Translations under genes and position numbers: made by a program
Notes under the pieces: generated by a model
What the model was told of the DNA's origin: nothing
Databases searched by the model: none
What the model saw: the letters and a program-made list of their open reading frames with translations, nothing else
DNA from: Deltaproteobacteria bacterium
GTDB taxonomy: Bacteria; Desulfobacterota; Binatia; HRBIN30; CADEER01
Assembly: GCA_029262455.1 (NCBI GenBank)
Contig: JAJCZJ010000022.1
Span: 1-64,000 of the forward strand
Direction: 5' to 3'
Length of the DNA stretch: 64,000 nt
Shown here: piece by piece, positions 1 to 64,000 of the stretch
Position numbering within the stretch: the stretch's first letter is position 1
How the letters are laid out: every line of letters begins with the position of its first letter

Positions 1-254
1 TCCTTAGTACGAGAGGACCGGGAGGAACGCACCTCTGGTGTTCCGGTTGTGGCGCCAGCCGCATCGCCGGGTAGCTATGTGCGGAAGGGATAACCGCTGA
101 AAGCATATAAGCGGGAAGCCCCCCTCAAGATTAGGTATCCCTAGGCCGTAAGGCCTCTGAAGACCCCTCGAAGACTACGAGGTTGATAGGCCGGATGTGG
201 AAGCACAGCAATGTGTGAAGCTAACCGGTACTAATTGGTCGTGCGGCTTGACCA
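1..254 (+). rRNA. rrl: 23S rRNA, 3' end (partial)
   Basis: The window opens inside the 23S rRNA. The sarcin-ricin loop core AGTACGAGAGGACC lies at the left edge, and the run ends with the conserved CTAACCGGTACTAATTGGTCG block and the helix-closing GGCTTGACC. The 5' part lies outside the window. The 3' boundary is placed by analogy with E. coli and could be off by a few bases. Confidence 0.97.
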
Positions 255-329
255 CTTATTTCATTCATTCCAAGATTCGTGCTTTTCCGTCCGGATTCCC
301 GTATGCGTTGTCAAATAATATGAAGCGAC

Positions 330-372
330 CAGCTCGTAGCGATCCTCTCTAGAGGTCGATCGTTTCGAGCTG
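330..372 (+). other. 23S-5S spacer hairpin, probable rRNA processing stem
   Basis: In the spacer between 23S and 5S rRNA, CAGCTCG (330-336) pairs with CGAGCTG (366-372) and encloses a second imperfect stem (GATCCTCT / AGAGGTC). Such stems in rRNA spacers are commonly cut during transcript processing. That role is inferred from position only. Confidence 0.45.
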
Positions 373-384
373 ATTGTTTTGAGT

Positions 385-503
<119 letters not shown>

Positions 504-511
504 TTATTAGA

Positions 512-550
512 AAAGAGCCCGCTATCCTCTCGGATAGCGGGCTCTTTTTC
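512..550 (+). terminator. rRNA operon terminator
   Basis: A perfect 16-bp stem (512-527 with 532-547, arm AAAGAGCCCGCTATCC) with a 4-nt loop runs into a T tract, 8 nt after the 5S gene. This is a textbook intrinsic terminator. It faces the convergent small gene that ends at 580. Confidence 0.93.
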
Positions 551-579
551 GTTGAAAACTATAATATTCTGGAGCGATC

Positions 580-759
580 CTAGTTCTTGTACCCAACCTT
601 ACGGTAACTCACTTCGCCTTTGTCGATGCGCATCGAGAAACCACACTTTGGATCGTTACAGACCCAGGCCTTGAAGGAAACAGAGGCCCCTTCTTGACCG
701 TAGTCAGACAGGGGAATCAAGCGCCCTACCTCGCACTCTTGGCACTTCGGCCAATCCAT
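580..759 (-). CDS. small zinc-ribbon-like hypothetical protein
   Basis: A 59-residue protein with two Cys pairs, CQEC near residue 6 and C-x4-C (CNDPKC) near residue 35, spaced as in a small zinc ribbon. ATG at 759 is chosen because AAGGAGG lies 5 nt upstream; a GTG two codons earlier would overlap that ribosome binding site. The ends are polar (KVGYKN at the C-terminus), with no signal peptide or membrane segment. Function unknown; it stands alone between the rRNA operon terminator and tRNA-Arg. Confidence 0.7.
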   Translation of the reverse strand: MDWPKCQECEVGRLIPLSDYGQEGASVSFKAWVCNDPKCGFSMRIDKGEVSYRKVGYKN

Positions 760-879
760 CGCCACCTCCTTGGCACTTACCCTGACGCCCTGCGCCGGCC
801 AAATCTCTCAATTGAGTCCGCGAAGTTAGCCGAACACCTGTGGGAAATCAAGGCAAAGTGTTAGGACCTAGACGTTGTA

Positions 880-954
880 TGGTGCCCCCGCCAGGAATTG
901 AACCTGGGCTTCAGGTTTCGGAAACCTGCGTGATATCCACTTCACTACGGGGGC
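880..954 (-). tRNA. tRNA-Arg (anticodon CCG)
   Basis: On the minus strand the sequence folds as a full cloverleaf. The acceptor GCCCCCG pairs with CGGGGGC, the anticodon stem CAGGT/ACCTG encloses the loop TTCCGAA with anticodon CCG, and the T arm is CCAGG-TTCAATT-CCTGG. The 3' ACCA is encoded (880-883). It reads CGG arginine codons. By contrast, the tRNA-Gln gene downstream has no encoded CCA. Confidence 0.95.
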
Positions 955-1086
955 TTTTGCGCCGGTTAGAACACAGGACTCGCGCTGCAATTGGTCTTTT
1001 CTTGTCACGTCTGCGTAGGAGAGTCCCTACCAAAAGCTGTGGCGTTGCCTTCGGTTTGCGGCATCGGTGTGTCACGAAAATCCTCG

Positions 1087-1122
1087 TTTTCGCTTGTGCA
1101 CCTCTTTTTCAACGGACTGCCA
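1087..1122 (-). repeat. partial copy of dispersed TAGCARNCCGTTGAA-ended repeat (copy D)
   Basis: Read on the minus strand this begins TGGCAGTCCGTTGAAAAAGAGGTG and continues into CACAAGCGAAAA. It matches the left end of the complete copy at 50785 (TAGCAACCCGTTGAACAGGTG...GCGAAAA). Only one end is recognisable, so this looks like a decayed or solo end. It lies in the 235-nt gap between tRNA-Arg and ispE, where I see nothing else. Confidence 0.5.
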
Positions 1123-1189
1123 AGGTGCGTCGATCTAGCACTCCTGTTTTTTGGGGTCAATTCCGCAGGCAACAAGCGATGTCTTGGGC

Positions 1190-2146
1190 ATGAGCCCGGC
1201 ATCTCTGCCTCAGCGGGCTCGGTGCTTCTGTCCCGCGAAACTCAATCTCGGCCTGCGAGTCATTGGACGACGGGCGGATGGTTACCATTTGATTGAGTCG
1301 CGCATGGTTCCGATCGATGTCGGAGATAGCCTCGATATCGCGATATCCCAAGGCACAGATGACGCTGCGGGCGCAGCCGTCTCTAAGAGTGCAGCAGGCC
1401 GAAAACCGCCGATTGAGTTGACAGTGGCCGGTCGTCCGGCTCCGTCGGGTCGTGAGAACCTGGTTTTTCGGGCGGCTGAAATTGTACTGGAGCACAGTCG
1501 TGCCAACGTTTCGCTTCGGATTGGGCTCGAGAAGAGGTTGCCCAGTGGCGCTGGATTGGGTGGAGGGAGTAGTGACGCAGCCTCGACCTTGCGGTTGGTT
1601 TCGTTCCTGTTGGGAATTGATCCCGGGCGCGAGTTGCTCATGAGCTGGGCAACCAGCTTGGGGGCGGATGTTCCGTTTTTCGTTGATGGAGTGCCGGCAT
1701 TGGCGACCGGAATCGGTGAGCGATTGTCGCCGATAAGGGACTGGCCGCGGCGGCCGCTGGTGGTGGCTTTTCGCGGCGCGGGTATCCCTACCGCGCGGGT
1801 GTTTTCGGACTTTGACGCTTCGTTGACTTCGCCGCAGGTGGCCAGTAGTATTCCGGTTTTTCCGAAAAATCAGAGTGATCTGCAAGTCAACGACTTGGAG
1901 TCGGCGGCGGTCCAGATCGATCCGGGGATCAGTAGTTTGAAGCAGGGGCTTGTCGCGCAAGGGGCGCGCGAGGTCGGAATGTCTGGAAGCGGCTCGGCTG
2001 TTTTCGGCTTCTTTGATAACTGGAACGCGGCGCGCGCGTGCGCGACGAGAATGTCAGAAAATGGCGACTGGGCCGAGGCTGCGAAAGTGCTCGAAGGCCC
2101 GGCGTCGAGTGAGAGTGTGGACGCGATCCCAAACAAACTTAACTGA
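1190..2146 (+). CDS. ispE: 4-diphosphocytidyl-2-C-methyl-D-erythritol kinase
   Basis: IspE uses ATP to phosphorylate the 2-hydroxyl of CDP-ME in the MEP isoprenoid pathway. The 318-residue protein has the GHMP-kinase layout: N-terminal CPAKLNLGLRVIGRRADGYH, then the ATP-binding glycine loop GAGLGGGSSDAAS near residue 100, and a C-terminal GSGSAVFGFF motif near 270. ATG at 1190 fits the family N-terminus; an in-frame TTG at 1151 would add an unlikely leader. Its TGA stop directly abuts tRNA-Gln, so enzyme and tRNA must share a transcript with prs. Confidence 0.95.
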   Translation: MSPASLPQRARCFCPAKLNLGLRVIGRRADGYHLIESRMVPIDVGDSLDIAISQGTDDAAGAAVSKSAAGRKPPIELTVAGRPAPSGRENLVFRAAEIVLEHSRANVSLRIGLEKRLPSGAGLGGGSSDAASTLRLVSFLLGIDPGRELLMSWATSLGADVPFFVDGVPALATGIGERLSPIRDWPRRPLVVAFRGAGIPTARVFSDFDASLTSPQVASSIPVFPKNQSDLQVNDLESAAVQIDPGISSLKQGLVAQGAREVGMSGSGSAVFGFFDNWNAARACATRMSENGDWAEAAKVLEGPASSESVDAIPNKLN

Positions 2147-2218
2147 TGGGCGGTAGCCAAGCGGTAAGGCACCGGGTTTTGGTCCCGGCATTCGAAGGTT
2201 CGAACCCTTCCCGCCCAG
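2147..2218 (+). tRNA. tRNA-Gln (anticodon TTG)
   Basis: The cloverleaf has acceptor TGGGCGG/CCGCCCA, anticodon stem CCGGG/CCCGG around loop TTTTGGT (anticodon TTG), and T arm GAAGG-TTCGAAC-CCTTC. The discriminator is G and CCA is not encoded. It begins on the base after the ispE stop and ends 12 nt before the prs start. A tRNA-Gln between ispE and prs is a recurring arrangement in deltaproteobacterial genomes. The tRNA must be cut out of the mRNA. Confidence 0.96.
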
Positions 2219-2230
2219 TTACTTTCTGTC

Positions 2231-3190
2231 GTGAAGAGCTCAATTTTGAAAAATCGCCTACAGGTTTTTGCTGGAAACTCGACCCCGGAGCTAGCACAGG
2301 AAGTGTGCTCGTTTCTCGATGTATCTCTGGGACGAGCAGAAGTGCGCCGCTTCAGCGACGGCGAAGTCTTCGTCGAGATCGACGACAACGTGCGTGGTGG
2401 CGATGTCTTCGTGCTGCAGTCGACCTCTACACCGGTAAACGACCATCTGATGGAACTGTTGCTGATGCTCGATGCCTTTCGGCGCGCATCAGCAAAGCGG
2501 GTGACAGCGGTCATACCTTACTACGGATATGCGCGTCAGGATCGCAAAGTCTCTCCGCGTGTTCCGATCAGCGCTAAACTCGTGGCCGATCTGATCTCGG
2601 CGGCGGGCGCATCCAGGGTTCTGACACTGGACCTACACGCTGGCCAGATTCAAGGGTTCTTCGATGTTCCGGTCGACAATCTGTACGCGACACCGGTGAT
2701 CTTCAAGCACCTGAAAGACATCCTTGACGGCGAGGTGGTTACAGTCGTGTCGCCTGACCCGGGCGGTGTTGAGCGGGCGCGGTCGTTTGCCAAGCGGCTG
2801 GACGCGGGTCTTGCGATCATCGACAAGCGGCGTGCGCGGCCGAATGAAGTTGCCGAGATGCGAGTCGTGGGCGACGTGGGTCAAACGGCGATCATTGTCG
2901 ACGACATTGTCGATACAGCAGGTACATTATCCGCGGCGGCGGGTGCTTTGAAGGCAGCGGGGGCTACGAAAGTCATGGCCTGCTGCACGCACCCTGTTCT
3001 TTCTGGACCTGCAATCGAGCGCATCGAGGCGTCGGATCTCACGAAGTTGTTGGTGACTGACACGATTCCGCTGCGTGATGCCGGCCTCAAATGTGAAAAG
3101 ATTGAAGTGCTGTCGATTTCTCACCTGCTGGGAGAAGCGATTCGTCGCACACACCAGGAAGAATCGATTAGCTCACTGTTTATGTCTTGA
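2231..3190 (+). CDS. prs: ribose-phosphate pyrophosphokinase
   Basis: Prs makes PRPP from ribose 5-phosphate and ATP, feeding the purine genes seen later in the window. The 319-residue protein carries the family landmarks: [11 protein letters not shown] at the N-terminus, [10 protein letters not shown] near residue 97, and the PRPP-binding loop [12 protein letters not shown] near 222. The GTG start at 2231 has no clear ribosome binding site. An in-frame TTG at 2246 is preceded by GAAGAG at good spacing and gives a 314-residue protein, so the exact start is open. Confidence 0.95.
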
Positions 3191-3251
3191 TTCTTTTCGA
3201 ACCGGACGGCGGCGATTGAGCCCGGCCGTTTGGTAGGAGTACTGAGGAACA

Positions 3252-3905
3252 ATGGAAACACTCAACCTCATCGTCGAAAGTAGAGAAGCCGGGCGCAAGG
3301 GCGCCGCTAGAGCTCTGCGGCGCAATGGCCGCATCCCGGCGGTTGTGTACGGCCCGAAGATGGAACCTTCGGCGATATCTGTCGAGGAGCGTTCGTTCGA
3401 GAAGGCAGTTGGCGACGGTACGCGAATGCAGCTGCTGCGTTTGGAAGGCGGGGTCGGTGACAAGTTGGTATTGGTCAAGGATACCCAGCGCGATCCCCTG
3501 ACACGGGCTCTGCTTCACGCTGACCTCTACGAAGTGGACGTCGAGCAGAAGTTGCACGTCGAGATTCCCCTCAGCTTCGTGGGCAAGTCGATTGGCGTCG
3601 AGAATGGCGGAATCCTGCAGCCCATTCGACGTAGCATCGAGGTGCTGTGCTTGCCGCTGAAAATCCCTGACGAAATCGAGATCGATGTGACAGAGCTCGG
3701 TATTCAGGATGCGGTTCACGTCAGCGATCTCAATGCGCCGGAAGGCGTCGAGATTTCATTCGATACCGACTTTGCTGTGGTGACAGTGTTGCCACCTGTT
3801 GTCGAAGAGGTGAAGGCCACAGAAGACGAAGTCGAACCGGGGGCCGAGGAAGTGGCTGCCGAGGGCGATGCTGCCGCGAAGAAGGAGGAGCCCGAGGAGG
3901 GCTGA
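3252..3905 (+). CDS. rplY: 50S ribosomal protein bL25, long CTC form
   Basis: bL25 binds 5S rRNA. This 217-residue protein is the long (general stress/CTC) form, with the L25 domain in about residues 1-95 (RKGAARALRRNGRIPAVVYG), a second beta domain to about 185, and an acidic Glu/Ala tail ending EEPEEG. ATG at 3252 has GAGGA upstream. It lies between prs and pth, the usual gene order prs-rplY-pth. Confidence 0.96.
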   Translation: METLNLIVESREAGRKGAARALRRNGRIPAVVYGPKMEPSAISVEERSFEKAVGDGTRMQLLRLEGGVGDKLVLVKDTQRDPLTRALLHADLYEVDVEQKLHVEIPLSFVGKSIGVENGGILQPIRRSIEVLCLPLKIPDEIEIDVTELGIQDAVHVSDLNAPEGVEISFDTDFAVVTVLPPVVEEVKATEDEVEPGAEEVAAEGDAAAKKEEPEEG

Positions 3906-3913
3906 TTGCATTG

Positions 3914-4471
3914 ATGCGGGTCGTTGCGGGTCTGGGAAATCCAGGTCCGCAGTATGTCTGGACCCGCCACAACGCAGGCTTCTTGATTGTGCAACGACTT
4001 GCCGAAAAATGGAATCTTACGTTCCGCGAGGGTGGCCTGTCGCATGACGCGATACGGCGTGACTCTGACGGAGAGGTGCGCCTCGTGTTGCCCCAGTGTT
4101 ACATGAACCGCAGCGGCGAGGCGCTCGTGGGTTTGGTCGAACCACCCCTGGAGGAGACCTTGATCGTCGTATATGACGACGTTGATTTGCCTACAGGAAC
4201 CCTGCGCATTCGTTGCGGCGGTGGTGCCGGCGGACATCGCGGAGTGGCATCGGTGATCGACAACTGTGGTTCCGAGTTTGTCAGGTTGCGTGTTGGCGTG
4301 GGTAGACCGGATGAGGGGCGAGATACAGCGGAATTCGTCCTGGCCGAGCTTTCGTCGGCCGAACGAGAAGAATTGATGGACAGTGTCGATCGCGGAACCG
4401 ATGCGATCGAATGTTTGCTGGACCAAGACGTTGAGGCCGCCATGAATCGATTTAACGGTGCTCGGGCGTGA
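3914..4471 (+). CDS. pth: peptidyl-tRNA hydrolase
   Basis: Pth frees tRNAs from dropped-off peptidyl-tRNA. The 185-residue protein has the signature VAGLGNPGPQYVWTRHNAGF at the N-terminus with the catalytic His in TRHNAG, then PQCYMNRSGEA and the Asp-containing VYDDVDLPTGTLRIR. The ATG at 3914 is used; a TTG codon precedes it in frame. It starts 8 nt after the rplY stop, so the two are probably co-transcribed. Confidence 0.96.
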   Translation: MRVVAGLGNPGPQYVWTRHNAGFLIVQRLAEKWNLTFREGGLSHDAIRRDSDGEVRLVLPQCYMNRSGEALVGLVEPPLEETLIVVYDDVDLPTGTLRIRCGGGAGGHRGVASVIDNCGSEFVRLRVGVGRPDEGRDTAEFVLAELSSAEREELMDSVDRGTDAIECLLDQDVEAAMNRFNGARA

Positions 4472-4573
4472 GTGGTCACATGAGGATCGCGAGACGGCTC
4501 GTATTTTTTGCGGGTGGTCGATCTCCTGGAATCGCATTATTTGCGCAGGAGAAATTTTTCAAAGGAGAAACAG

Positions 4574-4996
4574 ATGCGCAGGTATGAGACCCTCTTGGTC
4601 CTGAATCCGGAGTTGCCCGAGGCACAAACTCGGGAAACGATCGATCGAGCGCGCCGGGTGCTCACCGAGGCTGGTGCTGAAGATACTGAGGTTCAAGAAT
4701 GGGGTATGCGTGACCTTGCGTACGAAATCCGCAAGCACAAGCGTGGCTACTACATTCTTCTGGAGTATCGGGCGACGCCAGAGTTGGTGATGGAACTCGA
4801 ACGCAATCTGAAGATTGCGGACGAGGTTCTTCGATTTATTTCGGTGTCGGCAGTGAAATCACCGCGAAAGCCGGTCGCCGAAGGAACAGACGGCGAAGGT
4901 GCGGACGGCGAAACGAGCGCTGATGCGACGACGCCACCTGCGGCAGCCGAAGCCGCGGAAGCGCCGGCTCCGCCGACCGAAGCTGCAGCAGAGTAA
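4574..4996 (+). CDS. rpsF: 30S ribosomal protein bS6
   Basis: bS6 pairs with bS18 on the small-subunit platform. The 140-residue protein starts MRRYETLLVLNPELPE and keeps the core to about residue 95 (VQEWGMRDLAYEIRKHKRGYYILLEYR). A low-complexity Ala/Glu/Pro tail follows. The start is set by AAAGGAG 7 nt before the ATG. It leads rpsF-rpsR-rplI; the usual ssb gene between rpsF and rpsR is absent. Confidence 0.96.
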   Translation: MRRYETLLVLNPELPEAQTRETIDRARRVLTEAGAEDTEVQEWGMRDLAYEIRKHKRGYYILLEYRATPELVMELERNLKIADEVLRFISVSAVKSPRKPVAEGTDGEGADGETSADATTPPAAAEAAEAPAPPTEAAAE

Positions 4997-5008
4997 GGGA
5001 GTACGGGA

Positions 5009-5299
5009 ATGCCAGCACCGAAGAGAGGTAGAGGAAAACCAACCGGCCGGGGGCGGGATGATCGCGGAGCAGCGCGACGCCGACCGACGCGCCGCAAGGT
5101 TTGCAGATTCTGCGCCGACAAGGATTCGCGAATCGATTACAAGGACTCACGTGGCCTGGGTAACTACCTCACCGAGCGTGGCAAGATCATTCCGAGTCGA
5201 ATCACGGGGACCTGTGCGCGTCACCAACGCAAGTTGACGTCGGCGATCAAGCGGGCGCGTACGGTGGCGCTTCTTCCGTACACGATCACTACTGTCTAG
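5009..5299 (+). CDS. rpsR: 30S ribosomal protein bS18
   Basis: bS18 forms a heterodimer with bS6. The 96-residue protein has a basic Gly/Arg-rich N-terminal extension ([16 protein letters not shown]) followed by the conserved core [17 protein letters not shown], then [19 protein letters not shown] and AIKRAR. CRFC and TC give the three cysteines of the zinc-binding (C+) form. It follows rpsF by 12 nt with an AGGGAG binding site. Confidence 0.96.
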
Positions 5300-5307
5300 T
5301 GGCGTTG

Positions 5308-5371
5308 CTGGTGACTGGTGATTGGTGAAAGCCAATTGCAGCGCCGGCAACGACTCACGACTCACGAATCA
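5308..5371 (+). repeat. inverted heptamer repeat arms before rplI
   Basis: Three tandem 7-mers YTGGTGA (5308-5328) and, after a 22-nt spacer, three 7-mers CGAMTCA (5351-5371). The two arms have opposite sense (GTGA against TCAC every 7 bases), so an imperfect hairpin can form. The right arm ends three bases before the AGAGG ribosome binding site of rplI. The same 7-bp design, in longer form, precedes fumC at 12695-12853. Confidence 0.65.
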
Positions 5372-5386
5372 TCAGAGGTCCAGTTC

Positions 5387-5953
5387 ATGGAAGTCATTCT
5401 GCAGGAAGATATTAACCACCTCGGCCACATCGGCGAAGTCGTTAAGGTTCGCGACGGCTACGCGCGCAACTACTTGTTGCCGCGCGGGCTCGCGGTGTTG
5501 GCCGACAAGCGCAATGTTCGCGAGCTGGGCCACCAGCAGCGCATCGTCGAGGAAAAGCGACAACGCGTTGCGGCGACCGCTCAAGAGGTTGCCAACAAGA
5601 TGAGCCAGGTGGCGCTCGAGTTTACGGCACGCGCGGGTGAAGGCGGAAAGCTGTTCGGCTCGATCACCAATCAGGACATCGAGAAGGAACTCCACGACAA
5701 GGGGTTCGACGTCGATCGTCGACGCATCAAGCTTGAAGAACCGATCAAGGCTGTCGGTGACCACAAGGTCACGGTAACTTTGGCGGCCGGGGTTCCGTGC
5801 GAAATTTCCGTCAAGGTGACGGGCATCTTCGACAAGAAGGAAGAGTCCGAAGCGAAAGCCGAGGCTCAAGGGGACGATAAAGCCGGGGAGACGGCCGAAG
5901 CAGTCACACAGCCAGAGCCCGAACAAACCGACTCAGCTGAGACAGAAGCCTGA
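5387..5953 (+). CDS. rplI: 50S ribosomal protein bL9
   Basis: bL9 is a two-domain large-subunit protein. The 188-residue product starts MEVILQEDINHLGHIGEVVKVRDGYARNYLLPRG, the family signature, has the long connecting helix, and a C-terminal domain (KLFGSITNQDIEKEL) to about residue 150. A Glu/Ala-rich acidic tail follows. ATG 5387 is chosen from the conserved N-terminus and AGAGG at 5374. An in-frame upstream start would read through the heptamer repeats. Confidence 0.96.
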   Translation: MEVILQEDINHLGHIGEVVKVRDGYARNYLLPRGLAVLADKRNVRELGHQQRIVEEKRQRVAATAQEVANKMSQVALEFTARAGEGGKLFGSITNQDIEKELHDKGFDVDRRRIKLEEPIKAVGDHKVTVTLAAGVPCEISVKVTGIFDKKEESEAKAEAQGDDKAGETAEAVTQPEPEQTDSAETEA

Positions 5954-5963
5954 GCTGATTGAG

Positions 5964-6480
5964 ATGGAGTAGCAGGCTGTCGGAGGATTTTTTGGGGTAG
6001 GCCTGCTGCTTGTTGTCTCCGGAGCCGTTGCTGGCTGTGGTGGCGACGATGACACCGATCATGGGTCGGGCGGCCTGCGCGGTGCTGCATTCCGCGATGG
6101 CGGTTCCTTTTCGGTCGGCGTAACGACGCTTGCGATCGGCGCTGGCTCGGCCGCGAGGAGCGTTGAGGTTTGGTACCCCGCATCGCCTGATGCAAGCGAT
6201 GGTTCCGACCGCGAAATCTATTTCATTCGGGATTTCTTGCCGGATGTGACTGACGCAATTCTACCGGCCGACGCCGATCCTCCTTTCGTTACGGACGCGT
6301 TTCGCGACATTGAGCCGAGCCGGCAAGGGCCTTCCTCTGGTTGTATTCGCGCACGGCGCCGCGAGCTATCGTCTGCAATCAACGTTCCTAACGACACACC
6401 TCGCTTCTTGGGGATTCGTAGTTGCTTCGGTGGACTACCTGGAACGAGGCTTGTCGGCCGCATTGGGCGTCTCACGGTGA
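5964..6480 (+). pseudogene. broken lipoprotein alpha/beta hydrolase (PAF-acetylhydrolase-like)
   Basis: Remnant of a secreted hydrolase. After ATG-GAG (5964) comes an in-frame TAG (5970), then an open frame encoding a lipoprotein signal with lipobox VAGC (LLLVVSGAVAGCGGDD) and a family-like GSFSVGVTTLAIG...VEVWYPASP. Near 6300-6322 the reading frame shifts by one, and the homologous sequence continues as GLPLVVFAHGAASYRLQ and LASWGFVVASVDYLERG. It stops at 6478 before the catalytic half. No start codon remains in the first open part. A sequencing error could explain the shift but not the truncation. Confidence 0.7.
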
Positions 6481-6482
6481 CT

Positions 6483-7970
6483 TCAGTCGGAGCGCGACTC
6501 CAACACCGCGGGGCTACCGGGCAAGATGCCGCGGTTGCGTAACAGCTTGACCGGTACGTCGGTTCGATGTGGGTCAAAGAGAACCAAATCCGTACGCCTG
6601 TCTTCGTCGAAATCACCCACGGTCATGGCTCCGCTCTTGCCAACCTGTTGGCGGGCCGTGCGTTTGCGGTAGCGGTGATCGGTGCCGCCCAAGTAGATTT
6701 CGATACGGTTGCCGCTGCCCGAGGTGATTAGGTCAAGGTCGCCGTCGCCGTTCATGTCGCTGTCGAGGCTGGGCAAGAAGCCGTCTGGAGCGAAAGTTTC
6801 GAAGCTGATCGGAAGGCTGAGCTTCGTGGTCGCCCACGGTTCCTTCTCAAACGGAGTTGTTTGGCCTGCGCGGTAGATGGCGATATTGGCGTCGAGGGAC
6901 TGTGTCACGAGGGCTTCGACGATTTCTGAGATGCTGAACGGTGTGGTCATTTGAACGAGTTCGGGGTGACCGTCAGAGTCGAGATCCAAAAGTGTCAGCG
7001 AGCCTCGATCTGAAATCGAAAACTTTTGATCGGGTTGCGCCAAGTTCCAGGAACCACCGCGGTTCAAGTGGACGGTTGCCGAAGTTCCCGCGCTGCTGAT
7101 GCCGCCCTGGACGTGTGAAACCAGTAGATCGCCAAGCCCGTCGCCATTGATGTCCTGCGCTTGTGCGCTGGCGCCGCCGGAGCCGCGAATGTGATCTGCC
7201 TGTGAAACGAGCGATAGCGGGATGTGTTTGCTGGGCTCGCTGTCGAAGGTGCCGTTGGGCCGCTGCTGAAACACGCGGACTCCGTGACGCGTTGCCGCGA
7301 CGATGTCTTCGAGCTCATCTGTATCGACGCGCGCGAAGGAGATGCGCGCCGGTACATAGTTGAGCTCGACGGGGCTCTCGGCGAAGCCCAGGCCGGGACT
7401 CTCGAAGACGTAGTAGTTTGCAACACCACCGACAGCGAATCTTCCCAGCTCCCTGCCGCTGTTCTCAAGGACGACGACCTGTCCGAGCTGCTGGACCACG
7501 AGCCAGCGAGTACCTTTTGGCGTTGTGTGGATCAGGGCCATTCGGGTCATCGAGCGCTCTTCCCCGCGTGGTCCGATCGATCCAAGTCCGGGAATGGCAA
7601 TGGTTCGTGTGGTCGCCTTGCCTCCGCGGAGTGAAAGCACCAGGAGATCTTGTTGCCGCAACAGAATTAGCTCAACGCCGGGGCCGGGTTCGAGGTCGCC
7701 GATATCGTATGCGGCAGATCCGGGCGGAAGAGGGATGTCGTATGAGGGCAGCGATTTGGCAACCGTGGGGTGCAGTCGGAGCGTACGTCGTTCCGTAGGC
7801 GGGATGCCTTGGAAGATGATCTGCAGAAGATCTTGCTTGCCGTCACCGTCGAAGTCTGCGAGTTCGGCGGCGACTGTACGTCCGCTTGTCACAATCTCGC
7901 GCAAATCGAAGGGCTCGGCGGCATGTGCAACTCCGAAGAGGATCAAGCAGAGGGGGACGAGTTGGATCAT
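6483..7970 (-). CDS. secreted FG-GAP/VCBS repeat protein
   Basis: A 495-residue exported protein with a cleavable signal peptide (MIQLVPLCLILFGVAHAAEP). It contains repeated calcium-binding-type DxDxDG units: DFDGDGKQDLL near 39, DINGDGLGDLL near 268, DLDSDGHPEL near 315, DMNGDGDLDLI near 404 and DFDEDRRTDLV near 450. These are typical of integrin-like beta-propeller (FG-GAP/VCBS) proteins. No enzymatic domain is evident; a surface or binding role is inference. It stands alone, ending 2 nt from the hydrolase remnant. Confidence 0.85.
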   Translation of the reverse strand: MIQLVPLCLILFGVAHAAEPFDLREIVTSGRTVAAELADFDGDGKQDLLQIIFQGIPPTERRTLRLHPTVAKSLPSYDIPLPPGSAAYDIGDLEPGPGVELILLRQQDLLVLSLRGGKATTRTIAIPGLGSIGPRGEERSMTRMALIHTTPKGTRWLVVQQLGQVVVLENSGRELGRFAVGGVANYYVFESPGLGFAESPVELNYVPARISFARVDTDELEDIVAATRHGVRVFQQRPNGTFDSEPSKHIPLSLVSQADHIRGSGGASAQAQDINGDGLGDLLVSHVQGGISSAGTSATVHLNRGGSWNLAQPDQKFSISDRGSLTLLDLDSDGHPELVQMTTPFSISEIVEALVTQSLDANIAIYRAGQTTPFEKEPWATTKLSLPISFETFAPDGFLPSLDSDMNGDGDLDLITSGSGNRIEIYLGGTDHRYRKRTARQQVGKSGAMTVGDFDEDRRTDLVLFDPHRTDVPVKLLRNRGILPGSPAVLESRSD

Positions 7971-8075
7971 TGTGGTATTGTACTGGAAACGTCGGTGTCA
8001 GGGCGAGAGTGAGCCGCACTTTTCGGTTCACATCGGTTGCGCCGGAGACCCCCTGGTTTGCGAAGCACTACGTCG

Positions 8076-9860
8076 ATGACGAAACCGGAACACGCTAGTC
8101 AGAATCGTCGGTCGGTTGCGATGATTGTCGTGGCGATCGTCAACGTTCTGATATTGGGTGCTCTGTACGACCACTTTTGTTGGCCTCCGGACGACGGTCA
8201 TTACGCGCATGTGGCGGAGCGAATCCTCGACGGCGAGATTCTGCACCGCGATATCGAGGACTTTCACACCGACAACAGCCACGCGATCAATGTGGCGGCG
8301 CTTGCGTTGTTTGGCAGAGATCTGCGTAGCTTGCGTATTCCGCTGGTCGCGGTGACCTTCGCGCAGTCTCTCTTGCTGTTTTGGGTTTTTCGGACGCGAT
8401 CCAGCCGCACCGCCGGTATTGCCGCCGTCGCGCTCTCCTCGCTCTCCTTCGTGCAATACCTCAATCCGCAACCTCACTGGTATTGCCTGATGTTGGCCGT
8501 CGCCATGGTCGCGCTCCTCACACCACCTCGGCCGCGTTCGTTCGGGCGACTGATGCTGCTCGGAGCGCTAGTCGGAACGACTTTCCTCTTCCGTCAGCTC
8601 ACCGGCGTGCTCCTCGGCATGGGGGTCGTTGCCTATCTGCTGGTCGAGTGTCCTGACAGCTCTGGACGAGAAGAAGGCGGCTTCTGCGGCCGCGCACTCT
8701 TGGTCCTCATGGCCGTAGCCGAGATGGGCTACTTAACCCGCGCGACGGATCTGACGGGGTTCCTCCTCTTCGGCATATGGCCGGTGATCTTGCTGTTGTG
8801 GGCTGCCGTGCGGTCCAGAGCGTCGGATCGAGAAGTTTCAAGAATTCTGGCAGGGATCGTTGGTGGTGCGCTTTTAGCTGGTGCTCCAACCGTGCTGTAC
8901 CACTCGATGCACGGTTCGCTGGCGGGATGGATCCGCGATTGCCTGCTCAGCGCTCTGGAAGTTGAGGCGCTTCCGTACCTGAGTGTGCACCGCTACGCGC
9001 ACTTTGTAAGTACTGCCTTCGACCAACTCCTCTACTGGCGAGAACCGACGACTATCTTAAACAGTCTGTACTGGCTGCTGCTGCCGCTCTTTGGCGTTCT
9101 GAATGGGATGTTCCTGCTCAATCACCTTAGGCACGATCCCGCCTTGAAGTCCGGCGGCGTTGCGCTGCCGTTCATTGCAGCGTTCTACGGGCCGATCGCG
9201 TTGTTCAATCAGATCCCGATGTACTTATATTACGCGATTGGATTGTTGGTTGCCGGTGTCTTGTGGACACGCTCGGCGGACATTCCGTCGCGCGGTAGCC
9301 TTTGGGAGCCGGTGGTGGTTGCCGTGTCGCTCGTGGCGTTGGTGTTTCATGCAGGCCAACCGGCGACGCGAACTCTCATGGATGTCGTTGCAGGAGTTCG
9401 AATTCCGCTCGTCACCAATGCTCGCGTGCCGCGCGCTTCGCTGTGGTTGGAGGCCCGCGTCATTGATATCTACGGCGAACTGGTCGAGTCGATTCACCGC
9501 GAGACGGGCCCTGGAGATCCGATCTTCGTCCTACCGAATCACCCCGAAGTTTACTTCCTGGCGAACCGAAAGAATCCGTTCTGGTTTCCAAATACTTCGT
9601 TGGCGTTGCACAGTCTGAGTGAGCTTGAACGAGTCCTGCAGATGTTGCGCGACGCGCCTCCTGCGTTGGTCATTCATGCACCAAGGGACCGGCACAACAC
9701 GGATAGGTCCGAGGCCATTATGGAAGCCGTGTCCGACGGGTACGATAGGATCGCTGTGATCGGTGAGTTCGTCGTGTACCGAAAAAGGGATCCGGTCGCC
9801 AGCGCCCATATCGCCAGCGCCCATGTCGCCAGGGCGCACCCGCCGGCGATCCGGTATTAA
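8076..9860 (+). CDS. GT-C type membrane glycosyltransferase-like protein
   Basis: A polytopic membrane protein of 594 residues, with about 10-12 hydrophobic segments over residues 15-440 and a soluble C-terminal part. After the first segment comes an acidic motif WPPDDGHYAHVAERILDGEILHRDI, in the place where ArnT/PMT-like (GT39/GT83) enzymes carry their catalytic loop. A polyprenyl-phosphate-sugar-dependent transferase is likely; the substrate is unknown. The C-terminus has three near-identical units (ASAHI-ASAHV-ARAH) from a 15-bp tandem repeat. The start is chosen at ATG 8076; a TTG at 8037 is possible. Confidence 0.7.
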   Translation: MTKPEHASQNRRSVAMIVVAIVNVLILGALYDHFCWPPDDGHYAHVAERILDGEILHRDIEDFHTDNSHAINVAALALFGRDLRSLRIPLVAVTFAQSLLLFWVFRTRSSRTAGIAAVALSSLSFVQYLNPQPHWYCLMLAVAMVALLTPPRPRSFGRLMLLGALVGTTFLFRQLTGVLLGMGVVAYLLVECPDSSGREEGGFCGRALLVLMAVAEMGYLTRATDLTGFLLFGIWPVILLLWAAVRSRASDREVSRILAGIVGGALLAGAPTVLYHSMHGSLAGWIRDCLLSALEVEALPYLSVHRYAHFVSTAFDQLLYWREPTTILNSLYWLLLPLFGVLNGMFLLNHLRHDPALKSGGVALPFIAAFYGPIALFNQIPMYLYYAIGLLVAGVLWTRSADIPSRGSLWEPVVVAVSLVALVFHAGQPATRTLMDVVAGVRIPLVTNARVPRASLWLEARVIDIYGELVESIHRETGPGDPIFVLPNHPEVYFLANRKNPFWFPNTSLALHSLSELERVLQMLRDAPPALVIHAPRDRHNTDRSEAIMEAVSDGYDRIAVIGEFVVYRKRDPVASAHIASAHVARAHPPAIRY

Positions 9861-10915
9861 CCCGGAGCCGCTTGCGCTGGGCTTACTCGTCGTGGTCCGC
9901 GCCATATGACGCCGTCGACGATATAGTGATGGTAGTTGAGGGTCTGGCCGATCAAGAACGCCAGGGTGATGGGGTGAAGCGGAAATAGCGAAGACAGGTA
10001 AAAGAACGAATTATAGGCGACCGTTGAGATCAGGGCGCATGTGGCGAAGAACCAAAGCGCGTTCTGACGCTGACAAATGCGGGAGAGAAAGCGCCGCTCC
10101 GGGTCGATGCGGTCGCCGAAACGCTTGTTCTGAAAGTACCAGACGAAGAGGATGTACTGAGCGTTGTGCCAGATGTTCACGACCAACCAGCCGAGGTCGA
10201 TATTTTCGATCAGGAGGTAACCGGTCGCGAAGATGGCGATGTGGGACAGCATGTAGAGAAAGTGGGAGATTGCGATCTTGCCGGCCCGGGCTTGCCGGAA
10301 TTGATCGACGCACCACCACAGGATCAGCCCGCCGGTGACGAGTCCGACGGCTCGCACGAATGGCTCTGGTACTGGCGCAAACCAGATGTCCAGCCCGAGG
10401 AAGGTGGGAGGAGCTTGCGCCGATCGGTGCAGGACGCCCCACAGCGGCAGCGAATAGAGAGCCCAGCGGGACAGTCGTTGATTCACCGATGCTGCGTTCT
10501 GAGAGCGTCGAGCGTAGGCCTGCGCAACTCCGTAGCTCTGTCGCGTGTAGTGAAACGCTTGCCAGTGGAAGTAGATGGTTGCGAGCAGCCACTGTCCCTG
10601 GCTCATCCCCAGCGTTGCAACACCGATAAAAAGTAGGGGCGGCAGTCCGAGCACCAGGAACCGATGGGCGGCAAACGATTGGCGATCGAAGACGAGCCTG
10701 GTGAAGGTCGCTACGACGTGAGGAAAGGCCAGGATCCAGAGATTGAGAAAGAAAATCGGGCCGAAAAGAGCGGGGTTTTGTCCGATCGCCACACCGGCGC
10801 CCAAGGCAGCGGTGGCAATACCGATCGTGAAGACGAGGTCGAAATTTCGCCCGTACAGCCATGCCGCGGGGGGCGGTTGGATCGGAGTTGCGGCGATTGC
10901 TGACCCGGCGCTCAT
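9857..10915 (-). CDS. histidine-rich polytopic membrane protein, unknown function
   Basis: A 352-residue integral membrane protein with about eight hydrophobic segments. Conserved-looking His clusters lie at the membrane edges: YFHWQAFHYTRQ near 138, NIWHNAQYILFVWY near 240, and LNYHHYIVDGVIW near 330. That pattern suggests metal or haem binding, as in membrane di-iron or carotenoid-cleaving families, but I cannot name a family. Its TAA stop and the TAA of the convergent glycosyltransferase share the palindrome TTAA at 9857-9860. Confidence 0.7.
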   Translation of the reverse strand: MSAGSAIAATPIQPPPAAWLYGRNFDLVFTIGIATAALGAGVAIGQNPALFGPIFFLNLWILAFPHVVATFTRLVFDRQSFAAHRFLVLGLPPLLFIGVATLGMSQGQWLLATIYFHWQAFHYTRQSYGVAQAYARRSQNAASVNQRLSRWALYSLPLWGVLHRSAQAPPTFLGLDIWFAPVPEPFVRAVGLVTGGLILWWCVDQFRQARAGKIAISHFLYMLSHIAIFATGYLLIENIDLGWLVVNIWHNAQYILFVWYFQNKRFGDRIDPERRFLSRICQRQNALWFFATCALISTVAYNSFFYLSSLFPLHPITLAFLIGQTLNYHHYIVDGVIWRGPRRVSPAQAAPG

Positions 10916-11075
10916 GGGTGCTTATATCACGAGGATTCCGGCCCTGCAGCTGCGATTTCTCTTGGTCTCGACCAGGTCGAATCATCCGTGCAGAGGCGAG
11001 AAACGCGCCCTTCCGCCTCCAGGCGAGCGACGCGTGAGACCCAGCACTCATCGTCGCGGGCCTTCGCTCTCTGTA

Positions 11076-11540
11076 TCAGTAGGCGCCGCCGAGCTTCGTG
11101 TGGTCCCAACTGGTGAATTTCTTTGGGGTGAACTTCATGACGATGCGCTTGCTCGCCATATTCCGCAAGCCGTCGTCGACGTCGTCGATGGTCGCGCCTG
11201 TCATTTTTCCTGTGACCTTCTTGAGTGTGTCGAGAACGACGTCGATATCATCGACAACCGCGATGTCGCCGCGCATCAGGACGCCTTTGAGAACCTCGTA
11301 GCTGGTTCCCGATTCGATGTGGAGGGCGGCCTTTCGGTCGCGGTTTAGATTCGCGACCTTCTGGGACTTGCGGTAAGTAGTCATCCAAACGGTGTCGTCC
11401 GCGTCCGCGTAGAACCACATCGCAACCGCGTGTGGATACCCGTCCTTCCCATTGGTGACCAGTGTGGCTGTCTTGGCTTCAGCGACGTACGTCTTGCGCT
11501 CGTCGGGCGTCATTTTGATCACATCTCTGCGGCTCGGCAT
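11076..11540 (-). CDS. pyridoxamine 5'-phosphate oxidase-like flavin-binding protein
   Basis: A 154-residue protein of the PPOX-class split-barrel fold, which binds FMN or F420. It shows the typical order: KTATLVTNGKDGYPHAVAMWFYADADDTVWMTT, then KVANLNRDRKAALHIESG, and the C-terminal MKFTPKKFTSWDH. ATG at 11540 is chosen because AAGGAGG lies 8 nt upstream; an in-frame ATG at 11576 would swallow that site. Substrate unknown. Monocistronic by context. Confidence 0.82.
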   Translation of the reverse strand: MPSRRDVIKMTPDERKTYVAEAKTATLVTNGKDGYPHAVAMWFYADADDTVWMTTYRKSQKVANLNRDRKAALHIESGTSYEVLKGVLMRGDIAVVDDIDVVLDTLKKVTGKMTGATIDDVDDGLRNMASKRIVMKFTPKKFTSWDHTKLGGAY

Positions 11541-11611
11541 GGAGTCCTCCTTAGCTTGATCGGAGTGACGGGCCAAGCACCGCGCTTCGGTGTCCTAATC
11601 CGGTGTCTTGA

Positions 11612-11637
11612 TTCTGAGTCTTGGTTCTGAGTCTTGG
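11612..11637 (+). repeat. 13-bp perfect tandem duplication
   Basis: TTCTGAGTCTTGG occurs twice in tandem, preceded by a looser related unit. It lies in the 266-nt gap between the PPOX-like gene and the SDR gene. Otherwise that gap shows only a 6-bp hairpin (GTGACC/GGTCAC) close to the SDR ribosome binding site. Confidence 0.6.
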
Positions 11638-11806
11638 GCGGCCCCTTGAGGGTGCTCAACCCGAGGTTTACAAAGGGAGGATGCCCCGAAGCGGGGGTGC
11701 CGCTACTCACGGACGGCGTGGATAGCCGGCTCCAGTGAAATTGCCTGGTTTGTTGGACTATAGGTGACCGGCGTCTGCTTTTGGTCACCAGAGAAAGGAA
11801 GCGAGC

Positions 11807-12688
11807 ATGGGAATTTTGGATGGCAAGGTAGCGATCATTACCGGCGCGGGTGGTGGCCTCGGACGGGCGCATGCGTTGGCGCTGGCGAAAGAGGGGGCGG
11901 CGATCCTGGTCAACGACCTCGGGGGCGCAGTCGACGGATCCGGGGCCGGGAGCAAGATGGCCGACATCGTCGCTGCGGAAATCAACGACGGGGGCGGTAA
12001 GGCTGTTGCCAACTACGGGTCGGTGACCAGCGAGACCGACGCTCAGGCGATGGTCGATCAAGCCGTCTCTGAGCTCGGCCGTCTCGACATCTTGATCAAC
12101 AATGCTGGGATCCTGCGCGACAAGTCGTTCAAGAAGATGACCGAGGATCTTTGGGATTCGGTGATCGCGGTCCATTTGAAGGGCACGTATTTTCCGACGC
12201 GCGCGGCCTACCTGCACATGGTCCAACAGAACCAGGGTGGGCGAATCATTATGACTAGCTCGACGTCGGGGCTGATTGGCAATTTTGGCCAGTGTAACTA
12301 CGGCGCGGCGAAGGCGGGTATCGCGGGGTTCATGCGCTGCCTGGCGATTGAGGCCGCGAAAGCGGGTATCACGGTGAACGTGTTGGCGCCGAATGCGTAT
12401 TCGCGGATGACGGCTTCTCTTTTTCCGCCGGAGTCGGAGGATCGTTTTGCGCCTGAGAAAGTGTCGCCGGCGGTCGCGTGGTTGTGTTCCGAGCAGGCCC
12501 AGGAAATTACTGGCCGCCAGTTCGTGATCAGCGGCAACCGGGTTTCGCTGCTGTATCCCGCGGCGATCCAAATCGCGGATGACGACGCGGTCGAAAAAAC
12601 CTGGACTCCACAGGAAATTGGCGATCAGATCCGTGACTCGATGGCAAAGTGGCCCGAGGCCGCTACCGTGATGAAGCTGGCATTTTGA
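11807..12688 (+). CDS. short-chain dehydrogenase/reductase, hydroxyacyl-CoA dehydrogenase-like
   Basis: A 293-residue classical SDR. Its NAD(P)-binding motif TGAGGGLG lies at residues 12-19, NNAG near 99, the catalytic Ser in MTSSTSG near 150, and Tyr/Lys in NYGAAKAG near 164-168. The VNDLGG at the end of beta-2 and the whole layout resemble the (3R)-hydroxyacyl-CoA dehydrogenase part of peroxisomal multifunctional enzyme type 2. An acyl-CoA substrate is therefore likely but inferred. ATG 11807 has AAGGAAG upstream. Confidence 0.85.
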   Translation: MGILDGKVAIITGAGGGLGRAHALALAKEGAAILVNDLGGAVDGSGAGSKMADIVAAEINDGGGKAVANYGSVTSETDAQAMVDQAVSELGRLDILINNAGILRDKSFKKMTEDLWDSVIAVHLKGTYFPTRAAYLHMVQQNQGGRIIMTSSTSGLIGNFGQCNYGAAKAGIAGFMRCLAIEAAKAGITVNVLAPNAYSRMTASLFPPESEDRFAPEKVSPAVAWLCSEQAQEITGRQFVISGNRVSLLYPAAIQIADDDAVEKTWTPQEIGDQIRDSMAKWPEAATVMKLAF

Positions 12689-12694
12689 TTTTGC

Positions 12695-12853
12695 GATTGG
12701 TGATTGGTGATTCGTGATTCGTGATTGGTTTTGCGAAGACGGGTTGACAGGGACCTTCACCAGTCACCAGTCACCAGTCACCAGTCACCAGTCACCAGTC
12801 ACCAGTCACCAGTCACCAGTCACCAGTCACCAGTCACCAGTCACCAGTCACCA
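12695..12853 (+). repeat. inverted heptamer tandem arrays upstream of fumC
   Basis: The left array is five 7-mers GATTSGT (12695-12729), equal to TGATTGG/TGATTCG units. The right array is 13 exact copies of TCACCAG plus six bases (12757-12853). CCAGTCA pairs with TGATTGG (one G-U), so the transcript can fold into a hairpin of about 35 bp with a choice of registers on the longer arm. The array ends 14 nt before the GGAGGAA binding site of fumC. Confidence 0.85.
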
Positions 12854-12881
12854 ACCCATCAGTTCACGGAGGAACTCGCGC

Positions 12882-14285
12882 ATGGCCGACAAGGTTCGTA
12901 TCGAAAAGGACAGCATGGGGGAGATGGAAGTCCCCATCGACGCGTACTATGCGGCACAGACCGCACGGGCCGTCGAGAATTTTCCCATCTCGGGGCTACG
13001 TTTCTCACGCCGCTTCATTCGTGCTCTTGGTTACTGCAAGGCTGCAGCGGCGCGTGCCAACATGCAGCTCGGGCTGTTGGAGGAAACAACCGGCAAGGCG
13101 ATCGAGGCGGCGGCTCTGGAAGTTGCCGAGGGCAAGCTCGACGACCAGTTTGTGGTCGACATCTTCCAGACGGGTTCAGGGACTTCGACGAACATGAACT
13201 CGAACGAAGTCATTGCTAATCGCGCTTGTGAGATTCTCGGCAAGCCGCGCGGCGACAAGTCTGCCGTGCACCCCAACGATCACGTCAATATGGGGCAGAG
13301 TACGAACGATATGTTTCCGACCGCGATTCATGTGGCGGCCCTGGGCGGCGTCGAAGAGCATGTGTTGCCGGCGATGCGCGAGCTTGCCGAGTCGTTTGAG
13401 GGCAAGGCGAAGGAGTTCGAGGACGTCGTCAAAGCGGGACGAACCCACTTGCAGGACGCGGTGCCAGTAACGTTGGGACAGGAGTTCTCGGGGTACGCCA
13501 GTGTGATTCGGCACGGGATTACGAGGGTCGAGAATACCCGTGCCCACATGGCGGAGCTTGCCGTAGGTGGTACGGCATTGGGCACGGGCCTCACGGCGCA
13601 CCCGGAATATGCACAACGTGTGGTAACGGAGCTGCGCACTCTGACGGGGCAGCTCTTTCGCACCGCTGAGAATCGTTTCGAAGCGATGCAAAACCGGGAT
13701 GCCGCCGTTGAGCTTTCCGGAGCCCTGAAGGTCGTTGCTGTCGGATTGATGAAGATCGCCAACGACCTTCGTCTGATGACGTCGGGCCCCGCGACCGGGC
13801 TCCAGGAGATTGTCGTCCCGGCGACGCAGCCGGGATCGAGTATTATGCCCGGCAAAGTGAATCCGGTGATCGCCGAGGCGGTGAACATGGTTGCCGCGCA
13901 GATCATCGGCAACGACACAGCCGTGTCGATCGCGGGAATGAACGGCAACCTCGATCTCAACGTCATGATGCCGGTGATTGCCCACAACTTGCTTGAGAGT
14001 GTCGAGCTGATGGGCAGCACTTGTCGCGTCTTTGCCGACAAATGCATTCGCGGGATCGTGGCCAATCGCGAGCGATGTGAGGACTACGCCGAGAGAACGT
14101 CGTCCCTGGTGACGGCGCTTGCGCCGGTCGTCGGCTACGACGAGGCGGCGAAAGTATTCAAGAAATCAGTCCAGGAAAATATTCCGATCCGGCAGGCGAT
14201 CCTCGATTCAGGGTTGCTCGAGCCCGAACGTGTCGCCGAGATCTTGAACCTCAAGAAGCTGACCGAGGGCGGTCGCGCCGAGTAG
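12882..14285 (+). CDS. fumC: fumarate hydratase class II
   Basis: FumC interconverts fumarate and malate in the TCA cycle. The 467-residue protein begins MADKVRIEKDSMGEMEVPIDAYYAAQT and has the family signature GSSIMPGKVNP, with its catalytic Ser, near residue 322. SGTSTNMNSNEV and GRTHLQDAVP are further class II landmarks. ATG 12882 is fixed by GGAGGAA 7 nt upstream. The frame is open further upstream only because the 7-bp repeats contain no stop. Confidence 0.96.
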   Translation: MADKVRIEKDSMGEMEVPIDAYYAAQTARAVENFPISGLRFSRRFIRALGYCKAAAARANMQLGLLEETTGKAIEAAALEVAEGKLDDQFVVDIFQTGSGTSTNMNSNEVIANRACEILGKPRGDKSAVHPNDHVNMGQSTNDMFPTAIHVAALGGVEEHVLPAMRELAESFEGKAKEFEDVVKAGRTHLQDAVPVTLGQEFSGYASVIRHGITRVENTRAHMAELAVGGTALGTGLTAHPEYAQRVVTELRTLTGQLFRTAENRFEAMQNRDAAVELSGALKVVAVGLMKIANDLRLMTSGPATGLQEIVVPATQPGSSIMPGKVNPVIAEAVNMVAAQIIGNDTAVSIAGMNGNLDLNVMMPVIAHNLLESVELMGSTCRVFADKCIRGIVANRERCEDYAERTSSLVTALAPVVGYDEAAKVFKKSVQENIPIRQAILDSGLLEPERVAEILNLKKLTEGGRAE

Positions 14286-14291
14286 GACGGG

Positions 14292-14331
14292 TCACGGCGG
14301 GGCGTGTTGTTCACAACGCGCCCCGCCGTGA
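14292..14331 (+). terminator. bidirectional terminator between convergent genes
   Basis: TCACGGCGGGGCG (14292-14304) pairs perfectly with CGCCCCGCCGTGA (14319-14331). The loop itself holds GTTG/CAAC, so nearly all 40 nt can pair. It fills the gap between fumC and the lipoprotein gene that ends at 14332. No long T tract follows on either strand, so efficient termination is inferred, not certain. Confidence 0.6.
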
Positions 14332-15798
14332 TTACGAAATCTTGAAGAGTTGCCCGGCCTCAGTGCCGATATAGATCTCCGGGCCGTCTTCGCCTAGACG
14401 GATGGATGGCCCGGCTTGGCCGACAGGGTCCGGTAACTCTACGCGCCAGAGAACTTCCGCGTCCTGAACTGCGAAGACGGCGGATCGATCGCAGCGCTCC
14501 TCGGTGCATGCACATGAATCGTCGTCCGTGCAGTCGATGTCCACGGCGACGATGACGATATCGGGTTCGCCGTTGGCGGTGACGACGATGGGCGAGGATT
14601 GAATCGTTCCGTTGTTTGGTGCGAACCAGATCCACTCGGCTTCGTCGCCGTCGAACTCGGTCGAGAATGCGTAGAGAGCGCCGGAAGACCTTTCCGTTTG
14701 TCGGTCGTTGCTCGCGCCTTCGGTGGCGATGTAGACAGCGTCGGTGCCGAGGGCCGGTGAAGCGGTGATTCGTTCCCCGACGCAGGCTTGTTCCGGTTCG
14801 CATTCGACCATCGGTTCGCCACAGGCGATGGATGTCGTGCCGACGGGTAGGCATCGGGCGGCCCGGTAGGGACGTCTGAAGGGGTCGCCGGTCTCGATCG
14901 ATCCGGCTACCACCCTGCCCGTAATGTCGGCGACAATGAACTTTTGGAGGGGCGCATTCTGGTCGATGTCGACGACCACGGCGGCGCGCACGATTGGTGC
15001 CGCCGCAAATAGCGACCAGACTAGGTCGCCTCGTTGATCTTCGAGTGCGGCGACGCGCCCGCTTTCCGCGGCTGCGATGATGAGTGTGCGTTCAGAGTCG
15101 GCTGGGTCGGTGACGATCGCCGCCGGACTGGAGATTCGTCCGGCGAGGAACTGCGAGCGAAAGTTGCCGTTGCTGCATACCCCGCGCAAGACGCCGCTGA
15201 TCGAGGATGCGTAAATGACGCCTTCGGGGCCGATGTTGAGAGGAGCCTCGATCGAGTTTGGCAAAGTCGTGGCTGCCAACTGATCGCCATCTGTGCGTGA
15301 AAACCGTCTCAATACTCCGGTGTTGCTGCCGACCGAGATGGAACCGTCCGCGGTGAACAGCGGGGTCGTGACGCTCGTGTTCAGACGGATTGGCTCGGCC
15401 AACGGTCGTTCCGTGCCGTCGAGAGCAAGCAAATGCACGTTCCCTTCTGAAGTTGCCACAACGATCTCGGGCGGTAGCGCCGGTTGGGGAGTCTCCTCTG
15501 GCGTTGCGGCCTGTTCTTCTTGCAATGGGAGGAGCAGAGCGGTTGTCGTAATAGCAGGGCCGGTCGTGCATTCTTCGCTGCCGGTAGCGATTGGAAAGAT
15601 GCACTCAGCGCCCAGCGGCGAATTCGAAAGTGTCGCTGTGACCCGGCCACTGTTGAATGGATCTTTGCGAGCCGACGGCCAGTCGGTAGTGACCGGTTTG
15701 ATGTTGTCGTCGAGAACACATCGAAATGGGTCGTCGTCGCCGCTGCACGCGGTTAGCGCCAGCAAGAATGGGATGAGTAAGATGCGGGCACCTCTCAT
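14332..15798 (-). CDS. propeller-like lipoprotein
   Basis: A 488-residue lipoprotein: signal MRGARILLIPFLLALTAC with lipobox LTAC and Cys18, then SGDDD. The acidic residues after the Cys do not settle the membrane it ends in. The body has repeated short beta units of the PQQ/quinoprotein type (VVATSEGNVHLLALDG, SVGSNTGVLRRFSRTDG, AAESGRVAALEDQRG, YIGTEAGQLFKIS), suggesting a beta-propeller. A Cys-rich insert (DIDCTDDDSCACTEERCDRS) lies near residue 425. Its start overlaps the stop of the next lipoprotein gene (ATGA), so the pair is translationally coupled. Function unknown. Confidence 0.75.
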   Translation of the reverse strand: MRGARILLIPFLLALTACSGDDDPFRCVLDDNIKPVTTDWPSARKDPFNSGRVTATLSNSPLGAECIFPIATGSEECTTGPAITTTALLLPLQEEQAATPEETPQPALPPEIVVATSEGNVHLLALDGTERPLAEPIRLNTSVTTPLFTADGSISVGSNTGVLRRFSRTDGDQLAATTLPNSIEAPLNIGPEGVIYASSISGVLRGVCSNGNFRSQFLAGRISSPAAIVTDPADSERTLIIAAAESGRVAALEDQRGDLVWSLFAAAPIVRAAVVVDIDQNAPLQKFIVADITGRVVAGSIETGDPFRRPYRAARCLPVGTTSIACGEPMVECEPEQACVGERITASPALGTDAVYIATEGASNDRQTERSSGALYAFSTEFDGDEAEWIWFAPNNGTIQSSPIVVTANGEPDIVIVAVDIDCTDDDSCACTEERCDRSAVFAVQDAEVLWRVELPDPVGQAGPSIRLGEDGPEIYIGTEAGQLFKIS

Positions 15799-17771
15799 TG
15801 GACTATCGCCAGGCCTTTCTCGGTGGTTACGAATATGTTGTCGCTGAGATCGATGATGGGAGAGGACAGAGTCGTCGTCCCGACGTCATCGCCTAGGGCG
15901 ATGCAGCCTGTATCCCAGCGCGAAACGCATTGTTCGGTGTCCGCACAGGTGTCGATGGTACAGGCACGTGCACTGTCGCCGGAGCAAAATCCTACTTCGG
16001 TGCACGGGCCTTCTGCATCGACGACCGAGCAACATGGGCCGTCCGCTTCGCAATCATCGGGAGTGCAAGCCGTTCCCGTATCGGTACCTTCGCTCGTCTG
16101 ACACGTCCCGGTCGGTCGGGAACCGTCCAGTCGTCGGGCGCAGACTTTGCCGTCGAGGGTCGCGGCGACAACAAATGAGTCAGCCGATAGGGCGGGCGAG
16201 GTGATGACGGCCGCAGGGCCAGTGCTGTCCAGTGGGATGCGCGCTTCGCGAGTGCAGGCACTTTCGTCGTCGCTGTCGCCGATCGTGCAGGTGTCGGGAC
16301 CACACGCTTCCGTGCTGTCGTCCGAGCAGAAAAACTGGCCGCAGGTCTCGCCTAGGGGGCACGGAGTATCGTCGTCGCAGGTCATCTCTTGTGAGAGGGA
16401 GCAGCGTTGTGTCCCGCCGCAGGTCTCGCCGGTGGGGCAATCTTCGTCGGCTGTGCAGGCTTGTGTCGCCGAGCAAAGTTGCGCGGCCCCGCAGGTTTCC
16501 CCGTCGGGGCAGTCGCCGTCGCCGGTGCATTCCTGCGTTGCCGAGCAGCGCATGACTTCGTCGCACGGTGCCTCGTTGTCGCACGTGCTTGGTACGCAGG
16601 CTTGATCGACATCGGAGCAGAAGCGAATCAGCTCTCCGTCGTCGGTGCCGATCCCGTAAAGAGTGCCTTCAATGTCGACCGCGTAGACGACGCTTTGACC
16701 CAGAATACCACCTCCGTCGCTGACCAGGGGGGCCACGATGAGCGAGCCCCTAATGGGGGCTTCTGGGGTGAATGTCCAAGGCCTTGAACCGTTTGCCAAT
16801 ATTGCCACAACTTCGCCGGCGGCGTTGGTGAGGAAGAGGTCGTTTCGCGGGCCCACTGCTGGTGAAGGGAGTAGGTCTACATCACCAAAGGGCTCGCCGA
16901 TTGGGGTGCTAAAACGAAGCTGGCCCGCCCGATCGAGGTTGAAGACAAGACCTTCTGGGGTTGCGAAAGCGATCGTCAAATCGGCGAGGAGGGCGGGGGA
17001 GCTAGAAAGATTGCCCTCGAACGTGCCGTCTCCGGGAAAGGACCAGCGGCGAAGCCCGGACTCTGCGAGTGCGATCATCGTACCCTGAGTGGTGCCGAAG
17101 ATCGTAGACAGGAGATCGAGATCTCTGCTGGATTGTAGAATCAGCGGTGCTGCGCTCGAGCCGGTTGGGAAGGCGAAGATACACTGTGGTTCTTCGTCCA
17201 TCGTTGTCGATTCTCGAAAACGAAACACGTGGCCCATCGGATTGTCTGGGGTTGGATCTGATCCGAAGACGAGATCGCGACCGTTTGCGTTGACGGAGAT
17301 CGATGATCGAATGGGTCCGATCCGGGGGGCCGTGACCGGCGGAACTCCAAGCGGATCGTCTTCTGACATGTCGAGACGGCAATCCTCCAGAGTCCATCGC
17401 AGCCGTTGGAGGTTGCCCTCCATGTCCTCGACCGCATCGAGGTCGAGAGAAATCAATCCGTCATCGGTGCCGACGTAGAGTGCGCCGTTTGCGCCGATCG
17501 TGGGCGTCGAGATGGTAGGGTTCACTCCCACTTCGCTGAAGTCGAAGAGAAGGCTGGCAGCCCCGGCGTTCCTAGCGACCTGACCATTCGCGCCACCGGT
17601 GTTGGAGTCGTTTCGCCGCAGTCGTGGCCACTCCAGTAGTGGACCAGCGGGCACGCCCGAAGAGCCACCGCCGCCCGAGCACGAAACAAGGGGTGACGAG
17701 AACAGCAGCGCGCAGCAGAGGAGGGTTCGCGACATCGTCGCGCACTTTTCATAGCGGCGGACAAAACTCAA
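15795..17771 (-). CDS. propeller-like lipoprotein with Cys-rich repeat insert
   Basis: A paralogue-like partner of the downstream lipoprotein, about 658 residues, with lipobox LVSC followed by SGGGGSSG. Beta-propeller units (LYVGTDDGLISLDLD, VYAVDIEGTLYGIGTDDG) are interrupted by a Cys-rich stretch encoded at about 16244-16619. Its near-repeated units are CTGDGDCPDGETCG, CTADEDCPTGETCG and CPLGETCG. A second Cys-rich block lies near the C-terminus. TTG at 17771 is preferred because AAGGAG sits 6 nt upstream; ATG at 17735 is the alternative. It lies 11 nt downstream of the methyltransferase gene. Confidence 0.72.
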   Translation of the reverse strand: MSFVRRYEKCATMSRTLLCCALLFSSPLVSCSGGGGSSGVPAGPLLEWPRLRRNDSNTGGANGQVARNAGAASLLFDFSEVGVNPTISTPTIGANGALYVGTDDGLISLDLDAVEDMEGNLQRLRWTLEDCRLDMSEDDPLGVPPVTAPRIGPIRSSISVNANGRDLVFGSDPTPDNPMGHVFRFRESTTMDEEPQCIFAFPTGSSAAPLILQSSRDLDLLSTIFGTTQGTMIALAESGLRRWSFPGDGTFEGNLSSSPALLADLTIAFATPEGLVFNLDRAGQLRFSTPIGEPFGDVDLLPSPAVGPRNDLFLTNAAGEVVAILANGSRPWTFTPEAPIRGSLIVAPLVSDGGGILGQSVVYAVDIEGTLYGIGTDDGELIRFCSDVDQACVPSTCDNEAPCDEVMRCSATQECTGDGDCPDGETCGAAQLCSATQACTADEDCPTGETCGGTQRCSLSQEMTCDDDTPCPLGETCGQFFCSDDSTEACGPDTCTIGDSDDESACTREARIPLDSTGPAAVITSPALSADSFVVAATLDGKVCARRLDGSRPTGTCQTSEGTDTGTACTPDDCEADGPCCSVVDAEGPCTEVGFCSGDSARACTIDTCADTEQCVSRWDTGCIALGDDVGTTTLSSPIIDLSDNIFVTTEKGLAIVQ

Positions 17772-17782
17772 TGGAGGCTCCT

Positions 17783-18364
17783 TCAATGTGTGACCTTTCG
17801 TGCCGCCAGCCGCGACAGGTACGCCATCTCGCGGCCGGTATCGAAGAGGCCCTCTTCGTGCTCGAGCACTTCGAAGTCTGAGAAGGTTGCTAGAAGCTCA
17901 CCGCGTTCTAGTAAGAACGCCGGATTGCGCGGATGGCCGATAGTCTTCTGGTCGATCAAGAAGGTCTCCAGGACAGCAACGCCGCCTGGAGCGAGTGTCT
18001 GCTTGAGAGGCTCGAAGAGTTCGCGTTGAAGATAGAACATTTTGATCGCAATAGTGAAGTGCTCGCACGGCAGGGGAAAGCTGGTTAGATCAGCCTGTAC
18101 CGGCGAAATAGGCAGCCTATCTTGCCTCGCGATCGATTGCAGCCGCGTCAGAGCGGAGTGCGCAAAGTCGACGGCGGTGACCGGATGGCCGGCCCGGGCG
18201 AGCAACAGAGAATGTCGTCCATCACCGCTAGCGATGTCGATCGCTGCTCCCGGAGGTAGGTCGGGAAGCAGTGCCTGGAGGAATTCGGAGGGCTTACCGG
18301 GGCTGCGATCCGGTGCCGCGTAGCGGTTTTCCCAGTGCTTGCGTTTGTCGGGCACGCCGCTCAC
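17783..18364 (-). CDS. class I SAM-dependent methyltransferase
   Basis: A 193-residue methyltransferase of the UbiE/TehB-like type. After an N-terminal KHWENRYA it has motif I AIDIASGDGRHSLLLARAG near residue 48, then the acidic end of beta-2 in VTAVDFAHSAL, and LAPGGVAVLETF near residue 135. GTG at 18364 overlaps the comF stop as GTGA and removes a spurious basic leader. Substrate unknown. It forms a run with comF upstream and two lipoprotein genes downstream. Confidence 0.8.
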   Translation of the reverse strand: MSGVPDKRKHWENRYAAPDRSPGKPSEFLQALLPDLPPGAAIDIASGDGRHSLLLARAGHPVTAVDFAHSALTRLQSIARQDRLPISPVQADLTSFPLPCEHFTIAIKMFYLQRELFEPLKQTLAPGGVAVLETFLIDQKTIGHPRNPAFLLERGELLATFSDFEVLEHEEGLFDTGREMAYLSRLAARKVTH

Positions 18365-19074
18365 TTGGCTCTTGCTAGGACGGCTGCGTCGACGCACTTT
18401 GCCCCCGCGTCGAGCAGGATTCGGGCACATTCGTTGATGGTGGCGCCGGTCGTGTAGACATCGTCTACGAGTAGGATTCGGCGTCCGCGGCACGCGTTGG
18501 TGACCTCGAATGCCCCTTGGATGTTGCGTTTCCGCTGTTGTTCGCCGAGACCGACTTGTGGAGCCGTGGGCCGTAGACGCTTCAGGAGCGACGGATCCAT
18601 GGTCCACGAGCGTCGTTTCGCTAGCGGGCGTGCCAGCAGGAGCGCCTGATTGAATCCGCGCCAGCGCAATCGATCGATGTGCAACGGCACGGGCACGACA
18701 GAGTCGAAGGTTTGGCCAGTCGGGAAGCTCCGTTCGATAAGCCTAGCAAGGGGCCACGCCAAGCTGACGTCGCGGTTGTATTTGAGGCCGTGAATTGTTC
18801 GAGCCAGCGGCGTGTCGTGGTTGTGACGGGAGTAGATTGAGCAAGGGCGAAGAGTGCCAAAGTTGGGCGGATTGCGGTTGCAGCGGGCGCAAAGGTGGTC
18901 GGGACCGCTGCGAAAAGGCTGGGCGCAGCGGGGGCAGTTCGCGGCGGGAACCGTGGCGATCTCCGCACTGCAAGGGCCGCAGAAGTCTGGTTCTTGTGCG
19001 CGTCGATTGCACCCGGGGCAGATGGGCGGAAAGGTGAAGTCTAAGATGTCCTTGACGATCGAAGTCCAACCCAT
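18361..19074 (-). CDS. comF: ComF family phosphoribosyltransferase-like protein
   Basis: A 237-residue ComF protein, the family linked to DNA uptake. It has an N-terminal zinc-finger region (FPPICPGCNRR, FCGPCSAEI, NCPRCAQPF, CARCNRNPP) and a type I phosphoribosyltransferase domain. The latter contains VVPVPLHIDRLRWRGFNQALLLARPLA and the PRPP loop RILLVDDVYTTGATINEC near residue 203. ATG at 19074 matches the family N-terminus. Its exact role is unproven in most lineages. Confidence 0.9.
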   Translation of the reverse strand: MGWTSIVKDILDFTFPPICPGCNRRAQEPDFCGPCSAEIATVPAANCPRCAQPFRSGPDHLCARCNRNPPNFGTLRPCSIYSRHNHDTPLARTIHGLKYNRDVSLAWPLARLIERSFPTGQTFDSVVPVPLHIDRLRWRGFNQALLLARPLAKRRSWTMDPSLLKRLRPTAPQVGLGEQQRKRNIQGAFEVTNACRGRRILLVDDVYTTGATINECARILLDAGAKCVDAAVLARAK

Positions 19075-19170
19075 CGGCGCGAGTGTATCCCGCGCTTGCA
19101 CCGGTCTCCAGCGACCCTGGTTCGGATGTCGCGTTGTACGACCGCGCGATGCAGGTGTAGCTTTGGCCGT

Positions 19171-19506
19171 ATGAAGTGTCGGTTTTGTGGCGCGCGCTCC
19201 GGTTGGCGCCGACGATGCGCTGATTGTCGAGTCTTGTGGAAGACCTGGCTGGCCAATCGCGGCCAAGGGATGCGCCGGCTACTTGCGTCCTTCGAGGAGC
19301 TGCCGATTGAGCGGAACCAGATCGAGCGGTTTCTGGAGGCTGAACCCAAACCCGGTGGCGGTACGATTCGGGACCATATTGCTGCGGAGATGGCGAATCA
19401 GCTGCTTGGGGCCCTCGGCCAGGGAGCTTCGCAAGATCCAGAGAAGACCAAGAAACTCAGGGAAGTCGGAGCTTGGAAAGGGTACGACCAGCGGCCCGAG
19501 GAGTAG
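19171..19506 (+). CDS. small zinc-ribbon hypothetical protein
   Basis: A 111-residue protein starting MKCRFCGARSGWRRRCADCRVLW. Two CxxC pairs 10 residues apart form a small zinc ribbon. A charged helical part follows (LASFEELPIERNQIERFLEAEP). ATG at 19171 places the zinc ribbon at the extreme N-terminus; the reading frame is open to 19096. Divergent from comF. Function unknown; real coding is supported by the ordered Cys motif and lack of overlap. Confidence 0.6.
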   Translation: MKCRFCGARSGWRRRCADCRVLWKTWLANRGQGMRRLLASFEELPIERNQIERFLEAEPKPGGGTIRDHIAAEMANQLLGALGQGASQDPEKTKKLREVGAWKGYDQRPEE

Positions 19507-19560
19507 TGCGAGCGCACAATTGCCTTTGACGTGACCGTTTCGCGGATCTAACATAGCCGC

Positions 19561-19728
19561 GTGTTCAAGCGCTTCGTAATCGGCTTCGTGCTTGGGATTT
19601 TTCTCATGAATTGGTACATCCACAATGGCGAGGTGTTCTTGGCTGGAATGGATTCCTGGTTCGAAGGTTCGGCATCGAAGTACCGCGGGGATAGTAAACA
19701 CCGCGATATTAACCGCCAGATTCGCTAA
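19561..19728 (+). CDS. small single-pass membrane protein (55 aa)
   Basis: GTG at 19561 opens a 55-residue frame. It has one N-terminal hydrophobic segment (RFVIGFVLGIFLMNWYI, residues 4-20) followed by an acidic/basic soluble tail ending HRDINRQIR. The amphipathic design, Trp/Tyr at the membrane edge and location between two real genes argue for coding. No ribosome binding site is clear, and I cannot name a family. It is easily missed because of its size. Confidence 0.5.
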   Translation: MFKRFVIGFVLGIFLMNWYIHNGEVFLAGMDSWFEGSASKYRGDSKHRDINRQIR

Positions 19729-19799
19729 TCTGACGCCGGCTGCGTTCGTGACCTCCTGTCGAGGGCGTGAGCGGGGTCGAGTTTTAGGAGACAGTTCTT

Positions 19800-20288
19800 A
19801 TGGAGCTCCCCATCGTCACGAAGTTGAAAAAAGATCTTGAAGAACTACGCCACGAACTCAACTCGATCTTACCGAAGGAACTGGAAAAAGCCCGGGAACA
19901 TGGGGATTTGAAGGAAAACGCCGAATACCACGCAGCCAAGGAAAGGCAGGGCGTCGTCAACGCTCGAATGGGGGCGGCGGAGCAGCGTTTGCGCGAGTTG
20001 GCAATGGTCGACGTTGGGGCCTACCCGAGCGACGCGGTAGGTTACGGCAGCATTGTGTCTGTTGAGGATGAGGAGGACGGCGCCGAAGTGAAATTTGAGA
20101 TTGTATTTCCGGAAGAGATCGACGTCAGCAGTGGCCGGATTTCTCTGAGTTCTCCGCTTGGCAGAGCTCTGCTCAATAAGGTGCCCGGAGATGAGGTCGA
20201 AGTTCGCACTCCGAAGGGAGTCAAGGTCTACAGCATCCGAGAATTGACGACAATTCACCAGCGCAAGGAATTCGTTGGCGACGGCTGA
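19800..20288 (+). CDS. greA: transcription elongation factor GreA
   Basis: GreA rescues backtracked RNA polymerase by stimulating transcript cleavage. The 162-residue protein has the N-terminal coiled coil with the catalytic acidic tip REHGDLKENAEYHAAKE near residues 37-53, and a C-terminal FKBP-like domain (SSPLGRALLNKVPGDEVEVRTP). AGGAG lies 9 nt before ATG 19800. A hairpin with GCG-CTCCG / CGGAG-taa-CGC arms and TTTTATTTT follows at about 20310-20357, probably its terminator. Confidence 0.96.
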   Translation: MELPIVTKLKKDLEELRHELNSILPKELEKAREHGDLKENAEYHAAKERQGVVNARMGAAEQRLRELAMVDVGAYPSDAVGYGSIVSVEDEEDGAEVKFEIVFPEEIDVSSGRISLSSPLGRALLNKVPGDEVEVRTPKGVKVYSIRELTTIHQRKEFVGDG

Positions 20289-20378
20289 TTGATCAATTTC
20301 AAAAGAGGGTGGCGCTCCGAAAAAGGAGGGCACCCCGGAGTAACGCTGTTTTATTTTCAAGTACGTGGAAGTGAACCG

Positions 20379-20475
20379 GCACCGCCCACTTGCGGCCGCA
20401 GGGCGGTGCATGGTAGGAAAAAAGTTGACTTTTGGCCGCGATAATGGCGGGCCGCAGGCCTGCCTTTTTATTTTG
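20379..20475 (+). promoter_or_regulatory. structured leader and terminator-like hairpin before rimP
   Basis: The 190-nt greA-rimP gap holds two strong structures. First, GCACCGCCC (20379-20387) pairs perfectly with GGGCGGTGC (20401-20409), around a loop that is itself the palindrome TGCGGCCGCA. Second, an 8-bp stem (20446-20453 with 20457-20464, loop GCA) is followed by TTTTTATTTT, ending only 6 nt before the rimP ATG. The latter looks like an intrinsic terminator placed as an attenuator of the rimP-nusA-infB operon. Regulation is inference. Confidence 0.55.
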
Positions 20476-20481
20476 TGACAC

Positions 20482-20961
20482 ATGATTGACGCTGCTGTGC
20501 GTAGGATTTGGGAGCTAACGGAGCCGCTTGTGGGTAACGAGGGACTTGAAATCATCGACATTGACTACCGTCGCGAGGCGAACGGTATGATGTTGCGATT
20601 CTACCTCGACAAGGTCGGAGGTGGCGTAACCATTGGTGAGCTGACGCCGATGAGTCGAGTGCTCGGCGATGTAGTCGACGCACACGATGTCGTGCCCGGT
20701 CGGTATTTGCTGGAGGTTTCTTCTCCCGGGATCAATCGAAGGCTGCGCCAGCCGCGGCATTTCCGGGAATTTGTCGGCAAGCAGGTTCGGGTGCGGACGG
20801 TTGAGCAGCAGGATGGGATGCGGTCGTTTCTTGGTGCGCTGAGCAAGGTCGGCGATGAAGGAATCGAGCTGGAGGTGGATGAGGGGCTGCGGTTTTTTCG
20901 CTTCGACGATATTCAGCAAGCGAACTACGAGCACGAGTTCGGAGACAAGTCGGCTCACTGA
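20482..20961 (+). CDS. rimP: ribosome maturation factor RimP
   Basis: RimP assists 30S subunit maturation. The 159-residue protein shows the family N-terminal domain (VGNEGLEIIDIDYRREANGMMLRFYLDK) and the signature YLLEVSSPGINRRLRQPRHFREFVGKQVRVRT, then an SH3-like C-terminal domain. ATG 20482 has no Shine-Dalgarno; instead the T tract of a terminator-like hairpin lies directly upstream. First gene of the rimP-nusA-rnpM-infB operon. Confidence 0.95.
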   Translation: MIDAAVRRIWELTEPLVGNEGLEIIDIDYRREANGMMLRFYLDKVGGGVTIGELTPMSRVLGDVVDAHDVVPGRYLLEVSSPGINRRLRQPRHFREFVGKQVRVRTVEQQDGMRSFLGALSKVGDEGIELEVDEGLRFFRFDDIQQANYEHEFGDKSAH

Positions 20962-21001
20962 GCTGGCTCTCTTCCGACCGGTATAATGGCCGAGGTGACC
21001 C

Positions 21002-22504
21002 ATGCAGCCCCCCGAATTAAGTCGAGTGATCGAACAGGTCAGCAAGGAGAAGGGAATTGACCGTGCCGTCGTGGTGCATGCGGTCGAGACCGCGATGCTG
21101 TCCGCTGCCAAGAAGGTTATTGGTGGCGACATGCGCATCGAGGCGCAGTACAACCCCGATATCGGGGAGGTCGAACTCTTCAAGATCCTGACCGTCGTCA
21201 CCGAGGTTGCCAACGACGAAACCGAGATTTCTCTCGAGGCGGCGCGAAAAGATCTCGACCCCGAGGCACAGCTCGGTGATGAGCTGCTCGAGAAACTCGC
21301 GCAACGCTACGGACGTATCGCCGCGCAGGCGGCGAAGCAGAATCTGATTCAGCGTCTGCGTGATGCCGAACGAGATCTGATTTACTCGGAGTTCAAGGAC
21401 CGCAAGGGCGAGCTGACTCATTCGGGCATCGTTCAGCGCTTCGATAAGAAGAATATCATCGTAAATTTAGGCCGCACAGACGCGATTTTGCCTGAGAAAG
21501 AGCAAATTCCGCGTGAACGCTACCGCCATGGTGACCGGATCCGAGCCTTCATTTTAGACGTCGAAATGGCGGGCAAGGGGCCTCAGATTATCCTTTCGAG
21601 GACCCATCCAGGATTCCTGATCAAGTTGTTCGAGCAGGAAGTGCCGGAGATCTACGAGAGCATCGTCGAGGTCAAAGGTGCTGCCCGCGAGCCCGGTGGC
21701 CGAGCCAAGATTGCGGTCGTCTCGAAGGATTCTGACGTCGACCCGGTGGGGGCGTGCGTCGGAATGAAGGGCACCCGCGTGCAGAGTGTGGTTCAGGAGC
21801 TGCGTGGGGAAAAGATCGATATCGTCCATTGGACGGCGGATCCAGCTGAGTACGTCGCGCGGGCGATGGCGCCGGCGCGGGTGTCCCGGATCGTGATGGA
21901 CGAAGATGCGAACTCCATGGAAGTCGTCGTGCCGGATGACCAACTATCGCTCGCGATTGGGAAAAAGGGGCAGAACGTTCGACTCGCGTCACGCCTAACT
22001 GGATGGAACCTCGAGGTGCGAAGCGAAGCGGAAGCTGAAGAAGAGTCGCGCATCGCTCGGGTCTCGCTGAGTTCGATTCCGGGGATTGGTGACGTAACGG
22101 CCGAGTTGCTGTTTCAGCACGGTTTTAAGTCTGCGCAGGAAGTTGCCGACGCTGGGGAAACCGCCCTGGCGGAAGTCGAGGGCATTGAGGTCGATCGGAT
22201 TCCGGCGATCCTCGAAGCGGCTCGAACCCAGGCGGAGGAACTCAAGCGCCTGGCCGCTGAAGCTGAGGTGGCTGAAGCGGCGGCAGCGGCGGCGGCAGCG
22301 GCTGAAGCTGCTGCGGAGGTTGCGGCAGCGGCTGAAGCTGTTGCGGAGGTTGCGGCCATGCCGGTGGCGGACTTGTCGATTCCATCTGGCGAGTCAGAGA
22401 CGTTGCCGATTGCTCCTGTAACCGCCGATGGCGGCGAGCCAGCTCTTCCCCTACCCGTGCCGGGCGATTCAGGGACGGGTGGTCCAGAAGGTGGCGCGTC
22501 GTGA
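21002..22504 (+). CDS. nusA: transcription termination/antitermination factor NusA
   Basis: A 500-residue NusA: N-terminal RNAP-binding domain (SRVIEQVSKEKGIDRAVVVHAVETAML), S1 domain (GIVQRFDKKNIIVNLGRTDAILP), KH1 and KH2 with GMKGTRVQSVVQELRGEKID and LAIGKKGQNVRLASRLTGW, then one helix-hairpin-helix (SIPGIGDVTAELLFQHGF). The C-terminus is an Ala/Glu-rich tail containing two copies of an AEAAAEVAAAAEAV-like unit. Its stop overlaps the rnpM start as GTGA. Confidence 0.96.
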   Translation: MQPPELSRVIEQVSKEKGIDRAVVVHAVETAMLSAAKKVIGGDMRIEAQYNPDIGEVELFKILTVVTEVANDETEISLEAARKDLDPEAQLGDELLEKLAQRYGRIAAQAAKQNLIQRLRDAERDLIYSEFKDRKGELTHSGIVQRFDKKNIIVNLGRTDAILPEKEQIPRERYRHGDRIRAFILDVEMAGKGPQIILSRTHPGFLIKLFEQEVPEIYESIVEVKGAAREPGGRAKIAVVSKDSDVDPVGACVGMKGTRVQSVVQELRGEKIDIVHWTADPAEYVARAMAPARVSRIVMDEDANSMEVVVPDDQLSLAIGKKGQNVRLASRLTGWNLEVRSEAEAEEESRIARVSLSSIPGIGDVTAELLFQHGFKSAQEVADAGETALAEVEGIEVDRIPAILEAARTQAEELKRLAAEAEVAEAAAAAAAAAEAAAEVAAAAEAVAEVAAMPVADLSIPSGESETLPIAPVTADGGEPALPLPVPGDSGTGGPEGGAS

Positions 22505-22779
22505 GTCGGAAGAAGCATAGGCCTATCCGCACCTGCGTTGGGTGTGGCAAGAGAGCGGAGCGATCCGAGTTGGTTCGGCTAATACGTAGCGAGAATGGTT
22601 CTGTCCTTAGGGACGAAAGCGGTGCTGCTGCAGGCCGCGGCAGCTACTTACACCGATGTGAAGTTTGCTGGACAAGTTTTGCGCGACGGCGGGGGATGGT
22701 TCGATCGTTTCGAGCCCCGTTAACGTCGCAGGCCCGCACGGCGCTCGTGGAAGAACTCCGCGCCGGCGAGAGCCTCTGA
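22501..22779 (+). CDS. rnpM: YlxR/RnpM family RNA-binding protein
   Basis: A 92-residue protein of the DUF448 (YlxR) family, recently named RnpM for modulation of RNase P in Bacillus. It has PIRTCVGCGKRAERSELVRLI at the N-terminus and the GRGSYLHRCEVCW signature near residue 45. Start GTG 22501 overlaps the nusA stop. The place between nusA and infB is the canonical one. Confidence 0.92.
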   Translation: MSRKKHRPIRTCVGCGKRAERSELVRLIRSENGSVLRDESGAAAGRGSYLHRCEVCWTSFARRRGMVRSFRAPLTSQARTALVEELRAGESL

Positions 22780-22790
22780 GAGGATGACGC

Positions 22791-25547
22791 ATGGCGCGCG
22801 TAAGGGTGCACGAATTAGCGAAGTCCTGGGGGCTTGGGTCGAAAGAATTATTGACCCATATGGAGGCGCTCGGGATCGAGGGTAAACGCTCGCAGAGTTC
22901 AGTCAGCGAGGACGAAGTCGAGCGCTTGCAGCGCGAGCGGGGACTTGGCGACCAGCCAAAGGTCACGGTTGGCGAAGAGCGTGTGAAGACCGGAGACACC
23001 GGCCAGCAGGTGGTCGAACGCCGAGTCGGGACCAAGGTCATCCGTCGCCGCGCGCGACCTCAGTCGGACGATGTCGGGAGTACGGTCGAGCCATTGCAGT
23101 CGCTCGGAGTGCAGAGTGATGTGTTGGCGGCCTTCGCGGCGCCTGAGGCCCTGCCACCGGTCATCGAACCGGTGATGCCGGAGCCAATCGACGAGCCGGT
23201 CGCGCTCCAGGAGCCGGAACCGGTTGCGGTCAGCGAGTCTCCGGTCGGGGTACCCGTCGAAGCACCGGTGGGAAAAATTCCGGCACCTGCGGAAGCCGAG
23301 CTGGAGCCGCCGGCTCCACCGATCGAATCGACTGTTTCGGCACCGATCCCGGCGCCACCGAGTGCCAAGGCCGACTCCCCGCTCATAAGGCCCAAGGTCA
23401 CTGGGCCAAAGGTGCTCGGAAGAATCGACTTGCGGAAAGTCGAGGCGGAGCGAATTGCGGCCACAAGAGGGCGGGCGACGCCTTCGTCTGATACGAGTCG
23501 CGGGCGCCGCGCCGTTGGCGGAGGAGACGCTTCCGGACCGGGTGGGCCAGGAGGAGGGCCGCCGACGCCGGATATGCTTACGCCGGCCCGAACCGGAGCT
23601 GGTGCAGGCAAGCGCAAGAAGCGGCGGGTAATCCAGAAACCGGAGTTTTCCGAGCTCGGCGATCGCGATCGGCGGATGAGCCGGATCCCGCGCAAGAAGC
23701 GGGCACAGCCGGGCAAAGAGCAGAAGAAGACTGAGATCACCACGCCGAAAGCGAGCAAGCGGGTCGTGCGGTTTGCCGAGGTGGTAACCGTAGGTGATCT
23801 CGCCAAATCCATGGGGGTGAAGGCCGCTGAGGTGGTCAAGAAGCTCATGGAGTCGGGCATGATGGCGAACGTCAATCAGGTGCTCGATGCCGACACCGCG
23901 ACGTTGATCGCGTCGGAGTTCGGTTACAACGTCGAGAACGTTTCGTTCGACGCCGAATCTGCCGTCGAGGAAGCTCACGAGACGACGAGCGATGAGGCCG
24001 TGGAATCGCGCCCACCGATCATTACGATCATGGGGCACGTCGATCACGGTAAGACATCGCTGCTCGACGCGATCCGCGAAACGAAGGTTACCGATGGTGA
24101 AGCGGGCGGGATTACGCAACATATCGGAGCTTACACGGTCAAGTTGAACTCAAAGCTCATCACCTTTCTCGATACTCCCGGCCACGAGGCTTTCACGTCG
24201 ATGCGGGCCCGCGGAGCCCAAGTGACCGACATGGTGATCTTGGTCGTTGCGGCGGACGACGGCGTGATGCCGCAGACCATCGAGGCGATCAACCACTCGC
24301 GCGCCGCCGAGGTTCCGATCATCGTTGCGATCAACAAGATCGACAAGCCGGGTTCGGATCTCGAGAAGATCAAGAAGGCCTTGGCGGACAACGGACTGGT
24401 GCCCGAGGATTGGGGTGGTGACACTACGTGCGTACCGGTCTCAGCATTAAGCAAAGAGGGGCTGCCACAGTTGCTCGAAATGTTGCTGCTGCAGGCGGAG
24501 TTGCTCGAGCTCAAGGCCAACCCTGACAAGATGGCTCGAGGTACGATTATCGAGGCCAAATTGGACCGCGGTCGTGGTGCCGTCGCGACTGTATTGGTGC
24601 AGGAAGGGACCCTCAGAGTCGGCGATCCTTTCGTGTGCGGTCCTTCGGCCGGTCGCGTCCGCGCGATGATCGACGATAAGGGCAAGAAGGTGAAGGAAGC
24701 CGGGCCGGCGATGCCGGTCGAGATCCTGGGGATCCAGTCTGTGCCCGAGGCGGGGAGTTCCTTCACGGTTGTGGTCGACGAAGCGACGGCGAAACAAGTT
24801 GCCTCGCACCGCTCGGAAAAGCACCGCGATGCAACCATGCGCAAGACCTCGAAGGTGTCGCTCGAGGATCTGTATCAGCGTGTTCAGGCCGGAGACACCA
24901 AAGAGTTGAAGGTGGTGATCAAAGCCGACGTACAGGGCTCTGCGGAGGCATTGTCCGAGGCGTTGGCGGGCCTGTCGACGGAAGAAGTTCGGCTCAATCC
25001 GCTTCACGCTTCTGTCGGAGGCATCACTGAGAGTGATGTGATGCTGGCAGCCGCTTCGAACGCCGTCGTTATCGGCTTCAATGTTCGACCGGAATCCAAA
25101 GCGACGAGCGTCGCCGAGCATGAGGGTGTCGACCTGCGCCTGTATACCGTCATCTACGACGCGTTGAACGACGTGCGCGACGCGATGGAGGGAATGCTGG
25201 ATCCGACCTTGCGCGACAAAGTCCTGGGGCGCGCGGAAGTTCGCGACGTGTTCAACATCCCGGGAATTGGTGCGGTTGCCGGTTGTTTTGTTCAGGACGG
25301 CAAGATGCGGCGCAACGCGACGGCGCGCTTGGTGCGTGACAGTGTTGTCGTTCACGACGGCAAGGTAGCGAGCCTGCGTCGCTTTAAGGAAGACGCGCGC
25401 GAGGTTACGTCGGGCTACGAATGCGGCATCGGGCTCGACCACTTCAACGACGTAAAAGTCGGTGATGTGATCGAGGTCTACGAAATGGAGGAGATCGCTC
25501 GCCGACTGTCGCCGAGCACTAATCGTGGCGCCGAGCAACGAGCCTAA
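22791..25547 (+). CDS. infB: translation initiation factor IF-2
   Basis: IF-2 delivers initiator tRNA to the 30S subunit. The 918-residue protein has an IF2_N domain ([25 protein letters not shown]), a long Pro/Glu-rich linker and a second N-domain ([25 protein letters not shown]). The GTPase domain follows, with GHVDHGKT near residue 414, [15 protein letters not shown] and NKIDKPG, and then domains II-IV. It follows rnpM by 11 nt. Confidence 0.97.
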
Positions 25548-25598
25548 GGCGCGCGTTGCTGAGGTTGGGGTCGCTTTGATGCGGACCGAACGGTACGC

Positions 25599-25892
25599 AT
25601 GACCATGGTCGTTGGAGTTCTCAAGCTGACGTTGTACTTGCCCGAAAACCATTCGCTGAAGGGCAAACGCGGTGTGATCAAGAAGATCAAGGCTCGGGTG
25701 GCGAAGACGTTCAACGTTTCCATCTCCGAGTGCGATGCCCAGGATATGTGGCAGCGCGCAGTCCTCGGTTGTGCCCAGGTTGGAACGGACACGGGCTACG
25801 TGGACGGAACTTTGAGACAGGTCATTCGCTGCGTCGAAGGTATGCATCTCGCGGAAGTTGGCGAGGACGAAATTGAATTCTTTCACTGCTGA
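25599..25892 (+). CDS. DUF503 (YlxP-like) protein
   Basis: A 97-residue DUF503 protein, with the core VVGVLKLTLYLPENHSLKGKRGVIKKIKARVAKTFNVSISECDAQDMWQRAVLGCAQV. Function is not established; the family usually sits between infB and rbfA, as here. ATG 25599 is followed by a second ATG at 25605. Spacing to rbfA is 3 nt. Confidence 0.92.
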   Translation: MTMVVGVLKLTLYLPENHSLKGKRGVIKKIKARVAKTFNVSISECDAQDMWQRAVLGCAQVGTDTGYVDGTLRQVIRCVEGMHLAEVGEDEIEFFHC

Positions 25893-25895
25893 TAT

Positions 25896-26288
25896 ATGAG
25901 CCGTCGAGTCGCTCGCGTTGCTGAGGCGCTGCAGGAAACCGTAGCGCTTCTCGTGCAGAGAAACATTAAGGATCCACGGGTCGGGATGGTAACGATCACC
26001 CGGGTCTCGGTGTCGCCGGACTTGCGGAATGCTCGAGTATACTTCAGCCGCCTCGGTACAGATGAGGAACGTCAACGATCCCTCGAGGGCTTACAGTCCG
26101 CCTCGGGGTTCATTCGCACGCAAGTGTCGAAGCACCTCCGATTGCGATCTTCACCGGTGATCCGATTCGAGCTCGACGAGAACATCGAATACGCGGATCG
26201 AATGGTGCGGATTCTCGAAGAGGTCGTTCCTCAGGAAGAGGAACCTTCATCGGAAGAGGAACCGCCAACGGATGACGATCTTTCATGA
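25896..26288 (+). CDS. rbfA: ribosome-binding factor A
   Basis: RbfA is a cold-shock 30S maturation factor with a KH-like fold. The 130-residue protein shows SRRVARVAEALQETVALLVQRNIKDPRVGMVTITRVSVSPDLRNARVYFS and the family's SASGFIRTQVSKHLRLRSSPVIRFELDENIEYADRM. An acidic tail ends [11 protein letters not shown]. Its stop overlaps the truB start (ATGA). Confidence 0.95.
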   Translation: MSRRVARVAEALQETVALLVQRNIKDPRVGMVTITRVSVSPDLRNARVYFSRLGTDEERQRSLEGLQSASGFIRTQVSKHLRLRSSPVIRFELDENIEYADRMVRILEEVVPQEEEPSSEEEPPTDDDLS

Positions 26289-27235
26289 GTCGGCGCTCGG
26301 CAAAGTCCTCGGAGGGGACGGTGCACGCGATTGTGCTGATCGACAAGCCAGAAGGCCTCACTTCGGCCGAAGTTGTGCGGCGCGTGAAACGGCTCGCCGG
26401 AGGGAAAGTGGGGCACCTCGGTACTTTGGATCCGTTTGCGACGGGCTTGTTGCCACTCTGCCTGGGTGAGGCGACCAAGATTGCTCAGTTTCTCAATGCG
26501 TCCGACAAGGTCTACGAAGGAATCATTGGCCTGGGGGTTGCGACGGACACGGGTGATTGTACGGGCCAAACGCGCGAGGAGTGCCCAGTCCCGCCATTGA
26601 CGACCGAGCTGGTCGCTTCGGTTGGCAAGGACTTCCTGGGTGACCTCGAGCAGGTACCTCCGATGTATTCGGCTCTCAAACGGGACGGGACTCCGCTGTA
26701 TAAGCTGGCCCGTCAGGGGATCGAGGTCGATCGCGATCCGCGGCCGATCCGCGTCGATCGACTCGTTTTGGATCCGAGTGGTGCCGACGCGCTTCGCTTC
26801 GAGGTCGATTGCTCTAAGGGCACGTATATTCGGGTTTTGGCTGAAGATATTGGGCGGGCCCTCGGAACGGTTGCGCATCTGCGCACATTGCGTAGGACCG
26901 GCTTCGGGTCGTTTCGTATTGGAGATTCGGTGGCCTTGGAGCAGTGGGATCCGTCGTCGGCGGATGGACTGCTGTCGATTCGCGAAGCCCTGAGCGAGCT
27001 GCCGACGGTGTCCCTACCGGAGAAGGCTGCGGTGGCGGTACGCCAGGGTCAGCCTTGGGTGCTGAGGGACTACGAGCCGCAGGACGACGTCCTGGACCGT
27101 GCTCTGTTCATTCGTGACACGGGGGCCCCGGTGGCGGTGGTCGAGCGAAGTGGGGGCAAATGGCGTTTCGCCAGAGTCCTCAACTCGGACGTATCTTTAC
27201 ATCCCCTAGGCGGCATGGTAGCTCCGGCGGGATAG
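26285..27235 (+). CDS. truB: tRNA pseudouridine-55 synthase
   Basis: TruB makes pseudouridine 55 in the T loop of tRNAs. The 316-residue protein has the catalytic Asp49 in [22 protein letters not shown], the [17 protein letters not shown] block and the [17 protein letters not shown] motif. A C-terminal PUA-like domain follows. Coupled to rbfA by a 4-nt overlap. Confidence 0.96.
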
Positions 27236-27260
27236 AAGAACAAAGAAAATCGGAGGACTG

Positions 27261-27527
27261 ATGGAGGCAACGCAAAAGAAAAAGGAGCTGGTCGAGCAAT
27301 ATCGGCTCCACCCGACCGACACTGGGTCGCCCGAGGTGCAAATTGCGTTGCTTAGTGAGCGAATCGACTACCTGACGGAGCACTTCAAGGTCCATGCAAA
27401 GGACCACCATTCGCGACGCGGGCTTCTAAAGCTCGTAGGTCAGCGCCGCCGCTTGCTTGACTATCTCAAGCGGTCCGACAACCAGCGATACAAGAGCATT
27501 ATCGACCGCCTCGGTTTACGCCGTTAA
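27261..27527 (+). CDS. rpsO: 30S ribosomal protein uS15
   Basis: An 88-residue uS15 with the signature [54 protein letters not shown] 27261 has CGGAGG upstream. It lies between truB and pnp as in many bacteria; the 90-nt rpsO-pnp gap holds only weak hairpins. Confidence 0.97.
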
Positions 27528-27617
27528 ATCGTCATAAGCCAGTAGCAGTCGAAACTCCGCACGGGGGTCGACCTTTCCTCCCCAATCGAGGGGGCTCGTA
27601 TGCCCCGGGAGGTACCG

Positions 27618-29708
27618 ATGGTACACAAGGTCGAAATTGACTATCACGGTAGTCGCCTGTCGCTAGAGACTGGACGACTCGCCAAACAGGCCGGAGGGGC
27701 TGTTCTTTGCCAACACGGCGAGACAGTGGTTCTGGCTACAGCAACGTCTGCGTTGAAGGCGCGGGAAGGCATCGACTTTTTTCCGCTGACTGTAGACTAC
27801 CAAGAGAAGACATTTGCTGCGGGCAAGATTCCCGGCGGCTTTTTCAAGCGCGAGGGACGTCCGACCGAGAAAGAAACACTAACCTCTCGTCTGATCGACC
27901 GACCGATTCGTCCGTTGTTTCCGGACGGATTTGCGTGCGAGACGCAGGTTGTCGCGACGGTTCTTTCCGTAGATCGCCAGAACGACGCCGACATGGTCGC
28001 GATGATCGCGGCCTCTGCCGCATTGCACATCTCGGACATCCCGTTCCAGGGCCCGATCGCCGGTGTCCGCATGGGCCGTGTCGATGGTAAGTTGGTCGTC
28101 AATCCGCTGCAGGACGCACCGGAAGGCGACCTCAACTTGATTGTCGCTGGATCGAACGATGGTCTGGTGATGGTTGAGGGCGGCGCCCAGATCTTGTCGG
28201 AAGACGTCCTGTTGGAAGCGCTATTTGCGGCTCACGACGCAATGCAGCCGGTCTTCGAAATGCAGGAAGAGCTGCGGTCCAAAGCGGGTAAGCCGAAGCG
28301 AGAGGTGATAGCGCCGGAGAAGGACAAGGCGCTGGTCAAGGCAGTTGAGAAGGCCGGAGCGAAGCCGCTCAAGAAGGCGTTGGCGGTGGTCGAGAAACTC
28401 GAACGCTATGCTGCTATTCGGGTCGCCGAATCCGAGATGAAAGATGCCCTCGCGGATACATACGCCGACCGCGACTCGGAAGTGCGGTCTGCGTTCGACG
28501 ATCTCAAGAAGAAGGTCGTTCGGCAGATGATCTCGAAGGACAAGAAGCGCCTCGACGGGCGCGGTCCAGCGGACGTTCGGCCGATCACCTGCGAGATCGA
28601 TGTTCTTCCGCGAACCCACGGATCATCAGTCTTTACGCGTGGTGAAACGCAGGCCTTGGCGGTCGTGACCCTCGGTACCTCAGTTGATGAGCAGCGCATG
28701 GATGCCTTGGTCGGCGAGCATTTCCGCAAGTTCATGCTGCACTACAATTTTCCTCCTTACAGTGTTGGTGAGGTCAAGTTTCTGCGCGGCCCCGGTCGTC
28801 GCGAGATTGGTCACGGGGCACTCGCTGAGCGAGCTCTGAAGCAGGTTTTGCCTGCGGCCGAGGATTTTCCGTACACGATCCGCATCGTTTCTGAGATCTT
28901 GGAGTCGAACGGATCGTCATCCATGGCCTCGGTTTGCGGAGGTAGTCTGTCGATGATGGATGCCGGAGTGCCTTTGAAGGCGCCGGTTGCTGGCATCGCC
29001 ATGGGGCTGATCGAAGAGGGCAAGGAGATCACCGTTCTCTCGGACATCCTTGGAGACGAAGATCACCTCGGCGACATGGATTTCAAGGTTGCTGGGACGG
29101 CGGACGGTGTCACTGCCCTGCAGATGGACATCAAGATCAACGGCATCTCGCGTGAGATCATGACCAAGGCTCTCGAGCAAGCTCGTGATGGGCGTCTGCA
29201 TATCCTTGGCGAGATGGCGAAGACCATGTCGACGCATCGCGACTCGATCTCGTCGCACGCTCCACGGATCAAGACCATCAAGATCAACCCGGACAAGATT
29301 CGCGACTTGATCGGACCGGGAGGCAAGGTCATCCGAGGTATCGTCGAGTCTACGGGCGCCAAGATCGACGTGCAGGACGACGGAACGGTAATGATCGCAT
29401 CCGCAGATGGCGACTCCATGCAAAAGGCGATGGACACCGTCGAGGCGATCACCATGGAGGCGAAGGTCGGCAAGATCTACACCGGCACGGTGCGCCGTAT
29501 CGTGGACTTCGGAGCTTTCGTCGAGATCATGCCCGGTACGGACGGATTGCTGCACATTTCCCAGATCGGACCCGGTCGGGTTCAGAAGGTGAGCGACGAG
29601 CTCAGCGAAGGCGACGAGGTTCCAGTCAAAGTCCTCGAAGTCGATCGATCCGGTAAGATTCGTCTGAGCCGGAAAGAGGCCCTGGCCGAGCTAGGGGAGA
29701 AAAGTTAG
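27618..29708 (+). CDS. pnp: polyribonucleotide nucleotidyltransferase
   Basis: PNPase degrades RNA 3'-5' by phosphorolysis. The 696-residue protein has two RNase PH domains (first with [29 protein letters not shown]; second with [23 protein letters not shown]), then KH ([25 protein letters not shown]) and S1 ([30 protein letters not shown]). ATG 27618 follows GGGAGG by 6 nt; an in-frame ATG at 27600 would include that site. Confidence 0.96.
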
Positions 29709-29730
29709 ACAACCCTATGTTTCGTGGCGA

Positions 29731-29783
29731 CCGGAGTACCACAGTAGTACCGTGTCCGAGTTTTCTCGGGCACGGTACTCCGG
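29731..29783 (+). promoter_or_regulatory. competing hairpins between pnp and the M16 protease gene
   Basis: GTACCGTGTCCGAG (29747-29760) pairs with CTCGGGCACGGTAC (29765-29778, one G-U) around a TTTT loop. An alternative 10-bp pairing, CCGGAGTACC (29731-29740) with GGTACTCCGG (29774-29783), uses the same 3' arm and excludes the first. The protease ATG is 11 nt further on and lacks a clear Shine-Dalgarno. A regulatory or processing role is inferred. Confidence 0.5.
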
Positions 29784-29793
29784 ACGCGCGGTA

Positions 29794-31068
29794 ATGGAGA
29801 GATCCACCCTTGGCAACGGAGTCCGCATCGTATCCGAAAGGATGCCCGATGCACCGTCGGTAACACTCGGCATTTGGGTCGAGAACGGCTCCCGTTACGA
29901 GAGCCGTGAACAAGCCGGAATTTCTCACTTTCTCGAGCACCTGTTGTTCAAGGGGACGCCGACGCGATCGGCGGCGCAGATTGCGGAGGAAATCGATTCT
30001 GTCGGGGGTGTGCTCAATGCCTTCACCGGCAAAGAGTGTACTTGCTATTACGTGCGCGTGCTGGCCGAGGATTTCGATCTTGCGGCCGGGCTTCTGGCGG
30101 ACATTTTTCTTCGGTCGAGTTTTGTGCCGGATGAGATTGATCGCGAACGCGGTGTAATCCTTCAGGAGATTTCTCAAGGCGAGGATACCCCCGACGACTT
30201 CATTCACGACGTATTTGCGCTCAACTACTGGCGCGGACATCCGTTGAGTTACCCGATCTGTGGCTCGGCGGGCACTGTTTCACGGTTCGAACGTCAAGAC
30301 TTCGTTTCCTTCATGGAAGAGCGCTATCGTCCGGATCGCCTTGTGATCGCGGCGGCGGGTAATATTACCCACGACGATTTGAAGCGTTGGGTCGAGGACG
30401 AGTTCGCGGGGCTCTCGGGGCAAACGGCGGCGGGTGGTGTGAACGGAGCCAGCAACGGTCGCGGGGTTTTCGCCGTCGATAAGGCTCTTGAGCAGGTGCA
30501 TGTCTGCCTGGGGACGCCGGGAATCGCTCAGACCTCCGACCTGCGGTTTGCGGCCTACGTCATGAATACGGCGCTGGGCGGGGGGATGAGTTCGCGGCTG
30601 TTCCAGGAAGTTCGCGAGAAGCGAGGCCGTGCGTACTCGGTCTATTCCTTCTTGTCCTGTTACCGTGACTCCGGCTACCTCGGGGTCTATGCGGGTACCT
30701 CTCCAGAATGGGCGGAGGAAGTCCTCGATTTGGTCGCTGACGAGATTGATTCGATCGCTTGCGAAGGGTTGAGGACGGACGAGCTCGACCGCGCTCAGAA
30801 GCAGCTCAAGGGTGGGATGCTGCTCGGGCTAGAGACGAGTGACAGTCGGATGACCCGGCTAGCCAAGAACGAAATCTATTTCAACGAACACTATTCGATC
30901 GAAGAGGTCGCCAGGTTCATCGACGAGACCACAAACGATCAGATCGTCGAGTTTGCCTCCCGATTGACAGACCGGGAGGCGAGCGCGGTCGCGGTTCTCG
31001 GTCGTGTTGATGGCTTGGATCTCGGAGCCCGGTATGCCTCTGAAGGTTCGAAGGTGGAGATTCCTTGA
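29794..31068 (+). CDS. M16 family zinc metallopeptidase
   Basis: A 424-residue insulinase/mitochondrial-processing-peptidase-like protease. The inverted zinc motif HFLEH lies in [20 protein letters not shown] near residue 51, with the distal Glu in the following helix ([17 protein letters not shown]). The C-terminal half contains [21 protein letters not shown] 29794 is preferred to upstream frames that would cross the hairpins. pnp - M16 - dut is a recurrent gene order. Substrate unknown. Confidence 0.92.
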
Positions 31069-31565
31069 CAGCAAGCGGCCTTGGAGAGGTTGTCGTTGGC
31101 GTGCGGCGGTTGCGCCAGCGCGCGGATGCATTGCCCCTCCCGGTGTACGAAACCGAGGGGGCCGCGGGACTCGATCTGCGGGCCGAAATTGACGAAGCGG
31201 TTGTTCTGCGGCCGGGGGAGCGGGCTATGATCCCGACCGGGCTCGTTGTAGAGCTACCGGAAGGATACGAAGCGCAGGTGAGGCCTCGCAGTGGGCTCGC
31301 TTGGCGCCATGGGGTGACGTTGTTGAATGCGCCGGGGACGATCGATTCCGACTATCGTGGTGAGGTGAAAGTACTACTGGTGAATCTTGGCCAAGAGGAC
31401 TTTGCGATCGAACGCGGAGACCGGGTTGCCCAGATGGTCGTGGCGTCGGTTGCGCGGGCCAGGTTAGAAGAGCGCGGGGAACTGAGTGACACCGGGCGTG
31501 GCGCTGGGGGGTTTGGTCACACTGGCCGGAACCAAGCGCCGATCGAGACCGACGGTGACAGCTGA
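31065..31565 (+). CDS. dut: dUTP diphosphatase
   Basis: Dut hydrolyses dUTP to dUMP. The 166-residue trimeric-type enzyme has motif 1 [11 protein letters not shown], motif 2 [30 protein letters not shown], motif 3 [11 protein letters not shown] and the C-terminal Gly-rich [11 protein letters not shown] that closes over the substrate. The TTG start overlaps the protease stop (TTGA) and has GGAG upstream. Confidence 0.94.
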
Positions 31566-31651
31566 GAGTCGTTTCGTGCCAACGGGATATTTCCCGTGCA
31601 CGATATTGCTCCGCCAAGACACTGTTTCAAGCTAAGGCGAGGAGGCGATAG

Positions 31652-31903
31652 GTGCAGGCCAAGGTTTACGTGACGCCGAAGGCGGGAGTGTTGGACCCGG
31701 CAGGTAAAGCGACGCAAAAAGCGTTGCATTCCCTCGGCTTCGAAGAAGTCCGGGATGTACGCCTGGGCCGCTACATTACGATGGAAGTGGAGGGTGACCC
31801 GACTGAGGTCACCGCTCGTCTCGATGACATGTGTCGCCAATTGCTGGCGAACGGAGTGATCGAAGACTATCGCTTCGAGGTTGGCGAGACTGGCGTCGAA
31901 TGA
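31652..31903 (+). CDS. purS: phosphoribosylformylglycinamidine synthase subunit PurS
   Basis: PurS is the small bridging subunit of the PurSQL FGAM synthase. The 83-residue protein has the family core [28 protein letters not shown] and the C-terminal [17 protein letters not shown]. The GTG start follows GGAGG. It begins the purS-purQ-purL-purF run. Confidence 0.95.
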
Positions 31904-32607
31904 TGCGTTGCGGGGTTGTTACTTTCCCGGGGTCGCTCGACGACGCCGACACGCTATACAGCCTGTCCGAGGTGCTCGGGGTTGAGGCAGTGCCCCTGTG
32001 GCACAAGGATCGAGGCCTGCACGGTGTCGACTCGATCGTATTGCCCGGTGGCTTTTCGTATGGCGACTACCTTCGCTCGGGCGCGCTCGCCCGTTTTTCT
32101 CCGGTGATGGACAGTGTGGTTGAGTTCGCCAATAGCGGCGGTCTGGTCATGGGGCTGTGCAACGGATTTCAGATTCTCTGCGAAGCTGGGTTGCTGCCGG
32201 GCGCGTTGGTACGCAACCAAAGCTTGCTCTTCGTTTGTCGAGCAGCTCACCTGCGCGTCGAACGCAACGATACCGCGTTTACGAACTCTTGCTCCGAGGG
32301 GGAACGGCTACTGTTGCCCATCAAGCACGGCGAGGGATGTTTCGTCGCCAATGCTGATACGCTCGAACGTATCGAGGGCAATGGCCAAGTTGTCGTGCGT
32401 TACGTCGATGAAAACGGCGAGACGACGCAAGCTGCGAATCCGAATGGCTCACTCAACAATATCGCCGGTATTGTCAACGAGGCGGGTAATGTCTTCGGGA
32501 TGATGCCTCATGCCGAGCATGCCTGTGACCGCGCGCTTGGTATGGATGACGGAGCGAAATTCTTTCGATCGATCGAGGCGCAACTAGCTCGGGGGAACGC
32601 GTCGTGA
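31900..32607 (+). CDS. purQ: FGAM synthase glutaminase subunit PurQ
   Basis: PurQ supplies ammonia from glutamine. The 235-residue class I amidotransferase has the nucleophile Cys in [29 protein letters not shown] and the His/Glu of MMPHAEHA near the C-terminus. ATG 31900 overlaps the purS stop (ATGATG); ATG 31903 is the alternative. Stop overlaps purL. Confidence 0.96.
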
Positions 32608-34841
32608 GTGGTGGGGGACTGGAAGTAGACGAGAAAGCTGCGATCGAGCACGGCTTGACCGCCGAAGAGTTCGCGGATGTTTGCCGGGCGATCGGCCGCA
32701 AGCCGAATTTGGCCGAGCTCGGCGTGATCTCGGTGATGTGGTCCGAACATTGTAGCTACAAGAGTTCTCGGGCGGTATTGCGCGATCTTCCGAACGATGG
32801 ACCGCGCGTCCTACAGGGTCCCGGTGAGAACGCCGGCGCTGTTTCGATCGGTGATGGCCTGGCGGCCGTGTTCAAGATCGAGAGTCATAATCATCCTTCG
32901 TATATAGAGCCGTACCAAGGCGCCGCGACGGGAGTCGGTGGTATTATGCGTGACGTGTTCACGATGGGTGCCCGACCGATTGCCAATCTCAATTCGCTGC
33001 GTTTCGGGTCGTTCGATCACGAACGCACGCGCTATCTGGTGAGTGGTGTGGTGGCCGGCGTGGGTGGCTACGGCAACTGTGTTGGGGTTCCGACGGTCGG
33101 TGGTGAGATCTACTTCGACCGTGGCTACAACGAGAACATTCTAGTCAACGCCTTCACCCTTGGAATTGTGCAAGCCGACCGCATCTTTCGTGCGGAAGCC
33201 TCGGGTGTCGGCAACCCGGTGCTGTACGTGGGTTCAAAGACCGGACGCGACGGAATCCACGGCGCCAGTATGGCGTCCACGGAATTTGATGACGAGACCG
33301 AGGAGAAGCGACCGACTGTCCAGGTTGGGGATCCTTTCACCGAAAAACTTCTGATCGAAGCTTGCCTCGAGCTGATGGAAAAGGATGCAATCGTCGCCAT
33401 TCAAGACATGGGTGCAGCTGGCTTGACCAGTTCCTCGGTCGAGATGGCGGACCGCGGCGGCGTTGGGATCAGGATCGATCTCGACAAAGTCCCAAAGCGC
33501 GAAGAGGGCATGACTCCGTACGAGATCCTGTTGTCGGAATCGCAGGAGCGGATGCTAATTGTCGCCCGTGCTGGGGCTGAGCAGCAGGTCCGCGATATTT
33601 TCGACAAATGGGATCTCGACGCGGCAGTGATCGGGGAAGTTACAGACGACGGTTTTTTGCGTGTCCTGAGCGGGGGCGAAGAGGTCGTCGCTTTACCGGT
33701 AGGGCCGTTGGCCAATGGGGCGCCCATCTACGAGCGTCCCTATGCGCAGCCGCGGAAACAAGCCGAGCTGCAGCGCTTGTCTTTGCAGGACATCCCTCCC
33801 CCGGGTGATTACAACCGCACCCTGACGCGGCTCTTGGCGACACCTAATATTGCGTCGCGCGAATGGGTCTTTTCCCAATACGACCAATTTGTTGGAGGCA
33901 ATACGGTGGTGCGGCCGGGTTCGGATGCTGCAGTCGTCCGCGTCAAGGGCACGAATAAGGCGATTGCTCTCAGCGTCGATTGCAACAGCCGCTACTGTCT
34001 GCTCGATCCGTACGTTGGTGCCATGACGGCGGTTGTCGAGTCGGCGCGAAATGTCGTCTGTGCGGGAGCTGAGCCGATTGGCGTGAGCGACTGTCTCAAC
34101 TTTGGTAACCCGGAGAAGCCCGAAGTGATGTGGCAGTTCCGTGAGGCCGTACGAGGCATTCGCGATGCCTGCGAAGCGCTAGCTCTCCCGGTGGTCAGCG
34201 GCAACGTGAGCCTTTACAATGAAACCGAGGGTCGGCCGATTCCGCCGACGCCGACGATTGCGATGGTTGGCCTGATCGAGGACGTGCGTTTGCATTGCAC
34301 GCAATGGTTCCGCAACGAGGGAGACTTGGTGGTGCTGCTCGGTCGTACGCGAGAAGAGCTCGGCGGCAGCGAGTACCTGGCCGCACTGCACGGGATCGTA
34401 CGCGGCACGCCGCCTTGGATTGACCTCGGCGTGGAGGCGGCTGTGCAGCAGGTTTGCCTTCAGGCGATTCGAGAGGATTTGGTTCGTTCTGCCCATGATG
34501 TTGCCGAGGGCGGGTTGGCGGTAGCGCTGGCCGAGTGCTGCATCTCGGGTCCGGAGGGGCGCCTTGGAGCGGAGATCGAGCTGGAAGCTTCGATCCGACC
34601 AGATGCTTGGCTATTTGGCGAGAGTCAATCACGTATTCTTATCTCCCTGCAGTCGCGCAACCTCACGCGCCTGCGCGAAGTCGCCGCAGCAAAGGATACG
34701 CCGCTGACTGTGCTTGGTTCTGTCCGCGGCAATCGGCTGAGAATTGGAAGATTGCTGGATGTCGAGGTTTCTGAGCTACACTCAGTGTGGTCTGGGGCGC
34801 TGGCGTCGCTGATGGCTGAAGATGGTGTTGAGGCAGGCTGA
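32604..34841 (+). CDS. purL: FGAM synthase subunit PurL (small form)
   Basis: PurL is the synthetase subunit that forms FGAM from FGAR with ATP and PurQ-supplied ammonia. At 745 residues it is the small form that needs PurS and PurQ, consistent with both being present. Landmarks are [54 protein letters not shown] and [21 protein letters not shown] start overlaps the purQ stop. Confidence 0.97.
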
Positions 34842-34909
34842 CTCGGCGATTCGCCCTTTCTCCGTGTAAGTAGTATCCGAAGGGAATCTGACTGGCGTGG
34901 TTTGGTTTA

Positions 34910-36325
34910 ATGAAGGGTGACCGATTTCAAGACGAATGTGGCGTGGTCGGGGTGTTTGGACACCCCGAGGCGGCGAACCTCGCGTATCTCGGGTTGTATG
35001 CGTTGCAGCATCGAGGCCAAGAGGGGGCGGGCATCGTCTCTTCGGACGGGCAGCTGCTCATGTCGCATCGAGGCCTCGGACTGGTCGCCGATGTCTTTGA
35101 CCGTGATGTTTTGCGGCGGCTGGTCGGTGACGCAGCGATCGGCCACAACCGCTACTCGACGGCTGGTCAAACCCTGCTGAAGAATACGCAACCGTTCGTG
35201 GTCGAGTTTGGCGGCGGCGGTTTGGCGGTTTCCCACAATGGCAACATCGTCAACGCGCTCGAGTTGCGCGAGCAGTTGGAAGCGCGTGGCTCGATCTTCC
35301 ACTCATCGGTCGACACGGAAGTGATCATTCACCTGATGGCGGCCGCCGTCGGGAAGAATTTGGTCGACCGAGCGAGCGAAGCTCTTGCGTCGGTACGGGG
35401 TGCCTACTCGCTGTTGTTTCTGGATCGCGACCAAATGATCGCTGCGCGCGATCCAAACGGGTTTCGCCCGTTGGTTCTAGGGAAGATCAAGGATGCGGTG
35501 GTCATTACATCCGAGACATGTGCTCTCGATTTGATCGGCGCGGAATATGTACGCGAGGTCGAGCCTGGAGAAGTGATCGTAGCTACGCGGTCTGGGATGC
35601 GGAGTTTCTATCCCTTCCCAGAGAGCAAGCCAACGCGCTGCGTCTTCGAGTATGTATACTTTTCCCGACCGGACAGCACGGTGTTTGGACGCAGTGTCTA
35701 CCAGGTGCGCAAGGTGTTGGGGCGAAGGCTGGCCAGGGAGAGTCCGGTTGAAGCCGATCTCGTGATTCCGGTGCCGGACTCGGGGGTGCCTGCGGCGCTC
35801 GGCTATTCCGAAGAGTCGAAACTCGATTTCGATTTCGGCCTGATTCGCAATCATTATGTCGGCCGCACTTTTATCGAGCCGCAGGACGAGATCCGCCATT
35901 TCGGGGTCAAGGTGAAGCTGAACGCCCAGCGCCAGGTCCTTGAAGGAAAGCGGGTCGTCGTGGTCGACGACTCGCTGGTGCGCGGTACGACGAGCCGCAA
36001 GATCGTAGCGATGCTGCGCCAGGGTGGAGCGGTCGAGGTTCATATGCGGATTAGTTCGCCACCGACCATCGGTCCTTGCTTCTACGGCGTCGATACTCCG
36101 ACGCGCGAAGAGTTGGTGGCTTCCAGTCATTCGGTCGAGCAGATTCGCGAGTACATCGGTGCAGATTCGTTGGCGTTTCTCAGTGAAGAGGGACTCTACG
36201 ACTTCTTGCCGAAACCATCTTCTGAAGGATATTGCGACGCTTGCTTTTCGGGACGCTACCCCGTTCGTGTGTCTGACGACGGCCGCTCACGGCAGCTCGT
36301 ACTCTTCGAGGTCAAGGGCAGATGA
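34910..36325 (+). CDS. purF: amidophosphoribosyltransferase
   Basis: PurF starts purine synthesis by making phosphoribosylamine from PRPP and glutamine. The 471-residue precursor has a nine-residue propeptide before catalytic Cys10 (DECGVVGVFGHPEA), an Ntn glutaminase domain, and the PRPP loop VVVVDDSLVRGTTSRKIV near residue 350. C-terminal CDACFSGRYPV suggests the iron-sulphur Bacillus-type enzyme. Confidence 0.97.
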   Translation: MKGDRFQDECGVVGVFGHPEAANLAYLGLYALQHRGQEGAGIVSSDGQLLMSHRGLGLVADVFDRDVLRRLVGDAAIGHNRYSTAGQTLLKNTQPFVVEFGGGGLAVSHNGNIVNALELREQLEARGSIFHSSVDTEVIIHLMAAAVGKNLVDRASEALASVRGAYSLLFLDRDQMIAARDPNGFRPLVLGKIKDAVVITSETCALDLIGAEYVREVEPGEVIVATRSGMRSFYPFPESKPTRCVFEYVYFSRPDSTVFGRSVYQVRKVLGRRLARESPVEADLVIPVPDSGVPAALGYSEESKLDFDFGLIRNHYVGRTFIEPQDEIRHFGVKVKLNAQRQVLEGKRVVVVDDSLVRGTTSRKIVAMLRQGGAVEVHMRISSPPTIGPCFYGVDTPTREELVASSHSVEQIREYIGADSLAFLSEEGLYDFLPKPSSEGYCDACFSGRYPVRVSDDGRSRQLVLFEVKGR

Positions 36326-36400
36326 AAATCAGAACGAAGCGGGCGTCGAGGCACCAAGGCACGGCCGAGTTTCTTCTGACGATCGCGGGAGAGTAGTCTC

Positions 36401-36892
36401 ATGCGGTGCCCATTTTGCCACGATCTCGATAACCGGGTCATTGATTCGCGGCTCACCAAGGACAACGAGGTCATTCGGCGTCGGCGCGAGTGTGAGCAAT
36501 GCGAGCGCCGCTTTACAACCTACGAGCGGGTTGAAGAAGTGCTGCCGATGTTGGTTAAGAAGGACGACCGACGCGAAGTTTTCGACCGAATGAAGGTCGT
36601 CAGCGGCCTCAAAAAGGCTTGCGAGAAGCGACCCGTGAGTGCCGCAGCAATCGAGAATTCCGCCGATCGCGTCGAGCGTATCGTTCAGGATCATGGCGAG
36701 AAGGAAGTTCCCACCTCCGTTGTTGGTGAAGCGGTGATGGCGGAGCTTCACAAGTTGGACCAAGTTGCGTACGTCCGCTTTGCCTCAGTGTATCGATCGT
36801 TTCAGGACGTTGGGGAGTTCATGCGAGAGTTGCAGGAGCTCGTCCAAGACGGCAAGCGGTCGCGGCGCAGTCGTGGCAGCTCGTCTTCGTGA
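36401..36892 (+). CDS. nrdR: transcriptional repressor NrdR
   Basis: NrdR represses ribonucleotide reductase genes. The 163-residue protein has the zinc ribbon [17 protein letters not shown]...[17 protein letters not shown] and an ATP-cone domain from about residue 49. GGGAG precedes the ATG. Its stop overlaps the ribD start as GTGA. nrdR leading into rib genes and nusB is a common order. Confidence 0.96.
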
Positions 36893-37986
36893 CAAACGAC
36901 GAGAAGCTCATGCGGGTCGCCCTTCGGCTGGCGCGTCGTGGTTTGGGGCGGACGACGCCGAACCCACCCGTCGGTGCGGTGATCGTCAAACGTGGCGAAG
37001 TAGTCGGCCGTGGGTTTCATCGACGCGTCGGGGAGCCTCACGCCGAAGTCGAAGCGATTGCCAGTGCCGCGGGCCGAACCCGCGGGGCGACTATGTATGT
37101 CACGCTCGAGCCGTGCAATCACCGCGGTCGGACGCCGCCTTGCACCGAGGCAGTGCTGGCCGCGGGTATTCGGCGTTTGGTCATCGGAGCCCCAGACCCC
37201 AACCCCGATGTCGTCGGCGGCGGTGCTTTGCGGCTTCGCAGGGCCGGTCTACGTGTTGTTGAAGGTGTGGAGTTATCTTCGTGTCTCGAGCTGTTGCGGC
37301 CCTTTTCGAAGCGATCTCGAACCGGATTGCCCTTCGTTACGTTGAAACTTGCCGCCACGCTTGATGGTCGTATCGCGACGCGGAGTGGCGATTCACGTTG
37401 GGTCAGTGGGGAGCAATCGCGCACTTTGGTGCATCGGTGGCGCGACGAGATGGATGCCCTCATGGTTGGGGCGGGTACGGTGATTGCGGACGACCCAGAG
37501 TTAACGTGTCGGCGCCGCGGTGGGCGCGACCCGTTGCGTGTGATTGTCGATGGACGGCTTCGAATGCCGCTACAGGCCCGGGTACTGACAAAGGACCTCG
37601 CGAACGGTACCCTTGTCGCGACGACGAAGCCAAATGGCCGAAAACTTGAAGAAATTCGCCGTCGTGGTGTCATGGTCGAGAAGTTCCCCAACCGAAGTGG
37701 ACGTTTTTCGCTGCGCGCCCTGCTCAGGCGACTGGGCCGTCGAGGGCTCTCGTCGGTGCTTCTAGAGGGGGGGGCGATCACAGCAGCAGCGGCGTTGCGC
37801 GAGGGGGTCGTCGATCGATTGGCCTGCTTTGTCGCACCCAAGCTGGTCGGGGGAGACGGTAAGCCTATGCTCGACACTCTCGGGGTGAGGTTCATGGCAG
37901 AGGCGGTTGCCGTGCACGAGTGGCACACCAGGCATGTTGGCGAGGATTTGCTGATCGAGTGTGCGTTCGGAGGTTCTGATGACTGA
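36889..37986 (+). CDS. ribD: riboflavin biosynthesis deaminase/reductase RibD
   Basis: RibD is bifunctional: an N-terminal zinc deaminase ([28 protein letters not shown]) and a C-terminal NADPH reductase ([45 protein letters not shown]). It has 365 residues. It overlaps the next rib gene by 8 nt. ribE, which usually follows ribD, is missing here. Confidence 0.95.
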
Positions 37987-39187
37987 TCGAGTTCAGGAAG
38001 CCCTCGAAGACCTGCGTGAAGGGCGTTTTGTTATCATTGCGCAAGGGGAAGAAGGCGAAGCCAACCTCTGTGTTGCCGCGCAGCATGTCGATGCGGCGGC
38101 GGTCAATTTCATGGCGATGCACGGGCGCGGTTTGGTCTGCTTGTCGATGGCGGAGGAGCGCATGCGGAGTCTCGGCATCCCGCTGATGGTGCCGGACTCA
38201 CCGTCGGCGGTTGGCAGATCCTACGGCGCTTCGATCGAAGCGAGCGAAGGTGTAACGACGGGCATATCTGCGCATGATCGCGCCAAGACGATACGCGACG
38301 CGGTCGCGCCGGGTGCGGGGCCGGATAGCATTGTGATGCCGGGGCATATTATCCCTGTCGCCGGTCGCAAGGGCGGGGTTTTGGTTCGCTCTGGGTTGAC
38401 CGAGGCGTCGCTCGATTTAGTGGTGATGGCCGGTCTCGATGCGGCAGCGGCGATTTGCGCGGTCCTCGAAGATGATGGCAGCTTGGCGAGCAGCGCGACT
38501 CTCATGGAACTTGGTAGGCGGTTCGGACTGAAAGTCTTGGAGATCCCAGAGCTTGTTTCCTATCGCCTTCGCACAGAGTCCTTGGTCCACAGGATCGCGG
38601 ATCGTCAGATAACACCGTCGGCAGGCGGAGCGTTCCGCGCCCTCGTGTTCAAAAATGACGTCGACCCGTTTGAACACGTAGCTCTTGTCAAGGGCGAGAT
38701 CGATCCGCATGAAGAGGTTCTGGTGCGGATCCATTCACAGTGTTTGACCGGCGATGTCTTTGGCTCGAAGCGCTGTGATTGCGGAGAGCAATTGAATCGG
38801 GCGCTCGAGATGATCGAGGCAGAAGGAAAAGGAGTCTTGGTGTACTTACACCAGGAAGGGCGCGGCATCGGACTGGCGAACAAGTTGAGGGCCTACGCTT
38901 TGCAGGACCGAGGTCGTGATACAGTGGAAGCCAATCTCGAGCTCGGTTTTAAAGAAGATGCACGAGATTACGGTATCGGAGCGCAGATCCTTCGCGACCT
39001 TGGCGCGCTACGAATCCGTTTGGTCACGAACAATCCGAAGAAAATCGAGAGTCTCAAGACGTACGGGATTGACGTAACCGAGCGAATTCCCATCGAGGTC
39101 ACGCCGGTGCCGGAGAATGTTCGATATCTGCGAACCAAGCAGCAGAAGCTCGGTCACATCCTGTTGGGATTGCCGACCGACGACTGA
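37979..39187 (+). CDS. ribBA: GTP cyclohydrolase II with degenerate DHBP-synthase domain (RibBA-like)
   Basis: A 402-residue fusion. The RibA half is intact: zinc cysteines in [18 protein letters not shown], and [22 protein letters not shown]. The RibB half keeps the fold ([35 protein letters not shown]) but has lost catalytic residues. The acidic DDEDRENEGD loop is [10 protein letters not shown] (residues 21-30), the His of RxGHTEA is Leu140, and the Glu of the CE motif is Ala161. DHBP synthase activity is probably absent. ATG 37979 overlaps ribD. Confidence 0.93.
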
Positions 39188-39230
39188 TTGCAAGTCCCGA
39201 GATTCCGAGACACTGGGCTAGGATAGGTAG

Positions 39231-39710
39231 ATGCCACTTGTTCATGAAAAAAACCTCGATGGCAGCGCGATGCGTGTCGCCGTGGTTTGCTCGCGTTTTA
39301 ACGAGGTCGTCACCGATCGTTTGCTCGAAGGTGCTTTGGCGGCGCTTGCAGCGCTCGGAGTGGCGGACGATGCCATCGAGGTGGCGCGGGTGCCGGGTGC
39401 GTTCGAGATACCGCTCGTTGCCGAGCAGTTTGCGCAGTCCGGGGCGTACGACGCGATCGTCTGTCTCGGCGCGGTGATTCGCGGCGAGACACCGCACTTC
39501 GATTTCATTTCGGACTTTGTCGTGACGGAGACGGGGCGGATCATGGTCCGTCACCACGTGCCGGTCGCGCTCGGGATCTTGACCCCGAATACGGTCGAGC
39601 AAGGGCTCGCGCGTGCCGGCGGGCGGCACGGAAACAAGGGCAAAGACTCGGCAGAAGCGGCGATCGAAATGGCGAACCTCGTCAAGTCTGTGCGTGCGAA
39701 GCAGCGATGA
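39231..39710 (+). CDS. ribH: 6,7-dimethyl-8-ribityllumazine synthase
   Basis: RibH condenses DHBP with the pyrimidine from RibD. The 159-residue protein has VVCSRFNEVVTDRLLEGALAAL, VPGAFEIPLVAEQ, GAVIRGETPHFDFI with the catalytic His, and TVEQGLARAGGRHGNKG. It needs the DHBP that the upstream fusion may no longer make. nusB follows after 69 nt. Confidence 0.95.
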   Translation: MPLVHEKNLDGSAMRVAVVCSRFNEVVTDRLLEGALAALAALGVADDAIEVARVPGAFEIPLVAEQFAQSGAYDAIVCLGAVIRGETPHFDFISDFVVTETGRIMVRHHVPVALGILTPNTVEQGLARAGGRHGNKGKDSAEAAIEMANLVKSVRAKQR

Positions 39711-39779
39711 GTGCAACCACGAAGTGGCCGGGCATGGGTTCGGTGCTTTTGAGCACGGGTTTCTAGTCGCGACTCGATC

Positions 39780-40217
39780 ATGGGCGCGCGAAGAAAAGCC
39801 AGAGAGACTGCATTGCAGGCTCTTTATCAGGTCGAGTCGACGGGCCAGGATGTCGACACGGCGCTGTCCGACTTCGCGGAGAGTTTCGAGTTATCCGACG
39901 GGGCCAAGGAGTTTTCGTGGGAGCTCGTTCGTGGTGTGTTGGATCGCCGCTCCGAGATCGACGCCCATGTAGAAGCCGTCGCCGCGAATTGGACGATGGA
40001 CCGCCTTTCCAGGATTGATCTCAGCACGATCCGTATCGCAACCTACGAGATGATTGCGTCTCCAGAGGTGCCGGTCGAGATCATCATCGATGAAGCTGTT
40101 GAGATCGCGAGAAAGTTTGGCACGGCGGACTCCAGCAAGTTCGTCAATGGTGTGCTCGACCCGATCGCGAAGCGCGTGCGTGGACCCGGGTTGGCAACAG
40201 GCGACGAAGGCAAGTAG
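39780..40217 (+). CDS. nusB: transcription antitermination factor NusB
   Basis: NusB acts in rRNA antitermination. The all-helical 145-residue protein shows RRKARETALQALYQVESTG at the N-terminus and the signature VPVEIIIDEAVEIARKFGTADSSKFVNGVLD. ribH-nusB is a widespread pairing. The start ATG 39780 has no strong binding site. Confidence 0.95.
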   Translation: MGARRKARETALQALYQVESTGQDVDTALSDFAESFELSDGAKEFSWELVRGVLDRRSEIDAHVEAVAANWTMDRLSRIDLSTIRIATYEMIASPEVPVEIIIDEAVEIARKFGTADSSKFVNGVLDPIAKRVRGPGLATGDEGK

Positions 40218-40310
40218 GCGGTTTGCCTGGTTCGAGGCGCGCGCCCGCGTTGTGGTGGATCTGCGGGGCGAGGTGACAGTTCGGGGGTCCTCTGGTAGCT
40301 ACTCCTGTTG

Positions 40311-42848
<2,538 letters not shown>

Positions 42849-42863
42849 GGACTAGACAGAGGC

Positions 42864-43478
42864 ATGCGAAGTCGTCCCTATCGTCGCATCGGCACTCACT
42901 TTCTGCGGCTGATTCTGTTTGGCGCTACGCTGCAGGTTGGTTGCGGCTACAGACTTGCTGGCAGCGCTGGCAACGTGCCGGGCGGTGTTCGAACCGTCCA
43001 TGTCGGCGACTTTGAGAACCATTCTCGCGAGCATGCTCTCGACGAGCAGATCGTGTTTGCGCTCGAGCGCGAGTTGTATCGGCGCGGCGTTTTGCAAGTC
43101 GAAGAACGCGAAGGGTTGGGCGAGGCCGAGGTTCGTGGCGCGATCCGAACTTTCCAGACTCGACCGGTGACCTTCGACGCGGATGATGAGGCGTTGCAGT
43201 ACGAGATCGAGATTACCGTCGACGTACTGCTCGAGCGCCGTAGCGACGGTGAGGTGCTTTGGCGCGGGTCCGGGATTTATGCGGTTGACGCGTACAGTGT
43301 GGATACCGATACCGTGGTGCCGAGCTCCTCGCGGTTTCAGCGTGGTCGGGTGACCTTTGACGCGCTCGACGACCTGACGCCGATCCAGTTGGCCGAAACG
43401 GAACGGCGATTGGCGATCGATCGACTCGTCGCCTCCATCGTGCGCGACGTGCACGATCGGATCATGGACGACTTCTAG
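42864..43478 (+). CDS. lptE: LPS-assembly lipoprotein LptE
   Basis: LptE forms the outer-membrane LPS insertion plug with LptD. The 204-residue protein has a lipoprotein signal ending LQVGC, then GYRLAG, the family hallmark. PGGVRTVHVGDFENHSREHALDEQIVFALERELYRRGV follows. It sits right after leuS, as in E. coli. Together with lpxC later in the window it shows an LPS-bearing outer membrane. Confidence 0.88.
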   Translation: MRSRPYRRIGTHFLRLILFGATLQVGCGYRLAGSAGNVPGGVRTVHVGDFENHSREHALDEQIVFALERELYRRGVLQVEEREGLGEAEVRGAIRTFQTRPVTFDADDEALQYEIEITVDVLLERRSDGEVLWRGSGIYAVDAYSVDTDTVVPSSSRFQRGRVTFDALDDLTPIQLAETERRLAIDRLVASIVRDVHDRIMDDF

Positions 43479-43484
43479 TCGTCA

Positions 43485-44591
43485 TCAGAGTCGTACGATC
43501 CAATTCTTTGCGTACATGCGGTGGATCGGTACGAACGTCAACGCGAGTGCGATAGCGATCAGCGGCAGTGACGCAACCGTTGGTGACAGTCGCTCCGCCA
43601 GTTTTAGATAGGCGCCGTCGAGGCCGACCAGGGCTGCGAGTGCCATGATGTGTAGAAGGTATGCCGCGATCGAATTGCGTCCGAAGGCTTCGAGAAAGCG
43701 TCCGGCTTTTCCAACTCGGCCGTGGACCTCGACGATCCAGTACGTGGCTGCGGTCAGGAGAAAGGCCAGGCCGGTCGTGAACACAACGTAGCTCGCCGTC
43801 CACACTTTCTTGACCATCGGCAGGTAAATCGAGCCGGTCCAACCGAAGGTGGCGAGTACGATTCCCGTCGCGACGAAAGTTGTTGCGAGCCGTTTGTGGT
43901 TCTTGGCGTCGCGGATGCGATCGCCTGCCACGGTGCCGATGAGAGTGATCGCGGTTGTTGGGATGATTGCCAGCAGCGTCTCGGGGTCGTTCGGCGGGAT
44001 GCCGTCGGTGGCCGGGACCATGTTGCCCGTGCCGAGAATCCACATGTCGAACCATGCGGAGAAGTTGAAGTTTTTGTGCCAGAGATCCGATTCCCCGAGG
44101 CCGGGGAAGGGCGCGATTAGCAGAAGTGCCGAGTAGCCGACGAGTCCGGCCACCGCGACGGTCGTGCGACCTAGCGGCGACTGGCGCGGGTAGAGCATCG
44201 AGCAAGAAAAGTAGGCAATCCCGATCCTCTGGAGAACTCCGCAGGCGCGCAGAGTATTGCTTCCATCCCCACCGATCAGGGCCAGGTAGTTGACGCCCAG
44301 GCCGAGCGCGATCAGCGTCGTTGTTCGTTGCGCCAGACGAGGCCACTGGATTGGCCGGGGCGAAGTGCCAGCCGACACCGAGATCGCTACGCCGACGAAG
44401 AAGAGGAAGAAGGGGAACACGACATCGGCGATGGTGCAGCCTTCCCACTCGGCATGGAGAAGCGCCGCGTACGAAGTACCGCCGGGTATCGTCATCGTAA
44501 TCATGCCTGCAGCGTTGACGACGACCATGGTTACGATAGTGATGCCGCGAGCGACGTCGAGCGAGCGCAGACGAGCCGTTGGATTCGTCAT
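43485..44591 (-). CDS. HGSNAT/DUF5009-like membrane acyltransferase
   Basis: A 368-residue polytopic protein with about 10 membrane segments. It starts MTNPTARLRSLDVARGITIVTMVVVNAAG, the signature of heparan-alpha-glucosaminide N-acetyltransferase-like proteins. HAEWEGCTIADVVFPFFLFFVGVAI and GVLQRIGIAYF follow. It may transfer acetyl groups to sugars; the substrate is unknown. ATG 44591 overlaps the stop of the upstream secreted protein. It ends 6 nt from convergent lptE. Confidence 0.82.
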   Translation of the reverse strand: MTNPTARLRSLDVARGITIVTMVVVNAAGMITMTIPGGTSYAALLHAEWEGCTIADVVFPFFLFFVGVAISVSAGTSPRPIQWPRLAQRTTTLIALGLGVNYLALIGGDGSNTLRACGVLQRIGIAYFSCSMLYPRQSPLGRTTVAVAGLVGYSALLLIAPFPGLGESDLWHKNFNFSAWFDMWILGTGNMVPATDGIPPNDPETLLAIIPTTAITLIGTVAGDRIRDAKNHKRLATTFVATGIVLATFGWTGSIYLPMVKKVWTASYVVFTTGLAFLLTAATYWIVEVHGRVGKAGRFLEAFGRNSIAAYLLHIMALAALVGLDGAYLKLAERLSPTVASLPLIAIALALTFVPIHRMYAKNWIVRL

Positions 44592-45130
44592 TGTGGCGAT
44601 ACCGGCCGGCGATACCGGCTTGCATAGTTGAGAGTGCTGTCGAAGTGCGGGTCGTGGACGATGTGGTGAACCGTCAGCCTGGTACGATCTCGGCTGAGCC
44701 GCCATTCGGTGGTGCCGTACGACGCATCGTTTGCCCATGTCTCGGCGATCGAACAGGTATCCCTTGTCGTGTGGATGGAGATGTTTGCGCCGAGCGGGAT
44801 TTCGGATTCGTCGTCGTCGCGTCGAACCCGAAGCTCATCCTGCGTCACGCCGATCTCGATTCGGTCGGCGGCCTGCATCGACCGCTTCATGATCGTGCGA
44901 GCGATGCCGCGGACAACCAGGTTCATGGATGTCGTGACGCGCTCGATCTCAGCGTCGCGCGCGGCGTCGTCTTCGGACCTGTGGCTTCGTTGCCACGAGC
45001 CGCTGAGATCAGTGGGACTACAAGGGCTTGCCAGGGCCGGGGCTGCGTTCAACAGCAGGCAACCGGCAAGGCTGGGGAGAATCGTTCCGCCGGCTCTCCA
45101 CCCGGCGCTCAACCTTCTAGGGGGTGCCAT
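44588..45130 (-). CDS. secreted hypothetical protein
   Basis: A 180-residue exported protein: an Arg-rich n-region, hydrophobic GGTILPSLAGCLLLNAAPALASP with probable cleavage after ALAS, then a soluble domain with two Cys (SPCSPTDLSGSW; RDTCSIAETW) that may form a disulphide. WRLSRDRTRLTVHHIV suggests a lipocalin- or lipid-binding-like beta sheet, but no family is recognised. AGGAGG precedes ATG 45130. First gene of a two-gene unit under the TetR site. Confidence 0.7.
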   Translation of the reverse strand: MAPPRRLSAGWRAGGTILPSLAGCLLLNAAPALASPCSPTDLSGSWQRSHRSEDDAARDAEIERVTTSMNLVVRGIARTIMKRSMQAADRIEIGVTQDELRVRRDDDESEIPLGANISIHTTRDTCSIAETWANDASYGTTEWRLSRDRTRLTVHHIVHDPHFDSTLNYASRYRRPVSPQ

Positions 45131-45139
45131 TTCGAACCT

Positions 45140-45189
45140 CCTAATTAGTGCGTTTGTCCTAATTAGGGCAAATGTACTAGTGTTGTCAA
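45140..45189 (-). promoter_or_regulatory. promoter with TetR-type operator, divergent region
   Basis: On the minus strand TTGACA (45189-45184), an 18-bp spacer and TAATTA (45165-45160) make a strong promoter for the secreted-protein gene. The -10 lies in the centre of the near-perfect palindrome TTTGTCCTAATTAGGGCAAA (45153-45172). A second CCTAATTAG half-copy lies at 45140-45148. A repressor bound here would block RNA polymerase; the adjacent TetR is the likely binder. Confidence 0.7.
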
Positions 45190-45192
45190 GTT

Positions 45193-45831
45193 GTGAGTGG
45201 TGGCTCGAGCCAAAAATCTGCCCGCGGCAGCCAGGCGCGCGGCGAAGCGACGAAGACGCGGATCTTGTTGGCAGTGCTGGATCTGATCGCCTCTGGAGGC
45301 ATCGATGCGGTTACCTACCGAGCCGTCGCCTCGGCCGCCGATGTTGCGCAGGGGGTGATGACCTACCACTTCGCGACGCGCCGCGATCTGCTCTCAGCGG
45401 CCTATCGTCTACATCACGAGCGCATCCGCGAAACCGCGATCGACCTGCCGGTCGAGGCGGTGTCCGAGCTCGATATCGACGACAAAGCGGAGTTGGTGTT
45501 TGGCTTCGTCAAATCGATGGTCGTAGAGGAGCGGTCCCGTTACTTGGCTGAGTTCGAGATCATCCTGGAAATTGCCCGCGATCCTGAGTTGCGGCGTGTC
45601 GTAAACCCTGAGTCGGACGCGATGGATGCGTTTGCCTACGAGCTCGTCTCGGCCGCGGGCTCGACCAGTCCCCAAGAAGACGCGCTCCTGCTCAGTGCTG
45701 CGATCGAAGGCTTGGTATTGGAGTGGATGGCGCGTCACGGGGAACGCGTCTTCGAGCGCAAGGTCAAATCGGCGGTGCGGCGGCTGGTCGAAGTGTTCTT
45801 CCCCGATCGGAGAATCGCCGATCGGGAGTAG
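45193..45831 (+). CDS. TetR family transcriptional regulator
   Basis: A 212-residue regulator with an N-terminal helix-turn-helix (TKTRILLAVLDLIASGGIDAVTYRAVASAADVAQGVMTYHFATRRDLL, residues 21-68) and a helical ligand domain. The GTG start at 45193 has no Shine-Dalgarno and lies 4 nt past the -35 of the divergent promoter. It is divergent from the secreted protein/acyltransferase pair, which it probably represses together with itself. Confidence 0.88.
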   Translation: MSGGSSQKSARGSQARGEATKTRILLAVLDLIASGGIDAVTYRAVASAADVAQGVMTYHFATRRDLLSAAYRLHHERIRETAIDLPVEAVSELDIDDKAELVFGFVKSMVVEERSRYLAEFEIILEIARDPELRRVVNPESDAMDAFAYELVSAAGSTSPQEDALLLSAAIEGLVLEWMARHGERVFERKVKSAVRRLVEVFFPDRRIADRE

Positions 45832-45868
45832 GGTGGGATTTCGTATGTCGCCCGGCAGCGCCGATTCG

Positions 45869-46270
45869 TTAGAGAGCCAGGACCGCGCTGAAGAAGAGCA
45901 CGACGAGCGCGGTGGCGCCGAGGCCGAAGGCGATACTGCGCGGGATTCGCAGGTCGAGATAGTAAGCGAGCATGTGACCGACGCGGCAGCCGAAGAATGC
46001 CCAGAGTACTTTCGCCGTCCACTTCGGCTCAGTGCCAACCGCGATGGCGAAGCCCGCGATAAGGATGACGGCACCGATGCTCTCGGCGGTGTTGGCGTGA
46101 ACCCGGCTGGCACGGAACAGGAGGTCCTCGTGACCGCCGGTGACGGGTGTTCCCGGGGTGTGGCCGCCGACGATCGCGACCAAGTCTGCGACCAAGAGTT
46201 GGCTCAGAAAAAGGAAGCCGTAAAGTCCGAGCGCTAAAATCGCGGAGCTGTAAGGCGCGAGAGCTTCCAG
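45869..46270 (-). CDS. MAPEG family membrane protein, probable CTG start
   Basis: A small four-helix membrane protein with the MAPEG motif FRASRVHANTAESIGAVILIAG. The first membrane helix (SSAILALGLYGFLFLSQLLVADLVAIV) is encoded upstream of the first TTG (46195). Back to the end of rpsT the frame contains no ATG, GTG or TTG. CTG at 46270, with GGAG about 9 nt upstream, gives a complete 133-residue protein (MEALAPYSSAIL). Family members act in glutathione-linked or lipid chemistry; role here unknown. Confidence 0.68.
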   Translation of the reverse strand: MEALAPYSSAILALGLYGFLFLSQLLVADLVAIVGGHTPGTPVTGGHEDLLFRASRVHANTAESIGAVILIAGFAIAVGTEPKWTAKVLWAFFGCRVGHMLAYYLDLRIPRSIAFGLGATALVVLFFSAVLAL

Positions 46271-46316
46271 GATGAGAATCTCCGCAGCGCCAGCGTCCCG
46301 ATGGTACGCGGCTTTA

Positions 46317-46583
46317 CTACTTGCCGATTGCCGCGACGGCGCGGCTCAGACGTCCGACCCGCCGGTCGGCAGCGTTCTTGTGCAGAACACCCTTCGTAGC
46401 AGCTTTATGGAGTGCTTTGGTGGCTGCCTTGAGCTCGGCTGTCGCCTTCTCGTTGTCGCCACTGGCAATGGCCTCACGGGTCTTGCGGACCTGTGTGCGC
46501 ATGCTCGTAACGATCAGACGATTGCGATCTTGTCGCTTGACGCTTTGCCGATTTCGCTTGATTGCTGATGGATGTCTGTCCAA
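46317..46583 (-). CDS. rpsT: 30S ribosomal protein bS20
   Basis: An 88-residue helical, basic bS20 with HPSAIKRNRQSVKRQDRNR and KALHKAATKGVLHKNAADRRVGRLSRAVAAI. It starts with TTG (46583) preceded by a strong AGGAGGAG site. A rare start codon on rpsT is known from E. coli (TTG), where it is used in autoregulation. The 159-nt upstream gap to mazG holds nothing clear. Confidence 0.95.
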   Translation of the reverse strand: MDRHPSAIKRNRQSVKRQDRNRLIVTSMRTQVRKTREAIASGDNEKATAELKAATKALHKAATKGVLHKNAADRRVGRLSRAVAAIGK

Positions 46584-46742
46584 GGGGTGCTCCTCCTACG
46601 AACCCTGACCGGTACCACGCACCACTTGACCGGTCAATCGAGGTCGGCCCAGTGAAGGATGGGGTCGGTCGGCTTTTCTTAGGACCGCGGTACGATTTCA
46701 GGGGCAGGGGGCGGGGAGGCGAGGGCGGCGTCGCTCGATTGT

Positions 46743-47525
46743 CTACTCTTGCGACTTGGCTTCTTCCCAGAGGCGGTTCTTTTCGTCATCGGACAGCGAA
46801 CCCATCTCTTGGTCGGAGCTATTCAGTTGCGCCTCCATCGCTCGGAAGCGTGTGCTGAATCGGTCAGTAGCTTTGTCCAGGGCGTCCTCGGACCGCACCC
46901 CGAGGTGCCGCGCCGCCGAGGTCGCGGCGAAAAGAAGGTCGCCCAGTTCCGCCTCGATTCGCTCCGGGCCTTCGCAGGCGATTGCCTGTTCGAGCTCGGC
47001 GAGTTCTTCGTGCACTTTGGCGATCACACCCTCTACATCTGGCCAATCGAATCCGGCATGACTCGCCTTCTCGCCGATACGGTGCGCGCGCAGCAGGGCC
47101 GGCATAGCTCGAGGAACCCCTGCGAGGGCCGACTTGTCGCCTGAGCTACGGCGCTCCTGCGCTTTGATTTTCGACCAGTTCTGCAGCACTTCTGCCGATC
47201 CGCTAACCTCCGTATCGCCGAAGACGTGAGGGTGCCGGCGCACCATCTTGTCGCAGATCGACTGGATGACATCGGCGATGCCGAAGCGGTCGGTCTCTGA
47301 TGCCATTTCGGCGTGGAAGACGACCTGTAGAAGCAAGTCGCCGAGTTCAGCGCACAATTCCTTGTCATCTTGCGAATCGATCGCTTCGAGGACTTCGTAG
47401 GCCTCCTCGATCAAATACGGCTTGATCGACTCGTGCGACTGTTCGCCGTCCCATGGGCACCCTCCGGGTGCGCGCAAGCGATGCATGATGCCAACCAATT
47501 TCTCGAACTGTTCACCGGCGTCCAT
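46743..47525 (-). CDS. mazG: nucleoside triphosphate pyrophosphohydrolase MazG
   Basis: MazG hydrolyses NTPs to NMPs and pyrophosphate. The 260-residue protein has two MazG domains. The first is CPWDGEQSHESIKPYLIEEAYEVLEAI with ELGDLLLQVVFHAEMA; the second is KVHEELAELEQAI with EAELGDLLFAATSAARHL. Both keep the EExxE / ExxD metal motif. The middle region includes MVRRHPHVFGD and a pre-second-domain KASHAGFDWP. Confidence 0.95.
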   Translation of the reverse strand: MDAGEQFEKLVGIMHRLRAPGGCPWDGEQSHESIKPYLIEEAYEVLEAIDSQDDKELCAELGDLLLQVVFHAEMASETDRFGIADVIQSICDKMVRRHPHVFGDTEVSGSAEVLQNWSKIKAQERRSSGDKSALAGVPRAMPALLRAHRIGEKASHAGFDWPDVEGVIAKVHEELAELEQAIACEGPERIEAELGDLLFAATSAARHLGVRSEDALDKATDRFSTRFRAMEAQLNSSDQEMGSLSDDEKNRLWEEAKSQE

Positions 47526-47871
47526 GGCGGCCGACTAGCGCACGGGGATTGTAGGCGCAAGGATGGGGTCCATGAGGATGGGGTCCTTTGGGGTTGACTC
47601 GAACCGGTATCAACGACCCCTTTATGGAGTGCATTTTCTTGTACCCCAAAATTCCCGACCGAGCCGCTCAGATTGTTGTTTTTCATCGGTCCAATAGGTC
47701 CGCAGGCCCGGATCCGTTCGACGCGAAAGTCGTGAAAAAAATAGTTGACCTGATGCGGTTCGTACAATTAGGGTGACCGTCATACACTTACTTAGTCAAC
47801 CTAACGACTCGTTCGATTGAACGGGCAGCCGCCCGAGGCCTTCGCGAGTCTCAGACAATGAGGGGGAGCTT
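47526..47871 (+). other. 346-nt intergenic region
   Basis: Divergent gap between mazG and a secreted Cys-rich protein gene. It holds a direct repeat AGGATGGGGTCC (two copies near 47560 and 47575). A possible promoter for the + strand gene has TTGACC near 47743 and TTAGGG 17 nt later. Near 47675 there is a vague TTGTTTTTCATCGGTCCAATAG resembling the dispersed repeat ends. No open reading frame or RNA gene is convincing. Confidence 0.5.
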
Positions 47872-48825
47872 ATGAAGCTCGGGAGAATTGCGATTTGTGG
47901 GCTGGCCGGTGTCGTCATGTTCAGCATGAGCGCGCAGGCCTTCGTCATCACGGCGAAAACGGATGCGCAAAAGCATCGCAAGGACATCGGCAAGCAACTT
48001 GCCAAACACACGTTCTGTCTCGCGAAGGCGGCTCTGACTTGCGAGAAAAAGGGCACGACATCGGATCCCGAGTGCGATCTGACCGACGGCTCAACCCCAG
48101 TGGGGTATGACGCGAAAGCGGCCGCGAAGTTCGTTGCGGCGATTTCGAAGTGCGATACGAAGTTCCTCCCGTCCAAGAAGCAGAAGACCAGCGACTACGA
48201 CCAAATCGGTTGCCCCGGCGACTGTGATAGTGGTTCCGCGGGGACTCAGCGTTGCACCGACCTCAACGCGTACGAAGCGAATGTCGAATCCGGCGCAAAT
48301 CCGGCCGGAGCCAAGGTTCAGATCGGCGCTCTCGGCACCCTGATCTCGGGCCAATGCCAGGCGTTCACCGGCTTGCCGGCCGGGTCGGCTGCGACCATTG
48401 ATTGCGCGAAGAACGATGCCGGCCGTTTGAACAAGGCCGCCAAAGGCCTGAATAAGTGCATCGAGCTCTGCGAGAACGACTACAAGAACAAGAAGGGCAA
48501 CGGTGGTCCGGATGACGGCGACCAATGTCAGGCAACCGGCACTCCGGCTGCTGCGTTCGCCACTTGCTTGACGAAAAAGCGGGACAAGCAGATCGCAAAG
48601 ATTCTGGCCCCAGGCAACGCTTCTCTTGTTGCCGGACTGGTTGATTCAGCGTTGGATGGAGCGGCTGCCGATCTGTTCAACAAGAATGACCCGGAGACTC
48701 CGGACCCAGACGTCAACGTCTGTGGCACTTGTGGAGACGGTACCCGAGAAGGCACCGAGGAGTGCGACGGTGGCGACGACGCGGCTTGCCCCGGTTCATG
48801 TAACGCCAATTGTACTTGTCCGTAA
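47872..48825 (+). CDS. secreted Cys-rich protein with C-terminal CGDG-type repeat
   Basis: A 317-residue exported protein: signal MKLGRIAICGLAGVVMFSMSAQA, then a Lys-rich helical body with paired cysteines (HTFCLAKAALTC, ISKCDTKF, CPGDCDSG, GLNKCIELCEND). The C-terminal unit is CGTCGDGTREGTEECDGGDDAACPGSCNANCTC. That end resembles the Myxococcus-type Cys-rich repeat found in many secreted proteins of myxobacteria and related lineages. The function is unknown. GGGGGAG precedes ATG and a strong terminator follows. Confidence 0.8.
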   Translation: MKLGRIAICGLAGVVMFSMSAQAFVITAKTDAQKHRKDIGKQLAKHTFCLAKAALTCEKKGTTSDPECDLTDGSTPVGYDAKAAAKFVAAISKCDTKFLPSKKQKTSDYDQIGCPGDCDSGSAGTQRCTDLNAYEANVESGANPAGAKVQIGALGTLISGQCQAFTGLPAGSAATIDCAKNDAGRLNKAAKGLNKCIELCENDYKNKKGNGGPDDGDQCQATGTPAAAFATCLTKKRDKQIAKILAPGNASLVAGLVDSALDGAAADLFNKNDPETPDPDVNVCGTCGDGTREGTEECDGGDDAACPGSCNANCTCP

Positions 48826-48850
48826 CGCGCTGCACTAAGTTTCTCACGAC

Positions 48851-48884
48851 AAGGGCGGTCCCAGATGGGGCCGCCCTTTTCTTT
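48851..48884 (+). terminator. intrinsic terminator after the Cys-rich protein
   Basis: AAGGGCGGTCCC (48851-48862) pairs over 12 bp with GGGGCCGCCCTT (48867-48878, one G-U), loop AGAT, followed by TTCTTT. It lies 26 nt after the stop codon. Confidence 0.88.
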
Positions 48885-48986
48885 GGTGCGCCCGGCGACT
48901 CTCAGAAATCATCCGATCCGAAATCCACAGGCTCACGCCGGTCAATGCTCGGGGGTTGAGCGACGTTAGGTCGCTGTCGTCGAAGA

Positions 48987-49439
48987 CTACCAGGGGATGA
49001 GGCGAGCGATCATCAAAACTCCAACGAGAAACAGCCCCGCCCAGACAATTGTCCAGGTGCGGCGTTTCGTCGATCCGAGAGCTTGTCCGACTCGATCGAT
49101 GAGCGGATGGGGATCGGTTTTTCGGTCGCCCTGATCACCGGCTCGCGCGCACTTCCAGCAGCTGCCGAAAGACCTCTCGATCTGCTCGCCGCATTGGGTG
49201 CACACCCAGCGGCCCTCGGCGGGGTCGGAGTCCCGGAGGGCCTCCCGAATGCGATCGGCTGCGACCGGCACTTGCTCGTCGTGAACCCAGAGTTCGGCGT
49301 AGGCCTCAGTGAAGGGTGTTTCGCCGAGCGCGGATCCTGCGGAGCGGTTGCGGACCTGGCAGTCGATGCCTTCCTGCTGCAGCACGTTGTGCAGGTTGTC
49401 GACCAGCATCGAGTTCAACGATGAGTATACCCGTTCCAT
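48987..49439 (-). CDS. DUF2007 / zinc-ribbon single-pass protein
   Basis: A 150-residue protein. Residues 1-70 (MERVYSSLNSMLVDNLHNVLQQEGIDCQVRN) match the DUF2007 fold, a PII-like putative signalling domain. A zinc ribbon follows (WVCTQCGEQIERSFGSCWKCA), and the C-terminus is one membrane helix (TWTIVWAGLFLVGVLMIARLI). ATG 49439 with AAGGGAC upstream is chosen over ATG 49466. It lies 72 nt downstream of the anti-sigma gene. Confidence 0.8.
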   Translation of the reverse strand: MERVYSSLNSMLVDNLHNVLQQEGIDCQVRNRSAGSALGETPFTEAYAELWVHDEQVPVAADRIREALRDSDPAEGRWVCTQCGEQIERSFGSCWKCARAGDQGDRKTDPHPLIDRVGQALGSTKRRTWTIVWAGLFLVGVLMIARLIPW

Positions 49440-49511
49440 CCGATGTCCCTTCGCGACTGTAGCCATTGTTTCGCAATCAGGGACGCCGCACCAGTCTTTT
49501 GTAACCGAGTG

Positions 49512-50285
49512 CTAGTCGTGCTCGGCGTGGATGGAGCGAAGGAATCGATCCATCGGCATGCTGCTAGCCATGGCGCAAAATACGTCGCCGCCGATCGGCG
49601 TGACAGAGATATGCACTCCTTCGCGCGAGAAGATCTGGCTGTTGCCGACTCGCTTGCCGCCAGTCGGCCACTTGAAGTCCTCGGCGCGGAATCGGCGACA
49701 GACGACTTGATTCTGGTCGTCTGCGTACATGGTCAAGGTCGTCGGCGTCGGACCGATGCTCGAGACCTTTCCTCCCACTAAGCGCAGGCCAGATGAGCGA
49801 AGGTCGGCGACAGTATTGGAAAATGTCATGCCGTTGTCAGCGTAGTATCCGCGCAAGCGGTCCGGATCTTCGGTGGTCATGGCCAATGCGGCGCTGGACG
49901 CACCGCCCACGTCTGCTGCGAGGGTTGTCAGCAATTCGGCTCCAGCATTGCGCGTCAACGGAACTAGCGAAAGCAGCAACGCCGCGGCGATTGCACCTGC
50001 CATCATCATCTTAGTGCGAAATCCGGAGCGCGGAGCCTGTGATCGCTTCGCGATTGTTGTAATCTCCGCTGCGCGTTGTCGCGCGATTGCTTGGCGCAGC
50101 GAGTCCGGGGCGACCTTCGTAGCCACCCGCTGCCGGACGATAGCCCGCGTTGTAACCTGTTGGTCCCGCAACGTTCGACAGCTCGAGCACTCAGTCGAAT
50201 GCGCATCTGCCATGCGCGCTTCCTCATCGGTGAGAGCGCCGTCGGCGTGAGCCGCAACCAAGTCTTTGTATTCGTTGCAATTCAT
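49512..50285 (-). CDS. anti-sigma factor with zf-HC2 domain
   Basis: A 257-residue membrane anti-sigma factor. The N-terminal zinc-binding zf-HC2 module has Cys3 and HSTECSSC (His29, Cys33, Cys36); a membrane helix (MMAGAIAAALLLSLVPL) lies near residues 93-110; a periplasmic domain with FSREGVHISVTPI follows. The C-terminal domain resembles those of zf-HC2 anti-sigma factors. The likely partner is the ECF sigma gene at 51028, divergent and 740 bp away with grxC between. Confidence 0.82.
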   Translation of the reverse strand: MNCNEYKDLVAAHADGALTDEEARMADAHSTECSSCRTLRDQQVTTRAIVRQRVATKVAPDSLRQAIARQRAAEITTIAKRSQAPRSGFRTKMMMAGAIAAALLLSLVPLTRNAGAELLTTLAADVGGASSAALAMTTEDPDRLRGYYADNGMTFSNTVADLRSSGLRLVGGKVSSIGPTPTTLTMYADDQNQVVCRRFRAEDFKWPTGGKRVGNSQIFSREGVHISVTPIGGDVFCAMASSMPMDRFLRSIHAEHD

Positions 50286-50532
50286 GGGCGATCCAAGGGG
50301 TGGAGTCCGCTTCCTACGATGGGAACACGCGATTGTTACACTTAGTTCCAGAAAAGTACGCCAAGATCGAGCAGCTCCGCGTACTTTCTCGATTTGCTTG
50401 TGGTGGATTTCGCGAGCTGACTTCGCGTCCCGCGGCGCGTCGTGTCGAGAGTGCCTCGCAGCAGATGAACCGTTGGTTGTTCCAGCCTGCTTGCGGAGGC
50501 CAACGACTGCCGGTAGTTTTTCTCAATCTGAC

Positions 50533-50787
50533 ATGGCAGAAGTCACTCTCTATACAACAGTTTTTTGTCCTTTTTGTGTTCGTGCGAAGCGCCTCTTGGA
50601 TCGCAAGGGTGTGGCGTATGAAGAGTTCGACGTCAGCGGGGATGGCGATTTGCGCGCCAAGATGTTGGCGGAGTCGGGGCGCCGCACGGTACCGCAGATT
50701 TTCATCGATGGGATTTCAATCGGCGGCTTCGATGAACTCCAGGCCCTGGAGGATCGAGGCGAATTGGATTCACTATTGGGTCTTTAG
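50533..50787 (+). CDS. grxC: glutaredoxin 3
   Basis: An 84-residue glutaredoxin with the redox motif CPFC in VTLYTTVFCPFCVRAKRLLDRKG, the cis-Pro in TVPQIFIDG and the GG of GGFDELQALEDRG. It reduces disulphides using glutathione. No Shine-Dalgarno is visible at ATG 50533. Its stop TAG is the first three bases of a dispersed repeat (50785). It lies between the anti-sigma and sigma genes. Confidence 0.93.
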   Translation: MAEVTLYTTVFCPFCVRAKRLLDRKGVAYEEFDVSGDGDLRAKMLAESGRRTVPQIFIDGISIGGFDELQALEDRGELDSLLGL

Positions 50788-50950
50788 CAACCCGTTGAAC
50801 AGGTGGGGCAGCAGCGAAAATGAGAGATCTCGTCCCAAATCGAGGCGCCGAACCGGAGGCAAAATCAAAGCCTTTGTTGAGGATTGGGCAACGCAGAGTT
50901 GTGGTGAGAGATCCATTTGCAGCTAGGCCGACTTGTTCAACGGGCTGTTA
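50785..50950 (+). repeat. dispersed MITE-like repeat, complete copy (copy A)
   Basis: A 166-bp element bounded by imperfect inverted repeats: left TAGCAACCCGTTGAACAGGT, right ACTTGTTCAACGGGCTGTTA (17 of 20 positions match when one is reversed). The interior carries GGAGGCAAA and TTGTTGAGGATT..GCAACGC, shared with the copy at 58245. The left TAG is the stop codon of grxC. No protein is encoded. Confidence 0.75.
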
Positions 50951-51027
50951 GAGGTCGCTGAATCAGACGTCCAACGGCGTCTTTGAAGGGCGATCCTCAG
51001 GCATCTGAGCGTGGTCCAGGAAGAGAA

Positions 51028-51600
51028 ATGGCGGCAGAGTCCGACAAAGGGGAACATTCTTTCGAGAGCGTTGCCATCCCTTTGATGGACCAGGTCTTTA
51101 CGACCTCGCTCTATCTCACGAAAGACCGGGACGAAGCCGAGGATCTGGTTCAGGAAACCTATCTGCGCGCCTATCGATTCTGGCAGCGCTTTGAGCCGGG
51201 GACGAACTGCCGCGCCTGGCTTCTCACGATCGCTCACAATCTTTTTCGCAACCGATACCGCGAAAAACAGAAGACCCGCAACGATGTGGAGTTCGACGAG
51301 AGCCTGCTCGATGTCGGAAGCCGTAGTGTCGAAACTCAGGGCGCGGATACTCCGGAGGAGCTTGTGTTGGCGCAGGTTCTCGACGAAGAAGTCGAGAAGG
51401 CGATGAATGCGCTCCCTGCAGATTACTTGGAGGCGGTGCTGTTGGTTGATGTTCAGGAACTGACCTACGATGAGGCTGCGGAAGCGATGGACTGCCCGAT
51501 CGGTACTGTGCGTTCTAGGCTGTCACGAGGCAGGAAACTCTTGCATGCGCAGCTGCTCGAATATGCGCGTCGACGCGGCTTGGTTCGAGACCCGTCGTAG
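51028..51600 (+). CDS. ECF-type RNA polymerase sigma factor
   Basis: A 190-residue sigma-70 family ECF factor. Region 2 is FTTSLYLTKDRDEAEDLVQETYLRAYRFWQRFEPGTNCRAWLLTIAHN, and region 4 is LPADYLEAVLLVDVQELTYDEAAEAMDCPIGTVRSRLSRGRKLL. ATG 51028 has AGGAAGAG upstream and drops a 15-residue leader. The insert between the regions is acidic. Likely held by the zf-HC2 anti-sigma factor at 49512. Confidence 0.92.
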   Translation: MAAESDKGEHSFESVAIPLMDQVFTTSLYLTKDRDEAEDLVQETYLRAYRFWQRFEPGTNCRAWLLTIAHNLFRNRYREKQKTRNDVEFDESLLDVGSRSVETQGADTPEELVLAQVLDEEVEKAMNALPADYLEAVLLVDVQELTYDEAAEAMDCPIGTVRSRLSRGRKLLHAQLLEYARRRGLVRDPS

Positions 51601-51713
51601 CCCCCGAGGGCTCTGGAATGCGCTGCTGGGGCGCATCGCTCGTTTCCTTCAAGTTGGGTGTGTGCTAGCGGATAAGGGCAAGAGATTTCGCGGAAACAAC
51701 TAGGGGAAGAACG

Positions 51714-52466
51714 ATGTCAGGCCACTCGAAGTGGAGCACGATCAAGCACAAAAAGGCGGCCAAGGATGCCAAGCGAGGCAAGCTGTTTAGCAAGCTGATC
51801 AAGGAGATCACGGTCGCCGCAAAGATGGGCGGCGGTGACGTCGGCGCGAACCCGCGGCTTCGAACCGCGGTGAACACGGCCAAGTCGAGCAGCGTGCCGC
51901 AAGACAACATCGAGCGGGCCATCAAGAAGGGCAGTGGGGATCTTGACGGTGTCGACTACGAAGAGATCCAGTACGAGGGCTACGGTCCGGGAGGGACGGC
52001 GGTCCTGGTCCAGACGATGACGGACAACCGCAACCGGACAGTGTCGGAGGTGCGTCATTTGTTCACCAGGTTTGGTGGCAACATGGGCGAGAATGGCTGC
52101 GTCGCGTGGATGTTCGAAAAGCGCGGATTGATGACCGTCGACAAGCAAGGCATCGACGAAGAGAAGCTCATGGAGATCGCACTCGAAGCGGGCGCGGATG
52201 ACATCTCCGAGCTCGACGATGCGTTTGAGATCACGACCGCGCCGGAGGCGTTCGATGCGGTGAAAGAAGCTCTGGATAATGGCGGCGTTGAGGCGTCGAG
52301 TGCGTCGGTGGCAATGGTTCCGTCAAACACGGTCGACTTATCGGGCAAGGATGCTGAGCGTGCCCTGAAGTTACTCGATGAGCTCGAGGATCTGGACGAT
52401 GTGCAGGAAGTCGCATCGAATCTGGACCTGTCCCCGGAAGAGATCGAACGGTTGTCGGCAGACTGA
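51714..52466 (+). CDS. yebC: YebC/PmpR family DNA-binding regulatory protein
   Basis: A 250-residue YebC family protein: [41 protein letters not shown] at the N-terminus, and [31 protein letters not shown]. The family has been described as a transcriptional regulator and, more recently, as a translation factor for proline-rich sequences. It sits directly upstream of ruvCAB, the usual order. Confidence 0.95.
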
Positions 52467-52535
52467 TTTTGGTGGTTGTTGAGGTTGGGTAGGCGTTGAG
52501 CGCAAAGCCCACCACGGTGGGGCGGAGAGGTTCTT

Positions 52536-53087
52536 GTGCGGAAGGTGCTGGGCATCGACCCGGGGACGACGGTGACGGGATGGGGGGTTGTCTCTTCCCG
52601 TGGCAGTGCGCTCGATCGGATCGGCAGCGGCGTGCTTCGACCGCGTGGTGACCGGGCGGCGAAGCTCCAGTCGATCTTTGATCGAGTCTGCGAATTGTGC
52701 GAGGCCTATTCGCCGGATGCCCTGAGCCTCGAGCAGAGTTTCGTCGGGGACAATATTCAGACAGCCTTGAGGCTCGGTGAGGCGCGTGGCGCCGTGATGG
52801 TAGCGGCATCGCGCTGTGGGGTCGTCGTCCATGAGTACGCGCCCGCCTTGATCAAGGTCGCGATCGCGGGCAATGGCCGGGCGGACAAGACGCAAATGCA
52901 GGCGATGGTGGGGCGACTGCTCGTGTTGGACGAGGCGCTCAAGAGTGATGAAGCGGATGCACTTGGGGCGGCGATCTGCCACCTGAACACCAGTCACTTC
53001 GACGGCCAAGTGGGGGTGGCCCCCGCGCTTGGACGCGGTGCTCGTGGACGCACGCGGCGCGCCAACAGCCCGGCGAAGTGGCGATGA
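52536..53087 (+). CDS. ruvC: Holliday junction resolvase RuvC
   Basis: RuvC cuts Holliday junctions. The 183-residue nuclease has the acidic tetrad: GIDPGTTVTGWG (Asp7), LSLEQSFVGDNIQTA (Glu), and KSDEADALGAAICH (two Asp). A basic C-terminal tail ([17 protein letters not shown]) follows. Start GTG 52536. It overlaps ruvA by ATGA. Confidence 0.95.
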   Translation: MRKVLGIDPGTTVTGWGVVSSRGSALDRIGSGVLRPRGDRAAKLQSIFDRVCELCEAYSPDALSLEQSFVGDNIQTALRLGEARGAVMVAASRCGVVVHEYAPALIKVAIAGNGRADKTQMQAMVGRLLVLDEALKSDEADALGAAICHLNTSHFDGQVGVAPALGRGARGRTRRANSPAKWR

Positions 53088-53674
53088 TTGCTCGGCTGCG
53101 AGGTGTGCTTGCGGTGAAGGCACCGGAAGGGCTGCTGATCGATGTCCATGGCGTCGGCTTTCGCGTACTCGTTTCCCTCAACGCCTTTGCGGCGCTGCCA
53201 AAGGTGGGGGAAGCGGTCGAAGTGCCCATCCATACGCAGATGCGCGACAGTTCTTTGGAGCTGTTTGGCTTTTTGGACGAGAGTGAAAAGTCTCTGTTTT
53301 CCCAGTTGATCGGTGTTTCCGGGGTTGGCCCAAAGATGGCCTTGACGATCTTGTCTGGGATGCCGACCGAAGAGCTGGTAACATCGCTCGCCGACGGCCA
53401 GGTGAAGCGTCTGGTGGGGATTCCCGGCGTTGGAAAACGCACCGCCGAGAGGTTGATTGTCGACTTGCAGGACAAGGTCCGTGCGATTTCGGCTCTGGAC
53501 GGGGCGTCGCCGGCACGTGAGGGAGCCCGACCCGAAGCCGAAGCAGTATCGGCGTTGGTGAATCTGGGCTATCGTGAGGTCGAGGCTGATCGAGCTGCGC
53601 GCGATGCGGTGAAGCGGGGCGCCTCGGATCTCGCGGAGATCATTCGAGAATCTCTCAAGACGCTGAGCGGATGA
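53084..53674 (+). CDS. ruvA: Holliday junction DNA helicase subunit RuvA
   Basis: A 196-residue RuvA: OB fold [28 protein letters not shown], tandem helix-hairpin-helix motifs ([37 protein letters not shown]) and the C-terminal UBA-like domain that contacts RuvB. ATG 53084 overlaps the ruvC stop, and its own stop overlaps the ruvB start. Confidence 0.95.
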
Positions 53675-54720
53675 ATCAGGAGCACGGTGACGATCGGATC
53701 GTCGAGCCCCAGGCTGCGGAAGAAGACGCGGGCTTCGATTCGGCTTTGCGTCCGGCGCAGCTGGCTGATTATACCGGTCAGGAGAGCGTCAAGGCGAATC
53801 TCGGGGTGACGATTGAAGCCGCTCTGGGCCGCGGCGACAGTCTCGACCACACGTTACTGTACGGCCCTCCGGGTCTCGGCAAAACATCCCTGGCGCATGT
53901 GATCGCTCGGGAAATGGGAGTGAGTCTGCGGTCGACGTCTGGTCCGGTCATTGAGAGGCCCGGTGATTTGGCGGCTCTTCTGACCAACTTGGACGAGCAC
54001 GACGTACTCTTCATCGACGAGATCCATCGTTTGAATCGCACCGTCGAGGAGATTCTCTACCCTGCGATGGAGGACTACCAAATCGACGTCATGATCGGGC
54101 AGGGGCCTTCGGCACGTTCGATCAAGCTCGATTTGAAGCGATTCACCCTGGTTGGAGCGACGACGCGCACGGGCCTATTGAGTTCCCCGTTGCGCAGTCG
54201 GTTCGGAGTGACGCTGCGTCTCGAGTTCTACACACCCGATGAGTTGAGTCAGATCATTCGGCGATCCGCTGCGATTCTCGACGTACCGCTCGAGGATCAG
54301 GGCGCGCGAGAAATTGCTGAGCGTTCACGGGGCACCCCGCGCATTGCGAATCGACTCCTGCGGCGAGTGCGCGACTTTGCGCAAGTGCGCGCGGATGGCA
54401 GGATCACGCGAGACGTCGCTCGCCAGGGGTTGGAGCTCCTCGAAGTGGACCGTTGCGGCTTCGACCGGATGGACAGAGAGTTGCTTCGGACGGTCATCGA
54501 CAAGTTCGGCGGTGGTCCGGTCGGAGTGGAGACCTTAGCGGCGGCGATCGGCGAGGAGCGCGATACCATCGAGGACGTTTACGAACCGTTCTTGATTCAG
54601 CAGGGTTATCTCAATCGTACACCGAAAGGTCGAGTCGCGACGCCTGCCGCGTTTGAGTATTTCGGCCGGTCTCAGCCGGCTGAACAGGTATCCCCGCAGG
54701 GAAAGTTGTTCGATCGATGA
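53671..54720 (+). CDS. ruvB: Holliday junction branch migration ATPase RuvB
   Basis: A 349-residue AAA+ motor: [11 protein letters not shown], Walker [19 protein letters not shown] near residue 67, Walker [12 protein letters not shown], sensor 1 [19 protein letters not shown] with the arginine finger, and the C-terminal winged helix ([22 protein letters not shown]). Completes ruvCAB. Confidence 0.96.
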
Positions 54721-54752
54721 CTCGGTCCTGCGGGTTGTAGCGATCTGTAGTG

Positions 54753-56969
54753 ATGGACCAGAGCGACGCCGTCGAAGATAGCGCCTCCGAGAAGCGTCGA
54801 CGGAGGCGAGAGGGACTGCTGATCTTCGTCCTGGCGGCGACGTTCCTGGTGCTAGCTGTGCTGCAGACTCGGCTGCCGGAGCTGACGAACAGTTCGTCGT
54901 TGACCGGCAACATCATCTTCTTCCTGCTGATCAACCTCAACATCATTCTGTTGGTCCTTTTCGTATTTTTGGTTGCTCGCAACTTCGTCAAATTGGTCGT
55001 TGAGCGCCGCCAGCGAATTCTCGGCGCCCGCCTGCGTGCGCGTTTGGTCATAGCGTTTGTCACGCTCACTCTTTTCCCAACGGCTCTATTGTTTGTCGTC
55101 GCTGAGGGGTTTCTGTCCGAGGCCATCAATAATTGGTTCAGCGTGCGGGTTGAAAGCGCGATGGACGGCGCGATCAAGGTGGCGCACAGCTACTACCAAA
55201 GGGCCGGCGACGATGCCCTGCATCATGCGCTTGGGATGCAACGGGATATCGGGAGAGACGGTTTGCTGGTGCCGGCGCGGCGTGCGGAGTTGCAAGAATT
55301 TGTTGCAGAGCGGCGCCGCGAGCTCAACGTCCAGGTGATTCAAGTGCTGGACCGGGATGGACTGATTGCTCTGGCTATGGACGATCGACTGACCGAGCGT
55401 GAGGTGCGGGTTGGAGGGACCGACCTCGTGTCGGTACTCGATGACGGGATGGACTTTGCCCGTACGCAAAAGGTGCGCGAAGGCGATGTCGTGCGCGGTG
55501 GGGTGCCGATTCGGGAGGTCGACGGTTCTGTAGTCGCAGCGGTTGTCGTTGGCTATTTGGTGCCGAAGCACGTGAGCCGATTGGCGGTCGACACGGCCCG
55601 CCGTTACGACGAGTATCGACAGCTCGGGGTGCTCAAACAGCCGATCGTCAACAGCTACACTCTGACGCTGTTGCTGATTACGTTGGTCGTCTTACTCGCC
55701 GCGATTTGGTTTGGGTTTACCTTTGCGAAAGGGTTTACGGTACCCATCGAGCGGCTTGGTGAAGGCATGCGTGAGGTAGCCCAGGGTAATCTTGGCCATC
55801 GCGCCGAGGCCGGTGGCGATGAAGAGTTCGCCACTTTGTTCTCGTCGTTCAACCAGATGGCGGGGGAGTTGCAGACGACGCACTCCGAGCTGGAGGAGCG
55901 CCGTCGCTATATTGAGAATGTACTGCGCAATATCACGGCCGGGGTTCTGTCGGTTGACGAGAAGGGCGTCGTTGCGGCGCTGAATCCGGCGGCGGGGACG
56001 ATGCTCGGGGTACAACCGGACAAGATTCGTGGTCGCATCTGGTCGGATGTCCTCGATCCAGAGACTTTGGCTCCGTTGCGTAAGCTCCTCGAGGAAGTCT
56101 TCTCGGGCGATCAGCGCCTGGAGTCTCAGGTTAAACTACCCGCGGGGCCGCGCACTGTGACGGCGTGGGTGACCGCAATGCGGCTCAACGATGAGAACGG
56201 TGCACCGGCCGGTGCCATTCTTTTCCTCGAGGATGTTTCCTACCTGCTGCGTGTCGAGCGTATGGAAGCGTGGCGTGAGGTTGCTCGGCGCATTGCACAC
56301 GAGATCAAGAATCCGCTGACACCGATCCAGCTGTCGGCGCAACGGTTGCAGAAGCGCTACGGCGCCGAGCTCGGCCCGGAGAAGGGCGCGTTGTTGGAGG
56401 AGTGCACCAGCACGATCGTCGGCCAGGTGGACCAATTGAAACGGCTGGTCAACGAGTTCTCGACGTTTGCCCGACTACCGGCGATTGAAGTCGCCCCCGG
56501 TGACCTATCGAAGGTCGTCGAGGACGCTCTTGTGTTGTTCCGCGAAGGCCATGGCGGAGTCCATTTTGACTACGTGGCCGAGCCGAACCTCCCGCTGGTG
56601 GAAATCGATTCCGAAGCGGTCCAGCGGGTGGTGGTGAACCTTCTCGACAATGCGGTGGCTGCATGCGAGGGTGTTGAGAACTCACGGATTGAGGTCCGCG
56701 TGGCGCACGATATGCAAGTGGGTGTGGTGAGACTCGAGGTGGGCGACAACGGATCTGGGATTAGTCCAGAAGCCCAGGGGCGCATTTTTGAGCCTTACTT
56801 TTCGACCAAGAAGGATGGCACCGGCTTGGGCTTGGCGATTGTCTCGGCGATCGTAGCGGAGCATCGCGCGTACGTTCGTGTGCGCAGCAATGAGCCTGTT
56901 GGTACGCGATTCTTGATCGATTTTCCGGTTCGTCTGGGTGCTGGTTTACGTCCAGCACTCGGGGCGTGA
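54753..56969 (+). CDS. NtrY-type membrane sensor histidine kinase
   Basis: A 738-residue kinase. Hydrophobic segments lie near residues 22-40, 50-75 and 105-125, then a large periplasmic sensor to about 295, another membrane helix (LLLITLVVLLAAIWFGFTF), HAMP, a PAS domain, and HisKA with His516 in ARRIAHEIKNPLTPIQLSAQRL. HATPase_c follows (NLLDNAVAAC, GDNGSGI, GTGLGLAIV). The architecture is that of NtrY. It starts 32 nt after ruvB and 18 nt before the receiver-LpxC gene, so it is the likely phosphate donor for that protein. Confidence 0.93.
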   Translation: MDQSDAVEDSASEKRRRRREGLLIFVLAATFLVLAVLQTRLPELTNSSSLTGNIIFFLLINLNIILLVLFVFLVARNFVKLVVERRQRILGARLRARLVIAFVTLTLFPTALLFVVAEGFLSEAINNWFSVRVESAMDGAIKVAHSYYQRAGDDALHHALGMQRDIGRDGLLVPARRAELQEFVAERRRELNVQVIQVLDRDGLIALAMDDRLTEREVRVGGTDLVSVLDDGMDFARTQKVREGDVVRGGVPIREVDGSVVAAVVVGYLVPKHVSRLAVDTARRYDEYRQLGVLKQPIVNSYTLTLLLITLVVLLAAIWFGFTFAKGFTVPIERLGEGMREVAQGNLGHRAEAGGDEEFATLFSSFNQMAGELQTTHSELEERRRYIENVLRNITAGVLSVDEKGVVAALNPAAGTMLGVQPDKIRGRIWSDVLDPETLAPLRKLLEEVFSGDQRLESQVKLPAGPRTVTAWVTAMRLNDENGAPAGAILFLEDVSYLLRVERMEAWREVARRIAHEIKNPLTPIQLSAQRLQKRYGAELGPEKGALLEECTSTIVGQVDQLKRLVNEFSTFARLPAIEVAPGDLSKVVEDALVLFREGHGGVHFDYVAEPNLPLVEIDSEAVQRVVVNLLDNAVAACEGVENSRIEVRVAHDMQVGVVRLEVGDNGSGISPEAQGRIFEPYFSTKKDGTGLGLAIVSAIVAEHRAYVRVRSNEPVGTRFLIDFPVRLGAGLRPALGA

Positions 56970-56987
56970 TGTGATTGGAGGGCAGGA

Positions 56988-58247
56988 ATGTCCACGGTAC
57001 TGGTCGTCGATGACGAAAGTGAGATTCGCAGCTCGCTGCGAGGGGTCCTAGGCGACGAAGGGCTCCGCGTTCTTGAAGCGCAGGGAGGGCGTGAGGCTCT
57101 GGATATCGTACGTCGCGAGCATCCAGAACTCGTGTTGCTCGATGTTTGGATGCCGGACATCGACGGTATTGAATTGCTGCGCCAGCTGCAAAGCGAGCCG
57201 CAGCGCCCTCAGGTCGTGATGATCTCGGGGCATGGCAACGTCGAGACAGCAGTCCAGGCGACAAAGCTCGGAGCGTTTGATTTTATTGAAAAGCCTTTTT
57301 CGATCGACGCTCTATTGCAAGTAGTGGGACGGGCTCTCGAAGATGGGCGGGCGCCAGATAGCCAAGATGCGGAGGCTGCGAACTCGAGCGTCGGTGCTAC
57401 CGACAGTCGGCAGCGGCGGCATCCGGAGCGGACGATCGGCAAATCGGTGATCGGGAGTGGGCATGGGTTACACACCGGGGTCCGGTCGGGCCTCATCCTC
57501 AACCCACTACCTCCGGGGCGTGGAATCGTCTTTAAGAACTTGACGACGGGTGCCTCGGTCCCGGCGCATCTCGATTTCGTCGAATCTACCGGGTACGCGA
57601 CGACCTTGCATCACGGCGACATGAGCGTCGGGACCGTGGAGCACCTACTGGCGACGTTTCACGCCTACGGAATCACGAACGCTCTCGTGAAACTGCAGTC
57701 GGAGGTCCCAGTGATGGACGGCTCAGCGAAAGAGTTCTGTGCACTCTTGGAGGATGCGGGTGTCGAGGAGCAGGGTGGTGGGGTCGACGAGATAACCGTC
57801 AGCAAGCGGGTTGCGATTGGTAGTGAAGATCCCGAAGAGGAAGGGATTTCGATCGAACCTGCGGACTGTCTGAGTGTATCCTACACGCTACGCTATCCGG
57901 AACCGGTGGGCACTCAGAAGTATACGTTCGAGTTTCAGGGTCCTGCGAGCTTTCGTGATCAGATCGCGCCGGCGCGGACCTTCGGCTTCGTCAAAGACAT
58001 GAAGGCTATGGCGTCGATGGGGCTTGCCAGCGGCGGTCGCCTCGACAACTGCATCCTCATCGATGATGAGAAGATTGTGAACACGGAGCTACGCTTTCCC
58101 GACGAGCTCGCGCGCCACAAGATCCTCGACGTACTCGGCGATCTATATCTGCTCGGGCGTCCGGTCCGAGGCAAGATCGATGCACGGATGACTGGCCACA
58201 GTGACAACATTGCGTTGCTCAAAGAGATCGCCAAAACGGAGATCTGA
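56988..58247 (+). CDS. lpxC: fusion of NtrX-like receiver domain with LpxC deacetylase
   Basis: One continuous 419-residue gene. Residues 1-118 are a receiver domain with the acidic pair Asp8/Asp9, phosphoacceptor Asp52 (LVLLDVWMPD), Ser80 in VVMISGHGNVETAV and Lys102 in FIEKPF, closely NtrX-like. After a polar linker, residues 148-419 are a full LpxC. It has GSGHGLHTG, Glu218/His219 in GTVEHL, ARTFGF, zinc ligands His377 and Asp381 in RHKILDVLGD, and His404 in MTGHSDN. LpxC commits UDP-acyl-GlcNAc to lipid A. No internal start exists, so LpxC is made only as the fusion. Confidence 0.95.
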   Translation: MSTVLVVDDESEIRSSLRGVLGDEGLRVLEAQGGREALDIVRREHPELVLLDVWMPDIDGIELLRQLQSEPQRPQVVMISGHGNVETAVQATKLGAFDFIEKPFSIDALLQVVGRALEDGRAPDSQDAEAANSSVGATDSRQRRHPERTIGKSVIGSGHGLHTGVRSGLILNPLPPGRGIVFKNLTTGASVPAHLDFVESTGYATTLHHGDMSVGTVEHLLATFHAYGITNALVKLQSEVPVMDGSAKEFCALLEDAGVEEQGGGVDEITVSKRVAIGSEDPEEEGISIEPADCLSVSYTLRYPEPVGTQKYTFEFQGPASFRDQIAPARTFGFVKDMKAMASMGLASGGRLDNCILIDDEKIVNTELRFPDELARHKILDVLGDLYLLGRPVRGKIDARMTGHSDNIALLKEIAKTEI

Positions 58248-58420
58248 GCGAGAACATTGAAAAACAGTTGTGGTAGCGCAAGGCGCGAAACCGGCCTGTC
58301 CTCCGAAGCCTTGGCGGCGGAGGGAGGCAAAGCCGGAACTCTTGTTGAGGATTTCGCAACGCGGCGATTCCGTCCAACAATCGTTTTCAGGTCCACGTCC
58401 TTTGTTTGAACGGGCCGCTA
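58245..58420 (+). repeat. dispersed repeat between lpxC and dacA (copy B)
   Basis: A 176-bp relative of copy A. It shares GGAGGCAAA and TTGTTGAGGATT..GCAACGC in the interior. The right end TTTGAACGGGCCGCTAG is well preserved; the left end TGAGCGAGAACATTGAAAAACAG is degenerate. The right CTA is the complement of the dacA TAG stop, and the left TGA is the lpxC stop. It thus fills the whole gap between two convergent genes. Confidence 0.65.
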
Positions 58421-59686
58421 GCCGCGGACGGCGATGATCTGTGTTTCGAGGTGCAATTCTCGACTCAAGTCGCGGGCGATCTTGCGAGCGATGACTCGAT
58501 CGGCGAGATTTCTTACCAAGACGCGGTAGTGGGTGCTGCCGCCCTTCGACACTGGTTCGACCGTCGCGCTGTATCCGCGAGCCGACACCTTGCGATGGAG
58601 ATCTTCTGCGATGGTTTTACTGCGCAGGGACGCGACTTGTACGTGGTAGAAAAAGCGCGGCTCGGCGTTAATGCGACCGCGGTCGCCTTCTGCGACCACT
58701 GGTGCTTGGGGTGCTGCGTCGCGGCGTGTGCTTGACGGGCTTGGTGCACTGAGAGCCACCTGCGCGGAAGCTCGTTGGCCGCCATCGTCTGGGGCAGCTC
58801 TCGGTGCGAGTGCCTGCCTCCATCCTGTTTCTGCCGACCAGTCTGGAGCTGGAGCCGGCGGCTCCAGTCCGTAGTCGATTAGAAGCTCCAAGTCACCCCA
58901 AAGGTCGTTAGACCCCAACACGACGACGATGACTTCTCTGCCCCGAAACGACGCCGCACCGGCGAAACAGCGCCGAGCGCGCCGGGTGTACCCAGTCTTG
59001 CCGATGAGCTTGAAACTTCGCCTCCCAAGCAGCTTGTTGGTCGTTTTGAGGGACACGCGTTGCTGTTTGAAGTTACGTGGGCGGATGGTCTTGGTCCGCG
59101 TCGACATGATGGATCGAAGCTCGGGGATCGCGAGCGCGTGACTCGCGATTACGGCTAGATCGGCGGCGGTGCTGTGGTGGCCGCGCGCTGGCAGGCCATT
59201 GGGGTTGACGAAGTGTGATCGCGTCGCGCCGATGTCCTTCGCGGTTTCGTTCATGCGTCGTGCGAAGTTGGTAACCGATCCAGACAGCCCTTCGGCCACC
59301 ACCACACTGGCATCATTGGCCGACTTCAGCATCATGGCGTAGACCAGATCGCGCATGTTCATCACCCAGCCGGCCTTCAACCACGCCTTACTCGGGGGCA
59401 TCCGCGAGGCCTTCTTGCTGACCTTGACGTTCCGATCGAGCCGCCCACTCTTCATGGCGACTACGGCGGTCATCAATTTCGTCGTGCTGGCCGGCGGCAA
59501 CGGCATATTTGGGTTGCGTGCGAAGAGAATCTGGCCGGTCTGGTGGTCGACGATGATCGCCGAACGCGCGGTTACGCGACCCAGGTCTCCGATCGTCGTT
59601 GCCGACGCGGGTCCCGTAGTTGCAAACATGGCCGCCATGGCAACCAGTGCCCGCGTGGCCCGACTTCTATGAACCTGTGTTTCCAT
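58418..59686 (-). CDS. dacA: D-alanyl-D-alanine carboxypeptidase with SPOR domain
   Basis: A PBP5/6-type enzyme trimming peptidoglycan stem peptides. The 422-residue protein has a signal peptide (ALVAMAAMFATTGPASA). The active-site motifs are Ser67-Thr-Thr-Lys70 (PPASTTKLMTA), Ser122-Ala-Asn124 and Lys230-Thr-Gly232. The C-terminal SPOR domain (FYHVQVASLRSKTIAEDLHRKVSARGY to LETQIIAV) normally binds denuded septal glycan. ATG 59686 matches the signal peptide; upstream starts give an implausible leader. Its TAG stop lies in a repeat end. Confidence 0.9.
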   Translation of the reverse strand: METQVHRSRATRALVAMAAMFATTGPASATTIGDLGRVTARSAIIVDHQTGQILFARNPNMPLPPASTTKLMTAVVAMKSGRLDRNVKVSKKASRMPPSKAWLKAGWVMNMRDLVYAMMLKSANDASVVVAEGLSGSVTNFARRMNETAKDIGATRSHFVNPNGLPARGHHSTAADLAVIASHALAIPELRSIMSTRTKTIRPRNFKQQRVSLKTTNKLLGRRSFKLIGKTGYTRRARRCFAGAASFRGREVIVVVLGSNDLWGDLELLIDYGLEPPAPAPDWSAETGWRQALAPRAAPDDGGQRASAQVALSAPSPSSTRRDAAPQAPVVAEGDRGRINAEPRFFYHVQVASLRSKTIAEDLHRKVSARGYSATVEPVSKGGSTHYRVLVRNLADRVIARKIARDLSRELHLETQIIAVRG

Positions 59687-59846
59687 CCACCCCCACTCAG
59701 AGATGCATTTCAGCACAAACCTCAACATTTTCAACTTGAAGCTGTATTTGAGGTGAATCTTAGGCCCTGGTTGAGTCCCGATATGTCCTGCTCCGTACCC
59801 CGTACCCGTAGGCATTGCGCCGCCCCTCCTGTAGAGTCCCTTCCCC

Positions 59847-61235
59847 ATGGCTGATCGACCCGAAGGAAAGGTACCTCCACACAGCGTCGAGGCGGAAGAA
59901 GGCGTGCTGGGCGGGGTATTGGTCGATAATAATTCGATCGACCGTGCCATGGAGATCTTGTTGGCCGAGGACTTTTACCGCGAGTCTCACCGCAAGATCA
60001 TGAAAGCCTTTCTGGAGTTGAATGGACGAGGCGAGGCGATCGATCTGATTACGGTCAGCGACTATCTGAAGGGTCGGAACGAGCTCGACGAGATCGGTGG
60101 TGCGACCTATCTGGCGGAACTCTCCGAGCGCGTGCCGACGTCGGCAAACGTTGGCCAGTACGCCAAGATCGTCAAAGATAAAGCGGTTCTGCGTGCCCTG
60201 ATCACCACCATGAACGACATCTCTGTGCGAAGTTTTCAGGCGCCGGGCGATGTCGAATCCTTTCTCGACGAGGCTGAGCAGCGGGTTTTCGAGATCGCCG
60301 AGCGTAAGACGCGTCCGGCGTTTTTCCGGGTGCGCGACATTGTCGTGGACTCGATGAAGGCGGTTGAGCAGCTCTACGAGAAGCGTGAGCTGGTAACCGG
60401 GGTTCCGACCGGGTTCATCGATCTCGACAAGAAGACTGCCGGCCTGCAGCCCGGAGATCTGATTATTGTGGCCGGTCGTCCGAGTATGGGGAAGACGGCA
60501 CTGGCGCTCAATGTGGCGCAGTACGCCGCGCAAGAGGCCGGGCACGGAGTCGCGGTCTTCTCCCTCGAGATGGGCAAGGAGCAATTGGTCTTTCGTATGC
60601 TTTGTTCTGAGGCCCGGGTCGATCAGTCCAAGGTGCGCGCAGGCTTTGCGGCCGAGCGTGACTATCCCAAGTTGGCGATCGCGGCCGAGCGCCTGTCGGA
60701 GGCGAAAATTTACATCGACGATACACCGAGTCTCGGTGTCCTCGAGCTGCGCGCCAAGGCGCGCCGGTTGTCGCGCGAGCGAGACTCGAACCTCGGCATG
60801 ATCATCGTCGACTACCTACAGCTGATGAGAGGCCCGGTGACGGACAGCCGTGAGCAGGAGATCTCGGCCATTTCGCGCTCACTGAAGGCACTCGCCAAGG
60901 AGCTGCAGGTCCCGGTGATCGCGCTGTCGCAGCTCAATCGCCAGGTCGAGCAACGCGCCGACAAGCGTCCGGTCATGGCCGACCTCCGCGAGTCGGGTGC
61001 GATCGAGCAAGACGCCGATGTGATCATGTTTCTCTATCGGGACTGGGTCTACAACCAGAAAGAGGCCGACGAGCGAGATGCTGAGCTGATCATTGGCAAA
61101 CAGCGTAACGGCCCGACCGGAACGATTCCGATCGCATTTTTCGCCGAGTACACGCGGTTCGAAAACCGCGCCGAAGACGAAGTCGAGTTCGTCGGCGGGC
61201 CGGAGATGGACGGCGACGAAATCGACCGTTTGTGA
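59847..61235 (+). CDS. dnaB: replicative DNA helicase DnaB
   Basis: A 462-residue hexameric helicase: N-terminal domain PPHSVEAEEGVLGGVLVDNNSID, Walker A GRPSMGKTALALNVAQYAA near residue 212, Walker B MIIVDYLQLMRG, and SRSLKALAKELQVPVIALSQLNRQVEQRADKRP. No intein is present. It ends GPEMDGDEIDRL. Divergent from dacA across 160 nt. Confidence 0.96.
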   Translation: MADRPEGKVPPHSVEAEEGVLGGVLVDNNSIDRAMEILLAEDFYRESHRKIMKAFLELNGRGEAIDLITVSDYLKGRNELDEIGGATYLAELSERVPTSANVGQYAKIVKDKAVLRALITTMNDISVRSFQAPGDVESFLDEAEQRVFEIAERKTRPAFFRVRDIVVDSMKAVEQLYEKRELVTGVPTGFIDLDKKTAGLQPGDLIIVAGRPSMGKTALALNVAQYAAQEAGHGVAVFSLEMGKEQLVFRMLCSEARVDQSKVRAGFAAERDYPKLAIAAERLSEAKIYIDDTPSLGVLELRAKARRLSRERDSNLGMIIVDYLQLMRGPVTDSREQEISAISRSLKALAKELQVPVIALSQLNRQVEQRADKRPVMADLRESGAIEQDADVIMFLYRDWVYNQKEADERDAELIIGKQRNGPTGTIPIAFFAEYTRFENRAEDEVEFVGGPEMDGDEIDRL

Positions 61236-61368
61236 TTTCGACGATGACCGGGCGGGAGTGGCCACTGAGTGCGATCAGATCCTAGGCGGGCGCTTCGACG
61301 CGCTGCCCGTCTGCGGCGATGTGTGGGTCAATGTTTCGGCCGCCGACCTGCGATCCACTGACGCGGAT

Positions 61369-61701
61369 ATGGATTGTAGCCTGAGCGCAGTATGCGATTT
61401 CGTTGCGAGTGAACTCTCTATTGCCCCTGGGCGTCTAGATGCCAGGACCAGAATTTTCCACGATTTGGGCGTAGACGGCGACGATGGGATCGAATTTCTC
61501 GAAGCCTTTGCGGACAACTTCGGGGTCGATATGGCGGATTGCGACCCACGGCGGTACTTCGGACCAGAAGGCTTCTTTGACCCACGCGATCTGTGGGACC
61601 GCCTGAGAGCTCGTTCAGCGCGTCCCATCGAGCCGCTCACCATCGAGATGCTCGTTCTGTCCGCGGCGCAGCGTCGGTGGATTGTAGCCATGCCCGAGTA
61701 A
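61369..61701 (+). CDS. DUF1493-like acyl carrier protein homologue
   Basis: A 110-residue protein with an ACP-like helix bundle: ARTRIFHDLGVDGDDGIEFLEAFADNFGVDM and the C-terminal RYFGPEGFFDPRDLWDRLR and PLTIEMLVLSAAQRRW, the layout of DUF1493. The site of the ACP serine (DSL) reads DGD, so it should not carry phosphopantetheine. ATG 61369 is one choice; the frame is open upstream with a GTG at 61321. Role unknown. Confidence 0.65.
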   Translation: MDCSLSAVCDFVASELSIAPGRLDARTRIFHDLGVDGDDGIEFLEAFADNFGVDMADCDPRRYFGPEGFFDPRDLWDRLRARSARPIEPLTIEMLVLSAAQRRWIVAMPE

Positions 61702-61850
61702 TCCGCGGGACCTTCGCAACCACGTCGATGTTGTATTTCTTTCCCGATCGCAGCGTTAGCTTTTGGGTAGTTATGGATATTTTATTGGATATCTGAGACT
61801 TAGCTGCTCGCTTGAGAGCGTCGTCGAAACCCGCGATGAACAGGAGCCAA

Positions 61851-61971
61851 TCGCAACCCCGTGAAAAAGCATCTCCAGTCGCTGGTCGTCGGTAACCACC
61901 TGGCTCTTCGTGGAAGTGGCAAAGGAACCTGGTACGAGCGAAGCTAGCTGCCTGTTTTCAACGGACTGCTA
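61851..61971 (+). repeat. dispersed repeat upstream of thiE stop (copy C)
   Basis: The right end CTGTTTTCAACGGACTGCTA is close to the family end. The left end is probably TCGCAACCCCGTGAAAAAGC at 61851, although ACCCGCGATGAACAGG at 61829 is a rival. About 121 bp. The right CTA (61969-61971) is the complement of the thiE TAG stop. Between 61702 and 61850 I see only an AT-rich patch near 61770-61795. Confidence 0.55.
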
Positions 61972-62601
61972 GGATTGCGCGGCGGTGATCATGAGCTCGG
62001 TTGCGGCCACCGGGTCTACTGCGTTGCCGATGGCTCCGATAATGGCGGCTGTGTCGGCTCCGGCCTTGAGTACTTGAGCGACATTGTTTTCGCTGATCCC
62101 ACCGATCGCGACCAAAGGGAGCGGGCTGGAGCTCGCCGCAGCGCGCAGCGCGTCGATTCCTTGCGTTGGGTCTGGATCGACCTTGCTCTCGGTTGGGAAG
62201 ATTGGTCCGTAGGCGACGTAGTCCAGTGGTTCTTCACGCGCCGCCTTTACTAGCTGGTCCAGGTTGTGAGTGGAGTAGCCGATGATAGCGCCGGCTGGGA
62301 GGAGGTCGCGTGCGGTTTTTGGTGGTAGGTCGTCCTGTCCTACGTGGACTCCGGCGGCGCCGATGAGTTTTGCGATGTCAGCGCGGTCGTTGATGATCAG
62401 TTTGGCGTTGTACTGCACGCAGAGAGCTTGAATTGCGGTGGCCGCTTTCACGAAGGCGCCTGTTGGCGACGATTTCAGGCGGAGTTGGATGAGTGGGAGG
62501 CCGCAGCCGAGAACTTGCTGCGCCAAGTCGACCGGGTCTCTTTCCGGGTTTGTGTCCCCGACGATTGGGTAGATCGGCGAGCCGAAGTTGAACCCGATCA
62601 T
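61969..62601 (-). CDS. thiE: thiamine-phosphate synthase
   Basis: ThiE joins HMP-PP and THZ-P to give thiamine phosphate. The 210-residue TIM-barrel has IQLRLK, LIINDRADIAKLIGAAGVHVGQDDLP, IIGYSTHN, VAYGPIFPTESKVDPDPTQGI and VAIGGISENNV. ATG 62601 overlaps the stop of the NtrC-type gene (ATGA), an unusual partnership. No other thi gene or TPP riboswitch is visible here. Confidence 0.94.
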   Translation of the reverse strand: MIGFNFGSPIYPIVGDTNPERDPVDLAQQVLGCGLPLIQLRLKSSPTGAFVKAATAIQALCVQYNAKLIINDRADIAKLIGAAGVHVGQDDLPPKTARDLLPAGAIIGYSTHNLDQLVKAAREEPLDYVAYGPIFPTESKVDPDPTQGIDALRAAASSSPLPLVAIGGISENNVAQVLKAGADTAAIIGAIGNAVDPVAATELMITAAQS

Positions 62602-64000
62602 TGTTTGTCGGGGTCGTTCGGCGATCCGCCGCTCGCAGATCCTCCAGTTGTAGAACCTCTGGGGTTGATGCCGAGTGCCGTGATCTTTTTTCGCAAGGTG
62701 TTGCGGTTGATTCCGAGCAGGGCTGCGGCCTGGAGCTGATTGCCGCTGGTTTTCTCAAGAGTCATGGCGATCAAGGGGCGTTCGACCATTTCGATCACGT
62801 TTGCGTAGAGATCGGCTTCCGAGCCCGGAGCGCACCCACGCAGCAGTTCGCTGAGGCGCTCGTTCAAAAGGGTGTCGAAGTTTCCTCCGTTCGCGAGCTT
62901 CGGCGCGGGCTCGCTGGTGAGGGCCAGGTCGCGCGGCATCAAAGTTGGGCCGGAAGCCAGAACTGCCGAACGAATCAGCGAATTCTCGAGTTCCCTGACG
63001 TTTCCGGGCCAATCGTACTGGCAGAGTTGTTCGCGAGCCGACGCAGAGATGGCTTCGATCTTGGTGCCCATCTCGCGATTGATCTTCTCTAGAAAAAAGT
63101 CGATCAGCGCGGGAATGTCGCTACGACGCTCGCGCAATGGCGGGACCCGGACCGGCACGACGTTGAGTCGAAAGAACAAATCTTCGCGGAATTGTCCCTG
63201 CTGCACGGCGATATCGAGCGGACGATTCGTTGCCGCGAGGATGCGGCAATTGACCGGGACGGTCTCGCTGCCGCCCAGCCGAGTGACCTCGCGCTCCTGG
63301 AGGACTCGCAGAAGCTTAGTCTGCAGGTCGAGCGGCATGTCGCCGATTTCGTCGAGGAGTAGAGTACCATCTTCGGCCTGTTGGAATTTTCCGGCTCGCT
63401 GATCGGTGGCGCCAGTGAAGGCGCCGCGCTCGTGTCCGAAAAGCTCACTCTCGAGGAGCTCGCGCGGTATGGCCGAGCAGTTCACCGCAACGAACGGGCT
63501 TGTCCAGCGGGATGAGTGGTAGTGGAGCACTTTCGCGAGTAGGTCTTTTCCCGTGCCGCTCTCGCCTTGAATCAGGACGGTTGCCTCGTTGTTCGCGACG
63601 CGGCCGACGGTCTTGTAGATCTCCTGCATCGCAGCGCTACTGCCGACCAAAGCGACTCCCGGCTCGTAGCGTTCTCGAACCTCTTGCTGAAGCCTGTGGA
63701 GGTCGGTCGACATGCGTGACATTTCGAGGGCCCGCGCTGCGATGACGCGGAGCTCGTCGATGTTGAATGGTTTTGTTACGTAGTCGAACGCGCCCTGCTT
63801 CATCGCCTCGATTGCGTTGTCCATCGTGTTTTGTGCTGTGACGATCACAATGGGGCACTGAACACCTTTGGCGCGCGCCTCGCGCAGAACCGTGAGTCCG
63901 TCGTGTCCGGGCATGCGCAGATCGAGGAATGCGGCATCGAGAGCGCGCGATGTCAGGATCTCGAGTGCCTCGGTGCCGGATTCGGCTTGGACGATCGTGT
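62598..64000 (-). CDS. NtrC-type sigma54-dependent response regulator (partial)
   Basis: The 5' end lies beyond the window. The visible part has the receiver with phosphoacceptor Asp in AAFLDLRMPGHDG, IVIVTAQNTMDNAIEAMKQGAFDYVTKPF, and a AAA+ domain with Walker A GESGTGKDLLAKVLH, the sigma54-contacting GAFTGA loop, and GTLLLDEIGDMP. A Fis-type helix-turn-helix (LQAAALLGINRNTLRKKI) follows. The receiver is more NtrC-like than NtrX-like. The gene overlaps thiE by 4 nt. Nitrogen control is likely but not proven. Confidence 0.94.
   Translation of the reverse strand, partial: TIVQAESGTEALEILTSRALDAAFLDLRMPGHDGLTVLREARAKGVQCPIVIVTAQNTMDNAIEAMKQGAFDYVTKPFNIDELRVIAARALEMSRMSTDLHRLQQEVRERYEPGVALVGSSAAMQEIYKTVGRVANNEATVLIQGESGTGKDLLAKVLHYHSSRWTSPFVAVNCSAIPRELLESELFGHERGAFTGATDQRAGKFQQAEDGTLLLDEIGDMPLDLQTKLLRVLQEREVTRLGGSETVPVNCRILAATNRPLDIAVQQGQFREDLFFRLNVVPVRVPPLRERRSDIPALIDFFLEKINREMGTKIEAISASAREQLCQYDWPGNVRELENSLIRSAVLASGPTLMPRDLALTSEPAPKLANGGNFDTLLNERLSELLRGCAPGSEADLYANVIEMVERPLIAMTLEKTSGNQLQAAALLGINRNTLRKKITALGINPRGSTTGGSASGGSPNDPDKQ

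Follow-up and report, generated by a model that had tools for sequence, protein, structure and literature searches.

A receiver-LpxC fusion throughout the Binatia and its proposed role as an NtrY-controlled switch of lipid A commitment

One gene in the window, the 64,000-nucleotide stretch of contig JAJCZJ010000022.1 analyzed here, encodes a receiver domain and LpxC in a single reading frame. This receiver-LpxC fusion is found class-wide in Binatia, to which the source organism belongs, as well as in Nitrospinota, in other Desulfobacterota, and in two more phylum-rank groups. Judged from its sequence, the protein is probably a response regulator that is phosphorylated by an NtrY-type kinase and has LpxC as its output, so that commitment to lipid A would be switched. 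With similar, moderate confidence, the fusions as a whole can be read as an NtrX that was joined to the envelope enzyme of its pathway and later lost its ATPase and DNA-binding regions, such that NtrY would directly switch LpxC in several phylum-rank lineages. In the proposed mechanism, LpxC itself would serve as the output domain: the membrane kinase NtrY would phosphorylate Asp52 of the receiver, the phosphorylated receiver would dock on LpxC or dimerize, and this change of state would raise or lower deacetylation, the committing step of lipid A synthesis. This suggests that a sensor kinase may switch membrane synthesis directly, bypassing gene expression.

The fusion gene (56988..58247, + strand, 419 aa) starts with ATG and is preceded by a Shine-Dalgarno-like GGAGG (56977-56981, +) that lies within the 18-nt gap after the kinase gene. 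Residues 1-121 (56988..57350, +) form the receiver (Pfam Response_reg at aa 4-113, E 1.3e-32), with the codon of the phospho-acceptor Asp52 at 57141-57143 (+). A flexible linker of 25 aa (aa 122-146; 57351..57425, +) stands where NtrX-LpxC relatives carry their AAA+ and HTH domains, and the remainder (aa 147-419; 57426..58244, +) is an LpxC domain with complete catalytic residues and a short C-terminal tail. The match to Pfam LpxC (aa 148-415, E 8.6e-80) is full length and above the curated cut-off, covering positions 2-267 of the 268 in PF03331 at 268.5 bits against a cut-off of 27; TIGR00325 is likewise matched over model positions 3-274 of 297 (238.9 bits against 187.25). The score for the LpxC-FabZ model PRK13188, 190 bits, lies below its cut-off of 465.

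The receiver is of the NtrX type. Among NCBIfam models that bear a receiver, NtrX (NF051870) is the best match (aa 1-121, 128.4 bits, 3.4e-37), and the score falls below the whole-protein cut-off of 600 bits, as expected since only the receiver is present. Neither an AAA+ domain nor a Fis-type HTH was found in the protein with Pfam or NCBIfam, so it is not itself an NtrX and instead probably descends from one. Among solved structures, the receiver is closest to chain 4d6x, an entry labeled as a Fis-family protein (6.5e-27); 5m7n, labeled as a nitrogen assimilation regulatory protein, comes next, and we take both to be Brucella NtrX. The 35 distinct PDB sequences that match the protein (E up to 1e-20) each cover one stretch, either the LpxC side or the receiver.

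A preliminary description of the window had proposed that the receiver and LpxC are both complete and that the gene has no internal start for free LpxC. Asp8, Asp9, Asp52, Ser80, and Lys102 of the receiver and Glu218, His219, His377, Asp381, and His404 of LpxC are indeed all in place. No in-frame ATG, GTG, or TTG occurs between aa 113 and aa 154, which rules out release of free LpxC from this gene by an ordinary internal start. A separate lpxC elsewhere would have spoken against that description, and the source genome (7.34 Mb in 127 contigs, completeness rated at 100%) yielded no second LpxC match. Among relatives in Binatia, an in-frame start codon is present in the linker region of 58 of 80 distinct sequences, with a Shine-Dalgarno-like core in 6/80; such a core precedes the N-terminal start in 50/80. 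The linker region has a start codon in 23/26 sequences of the phylum of G099 (5 with a Shine-Dalgarno core) and in 26/27 from other groups (4 with a core). At the N-terminal start, the core is found in only 2/24 and in 17/27 sequences, respectively. Internal starts are therefore possible outside the class, where the Shine-Dalgarno test says little.

The joint frame is a fixed property of the class. A sample of 98 Binatia genomes contains 92 with an LpxC match, one in each, and reading the DNA at all 92 loci revealed 90 receiver-LpxC fusions in one frame, two loci cut by contig ends (G014 and G060), and no stand-alone gene. One of the 90, that of G075, has receiver and LpxC in frame with the LpxC part broken further on. 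Two of the genomes with the fusion (G031 and G077) are single contigs. The recurrence of the joint frame speaks against two separate genes having been run together, and 90 fusions in 92 genomes rule out an assembly or annotation error. Beyond the class, LpxC matches occur in 20 of the 24 genomes in the phylum of G109, and 19 of these 20 loci are receiver-AAA+-LpxC, the other being cut. In Nitrospinota, the phylum of G105, 65 of 77 genomes have an LpxC match; 62 were examined and gave 54 receiver-AAA+-LpxC, 4 receiver-LpxC, and 4 cut loci, and the remaining three matches (L017, L019, and L022) are all long fusions. A few long forms, such as those of G139 and G180, are cut by the contig at the far end of LpxC. 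The phylum of G099, suspected to be SAR324, has matches in 40 of 45 genomes, and the 30 examined comprise 27 receiver-LpxC fusions and 3 cut loci.

Desulfobacterota, the phylum of G103, includes the class of the window in the taxonomy used. Among 395 sampled genomes, 88 hold 89 matches with 46-60% identity to the window LpxC, in frames of 382-1423 aa. Further matches listed for this phylum show 38-44% identity, most in frames near 280-370 aa, and among them G462 and G418 (441 aa) are also fused; another long frame among those listed is that of G526 (451 aa). The 67 Desulfobacterota genomes that were read, picked mostly for fusion type and with 8 stand-alone genomes of mixed phyla left out, comprise 21 with the long form, 36 with the short form, 2 with the short form plus a stand-alone gene, and 8 with a stand-alone gene. 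At least seven of the 395 genomes have two LpxC matches (G258, G418, G462, G516, G534, G585, and G603). The DNA read from five of them shows a fusion plus a stand-alone gene in G258 and G418 and two fusions in G603, and a fusion was read in G462 and G534. The receiver-LpxC proteins of G418 and G462 (L318 and L319) are diverged, with ~41% identity to the window LpxC, and that of G418 forms a long branch in the tree. The stand-alone lpxC of G418 (L323, on C122) adjoins ntrY, with no ntrX match in the stretch examined, and G462 carries a stand-alone LpxC match and an NtrY_N match on the same contig. These two genomes offer a natural comparison of both kinds of LpxC within one cell.

Conservation of the receiver was assessed in 196 distinct fusions, drawn from 215 fused genes among 269 loci with an LpxC frame. 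Asp9, Asp52, Lys102, and Pro103 are invariant (196/196), position 8 is Asp in 192 and Glu in 4, and position 80 is Ser or Thr in 185 and Cys in 11. A vestigial receiver is ruled out by this conservation of the phospho-residues, and the receiver is likely functional. On the enzyme side, an alignment of 132 receiver-LpxC, 64 receiver-AAA+-LpxC, and 41 stand-alone rows shows Glu218, His219, Thr331, His377, Lys378, Asp381, Asp385, and His404 to be invariant, the window protein included. These are presumably the zinc ligands and catalytic residues, and with the catalytic site complete the protein is predicted to be a deacetylase. Fusions between neighboring genes of an operon are common, and an accident without regulatory meaning, or a faulty assembly, would account for the joint frame without the intramolecular effect, which is itself deduced. 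Such an origin is nevertheless highly improbable, given 90 fusions in 92 class genomes, the recurrence in several phylum-rank groups, and the invariant phospho-residues. In addition, leaving contig-end cuts aside, every member of the fused kind that was read has its receiver.

The linker behaves differently from the domains that it joins. In comparisons of the window protein with five relatives, dN of the linker is 0.54-1.21, far above both flanking domains (0.07-0.29). The receiver has a lower dN than LpxC in four of the five pairs (0.067-0.226 against 0.105-0.290), and the two are close in the fifth, with L170 (0.107 and 0.102). Since dS was saturated or not obtained, dN alone is used and no ratio is claimed. 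Linker length is 20-39 aa across 101 loci in the class (some genomes counted twice), and the medians by group are 28, 43, and 50 aa, the latter two in two sets outside the class. The predicted structure consists of two folded domains with a disordered join (pLDDT 80.8, pTM 0.72), with pLDDT below 50 at aa 121-140 and mostly below 50 in an LpxC loop at aa 333-369. The predicted LpxC part superposes on solved LpxC chains with TM scores by target of 0.72-0.81 and an rmsd near 6, and the arrangement of the domains in the model is uninformative, given its pTM, the flexible linker, and the poor loop at 333-369. A flexible linker of variable length would fit a docking or dimerizing receiver better than a rigid lever.

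Directly upstream of the fusion lies the gene of a sensor histidine kinase (54750..56969, + strand, 739 aa, GTG start), whose stop codon is separated from the fusion start by those 18 nt. It carries all the domains of an NtrY, as shown by Pfam matches to NtrY_N (9.8e-10), HAMP (2.6e-9), PAS_4 (1.4e-14), HisKA (2.4e-12), and HATPase_c (7.8e-23), and the neighboring kinase supposed in the preliminary description is thus present and of matching kind. No NtrY model appears among the best 25 of 87 NCBIfam matches. In a search of the source genome, NtrY_N was found once, at 41.7 bits against a cut-off of 23.2, in this same neighbor of the fusion. In the class, all 88 genomes in which upstream DNA is present have a kinase match immediately before the fusion, and on the strength of this adjacency we infer that the receiver is phosphorylated by its cognate kinase, with NtrY as the putative phospho-donor to Asp52.

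Beyond the class, and again where upstream DNA is present, kinase adjacency is found in 0/27 loci of the G099 phylum, 4/32 of Nitrospinota, and 5/41 of the Desulfobacterota set. The surroundings of an NtrY unlinked to the fusion were inspected in 17 of 21 such genomes. Neither a receiver frame nor an NtrX frame turned up next to it in these 17 (3 of them cut downstream), which points to the receiver of the fusion as its natural partner. NtrY_N is present in 33/33 fusion genomes of a first set and 30/34 of a second, in which 26 matches exceed the cut-off and 4 more fall below it; it was missed in G324, G584, G573, and G498. It is also present in 10/10 genomes with stand-alone LpxC. This rules out NtrY_N as a marker of the fusion and makes its co-occurrence compatible with a link, though neither specific to one nor proof of it. 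The source genome furthermore holds 60 matches to the NtrX model, all below the 600-bit cut-off, and other two-component partners are therefore possible.

The NtrY_N and HAMP domains suggest a membrane kinase, and the receiver might be pictured as an arm that keeps LpxC docked to NtrY, with phosphorylation setting the place of the enzyme and not its rate. A flexible, fast-changing linker would suit a tether, and a LapB homologue of Neisseria is proposed to recruit LpxC to the inner membrane, according to the parts consulted of a 2025 review (PMC12444477). A mere tether, by contrast, needs no Asp52, Lys102, or Asp9 invariant in all 196 fusions, and this arrangement is rather unlikely. Overall, the attached receiver most likely controls catalysis; control of stability or of place ranks behind.

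In a careful tree of 63 LpxC domains (IQ-TREE, LG+C20), the 52 fused sequences separate from the 11 stand-alone ones with support of 100/100, and a quick tree of 114 rows separates 91 fused from 23 stand-alone sequences with an SH-aLRT of 100. By these trees, fused LpxC is one clade. The receiver-only rows of the class fall closest to the stand-alone side in both trees. On the careful tree the receiver-only label changes six times, at least three of them forced by well-supported branches. The receiver-LpxC of G161 (L326) pairs with the receiver-AAA+-LpxC L015 (100/100), as if the middle domain had recently been lost in this one Nitrospinota genome, and L214, L218, and L337 form a second group that mixes receiver-LpxC with the long form (99/96). 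L218 (from G140) is a receiver-LpxC with a 115-aa middle that has no AAA+ match, perhaps a remnant caught mid-loss.

In Nitrospinota and some Desulfobacterota, nearly a whole NtrX is joined to LpxC. Several separate lineages, that of the window included, lack the AAA+/HTH middle. The NtrX model covers L015 at aa 18-450 (model 2-447, 9.1e-75) and L018 at aa 13-445 (model 4-448, 3.1e-79), in each case up to the LpxC part. Tree topology alone cannot separate gain from loss of the middle; because the long forms match NtrX nearly end to end, deletion is simpler than repeated exact insertion, and the middle would have been lost, not gained. In four Desulfobacterales loci with stand-alone LpxC (L026, L028, L031, and L034), the order is lpxC, a gene of 191-198 aa, ntrY, and ntrX; both systems were thus neighbors without fusion. 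The intervening gene of L026 is a DUF4390 gene (8864-9457, +, on a Desulfotignum contig), and ntrY of L034 is split over two frames.

The AAA+ domain of the long forms is degenerate. GAFTGA and the Walker-B DE are each found in 0/64, and a wider pattern count gives 0/88 for both (88 of 94 genomes); by eye, most of the 64 keep the Walker-A shape. NtrX proteins encoded near stand-alone lpxC have GAFTGA altered to GALGHA, GAFPGA, or GAFTKA, and Caulobacter NtrX lacks the motif, as far as the source was consulted (PMC10274813). Since ordinary NtrX is already without an intact GAFTGA, its loss alone is no sign of a lost gene-regulatory role. Even so, the degenerate AAA+ of NtrX-LpxC relatives would be better ground than any one sequence for the suggestion that no transcription step intervenes, and these proteins look like a transcription factor becoming the regulatory domain of an enzyme. 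A canonical relative for comparison is encoded in the window itself, 4.4 kb from the fusion: an NtrC-type sigma-54 response regulator (62598-63914, - strand) with intact GAFTGA and Walker B, which continues beyond the window end. A short frame that by eye resembles an acyl carrier protein (61093-61701, +) lies behind a dnaB-looking frame.

As judged by eye, 35 of the 64 long fusions keep an HTH-like end, and DNA binding might persist in these. It is conceivable that LpxC acts as a sensor whose bound substrate or product alters the receiver and feeds back on NtrY and on the DNA-binding part of the long forms, in keeping with the finding of no other receiver beside unlinked NtrY. This direction of signaling is quite improbable, as the window form has no DNA-binding part and feedback directed at a kinase would be unusual.

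The C-terminus of the fusion bears on a further alternative, in which the phosphorylation state of the receiver sets the amount of LpxC by exposing it to a protease or hiding it, and so takes over from the FtsH degron at the C-terminus of E. coli LpxC. No end resembling LA.....(A/V)(V/I)L was found in the fused frames scanned (fused set only), and the tail after the catalytic His is shorter in fused than in stand-alone LpxC (median 17 aa, n=215, against 30 aa, n=40). In the sections of the review that were consulted, the LpxC level set by FtsH is a known control point in E. coli, and the degron-less LpxC of two alphaproteobacteria is degraded by Lon in E. coli (PMC12444477). Against this stand the absence of the degron from LpxC of other groups as well, according to the same sections (PMC12444477), and the fact that neither a degron nor a protease adaptor was identified in the fusion. 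Control of amount remains a minority possibility, less probable than direct control of activity. In the favored reading, the phosphorylation state would act on LpxC intramolecularly, the effect and its direction alike being putative. Of the direct phospho-switch in the preliminary description, the complete receiver, the complete LpxC, and the neighboring kinase are supported, as they are by the strict conservation of the phosphorylation residues among relatives, and its regulatory effect stands as a prediction. The class-wide spread, the single clade of fused LpxC, and the NtrX-LpxC relatives go beyond that description.

Several known systems resemble the fusion in part. NtrYX of Brucella, Rhodobacter, and Caulobacter shares the receiver family and an NtrY-type kinase with the fusion; NtrX acts by DNA binding, whereas the window protein lacks AAA+ and HTH and has LpxC covalently attached. 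As reported in the portions of the study consulted, loss of NtrYX in R. sphaeroides raises the lpxC transcript 8.8-fold, no NtrX site lies upstream of lpxC, and the authors judge the effect to be indirect (PMC7240162); the review, likewise consulted in part, describes lpxC transcription as inhibited by NtrYX in R. sphaeroides and Caulobacter (PMC12444477). By analogy with this repression of lpxC through NtrYX, we lean weakly toward phosphorylation turning LpxC off. DVU2934 of Desulfovibrio vulgaris, a DNA-binding response regulator, resembles the fusion in being a two-component output aimed at lpxC, which is its single reported target in the part of the source consulted (PMC3333781), but it regulates transcription of a separate, unfused lpxC. 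Stand-alone LpxC of E. coli (FtsH/LapB/YejM) belongs to the same enzyme family and has the same catalytic residues as fused LpxC; it has no receiver and is controlled through a C-terminal degron and proteolysis, as the review has it in the text consulted (PMC12444477), whereas the fused LpxC has no recognizable degron-like end and a separate position in the tree. LpxC-FabZ of Bacteroidota (PRK13188) is a natural LpxC fusion as well, although its partner is a fatty-acid dehydratase and not a receiver.

No report of a receiver-LpxC fusion was found in the literature searched, which did not extend to subscription journals or domain-architecture databases, and the words 'fusion' and 'response regulator' are absent from the text of the 2025 review of lipid A regulation (PMC12444477). 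Proteins that couple a receiver to an enzyme are known; LpxC as an output fixed across a class was found nowhere in that literature. Detailed knowledge of how bacteria adjust lipid A output comes mostly from proteolysis of the E. coli kind, along with some transcriptional cases. Here a whole class appears to hard-wire the committed enzyme to a sensor kinase, which makes the link testable with one protein. The enzyme is an antibiotic target as well, and its built-in receiver may reveal how LpxC activity can be gated in natural settings. In CheB, PleD/WspR, and RpfG, a receiver is joined to a catalytic domain that is controlled by phosphorylation, and we know of no other receiver that has a committed biosynthetic step as its output. 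The outputs of those three systems are signaling enzymes, whereas the output of the receiver-LpxC fusion is the committed and usually essential step of lipid A synthesis.
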